From a virus: a DNA stretch of 20,710 nucleotides. Of the stretch, positions 1 to 20,710 are shown in pieces. Position 1 is the stretch's first letter. Each line of letters opens with the position of its first letter. The notes beneath the pieces are model-generated. The model was not told the DNA's origin, searched no databases, and was given only the letters and a program-made list of their open reading frames with translations. A program made the position numbers and the translations under genes. Location: IMG/VR virus record IMGVR_UViG_3300017770_000229, positions 1-20,710 of that record. The stretch is one strand, 5' to 3'.

Positions 1-153
1 AAGAGAGATGAGGCGCGTAACATTGGGTTAGGACCTAATCATGATTGGTCATCTCACGCTGCAGATGCCTTTGGAATGATGGCGGTGGTATATGAGCCAC
101 CTAATGCCTCATGGGGCAAGCCATTACGAGTTAATTTAAAAGGTATTGTATGA
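1..153 (+). CDS. terL: Terminase large subunit, C-terminal 50 residues (partial)
   Basis: This is an open frame from the first base to a TGA at 151-153. The visible tail holds HDWSSHAADAF (fragment residues 14-24), which resembles the end of the large-terminase nuclease domain. There an aspartate (here D22) following a histidine is typically the last metal-binding acidic residue of the RNase H-like fold. The protein would cut concatemeric DNA and drive it into the prohead through the portal with its ATPase domain, which lies outside the window. Its stop overlaps the next start in an ATGA, implying translational coupling. The assignment rests on one short motif plus the structural-gene context, so the subfamily is not resolvable. 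Confidence 0.8.
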   Translation, partial: KRDEARNIGLGPNHDWSSHAADAFGMMAVVYEPPNASWGKPLRVNLKGIV

Positions 154-1994
154 GCAGGATAGCAGGTATTCTAGAGGGTATTGAGGACATCTACTCTCGT
201 ATGCAACGTGCTAACAGCCAAGGGTTTGATACTGATCGCGTGCTTTATCATCACACCGATGCTGATAATATCGAGGAGTTTGTGCCCTCGGTAAAAGGGA
301 AGTTAGGGGCTGGGATATACACATCACCAAACCCACAGTACGGTGAGCGTTATGTAGACAACGCAACAGGTACAGCTAATGTGCTACCTCTCTATGCTAG
401 AGGGCCTATAGCAAAGGTTGCAGATATTGACGCGGCATCAAGTCTTTCTAGCGATATGTTAATTTCAAAGGGCAGACCGTTTAGTACTCAAGAGTGGAAG
501 GCTACAACGAACAATATTTTAAAAGAGCAAGGCTTTACCGGCAAGGAAGTGGCCGAAGAGGTGTCAATCTTTGACCCTGAGAACATACGCTCGGTAAACG
601 CTGCGTTTAATCCAAACAAAAGCGACAGTAAGAACATATTGGCTGGTGCTGGCGGCTTAGGTTTGTTGGGTGCTAGCATGTTAGGTTCGGACAATGCTGA
701 AGCTGGCCCCTTAACCTCTGGAGCAAGACGGTTAATTGATGCACGCTTTTCAAGTCCTGTAGGCGGTGGTAACGAGCGTAAGGGTGTGTTAAACGCTGTT
801 GAGACGATGCAGACAGGGATTACGCCTCGTAACATGGATACTGGAGGCGAGGTTAATCTATATGATTTTGAAGGTAGTCCATATATCTTGACGCAGTCAG
901 ACAGGTCTGCTGCAGGGGGTTTATTAAACTCTATACATAATGCAGATATTGATGCGGTTGATCTCCGTGGCGGCAGGGATTTTATGTTTGATCCAAGCAG
1001 TCAAGGTCAGGTCTGGGCATCCGACCCAAATGTTGTTAAGTCCTTGCAGAAGAGGGCTGCACAACTAAGAAGTGACTACGGTTCTGATCCTTTATTACTT
1101 CCATACACAATGGCTCCTACGGGTATAGATTTTGCCACGATGCCTCTTGACACAATGATTAATTTTGCGCGTCAAGGTATGAGTAAAAGCAATATCAAGA
1201 AGTTAGACAAGCAGATCAAAGGTGTTATACCGCAATGGACAAGCGTAAGCGATCCAAGCGCAAATGCTATATTTCGTGAGGTAAAGGGGCCGTCTCGTAA
1301 AAAGGTTGCCGATCTTATAGACAAGAACTTTCGTGACGTGAAGGGCGGCTTGTCAATATCAGAGGCAAGAGCAGCAACGACTGATGCAAGCCAATATTTA
1401 GAAAAAGAAGGCGCGCTTAAAAATGTTGGAAGGATAGACACATCTGCTGGACTGATAGCCGATTCAGGTCATCCTACATACATTGGTGGATTGCCTGGTG
1501 AGGGTGTTGGTACGTTGAAGGATGCATTAAACGCGCGCGTGTTGATGGAGCAAAACGGGCGTGTGTTAGCTAACGATATGTCAGATATCCGCGCTTTAAG
1601 TATGAATCATGGTCTATCGCAGGGAATTATTGATGATTCCTTGTTGCGTCGCATTTATGACAACAAGGATAAGGTAGCAGCAGGTAGTGTAGCTGTTGCT
1701 GGGCCGTCTTTAGCAAATGCAAGCACGGATAATGCAGGAAAAGGTTTGCTTGGTTCCATAGGGAACGCTGGGCTAGAGGCTATGTCAGGTGTAAACAGGG
1801 CGGTTGTAGATGGCTTAAACTTTTTGACGGCTGACCAAATAAACGCGTTATTAAACATATCTGGTAGTGAAAAACGCATCCCAGACCTCTACGACCTAGA
1901 GGGCGTTGAAGAGGCTACACAGGGTAATTATATGGAACCTGGTCTGCTGCGAGATATTATCCGACAGGGCAGTGAATTCCTGAGTCCAATTTAA
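150..1994 (+). CDS. Polyvalent phage protein with N-terminal ADP-ribosyltransferase-like domain
   Basis: Residues about 30-158 look like the ADP-ribosyltransferase domain of phage polyvalent proteins (ART-PolyVal type). Visible elements are VLYHHT (31-36), GAGIYTSPNP (53-62) and IFDPENIRSVNAAFNP (140-155), in the order seen in that family. H34/H35, Y57 and E144 are candidate NAD-binding or catalytic positions. A Gly/Ala/Leu segment (163-179) ending in an Ala-rich stretch follows and could be a membrane or linker segment. Residues about 186-505 form a second conserved-looking domain that I recognise as recurring in marine phage proteins but cannot name; it includes MAPTGIDFATMPLDTMI and RSAAGG. 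A second Ala/Gly stretch lies near 505-525. The C-terminal residues 541-609 resemble part of the protein at 15246. I infer a virion-carried effector that modifies host proteins; neither activity nor packaging is shown. The start is ATG with AAAGG upstream, overlapping the terminase stop. Confidence 0.68.
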   Translation: MSRIAGILEGIEDIYSRMQRANSQGFDTDRVLYHHTDADNIEEFVPSVKGKLGAGIYTSPNPQYGERYVDNATGTANVLPLYARGPIAKVADIDAASSLSSDMLISKGRPFSTQEWKATTNNILKEQGFTGKEVAEEVSIFDPENIRSVNAAFNPNKSDSKNILAGAGGLGLLGASMLGSDNAEAGPLTSGARRLIDARFSSPVGGGNERKGVLNAVETMQTGITPRNMDTGGEVNLYDFEGSPYILTQSDRSAAGGLLNSIHNADIDAVDLRGGRDFMFDPSSQGQVWASDPNVVKSLQKRAAQLRSDYGSDPLLLPYTMAPTGIDFATMPLDTMINFARQGMSKSNIKKLDKQIKGVIPQWTSVSDPSANAIFREVKGPSRKKVADLIDKNFRDVKGGLSISEARAATTDASQYLEKEGALKNVGRIDTSAGLIADSGHPTYIGGLPGEGVGTLKDALNARVLMEQNGRVLANDMSDIRALSMNHGLSQGIIDDSLLRRIYDNKDKVAAGSVAVAGPSLANASTDNAGKGLLGSIGNAGLEAMSGVNRAVVDGLNFLTADQINALLNISGSEKRIPDLYDLEGVEEATQGNYMEPGLLRDIIRQGSEFLSPI

Positions 1995-2003
1995 GGTAAT
2001 CTA

Positions 2004-2627
2004 ATGGCAATAACAACTTACAGCGAGCTTAAAACAAGCATTGCTGACTACCTCAATCGTGCTGATTTAACGTCAATCATACCGACATTCATTGCACTAG
2101 CAGAGGCACAGATTAATCGTGATGTCAGGCACTGGTCTATGGAAAACAGAGCTACAACTAGCTTTGATGGTCAGTACGGTACGCGCCCATCTGATTGGGT
2201 AGCAACCATACGTATGCATCTAACAGGTAACGGCACAAAGGCAATGAACCTGATTAGTCAGCAGGCGATGGCAGAGAAACGTGCCAATGACAATGATACT
2301 GCTGGTACACCTATGTTTTATGCTCACTCTGAGTCACAGTTCGAGCTATACCCAACCCCAGATCAGGCAACAACAGCAGAGATACTGTATTACCAAAAGG
2401 TCCCTGCACTAAGCGATAGCAACACAACTAACTGGCTTTTGTCTTATGCGCCTGATGTCTATCTGTATGGGTCGTTAATACATTCAGCGCCTTATCTTGC
2501 AGAGGATGCTAGGACGGCTGTATTCGCACAGATGTACGGTGCATCGGTCAATCAATTAAACGAAAAGTCTGAGGAGTCAAAGACCTCTGGCAGTGGATTA
2601 AAATTACGAGTGAGAGGTTTAGGATGA
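2004..2627 (+). CDS. Head-tail adaptor (SU10 adaptor-like connector)
   Basis: This 207-residue protein begins TYSELKTSIADYLNRADL and continues with IIPTFIALAEAQINRDVR. That is the hallmark N-terminus of the SU10-type adaptor (head completion) proteins, which form a dodecameric ring below the portal and link it to the tail nozzle. The middle holds the usual GTPMFYAHSESQFELYP strand region and the C-terminus is polar. Length fits the family. AAGGTAA lies just upstream of the ATG, nine bases after the preceding stop, and the 3' end overlaps the next gene by four bases. Its position next to the terminase and far from portal and capsid is noted as a finding. Confidence 0.85.
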   Translation: MAITTYSELKTSIADYLNRADLTSIIPTFIALAEAQINRDVRHWSMENRATTSFDGQYGTRPSDWVATIRMHLTGNGTKAMNLISQQAMAEKRANDNDTAGTPMFYAHSESQFELYPTPDQATTAEILYYQKVPALSDSNTTNWLLSYAPDVYLYGSLIHSAPYLAEDARTAVFAQMYGASVNQLNEKSEESKTSGSGLKLRVRGLG

Positions 2628-3004
2628 GCTTTACCAATTTTTTAGAGACAGAACTACTGGATCATGTGTTTACTAACAGCGCCTATACAGCGCCAAGCGC
2701 AGTGTATCTAGGTTTATTTACTGCAGCGCCTGATGATACAGGTGGTGGTACTGAGTTATCAGGTAATGGTTATGCGCGTCAGACTATGGCGATGAGCGTA
2801 TCAGGTAACACGGCAACTAACTCCGCAGCAGAAGAATTTGCAACGGCAACAGGCTCCTGGGGAACCGTTACTCATGTTGGTGTATTTGATGCATCATCTA
2901 GCGGTAACTTGTTGGCCTATGGTGCGTTGTCTGCGTCTAAAGCTATTGCAACTGGTGATGTATTCCGTATCCCAGCAGGTGATCTTGATATTACGCTAGA
3001 CTAA
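2624..3004 (+). CDS. Small tail-associated protein, Gp80-like tail fibre family
   Basis: This is a 126-residue protein starting MSFTNFLETELLDHVF, followed by SAVYLGLFTAAPDDTGGGTE and GYARQ. The pattern (short helix naming a 'ten-residue' attachment, YLGLFT..P.D.G.E..G.GYAR, then Ser/Thr/Gly-rich beta strands ending in a FRIPAGDL segment) recurs in small proteins annotated as phage tail fibre or virion components. It probably decorates the tail or joins a fibre to it. The ATG sits in an ATGA overlap with the adaptor stop and has GAGAGG upstream. Family membership is from memory of the motif, and the exact role is inferred from position. Confidence 0.65.
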   Translation: MSFTNFLETELLDHVFTNSAYTAPSAVYLGLFTAAPDDTGGGTELSGNGYARQTMAMSVSGNTATNSAAEEFATATGSWGTVTHVGVFDASSSGNLLAYGALSASKAIATGDVFRIPAGDLDITLD

Positions 3005-3005
3005 T

Positions 3006-3884
3006 ATGTTATACGGTGTCTATCGCTACGGACAGGCTGCATTCTCTACAGCCACGTTGCACGATGGTGCATCCACCCTTGCTGCAACATCACAGGTCCA
3101 AAGTTCTGGCATACGAGTTATACAGGGTTCTGCAACCATTGGCGCAAGTGCTGGGGTTACCTCTAGCGCGTTAAAGGTTGTCGATGCAAGTAGCACGATT
3201 AATGCAAGTGCAGGCACTACAGCAAGTGCGGTAACTGTTGTTGATGCGATCTCTACAATTAGTGCAGCGGCATCGCTGACATCTTCTGCTGTAACGGTTG
3301 TTGATGCGGCATCAGCCTTTGACGCAACTGCAGGCACAACGGCCTCTGGATTACGCATTCACCAGGGGGCAAGTACTTCAAGTGCAAGCGCATCGGTTAG
3401 CACTTCAGGATTAAGAATATTACAGGGCGCATCTGCTGTATCAGCAGGCTCTAGCACTCAGGTATCGGGTTCTGCATTACTTGCAGGTAGCTCTACGATC
3501 TCTGTAGGTAGCGCACAATCAACCTCTGCTTTATTGGTTAGGCAGGGCATATCGACAATATCTGCAGGCTCATCATCTAGCATACAGGCTACCCAAGTCT
3601 TTAATGGCAATGCGGTGCTTGGATCAACTGCACAAGTTGTTACATTGGGTAACATCATTGCGGTAGGGGCTATGTCAAGCAGTACGGTAAGTTCTGCCAC
3701 TGCAAGCGGAGTTATTTTGTGGGGCGACAGCCCTGAAGTAAGCACAGATTGGGAAAATATAGCGTCAGTATCCTCTACTTGGTCTGATTCTTCACAAGGC
3801 AGCAATAGCTGGTCAGACAGCAACGCTACATCAAACAATTGGACGAATACGTCCGACAACGAAAATTTATGGGAGGCCGCTTAA
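3006..3884 (+). CDS. Repetitive tail protein: ten 20-residue repeats plus tryptophan ladder
   Basis: This is a 292-residue Ser/Thr/Ala/Val-rich protein. After 19 residues, residues 20-219 divide into ten consecutive units of exactly 20 residues with no insertions. Typical units are QGSATIGASAGVTSSALKVV and DASSTINASAGTTASAVTVV. The alternation of small and beta-branched residues suggests a beta-solenoid or beta-prism fibre shaft. The C-terminal part carries five tryptophans at residues 249, 259, 269, 279 and 289, spaced exactly ten apart in Ser/Asn/Thr/Asp-rich spacers. The gene begins one base after the previous stop and ends directly at the tail-fibre start. The last codons contain GGGAGG, which serves as the ribosome binding site of the fibre gene. 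I do not recognise a characterised family; a tail-surface or adhesion role is inferred. Confidence 0.65.
   Translation: MLYGVYRYGQAAFSTATLHDGASTLAATSQVQSSGIRVIQGSATIGASAGVTSSALKVVDASSTINASAGTTASAVTVVDAISTISAAASLTSSAVTVVDAASAFDATAGTTASGLRIHQGASTSSASASVSTSGLRILQGASAVSAGSSTQVSGSALLAGSSTISVGSAQSTSALLVRQGISTISAGSSSSIQATQVFNGNAVLGSTAQVVTLGNIIAVGAMSSSTVSSATASGVILWGDSPEVSTDWENIASVSSTWSDSSQGSNSWSDSNATSNNWTNTSDNENLWEAA
3063..3662 (+). repeat. Ten degenerate 60-base in-frame tandem repeats
   Basis: Ten units of 60 bases, each starting at a codon for Asp/Gln/Ala/Asn followed by Gly/Ala, encode residues 20-219 of the gene at 3006. The register is unbroken. The DNA copies are clearly diverged while the amino-acid pattern (position 3-4 A/S, a hydrophobic at position 6, TSSA near 13-16, hydrophobic beta strand at 17-20) is kept. 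This points to old duplication with selection on the protein shape. Confidence 0.8.
3750..3875 (+). repeat. 30-base periodic Trp codons (decapeptide ladder)
   Basis: TGG codons begin at 3750, 3780, 3810, 3840 and 3870, exactly 30 bases apart. Between them lie nine-residue spacers of the type SDSSQGSNS, SDSNATSNN and TNTSDNENL. The spacers vary in sequence but are uniformly small and polar. The run ends three residues before the protein stop. Confidence 0.8.
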
Positions 3885-6800
3885 ATGGCTGATACAACGA
3901 CTTCAACTTACTCACTGGTAAAGCCAGAGGTTGGTGCGTCTGCGGATACGTGGGGTACTAAGCTCAACAATAACCTGGATGCAATTGATAACCTTCTTGA
4001 TGGGGGTGCTGCAGTTACGGGTATGGATTTAAACAATCCTGATATTGATGGCGGTACGATTGATGGGACAGTGATTGGTGGTGCGACTCAGGCTGCAATT
4101 AGCGGTACTACAGGTCAATTTAACACCTCGCTAAACGTAGATGGTGGCATTGAGTTTAATTCGTTGTCAGGCACAGGCTCTGTAGCGATTACAGACATTC
4201 TCGACCAAGATGATATGTCGGGTAACAGCGCAACGGCTTTAGCGACTCAACAGTCCATTAAAGCCTATGTAGACGCACAACAGGACACGGTTGATACCCT
4301 CGCTGAAATACTTGCACTGAGCAATGCTACAGGTGGTTCAAACATAGTGTTTGGAGATAGTTCAGGTGCTACTGATGATAGATTACAGTTTGGTGCTTCG
4401 CAAGATTTATCTATCTATCATGATGGTAATAATAGTTATATACATGAAACAGGAACTGGTAGTTTAAATATACTTGGACAAGGTAGAATTACTTTAAAAA
4501 ATAGTGCAGGTAATGAAACTTTAGCAGATTTTTTAACTAATGACAGAGTAGATTTATACTATGATAACGATGTTAAATTTGCCACAACCTCTACAGGCAT
4601 TTCGGTCACGGGCGAAGTAGCGGCAACATCCCTAGACATCTCAGGCGACATAGACGTAGACGGCACGACTAACCTTGATGTAGTAGACATTGATGGTGCT
4701 GTGGATATGGCGAGTGGTCTTACTGTTAGCGGTGTTACGGCTTTAACACATAGTGGAGTAACGTTAAGTGTTGATAGAACAGGCGGAAATACTGCTTTAA
4801 TTGAGCTAAAACAAGCAGGAACTGTAAGAAGTTATTTAGGAGGCGACTCGTCTAAAAGTTTTATAGTCTTTAATGAAAGTGCGGCTGAAAGATTTTCAAT
4901 TACAAGTGCAGGTGCGGCTACATTTGCAGGAGCAATTACAGCCAACGCAGGTGTAGTAGTAGATAACATTACAATAGATGGCAATGAGATTGATGTAGGT
5001 TCTGGCAACCTAACACTAGACGTTGCAGGAGGTATAGTTCTTGATGGAGGAAGTAACGATTTAACTTTAAATAATTCGGGTACTACCTTTGCATATTTGT
5101 CAAATAATTCAGGTAGTTTTCAAATATACACTCCTCAGCAAGACAAAGACATACTATTTAAAGGTAATGACGGTGGAAGTGCCATCACAGCCCTCACCCT
5201 TGATATGTCAGCGGCAGGTGCGGCTACGTTTAATGGCGTAGTAACCATCCCAGTAGGTTCTGTAGGTGCGCCCTCTTTAACTTTTGCAGGTGACTCAGAC
5301 ACAGGTATATTTCATAGATTAGCAAACACAATTGATATCACAACAGGTGGTACTTTGCGTTTAGAAATAGATAGTGCAGGTAATTTTATTGTTCAAGATG
5401 TGTTTTATGCCCAAGGTGGAGCAGTCTTTAACGAAACTGGCGCAGACAAAGACTTCCGCGTTGAGTCTAACAATAGTGCTTATGCTTTATACGTAGATGG
5501 CGGTCAAGATTCTGTAGGAATTTTAACCAATGCTACAGATGCCGCCCTTAATGTAAACTCACAAAGCAGTTCTAAAGATGGCATTCGTATTGTTGGGTCT
5601 GGCGGAAACAACTTCATTACTGGTTATGGAAACCAAGGAAATATTTCGTTTTCTATTGCAGAGACAGGAGGAGATGACCCCGGTGTTCTTACACTCTATA
5701 GAAATGGCATCGCATCTCATATTCTTGACCCAGATGCAGGAGGTGAAACAGTATTTAACGAGCAAGGGGAAGATGTAGACTTCCGCGTTGAATCAAACGG
5801 CAACGCTAATATGCTGGTTGTTGATGGTGGTAATGATCGGGTTGGTATAGGGACTGGTTCAACTTCAAAAACCTTGACCGTTTCAGGCGATGCAATTATT
5901 ACTACTGGTGATAATTCTGCAACTCTTACTTTGCAATCTACAGATGCAGATGCTAATGCAGGACCTTTGCTTGTATTAGATAGAAACTCTTCAAGTCCTG
6001 CTGATTCAGATGTATTAGGACATCTTAAATTTCAAGGGAAAAACGATGCCGCTCAAGATGTTGTTTATAGTGAAATACTTACATTAGCTAGTGATGTTTC
6101 AGATGGAACAGAAGACGCTACGATGTATATACAATCAATGGTAGCAGGAACTGTTAGAGAAAAAATTTCTATTTTGCCTAATGAAACTGTTTTTAATGAA
6201 AATGGTATAGACCTAGACTTCCGCGTTGAGTCTGACGATCACACACATGCTTTATTTGTGGATAGTGGAAACAATGTAGTCGGTATTGATACGAGTGCCC
6301 CGGATTATTTGCTTGATGTAGGTAATGGCTCTAGTGCCCCTGCTGGCGGCAAGGTAATGCGAATTAACTCAAATGGCGACACAATTTTTTCTCTTTCAAG
6401 AGCAGGTACTAGCTTATTTTCAATGAGAAACAATGCTACTTCTTATACTGCTCTTTGTAGTAACAACAGTGCAGACCTTATATTAGGCTATAGTACATCT
6501 GATGCAGGTGCAATTGTTGACCAGTTAAGATTTAGAGCGACTTCAACTGTTTTCAATGAAGATGCAGCAGATAGAGACTTCCGCGTTGAGAGTGACACCA
6601 ACACCCACGCCATCTATGTAGATGGGGGGAACAACTCCGTTACTCTTGGCTCAAGTTCGTCAGCATCCAACACAATTCGCACACAATCCACTTCGGGGCT
6701 TCAATGCTCCACCGACGGTAATTTTGGGACTTCTAAGACGTACACTTTTCGGGACGGTGTTGGTATTGATAACCCAAACTCCTCTTCATTTTCTACCGCT

Positions 6801-7325
6801 ACAGCGGCTGTTCTATGCGTAGGTGCGATGTCTACTGGCAGATCAATCAACGCCACAGGCACAGTCAACGCAAGTGGTGCTGACTACGCTGAGTACGAAG
6901 CAAACAATGGCTTAGTGATAAGCAAGGGGTCAATAATAGGCTTTAAAACAGACGGTACACTGACTCTTACCTTTAGCGAAGCAGTTAGGTTTGCAGTTAA
7001 GTCTACTGACCCTGCGTATGTAGGTGGTGACACTTGGTCAGATGTAGAGCCGCCCGAAAAAAACACCACTGCTTGGGACACTTGGTTTGCTGAAGCAGAG
7101 GTTAAAAGAGCAAAAGTAGACAGGGTTGCCTACTCTGGCAAAGTGCCTGTTAATGTCCAAGGTGCAACGGCAGGTCAGTATATTATAGCCGTTGCAAATA
7201 GTTCGGGTGAAATTGCAGGGCAAGCGGTTACTGACCCTGATTTTTCACAATATAAACTTTCGGTAGGTCGCGTAAATAAGATACTAAAAGATGGGCGAGC
7301 AGAACTCGCAGTAATAATTCATTAA
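3885..7325 (+). CDS. Large tail fibre with C-terminal Peptidase_G2-like (IMC) domain
   Basis: This 1146-residue fibre begins with [20 protein letters not shown] and [11 protein letters not shown], the common N-terminal signature of fibres of this type. Residues about 165-235 carry the [17 protein letters not shown]...VDLYYDN module familiar from marine phage fibres. Four repeats with the core FNE...D.DFRVES...VDGG follow, with DFRVE starting at residues 523, 632, 778 and 898. They alternate with unrelated modules. From about residue 990 the protein reads GADYAEYE (998-1005) and ends in a beta-rich domain resembling the Peptidase_G2 / intramolecular-chaperone autocleavage domain of appendage proteins. 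That domain would trimerise the fibre and then be released. GGGAGG at 3871-3876 lies ahead of the ATG. Base composition changes abruptly inside the gene. The receptor is unknown. Confidence 0.8.
5424..6640 (+). repeat. Four dispersed fibre repeats sharing an identical 14-base core
   Basis: The 14-base core GACTTCCGCGTTGA occurs without mismatch at 5451-5464, 5778-5791, 6216-6229 and 6576-6589, always in the same reading frame (Asp-Phe-Arg-Val-Glu). The flanking bases diverge. The surrounding protein repeat is about 35 residues (FNE.G.D.DFRVES....AL.VDGG...VGI). Copies are 327, 438 and 360 bases apart, all multiples of three. Confidence 0.85.
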
Positions 7326-7330
7326 AGGAG
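7324..7330 (+). promoter_or_regulatory. Strong Shine-Dalgarno for the 7338 gene
   Basis: AAAGGAG lies seven bases before the ATG at 7338 and overlaps the fibre stop codon. It is among the best ribosome binding sites in the window and marks efficient independent initiation for this small gene. Confidence 0.75.
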
Positions 7331-7337
7331 AAATAAA

Positions 7338-7685
7338 ATGGCTATAACCACTACTTGGTCAGTGACCAGTATGACCCACATGGACGCTGATGGTGGCGTT
7401 ATTAAAGCGTATTGGACTTGCAATGCGGCTTCTGATGGAGACCCTGTTTACACAGCGGTAGAAGGCGGTAAGTTACTATGCACATACGATGCATCAGCAT
7501 CAGGATTTATTGCTTATGATGATCTAACCGAAGCTGATGTTTTAGGTTGGATATATGACAGCTTAAAAGAAGGTGAAGAAACAGCCGCTGAAGCTAAAAA
7601 GCGCGTTGAAGATAACCGTAAGGCACGAGTGCAAGGTCAAATTGATCGTGCATCAACACAGGCTGAAGGACTACCTTGGGCTTAA
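7338..7685 (+). CDS. Small fibre-associated protein (DUF7936-like)
   Basis: This is a 115-residue protein. The N-terminal half is beta-rich: TTWSVTSMTHMDADGGVIKA, then YWTCNAASDGD. The second half reads AYDDLTEADVLGWIYDSL, followed by a charged helix (EETAAEAKKRVEDNRKARVQ). The order W.IT.. / G.V...W / DG / LTE..V..W is one I associate with short proteins encoded beside tail-fibre genes in marine and cyanophages (a DUF7936-type family); this is from memory and untested. It could cap, chaperone or attach the fibre encoded immediately upstream. It has a strong ribosome binding site and is followed by two other small genes. Confidence 0.6.
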   Translation: MAITTTWSVTSMTHMDADGGVIKAYWTCNAASDGDPVYTAVEGGKLLCTYDASASGFIAYDDLTEADVLGWIYDSLKEGEETAAEAKKRVEDNRKARVQGQIDRASTQAEGLPWA

Positions 7686-7693
7686 TTTTAACT

Positions 7694-7700
7694 GAAGGAG
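7694..7700 (+). promoter_or_regulatory. Shine-Dalgarno deciding between two adjacent ATGs
   Basis: GAAGGAG precedes tandem ATG codons at 7705 and 7708. The spacing is four bases to the first and seven to the second, so the second ATG is probably the better-used start. The protein differs by one methionine only. Confidence 0.6.
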
Positions 7701-7704
7701 ATTT

Positions 7705-7935
7705 ATGATGGGTAAAAAAGAAAAAACCCCAATTGTAATAAACGAAGTTGAATACACGCTAGAAGACATGACTGCAGAAGAGCAGGTTATGGTCAACCAC
7801 TGCGCTGATATTGAAAATAAAATACGTAAGATGCAATTTAATATAGACCAATTAGCAGGTGGCAAAGAATATTGGATTACCAGGTTACAGCAGTCACTAA
7901 ATGCAGCACCTGCAGAAGTCGCTGCGGAGGCATAA
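7705..7935 (+). CDS. Small conserved phage protein (DUF6447-like)
   Basis: This is a protein of 76 residues (75 if the ATG at 7708 is used). It has a short strand IVINEVEYTLEDM, then TAEEQVMVNHCADIENKI and a second helix KMQFNIDQLAGGKEYWITRL. The pattern of a short 'target' strand, an acidic turn and two amphipathic helices matches small marine-phage proteins I associate with DUF6447. The helices suggest a coiled coil or dimer. No catalytic residues are evident. It sits between the fibre-associated gene and the basic peptide gene, two bases before the latter, so co-translation is likely. Function is unknown. Confidence 0.6.
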   Translation: MMGKKEKTPIVINEVEYTLEDMTAEEQVMVNHCADIENKIRKMQFNIDQLAGGKEYWITRLQQSLNAAPAEVAAEA

Positions 7936-7937
7936 TT

Positions 7938-8096
7938 ATGGGTATTTTCGCAAAGATATGGAACTTTTTAACAGGCAAGAAAGAGGTCAAGGAGCCTGTT
8001 AAGCAAGCAAAGCCTGCTAATGTTAAGCCAATCAAAAAGACAGCACCAAAGAAGAAAGCAGTAAAGCCTAAAGCAAGGCAAGTCAAAAAGTCTTAA
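7938..8096 (+). CDS. Short lysine-rich basic protein of unknown function
   Basis: This 52-residue protein starts at an ATG at 7938, with GGAGG just upstream and two bases after the preceding stop. A longer reading from 7872 is possible but would lie inside the upstream gene and lacks such a site. The first 14 residues (MGIFAKIWNFLTGK) form an amphipathic, aromatic-rich segment that could sit on a membrane. The rest is almost entirely Lys/Ala/Pro/Val with a predicted very high positive charge and PKKKAVKPKAR-like repeats, resembling a disordered nucleic-acid- or acid-polymer-binding tail. I do not recognise a family. It could be a DNA-binding virion peptide or a host-directed peptide. Confidence 0.6.
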   Translation: MGIFAKIWNFLTGKKEVKEPVKQAKPANVKPIKKTAPKKKAVKPKARQVKKS

Positions 8097-8123
8097 TCAA
8101 GACGTATTAATAAGGAACCCATT

Positions 8124-9596
8124 ATGGCGCTTGTAGCCCTAGAATTACCTGCTGGCATCTATAACCACGGGACAGAGCTTGACGCATCTGGTCGGTGGAT
8201 AGACGGCAATTTTATACGCTGGCAGAACGGCTCTGTGCGCCCTATTGGTGGGTGGACTTTACGTAAGGCGACGGCAACGGCAACTGCGCCACGAGGCATG
8301 GTTGCGTGGATTGATCACTCTGCGGTAACACATATAGCTGTTGGTACGCACAACAAACTGTATGCGCTAAACCAAGGTTCTGCGGTCCAAGACATCACAC
8401 CAGTAGGCTTTACTGCTGGATCGGTTGATGCCCCTGCAAACTATGGTTTTGGTGGTTTAACTTACGGTAATGATCCTTATGGATCGCCAAGAGATGCCGC
8501 AGTACCAACACCAGCAACAACCTGGTCACTTGATACGTTTGGTCAGCACTTAGTTGCTTGCTCATCCTCTGATGGAAAGATATATGAGTGGCAGTTAAGT
8601 ACTTCTGCGGTTGCACAAGTCTTAAGTAATGCGCCAACAGGTAATAACGCAATAATGGTGACTGATGAGCGTTTTGTGTTCGCCTTGGCCTCTGGTGGTA
8701 ATCCACAAAAAGTAAATTGGTCAGATCGTGAAAATAACAATGTCTGGTCTGCAGCAACTACCAACCAGGCAGGTGACATAGAGTTACAGACCTCTGGTGA
8801 AATTATGTGCGGTGTGCGATGTAAGGGCTCTGCATTGATTCTCACAACATTAGATGCTCATACAGCAACTTATGCTGGACCTCCTTATGTTTACTCATTT
8901 GAGCGAGTAGGTAGTGCTTGTGGTGTAATATCTGCAAAGTGTGCGATTGCAGTTGATCAGGGTGCGTTTTGGATGGGAACAGGTAGTTTCTTCCAATATA
9001 ACGGTAACACTGTGCAAGAGATGCAGTGTGATGTCTCTGATTACGTGTTTACCGATATTAACGAGGCGCAACGATCAAAGGTATGCGCGATACATAACTC
9101 GCAGTTTGGCGAGGTTTGGTGGTTCTATCCATCAAATGACTCAAACGAGAACAACAAGTATGTTGTCTATGATTACAAGGAAGGGCATTGGAATATAGGC
9201 TCCCTTGCAAGGACAACAGGAGTCGATTTAGGCGCGTTTAGATCACCTCTATGGTTTGATCCATCTGGTAATCTTTATAACCATGAATTCGGTTATACGC
9301 ACGATTCTGCGCCCTATTTAGAGTCTGGTCCTATTGTTATGGGTAGTGGCGAGAACATCATGAAGGTAAACGAGATTATTCCTGATGAAAAGACCCAGGG
9401 AGAGGTCAGTTTAACCTTTAAAACACGATTCTATCCCAACGGTGATGAGACAAGCCACGGACCGTTTACATTAGCTAATCCTACGGGTGCAAGATTCCAA
9501 GGTAGACAAGTTCGGATGCTAATTAACGGCTCAGAAATTAATAACTGGCGCGCAGGTAATATGCGGTTAAATGTTATTGAGGGTGGTAGGCGTTGA
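8124..9596 (+). CDS. Tail nozzle / packaged-DNA stabilisation protein (P22 gp10-like)
   Basis: This is a 490-residue protein with a beta-propeller look. It begins ELPAGIYNHGTELDASGRW, then GNFIRWQNGSVRPIGGW, which is typical of nozzle proteins of P22/SU10-like phages. The middle contains repeated strand motifs (IAVGTHNKLY; VACSSSDGKIYEW; FALASGG..Q.VNWSDREN). The C-terminus has GARFQGRQVRMLI, then WRAGNMRLNVIEGGRR, the usual family ending. It would form a hexameric nozzle below the adaptor, hold the packaged DNA and anchor fibres or a needle. AAGGAA lies six bases upstream of the ATG. Its stop codon overlaps the TTG start of the next gene. Confidence 0.82.
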   Translation: MALVALELPAGIYNHGTELDASGRWIDGNFIRWQNGSVRPIGGWTLRKATATATAPRGMVAWIDHSAVTHIAVGTHNKLYALNQGSAVQDITPVGFTAGSVDAPANYGFGGLTYGNDPYGSPRDAAVPTPATTWSLDTFGQHLVACSSSDGKIYEWQLSTSAVAQVLSNAPTGNNAIMVTDERFVFALASGGNPQKVNWSDRENNNVWSAATTNQAGDIELQTSGEIMCGVRCKGSALILTTLDAHTATYAGPPYVYSFERVGSACGVISAKCAIAVDQGAFWMGTGSFFQYNGNTVQEMQCDVSDYVFTDINEAQRSKVCAIHNSQFGEVWWFYPSNDSNENNKYVVYDYKEGHWNIGSLARTTGVDLGAFRSPLWFDPSGNLYNHEFGYTHDSAPYLESGPIVMGSGENIMKVNEIIPDEKTQGEVSLTFKTRFYPNGDETSHGPFTLANPTGARFQGRQVRMLINGSEINNWRAGNMRLNVIEGGRR

Positions 9597-10228
9597 GTTC
9601 ACAGTTACCACCCCCGATTGGTAATGATTGGAAGGTTTGGGGCAAAAAGTTAGTTGACACATTGCAGCTAACGCAGTCGCAGCTAAAGTATTTTTTAACA
9701 GGTGACTCAGCTATTAACGAAGGACTACTACTGTGGAATAACACAGGGTATCCAGTTATATCTAAAGAAAACGCCTATCGGCAAATATTATTAGAGGGTG
9801 GCTGCGGTCAGTTCTATGCAACGCAAACACAAACAGCCTCTAACGCTAACACAGCTACTGCGGTTACCTTTGACAGCGCGGCAGCGGCAGATGGTCTTGC
9901 GATCGATGGTTCGGATGCGACAAAAATCAACGTCACAGAAGCCGGATTGCTAAAAGTAGACATCACAGCACAAGCAACCTCTAGCTCAAGTTACACAGGT
10001 TTTTTGTGGGTAAATGTCAACGGTACAGATGGCTATGCGGTAAAAAAATCTGTCAATAATGATGACACGATCACTCACACGGCTCTTGTTTCGGTTAGTG
10101 CTGGTCATTATTTAAAAGTTATGTATGCGGTATCAAACACAGGTTTGACGTTGCCTAACACAGCGGCATCATCGCCTATTCCAGCCATACCTGCAGTGCA
10201 AGTTGCTATTAGTCGCTGCAAACAGTAA
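9593..10228 (+). CDS. Tail protein with C1q/TNF-like jelly-roll C-terminal domain
   Basis: This 211-residue protein starts at TTG (9593), overlapping the nozzle stop as TTGA. The start is supported by the frame and by the compact N-terminus SSQLPPPIGNDWKVWGKKLV. Residues about 1-70 are helical (VDTLQLTQSQLKYFL) and could dock on the tail. Residues about 75-211 alternate beta strands: TATAVTFDSAAAADGLAI, ITAQATSSSSYTGFLWVNVN, ALVSVSAGHYLKVMY. This is the pattern of the C1q/TNF-type jelly roll found at the tips of many phage fibres. I infer a trimeric receptor-contacting or fibre-capping protein; the fold call is by pattern only. The stop overlaps the next ATG by one base. Confidence 0.6.
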   Translation: MSSQLPPPIGNDWKVWGKKLVDTLQLTQSQLKYFLTGDSAINEGLLLWNNTGYPVISKENAYRQILLEGGCGQFYATQTQTASNANTATAVTFDSAAAADGLAIDGSDATKINVTEAGLLKVDITAQATSSSSYTGFLWVNVNGTDGYAVKKSVNNDDTITHTALVSVSAGHYLKVMYAVSNTGLTLPNTAASSPIPAIPAVQVAISRCKQ

Positions 10229-10593
10229 TGAACCTCAATGATGAACTTACTCGTTGCAGACCTTGGATAGAGTCAGCACTTGAGTATTCTGGCGGCACTC
10301 ATTTATACGAAGACATCGTTCAAGGCATTGTCACTGGACGGATGCAGTTCTGGCCTGCAGAGAAGGGCTGTGCTGTAACAGAGATTATTGTATTCCCACG
10401 CAAAAAGATTTTTCACATCTTCCTAGCAGGTGGTGAGAAGGATCAGATTACCGATATGGATGACTCTGCGGTTGAGTTTGCACGGCAACAGGGCTGTACA
10501 GGCATGACAGTAGCAGGTCGTAGAGGTTGGGCAAGGGTATTAAAAGAACAAGGGTGGACAGAGGCGTTCACAACACTAGCAAAGGATATTTAA
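10228..10593 (+). CDS. Small conserved virion-region protein, possibly GNAT-like
   Basis: This is a 121-residue protein. The core reads IVQGIVTGRMQFWPAEKGCA, then EIIVFPRKKIFHIFLAGG, with AVEFARQQGCTGMTVAGRRG and W..VLKEQGW near the end. This order (Q.W.., a strand ending near HIF.AGG, then a helix, GC..., GR.GW.R.L...GW) recurs in phages just upstream of internal virion genes and looks like a reduced acetyltransferase (GNAT) fold. T7 gp13, which is also GNAT-like, occupies a comparable place. Catalysis is not shown: no clear acetyl-CoA loop Q/R-x-x-G-x-G/A is visible, so a structural or assembly role is likely. The gene is coupled to both neighbours. Confidence 0.5.
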   Translation: MNLNDELTRCRPWIESALEYSGGTHLYEDIVQGIVTGRMQFWPAEKGCAVTEIIVFPRKKIFHIFLAGGEKDQITDMDDSAVEFARQQGCTGMTVAGRRGWARVLKEQGWTEAFTTLAKDI

Positions 10594-10594
10594 T

Positions 10595-12874
10595 ATGTCA
10601 GGTGGAAAAGGCGGTAGCCAAACAACACAGGTAGAGATTCCTTCATGGATTCAGCAGCCATCAATACGGAATATGGCAAGGGCAGAGGCTCTACAAAAGG
10701 TTGGTTATCAACCATACATGGGTCCTGATGTCGCTGGATTTACTCAGCCACAACAGCAGGCAATGCAGAGTAATCTCAATGCAGCGGCTGCCTTTGGTTT
10801 AGTTGACCCCGGATTAGACGCAATGGCAGGGATGCCAGAAGCAACACCGTTGACTTATGATGCTGATGGCCTACCAAGTCGTACAGGTTTACAAGGCTAC
10901 TCTTCTTACCCTATGTATCAAAAGGCGGTAGATGACTACGAGGCTGCCAACCCTGGTCAAGCGCGTCAATACAACAACTTATTTGTAAATCCCCAAAGTG
11001 GTCTTGGTGGTACTACTGGCACAGGCATGATGGGTGGTGGTATTAACAGTGGTGGGCAAAACAACTCAGGCGCTGGTAGTCAGACAGGTGATCCAGGTGA
11101 TGTCGGTCAATTTACGGCATTTGATCCTACTAATTACTCAATATCTGATGCAAATCCATATGGTGTTAGTTTTACAGCGCAAGCACCTGATATGACAGGT
11201 TACATCACTGCTGATCAATTAGATCAACGTCTAAGTGCAATGCAACCTACTGCACCGCAAGATATGTCTGGTTTTGCAACAACTGAGCAACTAAACAATG
11301 CGCTTGCTAATTTACCGACCTATCAGCCACAAGATTTATCTGGCTATGCGCGCACAACTGACTTGTATGATGACAGCCAATTGCGTCAGGATATTAATTC
11401 AAGATTTAGCAATGTAAATGCTTTTGATCCAAGTGGATTACAAGCACAAATTACGGCTAATCAGCAGGGTCTTGCAAACTTACCTGCTGCACAAGCACCT
11501 GACTTATCAGGCTACGCAACGACATCAGCACTTAGTGATGCGATAAGCGGCATCAATACATACGATGATACTCAGCTACGGCAGGATATAAACAGCCGAT
11601 TTAGTAACATACCGCAGTTTGATGCCAGTGGTTTACAGGCACAGATAACCGCAAACCAACAGGGTCTAGCTAATCTGCCAACGGTCTCTGCACCTGATCT
11701 ATCAGGTTATGCTACAACTAATGACTTACAACAAGCCATTCAGGGCTTACCAACGCCTCAAATGCCAGACCTTTCAGGATACGCAACTACTAATGATTTG
11801 ACGCAAGCAATTGCAGGGTTACCACCTGCTCAAATGCCTGATTTGTCGGGTTACGCAACAACCAATGATTTGACATCGGCTATTTCAGGTATTGATATTC
11901 CAAGCTACACACCCCCTGATTTGTCGGGTTATGCAACCACTAATGATTTAACAAGTGCGATCTCTGGCATACCTTCCTATCAAGCGCCTGACTTATCAGG
12001 ATATGCAACAACTGGTGATTTAACATCGGCAATCTCTGGAATACCGCAGTTTGACCCAACAAGCCTACAAAATCAGATTACTGCTAACCAAACAGCAATC
12101 GGTAACGTTCCTCAATATAACGATCAAGGCTTACTTGCTGCAATACAAGCAAATCAAAACGCCATATCAGGCATTAACACATACGATGACACGCAACTTA
12201 GGCAAGACATTAACAATAGGTTTAGTAACTTCAATCCAAATGTTGATTTGTCTAATTATGCAACCAATGCGAGTGTTAACACGCTGGTTAATAACTTACC
12301 GACAGCACAGCCTCAAGATTTGTCTAACTATGTGACGAACGAGCAATTAACCCAAGGTTTACAGAATCTGCCCACACCTACAGCACCTGATTTGTCTGGT
12401 TATGCAACAACACAAGACTTGAACACCGCTATTGGAGGGTTACCTACATATCAAGCACCTGATTTAAGTAATTATGCAACACGGTCTGATTTAGCAAACA
12501 TTAATACTTATGATGACACGCAGTTGCGTCAAGACATTAATAACAGGTTTGACAATTTTACACCTAATGTTGACTTGTCTAATTACGTGACCAACAACCA
12601 ATTACAACAAGGGTTAAGCTCTTTCACTCCTTACAATGATGCAGCGTTACGTGAAGATATCAACGCACGGTTTGGTAACATTTCTACTTTTGACCCAAGC
12701 GGATTACAAGCGCAAATTCTCGCATTACAAAATGCTAACAACGTAGTCGCACCGTTAACTCCACAAACAATCGCACCGCAACAGGCTCAACAAATGGGTC
12801 CTGCTGCACAAACAATGAGTGCTTACACCATGCCTGCAGCGCAAGGTCTAAGCTTTGCTCCAAAAGGATTCTAA
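10595..12874 (+). CDS. Repeat-rich virion protein with GGKGG / PY.GPDVAGFT N-terminal module
   Basis: This is a 759-residue protein. The first ~70 residues (SGGKGGSQTTQ, then a PYMGPDVAGFTQPQQQAM segment and AAAAFGL) match the N-terminus of a common marine-phage virion protein. A Gly/Ser/Asn-rich linker follows. Residues about 197-715 consist of two interleaved repeat families: DLSGYATTNDL units, often 24 residues apart with about 14 copies including degenerate ones, and YDDTQLRQDINSRF units (five). The repeats suggest a long trimeric coiled or beta fibre rod or flexible spacer. The C-terminus is Gln/Ala/Pro-rich. In related phages the N-terminal module seems joined to what is here the next gene, so the pair may work as one unit. 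AT..TAATATG spacing places the ATG one base after the preceding stop. Confidence 0.6.
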   Translation: MSGGKGGSQTTQVEIPSWIQQPSIRNMARAEALQKVGYQPYMGPDVAGFTQPQQQAMQSNLNAAAAFGLVDPGLDAMAGMPEATPLTYDADGLPSRTGLQGYSSYPMYQKAVDDYEAANPGQARQYNNLFVNPQSGLGGTTGTGMMGGGINSGGQNNSGAGSQTGDPGDVGQFTAFDPTNYSISDANPYGVSFTAQAPDMTGYITADQLDQRLSAMQPTAPQDMSGFATTEQLNNALANLPTYQPQDLSGYARTTDLYDDSQLRQDINSRFSNVNAFDPSGLQAQITANQQGLANLPAAQAPDLSGYATTSALSDAISGINTYDDTQLRQDINSRFSNIPQFDASGLQAQITANQQGLANLPTVSAPDLSGYATTNDLQQAIQGLPTPQMPDLSGYATTNDLTQAIAGLPPAQMPDLSGYATTNDLTSAISGIDIPSYTPPDLSGYATTNDLTSAISGIPSYQAPDLSGYATTGDLTSAISGIPQFDPTSLQNQITANQTAIGNVPQYNDQGLLAAIQANQNAISGINTYDDTQLRQDINNRFSNFNPNVDLSNYATNASVNTLVNNLPTAQPQDLSNYVTNEQLTQGLQNLPTPTAPDLSGYATTQDLNTAIGGLPTYQAPDLSNYATRSDLANINTYDDTQLRQDINNRFDNFTPNVDLSNYVTNNQLQQGLSSFTPYNDAALREDINARFGNISTFDPSGLQAQILALQNANNVVAPLTPQTIAPQQAQQMGPAAQTMSAYTMPAAQGLSFAPKGF
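11183..12740 (+). repeat. Two interleaved protein-coding repeat families
   Basis: DLSGYATT-type units begin near 11183 and run to about 12600. A second unit, YDDTQLRQDIN-like, begins at 11366, 11561, 12182, 12509 and 12632. The first four copies of the second unit differ at many third-codon positions yet encode almost identical peptides, so the repeat is kept at protein level. Some stretches (for example TTNDLTSAISGI) occur two or three times almost unchanged in protein. Confidence 0.78.
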
Positions 12875-12876
12875 TT

Positions 12877-13782
12877 ATGGCTAGTGGCGCTAAATCAACT
12901 GTTCAACCAGCAATGAGCCCAAACATGGGTAATAACCCATCTTTATACTCTGATCCTAATATGGGTGGTGGTGTACCTCCACAACAGCCTTTACCCCCTG
13001 TAACTGGACCACAACCTCCAATGACAGGTCCAGCGCCTACAGTAGTGACTGATCCAGTACAAAGACCACCAAATGTATTCTCAAGTGCTGCTCAAGGGTT
13101 AAATACTGCAATGGCAGGTGCGCGGAACGAGATGATGTACAACCCGATGACATCTAACGTCACTGCGGACAGATTATCTAATGCTAACCTCTCTGCTTAC
13201 GCTAATCCTTATCAAAATCAGGTAATTGATAACACGCTGAATGATTTGAACAAGGCGCGGCAAATGCAAATGAACCAGGTAGGGGCTAACGCCTCTGCAA
13301 GTGGCGCATTCGGTGGTTCACGCCAAGCATTACGTGAAGCTGAGACCAACACGGGTTATTTTGATCAGGCAGCCAGAACAGCAGCTAATTTACGACTGCA
13401 AGGCTTTAGAGATGTGCAGAACATGGCGCAGGCTGATATTAACAACAAACTTAGGGCTGATATGTCTAACCAAGGTTCAGCTTTAGCAGGATCACAACAA
13501 CGATTAGCTGCAGGTAATCAGTTAGCCAACCTATCAAACTTAGGCTTTGGTATGGGTCAGCAGCTACAAGGTAACCTGGCACAAGATGGCGCAATGAAGC
13601 AGGGTATTAACCAGCTATTAATTGATGCGGTTAAGAATCAGTTCACCCAGCGTTCACAAGCACCATTCCAAGGTATTGGATTGCTCACTCAGGCACTTGG
13701 TGCATCGCCTGTACCTCAGACATCAACAACCAGCAAACAGCCTGGATTGTTTGATTATCTAACGCTAGGAGCATCTTTGTAA
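12877..13782 (+). CDS. Virion protein with NPYQNQVID / GAFGGSRQA module (candidate internal protein)
   Basis: This is a 301-residue protein. The first ~70 residues are Pro/Gly/Met-rich and disordered-looking (QPLPPVTGPQPPMTGPAP). Residues about 105-200 read AYANPYQNQVIDNTLNDLNK, QMNQVGANASASGAFGGSRQ, then a long Ala/Gln/Asn-rich helix (AARTAANLRLQGFRDVQN). I recognise the NPY.Q.VID / A.ASGAFGGSR signature from large marine-phage virion proteins, where it is preceded by the module found here in the upstream gene. The helices could form an internal-core or ejection assembly. CAAAAGGATT precedes the ATG by a good spacing. The stop overlaps the next ATG by one base. Confidence 0.6.
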   Translation: MASGAKSTVQPAMSPNMGNNPSLYSDPNMGGGVPPQQPLPPVTGPQPPMTGPAPTVVTDPVQRPPNVFSSAAQGLNTAMAGARNEMMYNPMTSNVTADRLSNANLSAYANPYQNQVIDNTLNDLNKARQMQMNQVGANASASGAFGGSRQALREAETNTGYFDQAARTAANLRLQGFRDVQNMAQADINNKLRADMSNQGSALAGSQQRLAAGNQLANLSNLGFGMGQQLQGNLAQDGAMKQGINQLLIDAVKNQFTQRSQAPFQGIGLLTQALGASPVPQTSTTSKQPGLFDYLTLGASL

Positions 13783-14195
13783 TGTACGATCCTGCTAATG
13801 ATGAAGAGGAGAAGAACAGGGCAATCGCGCAGAAAATGTTAATTGCCAATGAGCTTAAAAAGCTACAAGCAAATGACATAGCATCAATTACGCAAATGGC
13901 TCCGACAATTCCAAATGTAACGCCTGATGTAGCAATACCTCCTCCACCACAAACGATGATGGATCAGATGAGACCCTACATGAATAGCATGGGTCAGGCC
14001 GCACAGAATTACACACAGGGGTTTATTGCACCCAATGTTGACCCTGTGCAGCGTGGGGGTGGTCCTATGCGACCTACCTCTATTGCGATGGCTCCCTACG
14101 GCCAAGGTTTAGTTAATCGTATGGGTGAGGATACAGATAGTGAGAAGCAAGACGTAATGATGAAAATTATCAAAGCTATGATGGGAGGCGCGTAA
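13782..14195 (+). CDS. Small Met/Pro-rich protein of unknown function, virion region
   Basis: This is a 137-residue protein. It has a charged N-terminal helix (DEEEKNRAIAQKMLIANELK), a Pro/Met/Gln-rich middle (TPDVAIPPPPQTMMDQMRPY) and a C-terminal Met-rich helix (DVMMKIIKAMMGG). No family recognised. It is coupled by one-base overlaps to genes on both sides, both candidate internal virion proteins. A role as a small structural partner or assembly aid is therefore plausible but unproven. GGGAGGCG near its own 3' end serves the next gene. Confidence 0.5.
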   Translation: MYDPANDEEEKNRAIAQKMLIANELKKLQANDIASITQMAPTIPNVTPDVAIPPPPQTMMDQMRPYMNSMGQAAQNYTQGFIAPNVDPVQRGGGPMRPTSIAMAPYGQGLVNRMGEDTDSEKQDVMMKIIKAMMGGA

Positions 14196-15256
14196 TGCAA
14201 CAGAAAGAAGAACAAATGGGCTTGTTAGCGCGGCTCGGCAAGGGCATACAAAATTTGCGTTCTGATCCAGAGAGAATGGCTAGATTGCAAATGAGTTTTA
14301 ACACCATGCGATTAAATCCTGATCCTAATATTGCGGCAAGTGCTGCCAATACGATCAAGATGGCACAACAGAAAAGACAAAGCGAAATGGATGTAAATGC
14401 GACTATCGAATTTTTACGAAAACAAGCTGCAACAAGTCCTTTGGCTGCAAGAACTTTGCAAGCAATTCAAGCAAATCCTTCTTTGATGAAAGAATATATA
14501 AAAGCGTATGGAGTTGAACTTATAAAGGAGAAAAAATTACCACAAGTACCTGCTGAAATAACAACATTTAACGCTATGGCTGAAAATCTAACTCCTGAAG
14601 AAATTGCAAAAGCTCGCAAAATTAAATTAGGTTTAACGCCTCGTGAAGCAAATCAACAAGTATTTTTGATAGGTGAAGTTCCACACGTTGTAGATCGTGC
14701 GACTAAAGCTTTAGTGCCTCTTCAAATCGACGGAGTAAATATCACTGCCCAGGATGTAGCAAAAAACAAAAACATAATATCATCGTCAGCAGCAATATCT
14801 GAGGCAGACACTGCAAAAACAATAGATGCTCCAAAAGCAGCTCGTGCCGGTAACTTAATGTTAGATACTTTAAATAAAATGCAAAACCAATATCGCAATG
14901 CTGTATCAAGTAGAACTGGCGGTATAGAAGGTAAATTGCCTGTAATTACAGAGCAACAGGCTTTAGGACAATCTTTTATTGATCAAGTTTCAGGTAAGAC
15001 CTTTATGGAAGCTTACCAATCTTTAAAAGGTGGTGGACAAATTACCGAAATCGAATCAGAAAAAGCAGAAGCTGCTTTAACGCGATTGCAACAACGGGAA
15101 ATGTCAGACGAAGAATATTTTAAAGCATTGCAAGAGTTACAAGAAATTGTAATAAAAAATGTACAAAGGTATGAAAAGTTAATACCTGACAGTGCAAAAT
15201 CTAATTCGTCACAAGAAGAAATAATCGATCAATTGGTAAATAAATATGCCAACTAA
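14195..15256 (+). CDS. Candidate DNA-ejection / internal virion protein
   Basis: This is a 353-residue, mostly helical, Lys/Gln/Ala-rich protein. Residues about 250-320 read a GQSFIDQVSGKTFMEAYQSL block, then KGGGQITEIESEKAEAALTR and LQQREMSDEEYFKALQELQE. LKGGGQIT.IE..KA..A..RL is a conserved signature of phage internal or injection proteins and similar virion components. Upstream residues include short basic amphipathic stretches (LLARLGKGIQNLRSDPERMA). It probably travels in the head and leaves with the DNA. The start uses GGGAGGCGCGTA upstream. From about base 14390 the DNA becomes markedly AT-rich. The 3' end overlaps the next gene by eleven bases. Confidence 0.62.
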   Translation: MQQKEEQMGLLARLGKGIQNLRSDPERMARLQMSFNTMRLNPDPNIAASAANTIKMAQQKRQSEMDVNATIEFLRKQAATSPLAARTLQAIQANPSLMKEYIKAYGVELIKEKKLPQVPAEITTFNAMAENLTPEEIAKARKIKLGLTPREANQQVFLIGEVPHVVDRATKALVPLQIDGVNITAQDVAKNKNIISSSAAISEADTAKTIDAPKAARAGNLMLDTLNKMQNQYRNAVSSRTGGIEGKLPVITEQQALGQSFIDQVSGKTFMEAYQSLKGGGQITEIESEKAEAALTRLQQREMSDEEYFKALQELQEIVIKNVQRYEKLIPDSAKSNSSQEEIIDQLVNKYAN

Positions 15257-17222
15257 AAAAGAACTAGAATTAGCACTGATAAATGCTGATAAACAAGGTG
15301 ACGTTGAGGCTGCAAGATTACTTGCAAACGCTTTAAAAAATCAATCTGTCAATAACGTAGAAAAAGCAAATGTAGAGCAAGTGTCAACTGTAAATCCTAT
15401 GAATCCTGTTTTGGGGTTTGGGATGGAGGCAATACAAGGACTTAATCGTGGTGCATACGGAGTGCTTGATTTAGCTGCAACCGTACCAAATGCATTGCTA
15501 GAGTTATCTGGGTCAGATGCGCGTATTCCAAAAATAAATGAACAACCATTTATGAATCAAAAGTTTATGGATGAAGGACTAGGCAGGGATATCGCGCGAT
15601 CAAGTGGTGAAGTTAGTGCATTAGCGCTAGGTGGTGGGGCTTTGTTGCGTAAGGGCGCAGAACAGTTACCTAAGTTAGCCTCCAATGCCGAAAGCATAGG
15701 TTCTGGAGTTTTGCGGCAACTTGCAAACACAACGCCAAAACAAGATGTTGTGATGGGCAGTACGGCTGCTGGGATGGGCGTTATAGGCGGTGAAGTTGGA
15801 GAAAATTTAGGAGGTCCAACTGGTAGAATGATAGGTCAGACAGTAGGAGAATTTATTACTCCATACCCAAGCGCGAACATCGTAAAATCAAATAGTCCAA
15901 ATGAAGTTTCTTTAAAAAACACATTTGATAGATTCAATGTTGACAGTTTTCCAGCGCAATTAAGCAACGATCCTTATAAAATTTCAGAAATGGATTATGT
16001 AAGTCAATTAACGCCTGGATCAAAGGTAATTACTCCTAAATTAATGAGACAAAATGAGCAAGCAGGCCAAGCTGTTGATGATGCTTTAAACACGATAACT
16101 ACAGGAGATGCACCTAGCACATATCAAAATGCAATGCAAAATGCTGCACAAAACATAATTAAAAAACGCGAACAAGCAAGGGATGCTGTTGCAGGTCCAT
16201 TATATAGGCAAGCATTTAACGAAGGTGGCTTGACAAATTTGCAAGGTGTTCGTAACACCCTAAAAGGGTTTATAAAAGATCATCCAAATAGCGGTGAAGT
16301 AGCTAAATCGTCTGCAAAAGTGTTAAAAATGTTAGCACCAAAAAAAGTTGCTGGAGAAAATGTAGAGCCTAATTTAGAGCAATTGCAAAATACAAAACTT
16401 GAAATTGATAATATGATTAATAGGCCAATTTTAAGTGATAACGCGCTTGCCAAAACTACGCAAGCTAAGTTATTAGAAATACAACAATCTCTGTTGCGTG
16501 AAATGGATGTTGCAAGTCCTAAATTCAAACAAGCAAGAGAAACATTCCAACAACTTTCACCTCCAGTAAATGAAGCGAAAAATTCTATAATTGGGAAAAT
16601 ATCTGAACTAAAAACTCCACAAATGAAAAACGTATTACGAAATATATTTGATCCAGGAGAAACCAATTTAGCAACAATGCAAAAAAACAAAAAAATGATT
16701 GTTGAAGCTGATCCTGAAGCATGGAATTTATTGATTCGTGCAGAGGTGGAAAAGCGATTAAGCTCAATCAAGCCAGTTAAAAGCGCTGTTGTACAAAATG
16801 AGCCTAGTCAATTAAGTAATGCAATTTTTGGCAACAAAAAACAAGAAGCTCAACTTTTAGCGGCAATGGACAAAGATCAAAGAGAATTGTTCCGAGACTT
16901 AAAAGTGATGTTGGATCAAGCAAGCCTTGGGAGATTGACAGGATCACAAACAGCTACTAGAACAGAAATCGCACAAAGTCTTAAAGGTGGATTTGTGCAA
17001 GCAATTCGTGATTTTGTGAGCAGTCCAGTAGATAAAACTGTCGGTATAGGAAGTGACGCAATGTTCGATAAGCGAGTTCGCACGTTAGCCATCGCATTGA
17101 CTGATGTTAATTACCGGCCATTGTTAAAATCTTCCTTAGAAAAAGATTCTGGTATTGCTGTTAATAGGCTTTTGTATTTCATAGAAGCTGAACTTATGAA
17201 TCAAGATTTAGCAACAGAATAA
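15246..17222 (+). CDS. Large candidate internal virion / ejection protein
   Basis: This is a 658-residue protein. The N-terminus (KKELELALINADKQGDVEAA) is a short helical module seen at the start of many phage virion proteins. Residues 59-122 contain GMEAIQGLNRG, NALLELSGSDARIP and MDEGLGRDIARSSGE, matching the C-terminal part of the polyvalent protein at 150. A glycine-rich hydrophobic stretch (about 125-200, with VVMGSTAAGMGVIGGEVG) could cross a membrane. Residues about 220-658 are long helices with little repetition. I infer it is ejected into or across the cell envelope with the genome. There is no good Shine-Dalgarno; the start overlaps the previous stop by eleven bases and is probably translation-coupled. 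The coding DNA is very AT-rich, with A-runs near 16681-16697 that are prone to slippage or sequencing error, although the frame is intact. Confidence 0.6.
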   Translation: MPTKKELELALINADKQGDVEAARLLANALKNQSVNNVEKANVEQVSTVNPMNPVLGFGMEAIQGLNRGAYGVLDLAATVPNALLELSGSDARIPKINEQPFMNQKFMDEGLGRDIARSSGEVSALALGGGALLRKGAEQLPKLASNAESIGSGVLRQLANTTPKQDVVMGSTAAGMGVIGGEVGENLGGPTGRMIGQTVGEFITPYPSANIVKSNSPNEVSLKNTFDRFNVDSFPAQLSNDPYKISEMDYVSQLTPGSKVITPKLMRQNEQAGQAVDDALNTITTGDAPSTYQNAMQNAAQNIIKKREQARDAVAGPLYRQAFNEGGLTNLQGVRNTLKGFIKDHPNSGEVAKSSAKVLKMLAPKKVAGENVEPNLEQLQNTKLEIDNMINRPILSDNALAKTTQAKLLEIQQSLLREMDVASPKFKQARETFQQLSPPVNEAKNSIIGKISELKTPQMKNVLRNIFDPGETNLATMQKNKKMIVEADPEAWNLLIRAEVEKRLSSIKPVKSAVVQNEPSQLSNAIFGNKKQEAQLLAAMDKDQRELFRDLKVMLDQASLGRLTGSQTATRTEIAQSLKGGFVQAIRDFVSSPVDKTVGIGSDAMFDKRVRTLAIALTDVNYRPLLKSSLEKDSGIAVNRLLYFIEAELMNQDLATE

Positions 17223-17290
17223 TATTTTCTTAATACACGCAACTACTAATTAACCGTCTTAACTGGCGGTATTTCTCGTGGAAAAAATAT
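17223..17290 (+). other. Only substantial intergenic gap (68 bases) with a small hairpin
   Basis: The AT-rich leader before the portal gene contains ACCGTC (17253-17258), a six-base loop and GGCGGT (17265-17270). In RNA these form a six-pair stem with one G-U pair. No U-tract follows, so a classical terminator is unlikely; a processing or pausing element is possible. No convincing -35/-10 promoter pair was seen. GTGGAA before the ATG is only a weak ribosome binding site. Confidence 0.4.
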
Positions 17291-19378
17291 ATGGAACTCA
17301 AAAAGCTTACTGAAGACGATATCAAGTCAATTGCAGCAGATGCCGTAGAAAACGCGGAGGATTTTGTTAATTCTGAAATCGTATCTGATCGACTAAAAGC
17401 ACAACGATACTACGATGGAGAGGTAGATATCGGTGAGGAGGATGGTCGCTCACAGGTCGTATCGACCAAGATAAGGGACAAGATTCGGGCGATAAAGCCA
17501 AGCCTTATGCGCGTATTTTTAAGCACTGACAAGCCTGTAGAGTTCGCCCCGATGGGACGCGAAGACGCACAGTTTGCAGAGCAGGCTACAAAGTATGTCA
17601 ATTACAAGTTTAATCAATTGCATGGCTATAGCGTTCTATCTGATGTGTTTTCAGACTCATTGCTAAAGAAGTGTGGTGTTGTTAAGTGCTATTGGAATAT
17701 AGAAAAAGAAAGCGAGACATTTGACCACCAAGACCTTCCTGATGAAGAGTTCTCGATGATTGTCAATGATCCTCGTGTTGAGGTGATTGAGCACACTGAG
17801 ACTGTCGAGATAGAGATAGATCAGATGGGTATGGAGATGCAACGCACAAGCCATAACGTCAAGGTATCAGTTACTGAAGAATACGGTGATTTAGTTATCG
17901 AATCTGTCCCCCCAGAGGAGTTCTTTATCTCATCAGATGCTACAGGTTTAGATGATGCTTACGCTGTTGTTCACAAGCGTGAGGTCAGGGTAGGTGACCT
18001 GGTTGCAATGGGTTATGACTTTGAGGTTGTATCTGAGCTAACAGGTGATGATACGGACAACTTTGCTGATGAGGAAAGATTTGAGCGTCAGAACTTTAGT
18101 TTTGATGATGATGAGCAGCCCTTAGACCCAACCATGCGTAAGGTCATTGTATCTGAGGTCTACATGAAGATTGATGCTGATGGCACTGGTATTCCTGTCA
18201 TGCACAAGATACTCCTTGGTGGTAGTGGTGATGAGTTGTTAGACGTTGAGCCTTGGGGTGATCTTCCTTTTGCCTTATTTCAGCACGACCCAGAACCGCA
18301 TACTTGGGTTGGGAATTCACTTGCAGATATTCTCTTTCAAGAGCAAGACGCAGCTACAGCAATGCTCCGTGGGGTCCTTGATAACGTGGCACTAACCAAC
18401 AATCCTCGAACAGAAATTGTTGAGGGTATGGTTAATATTGATGACTTCCTAAACAACGAAATTGGTGGTGTTGTTCGGACAAAAGCTGGCGGTTCTGTGC
18501 AACCTTTGACCGTACCATTTGTTGCAGGACAGACTTTGTCTGCTGTTGAGTATTTTGACAACCAAATTGACCATAAAACAGGCGTATCTGCCGCATCTTC
18601 TGGTCTTGATCCCAATGCACTTAGAAACACCACAGCAACGGCTGTTAATGCCACCGTACAGGGCGCTGCAAGTCAAATAGAGGTAATGGCAAGGAATCTA
18701 GCTGAAGGCGGTGTATCGCAGTTATTTAAGCTTATGATGAAGTTGACCATTGAGAACTGTGACAAGACAGAAATGATGGCAATTGCTGGTAGTGAATATA
18801 TGCCTGTTGACCCTCGTTCTTGGAACAAGGAGATGGATGTCACGGTCAATGTTGGCCTTGGAACTGGCAGAGAGGGTGAGCGTTTAGCAGCCCTACAGCA
18901 AGCACTTGATATGCAGGTTCAAATATTCAGTAACTATGGCATCAACAATGGTCTCGTAGGCATGACAGAGATACGCAACACCCTAGCCGATATGTTGGCC
19001 CTGGGTGGTCTTAGAAACATTAATCGTTACTTCAAGCCAATGTCGATGGAGCAAGAGATGATGCTCCAGCAGCAGGCACAAGCGCAAGAAGGTCAGGAGC
19101 CTATGGATCAGGCGGCTGCCTACCTGCAGGCAGAGCAACTTAAAGCGCAAGCAAAGTCTCAGACGGACATGGCAAAACTACAAATTGACGCACAAAAGGC
19201 ACTTGCAAAAGATGATCGAGAGCGTGATCAGATGGACCAAGATTTGCTTGTTAAGGCGGCAGAAATATACGGCAAGTACCAGACCAGTGTTGATGTAGCA
19301 GGGGTGAAGCAGGCACAAGCGATGCCTAGATACCCAGCGGCCTCACCTGTCCAAGCTGTTACTGGCGGTAGATTTTGA
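17291..19378 (+). CDS. Portal protein (P22-like)
   Basis: This is a 695-residue portal. The N-terminus reads DRLKAQRYYDGEVDIGEEDG and RSQVVSTKIRDKIRAIKPSL, matching the clip/wing start of P22-type portals. The middle includes PWGDLPFALFQHDPEPHTW and a SLADILFQEQDAATAMLRG helix, also typical. Residues 590-660 are a Gln/Ala-rich coiled coil (the barrel), as in P22. The dodecamer forms the DNA entry channel and is the nucleus of prohead assembly with the scaffold. Length fits the P22 family. It starts at ATG 17291 after a 68-base gap, and its TGA overlaps the TTG of the next gene. Confidence 0.88.
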   Translation: MELKKLTEDDIKSIAADAVENAEDFVNSEIVSDRLKAQRYYDGEVDIGEEDGRSQVVSTKIRDKIRAIKPSLMRVFLSTDKPVEFAPMGREDAQFAEQATKYVNYKFNQLHGYSVLSDVFSDSLLKKCGVVKCYWNIEKESETFDHQDLPDEEFSMIVNDPRVEVIEHTETVEIEIDQMGMEMQRTSHNVKVSVTEEYGDLVIESVPPEEFFISSDATGLDDAYAVVHKREVRVGDLVAMGYDFEVVSELTGDDTDNFADEERFERQNFSFDDDEQPLDPTMRKVIVSEVYMKIDADGTGIPVMHKILLGGSGDELLDVEPWGDLPFALFQHDPEPHTWVGNSLADILFQEQDAATAMLRGVLDNVALTNNPRTEIVEGMVNIDDFLNNEIGGVVRTKAGGSVQPLTVPFVAGQTLSAVEYFDNQIDHKTGVSAASSGLDPNALRNTTATAVNATVQGAASQIEVMARNLAEGGVSQLFKLMMKLTIENCDKTEMMAIAGSEYMPVDPRSWNKEMDVTVNVGLGTGREGERLAALQQALDMQVQIFSNYGINNGLVGMTEIRNTLADMLALGGLRNINRYFKPMSMEQEMMLQQQAQAQEGQEPMDQAAAYLQAEQLKAQAKSQTDMAKLQIDAQKALAKDDRERDQMDQDLLVKAAEIYGKYQTSVDVAGVKQAQAMPRYPAASPVQAVTGGRF

Positions 19379-19632
19379 ATATAAAAGAGAAGGCTCAACG
19401 GTACGACCGTTTATCAAAGGATGATGTATTTATTGAGCTTTTACAGGATGTCAGGGATGACGCAGTAAGCGTATTTCTGGAGCAGTCTCGTGATGACGAG
19501 GCGATTCACATGGCGCGCAATTTAATTGATGCGCTTAATACAATCGAGACCAAGATCAACACCATAAAAATGGCCGATCTTGTCGATGACAAAAGGAAAA
19601 CAGCACCGTGGAAACGACTGAAAACAATCTAG
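19375..19632 (+). CDS. Small helical protein between portal and scaffold
   Basis: This 85-residue protein starts at TTG (19375), overlapping the portal stop. Two amphipathic helices (EKAQRYDRLSKDDVFIELLQ, then DDEAIHMARNLIDALNTIET) end in a basic tail. Small helical proteins with AQ/RL..D..F.E.....R and L..I....I patterns commonly sit between portal and scaffold in P22-portal phages, but their function is unsettled; an assembly role is likely. The 3' end overlaps the scaffold start by 25 bases. Confidence 0.55.
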   Translation: MNIKEKAQRYDRLSKDDVFIELLQDVRDDAVSVFLEQSRDDEAIHMARNLIDALNTIETKINTIKMADLVDDKRKTAPWKRLKTI

Positions 19633-20594
19633 ATGGCAGCATTGAATCTGCTGCAGAAGCACTCCTAACGCCAACCGAAACCGAAAAAGAACCAGAAGTT
19701 GTTAAAGAGGCTCCAGCTGAAGAGGCTGAAGTTGAAGAGACAGTTGAAGAGGAAGAAGAGGTAGAGGAGCAAGAGGAGTCCGAAGAAGACGAAAACGAAG
19801 ACGAAATTAACCAGGACACTGAAAACGAAGACGATGCCGTTCAGTCGGAACAGTCTTTTACTGTCAAAATTGATGGTGAGGAAAAGGCTGTAACCCTAGA
19901 AGAACTCAAGCAAGGCTTTTCGGGCCAGAAATATGTCCAGAAGGGCATGCAAGAAAACGCCCAGATGCGTAAGCAGACTGAGGAAGTTTATAACGCCCTT
20001 TTGCAATCTCGTCAGCAGGTAACTGATCTATTTCAGAAACTGCAAAATGGAGGCGCTGCTCGTCAGCCTGTCAAACCAGACCTTGCAATGCTAGACACCG
20101 ATCCAATCGGGTATGTTGAGGCAAATGCTCGTTATGAGAATGATATGGCGGCCTATCAAACTGAGATGCAGCAATTTCAACGTATTCAGAATGAACAGCT
20201 ACACGCGCAGAATTTAGCACTGGAGGCGCACCGATCGCAGGAAATGTCCAAGCTATTAGAAATCATGCCTGATTTAAAAGACCCTGATAAGGGTAAGGTT
20301 ATGAGAGAGCAGATGTTGGCGGTTGGAACCGAGTACGGTTATAGCGGAGAGGAAATCTCTGCCATTGTTGACCATAGAGCTATCCGAGTTCTGGAGGATG
20401 CTAGAAAGTATCGTGAAATCGTAGCTGGGAAGTCTAAAGCCGTTGAGAAAGCGACTCAGAAAAAGAGAACGCAACCACTTAAAGCAGGCTCGAAAAAGGC
20501 CAGTTCACAGGCTAAAGAGTTGAAGACTAAACAAAACCGATTGAAACAAACTGGCTCAATTGATGATGCTGTTGCACTGATATTGGGTAACTAA
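19608..20594 (+). CDS. Capsid scaffolding protein
   Basis: This is a 328-residue protein starting at GTG (19608), with AAAAGGAAA 10-15 bases upstream. No in-frame ATG gives the usual N-terminus. Residues about 1-80 are extremely acidic (Glu/Asp-rich, almost no basic residues). Next is SFTVKIDGEEKAVTLEELKQ and GFSGQKYVQKGMQENAQMRK, the hallmark of phage scaffolds that precede SU10-like capsid genes. A long helical middle (LDTDPIGYVEANARYENDMA) follows. The C-terminus is basic (KKRTQPLKAGSKK.., KLKQTG-like helix) and probably contacts the capsid lattice. It is expected to template the prohead and then be removed. It lies between portal and capsid, as usual. Confidence 0.82.
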   Translation: METTENNLDGSIESAAEALLTPTETEKEPEVVKEAPAEEAEVEETVEEEEEVEEQEESEEDENEDEINQDTENEDDAVQSEQSFTVKIDGEEKAVTLEELKQGFSGQKYVQKGMQENAQMRKQTEEVYNALLQSRQQVTDLFQKLQNGGAARQPVKPDLAMLDTDPIGYVEANARYENDMAAYQTEMQQFQRIQNEQLHAQNLALEAHRSQEMSKLLEIMPDLKDPDKGKVMREQMLAVGTEYGYSGEEISAIVDHRAIRVLEDARKYREIVAGKSKAVEKATQKKRTQPLKAGSKKASSQAKELKTKQNRLKQTGSIDDAVALILGN

Positions 20595-20603
20595 TTTATA
20601 CTT

Positions 20604-20607
20604 GAGG
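20604..20607 (+). promoter_or_regulatory. Ribosome binding site of the capsid gene
   Basis: GAGG lies eight bases before the ATG at 20616, in the short gap after the scaffold stop. The spacing is close to ideal, which fits a capsid gene that must be translated heavily. No promoter is evident in this gap. Confidence 0.6.
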
Positions 20608-20615
20608 ATTTTAAA

Positions 20616-20710
20616 ATGGCACAGCCAAGTAATACTTTTGACAGCTATGATGGGGCTAATTCCATCCGCGAGGACCTTTCAGGCGTTATTGAAAGCGTGT
20701 CCCCAGAAGA
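20616..20710 (+). CDS. Major capsid protein, N-terminus (partial, cut by window edge)
   Basis: Only the first 31 codons are present. The start AQPSNTFDSYDGANSIREDL followed by SGVIESVSPEE matches the N-terminus of SU10-like major capsid proteins, which typically read NTFD.YD...REDLSDVI..I.P..TP. The gene follows the scaffold, as expected. The rest of the HK97-fold protein lies outside the window. Confidence 0.82.
   Translation, partial: MAQPSNTFDSYDGANSIREDLSGVIESVSPE

Follow-up and report, generated by a model that had tools for sequence, protein, structure and literature searches.

A phage virion protein, probably of the ejection type, split into two adjacent genes, with later repeat growth in the first

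Two adjacent genes in a 20,710-nt virus record (IMGVR_UViG_3300017770_000229; the window hereafter denotes this whole stretch) raise the question of whether they are the halves of one ancestral virion protein and whether the long repeat region of the first gene is tied to their separation.

Two adjacent genes and their single-gene relatives

All features described here lie on the plus strand. Gene 1 (10595..12874) is a 759-aa ORF (MSGGKGGSQTTQVEIPSWIQQ...QPYMGPDVAGFTQ), and gene 2 (12877..13782) is an ORF of 301 aa; both were found where the original prediction had placed them, with the motifs GGKGG...PYMGPDVAGFT and NPYQNQVID...GAFGGSR, respectively. The N module of gene 1 (aa 1-72, 10595..10810), which also contains EIPSWIQQ between its two outer motifs, scored 106 bits against an N profile that itself includes gene 1. 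A GMP...GYSSxPxY...FV block follows it at ~ aa 74-131 (10814..10987; motif counts and alignment A2). The C module occupies aa 97-188 of gene 2 (13165..13440; alignments A1 and A3), with ANPYQNQVIDNTL, including NPYQNQVID, at aa 109-121 and GAFGGSR at aa 143-149 (13303-13323). The codon differences between gene 1 and its close relatives are mostly synonymous (synonymous/nonsynonymous 22/3 for L100, 19/1 for L098 and 5/2 for L101 in codons 1-165; 13/3 for L098, 36/9 for L101 and 0/0 for L100 in codons 166-400), and the coding of gene 1 is therefore real. A Pfam search at E 0.1 gave no match for either gene, and NCBIfam gave nothing useful for them.

That the two modules form one protein in other phages, as stated in the original prediction, was confirmed by profile comparison. 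The N module of the split proteins aligned with the N-terminus of the fused proteins over 61 columns (hhalign, A2 vs A7, probability 97, E 8.7e-11), and fused ORFs were found in 42 of the 180 loci carrying a module, a classification which the window's own locus (L006) entered as C-only, as it did the profile-scan counts described below; neither module was present in L008 (gene 2 end only), L017, the P22-type L178 and L183-L189. Gene 2 matched phrog_4287, labelled 'DNA ejection protein', at E 1.5e-6 (aa 86-288 on profile positions 92-289 of 392), a family matched in 0 of 14 control genomes; gene 1 had no phrog_4287 match at E 0.1. In fused proteins, phrog_4287 covers both modules (17 of the 24 members of A7; for example, 4-279 on profile positions 9-306 in L057), and gene 27 of phiM5 matches it over 3-390 of 392. 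Named phages with the fused form include Microcystis MJing1, Sinorhizobium phiM5, Ochrobactrum OH and Caulobacter GB2A, and the linker between the modules in fused relatives measures 14-104 aa. Among the outgroups, both modules were recognised by HMM in one gene of Caulobacter GB2A, ct7L0027 and Planktothrix Pag-Yong1, and were only weakly matched in CRP-902 (E ~ 0.002), while PaP3 orf16, a single 314-aa gene, matched phrog_4287 at E 3.3e-10.

The GYSS block is absent from fused proteins: its motif was matched by 78 of the 94 non-redundant gene-1 ORFs classed as split or N-only and by 0 of 40 fused ones. These counts, like those of the Cys domain, repeats, SD-like motifs and S74 starts given below, come from regular expressions, and non-redundant means that no module sequence is identical to another.

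The junction (12864..12876) runs from an AAGGA ribosome site (12864-12868) through the gene 1 TAA (12872-12874) and two nucleotides to the gene 2 ATG at 12877. Similarly close spacing is general: the two genes overlap, or are separated by no more than 13 nt, in 74 of 80 split pairs. Programmed frameshifting across the stop/start, by which one long protein would still be produced, could be read from the gene 2 frame, which stays open for 46 codons 5' of its start (347 vs 301), and from a frame offset identical in 52 of 80 split pairs. However, all three offsets occur (52, 17 and 11 pairs), inspection by eye revealed no canonical slippery heptamer before the gene 1 stop, and, among 80 non-redundant split loci, 67 have an SD-like motif ahead of gene 2, compared with 3-24 when five windows further upstream were taken as controls. 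Frameshifting was therefore rejected as extremely unlikely.

Distribution of the split and direction of the change

The split is not special to the phage read here. The N-profile scan yielded 61 split, 19 N-only and no fused loci among its best 80, and the C-profile scan yielded 37 split, 34 fused and 9 C-only loci among its best 80; a C-module scan of 76 non-redundant loci gave 35 split, 32 fused and 9 without a recognised N module. Thus, the possibility that the modules are usually separate genes, which the original prediction had named as its refutation, agrees with the first scan and disagrees with the second. These counts are not abundances, since both scans were seeded from window-like proteins (the five N-profile seeds were all split) and cover the best 80 of longer lists, one of at least 492 relatives and one of 363. 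In 9 of the 19 N-only loci, the gene 1 ORF runs off the end of the sequence, and in the other 10 it stops at most 1.5 kb from it. The phages that share the split form a large group and are probably short-tailed. Depositors assign four Manatee Spring relatives to Myoviridae, which counts against the explanation favoured below.

The neighbouring nozzle/hub gene (8124..9596; phrog_3287, E 3e-92; PDB 9nwi chain Y, E 2.4e-17; 8zkm 'nozzle', E 6.9e-5) served as the tree marker, and clustering reduced the 158 hub-bearing loci to 93 rows. In this tree, 47 split and 9 N-only rows lie on one side of a single branch (SH-aLRT 96; 97, 97 and 99 with long branches dropped), nested within fused rows and with fused outgroups, so that one change suffices under a root that depends partly on long-branched outgroups. 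Several rows were labelled fused by hand (L016, L190-L192 and L194-L196, with L193 as 'fused?'); among the hand-labelled, HTVC023P, HTVC027P, DSL-LC04 and L016 have single C-module genes in which the N module was not recognised. The N-module tree likewise needs one change (support 84), and the C-module tree needs six, of which well-supported branches force only one. A split locus found later, L197, is placed next to but outside four fused rows (support 86), bringing the total to two changes, and may represent a second fission.

The opposite course, in which the modules were originally separate and fused several times, could draw on the scan nearest the window, where split was the sole form classified among the best 80 loci, with seeds that were, however, all split. 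Against it stand the rooted hub tree, with the split inside the fused rows after one change, and the single genes of the distant outgroups, under a root that depends partly on long-branched outgroups; we consider it highly improbable. Gene fission is an old, derived state, and the split clade has the colinear halves and fused outgroups of a fission pair. The fission marks a large phage clade. Moreover, its traceable direction, its single or near-single origin and the living fused relatives lead to a predicted contact between two otherwise unannotated proteins.

The repeat region of gene 1

The original prediction had placed the repeats and a stop/start between the modules. Both are present, and the repeats span ~ 520 residues, but they lie within gene 1, upstream of its stop (~ aa 199-720, 11189..12754), and not between the genes. 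Pattern counts distinguished three unit types: 14 units of the DLSGYATTNDLTSAISGI type, with 8 of 13 spacings equal to 24 aa, five YDDTQLRQDIN and five LQAQITANQ. The repeats are of low complexity (A/T/N/Q/L). At the DNA level, TRF detected a single array of 2.4 copies of 72 bp, and most repeat copies have therefore diverged. A heptad coiled-coil was rejected, as hydrophobic periodicity at 3.5 and 7 was no higher than in shuffles (the strongest was at ~ 4.04); for this reason, the word 'rod' is not supported.

The repeat length is still changing. L098, a relative with 97% identity over the first 1.2 kb, lacks two in-frame segments, of 72 and 327 bases; the ends of these segments match repeats (44/60 and 45/60). 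Of 80 non-redundant split loci, only 4 have such repeats, and these four fall within one small clade. Because of this confinement, the fission preceded the repeats: the expansion is the younger of two separate events. Fission and repeat expansion, which the original prediction had joined, are thus both upheld, the former by the single change in the hub tree and the latter by the L098 blocks, but the tie between them is not. In other split lineages, gene 1 ends in LysM (as in L021) or a Cys domain instead of repeats, and gene-1 proteins of split loci range from 122 to 1250 aa, a natural size series for probing the role of this part of the injection cassette.

Putative function and comparison with known systems

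Between the hub gene and gene 1 lie a gene at the needle (P22 gp26) position (9593..10228; weak BclA matches, E 0.12-0.18), whose product is suspected to have a knob-like C-terminus, and one at the P22 gp14 position (10228..10593; phrog_22172, function unknown, E 4e-17), annotated as an acetyltransferase in relatives L001, L002 and L181. Gene 2 is followed by genes at the positions of the P22 ejection protein gp20 (14195..15256; phrog_2534, E 2.3e-5, labelled 'released from the phage upon host infection' and also matched by P22 gp20, over another part, at E 3e-112) and of gp16 (15246..17222; assigned by position, phrog_5880, function unknown, E 9e-12), and by the portal protein gene (17291..19378; Pfam SU10_portal, E 6e-189). 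The order parallels that of P22 (hub, gp26, gp14, gp7, gp20, gp16) as an analogy, the hub profile not having found the P22 hub. Judging by this cassette position, the PHROG labels and the record of phiM5 gene 27 ('detected in phage particle proteome'), genes 1 and 2 probably encode an ejection protein; LysM in L021 gene 1 also supports this role. Solved structures included no credible relative of the N module, the C module or gene 1, and a fold search with an AlphaFold model of a fused relative gave a best E of 0.99, model confidence being weak (58 for this relative, 37 for gene 1).

An external trimeric fibre or needle, with gene 1 as an anchored shaft, gene 2 as its partner or tip and the repeats setting the length, is a somewhat doubtful alternative. 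The S74 chaperone domain is typical of trimeric fibres, and it ends some relatives (7 of 44 members of A8) and the Octadecabacter gene 2 protein, one of six chosen for their S74-like look; of 65 complete gene 2 proteins from split loci, 4 have an S74-start motif. The A/T/N/Q/L repeats of gene 1 point the same way, as do names given by depositors ('tail spike protein/chaperone', 'tail fiber domain-containing protein', 'putative tailspike protein'). However, at E 0.1 neither gene of the window has a Pfam match, and hence none to Peptidase_S74 or, at the end of gene 1, to a receptor-binding domain; both genes lie within the ejection cassette, and the model of the fused relative, though weak, is wholly helical. 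Neutral drift, with the split and repeats tolerated at no functional gain, would suit the varying copy number among close relatives, the in-frame TAG at codon 208 of L101, ahead of most of its repeats, and the many split gene 1 proteins of just 122-160 aa. The mostly synonymous changes in the repeats (13/3 in L098, 36/9 and 61/14 in L101) and the repeated, separate elaboration of gene 1 in different lineages speak against drift alone, which we regard as unlikely.

We therefore favour, with reasonable though limited confidence, split halves of an ejection-type virion protein, with fission followed by repeat growth in gene 1. One ancestral virion protein of P22-/LUZ24-type phages (PHROG 4287) was divided into two adjacent genes, once or a few times at most, in the short linker between the N-terminal and the helical GAFGGSR modules. 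The halves have remained adjacent, each with its own closely coupled start site, and their products probably remain bound to one another within the virion. As packaged ejection (pilot) proteins, they would most likely exit with the DNA and help to form a conduit across the cell envelope. After fission, the free C-terminus of gene 1 may have become a site for added sequence, where the 24-residue repeat array arose, its length shifting by in-frame recombination between copies; the array could form an extended arm, flexible or oligomeric, with a length specific to the lineage. A more speculative and rather improbable extension is that fission freed the N half as an exchangeable conduit adaptor, a conserved virion anchor whose lineage-specific arms (repeats of variable length, a wall-binding LysM domain or a Cys-containing domain) would adapt the injection conduit to each host's envelope, the reach of the repeats being set by recombination.

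A search of open-access full text under fission and split terms found no published record of this split. LUZ24-like podoviruses have been traced into marine metagenomes, in a comparison that, in the available part of the source, omits most internal virion protein genes (PMC10386132). The PHROG 4287 single-gene form (phiM5 gene 27 and, distantly, PaP3 orf16) has both modules in the same order as here, lies a few genes downstream of the nozzle gene and, in phiM5, precedes annotated internal virion proteins; it differs in being one gene, in lacking the GYSS block (0/40 fused) and in that no such repeat array was seen. P22 gp7, an ejection protein (phrog_598), holds the analogous place in the gene order as a single gene of another PHROG, and its homology was rejected (hhalign E 0.037-0.37, probability <2). 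The cultured Octadecabacter Antarctic DB virus 2, a podovirus for which a neck of P22 type has been predicted (PMC9239159), has the same adjacent split (gp17 and gp18) and the same neighbours; its gp17 has 217 aa without repeats, and gp18, unlike gene 2 here, ends in an S74 domain. L007 (IMGVR_UViG_3300025276_000315) shares both the split and the repeat types with the window; its gene 1 has 1250 aa, 491 more than in the window, and its gene 2 has 381 aa.

A protein divided between two adjoining genes

The original prediction described two genes with long repeats between the halves of a virion protein, and this layout was correct. Gene 1 (10595-12874, + strand, 759 aa) runs from the GGKGG...PYMGPDVAGFT (N) module through a GMP...GYSSxPxY block into ~520 residues of repeats, and the adjoining gene 2 (12877-13782, + strand, 301 aa) has a proline-rich start followed by the NPYQNQVID...GAFGGSR (C) module. 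The junction consists of TAA, two bases and ATG, with AAGGA eight bases 5' of the ATG. Codon differences between gene 1 and its close relatives are mostly synonymous, repeats included.

That the modules are parts of one protein elsewhere was also borne out: split proteins carry an N module that aligns with the N-terminal end of fused proteins (hhalign E 8.7e-11), and PHROG 4287 covers both modules within a single protein. Profiles of both modules were run over 190 loci, and at least one module was present in 180, comprising 107 split, 42 fused (both modules in one gene), 19 N-only and 12 C-only loci (80, 40, 14 and 12, respectively, when non-redundant); the scans were seeded from window-like proteins, and these counts are not abundances. 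As to whether the modules are usually separate genes, the outcome was mixed: among the best 80 relatives kept per scan (out of at least 492 in one and 363 in the other), the N profile gave 61/80 split, 19/80 N only and 0/80 fused, and the C profile gave 37/80 split, 34/80 fused and 9/80 C only. A gene 2 scan yielded seven split and two C-only loci among ten; the remaining locus, L008, contains just the last part of gene 2. In the 19 N-only loci, the gene 1 ORF runs off the contig or locus end (9) or stops <1.5 kb from it (10). Among the named phage records examined, only Octadecabacter Antarctic DB virus 2 has the split form, while the fused form occurs in Microcystis MJing1, Sinorhizobium phiM5, Ochrobactrum OH, Caulobacter GB2A, Chlorobiaceae CV-1-33 and uncultured Manatee Spring phages.

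The two genes overlap or lie ≤13 nt apart in 74 of the 80 non-redundant pairs, with a one-base overlap in 34. In 67/80 pairs an SD-like motif lies just ahead of gene 2, compared with 3-24/80 for five control windows set 60-180 nt farther 5' (motif, block, Cys-domain, repeat and S74-start counts here are regular-expression counts). All three frame offsets occur (52, 17 and 11 pairs), which argues against general recoding across the junction. In fused proteins the modules are 14-104 aa apart, so the point of fission lay in a short linker. The GYSS block is present in 78/94 non-redundant split or N-only gene 1 proteins and in 0/40 fused ones.

Direction and age of the split

The nozzle/hub gene (8124-9596, + strand), three genes upstream of gene 1, was used as an independent tree marker, with PaP3 as the root of the 93-row tree. 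Every split row (47) and every N-only row (9) falls into a single clade (SH-aLRT 96) that branches from among fused rows, and one split/fused change is enough; without PaP3, Caulobacter or six long branches, support was 97, 97 and 99, with one change each. The N-module tree also gives one change (support 84), and the tree of the short C module gives six, only one of them forced by well-supported branches. Outgroups with both modules in a single gene include Caulobacter GB2A, ct7L0027 and Pag-Yong1, and PaP3 orf16 matches PHROG 4287 (E 3.3e-10). Rows labelled fused by hand include HTVC023P, HTVC027P and DSL-LC04, whose single right-sized gene has a C module and no recognised N module, and CRP-902, where both modules are weak. 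The direction of change is fission. A split pair found later, L197 (5173-6573; on a 34.6-kb contig from Gammaproteobacteria MAG MED581), branches immediately outside a group of four fused rows (support 86); this may reflect a second fission or the misplacement of a long branch.

Repeats and other elaborations

The gene 1 array contains 14 'DLSGYATTNDLTSAISGI' units (24 aa apart in 8 of 13 spacings), 5 'YDDTQLRQDIN' units and 5 'LQAQITANQ' units. Repeats are present in the window, L007/L105, L098, L100, L102-L104, L106, L107 and L110 and, beyond an internal stop, in L101. Carriers occupy four rows of the hub tree (window, L098, L102 and L103), which form one clade (support 92), and make up 4/80 non-redundant split loci. 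Gene 1 is 144 aa (L010) or 269 aa (L124) in near neighbours without repeats and 1250 aa in L007. Gene 1 of L098 is 96.8% identical to that of the window across the first 1197 bases and is without two in-frame blocks, one of 72 and one of 327 bases, each flanked by copies of the repeat (44/60 and 45/60 matches); the array therefore changes length through recombination between copies. Of the predicted fission with repeat expansion, the direction and the changing array length hold, but the fission is an old event shared across many phages, and the repeats arose later, in one small clade.

Gene 1 was lengthened differently in other split lineages. In L021 (3939-5420), a LysM domain (Pfam PF01476, E 3.2e-13) is followed by a Cys-containing C-terminal domain, CVVATHAV...KWWGEAIRRGYRxLG, common to 8/80 non-redundant split loci (L019, L021, L025, L054, L061, L062, L064 and L088); no Pfam family scored above cut-off for this domain in the five scanned (L021, L025, L054, L061 and L088). 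Gene 2 ranges from 226 to 1144 aa (65 complete cases; longest in L174), and in L010-L015 and L091:5755-7191 it has its own Q/A/N-rich repeats (QFGASAANTAGLANQ...).

An in-frame TAG interrupts the gene 1 homolog in L101:3589-5643 at codon 208, close to where the repeats start, and the frame is open beyond it (codons differing from the window: 61 synonymous, 14 nonsynonymous). The 33.5-kb contig IMGVR_UViG_3300025102_000132 (L008 and L099) matches the window almost exactly in these genes and has both its ends within the pair: it stops at gene 1 residue 231 and starts at gene 2 residue 182, which may reflect an assembly break at the repeats. Elsewhere in the window, 3006-3884 encodes a repetitive A/S/T-rich protein of 292 aa with STISAGSS-like units, and 150-1994 encodes a 614-aa protein with a sub-threshold ART-PolyVal match (E 4.5e-4, 21.4 bits vs. 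a cut-off of 31.2).

Ejection protein or fibre

PHROG 4287 is labelled as a DNA ejection protein, and the record for Sinorhizobium phiM5 gene 27 lists its product as detected in phage particles. The model of a fused relative consists entirely of helices and places GAFGGSR between long ones (confidence only 58); that of gene 1 (confidence 37) is too low for use. We lean towards an ejection protein in two parts. A trimeric fibre is the less likely reading; in its favour, an S74 domain occurs in 7/44 fused relatives and its start motif in 4/65 split gene 2 proteins.

Homology to P22 gp7 was sought and not found. One PHROG is matched both by the gp20-position protein and, over a different part, by P22 gp20. 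The split pair is a variant of a known protein family, and its cassette in the window (nozzle, needle-position gene, gp14-position gene, genes 1 and 2, small gene, gp20-position and gp16-position genes) follows, by analogy of position, the order in P22 except for the extra genes.
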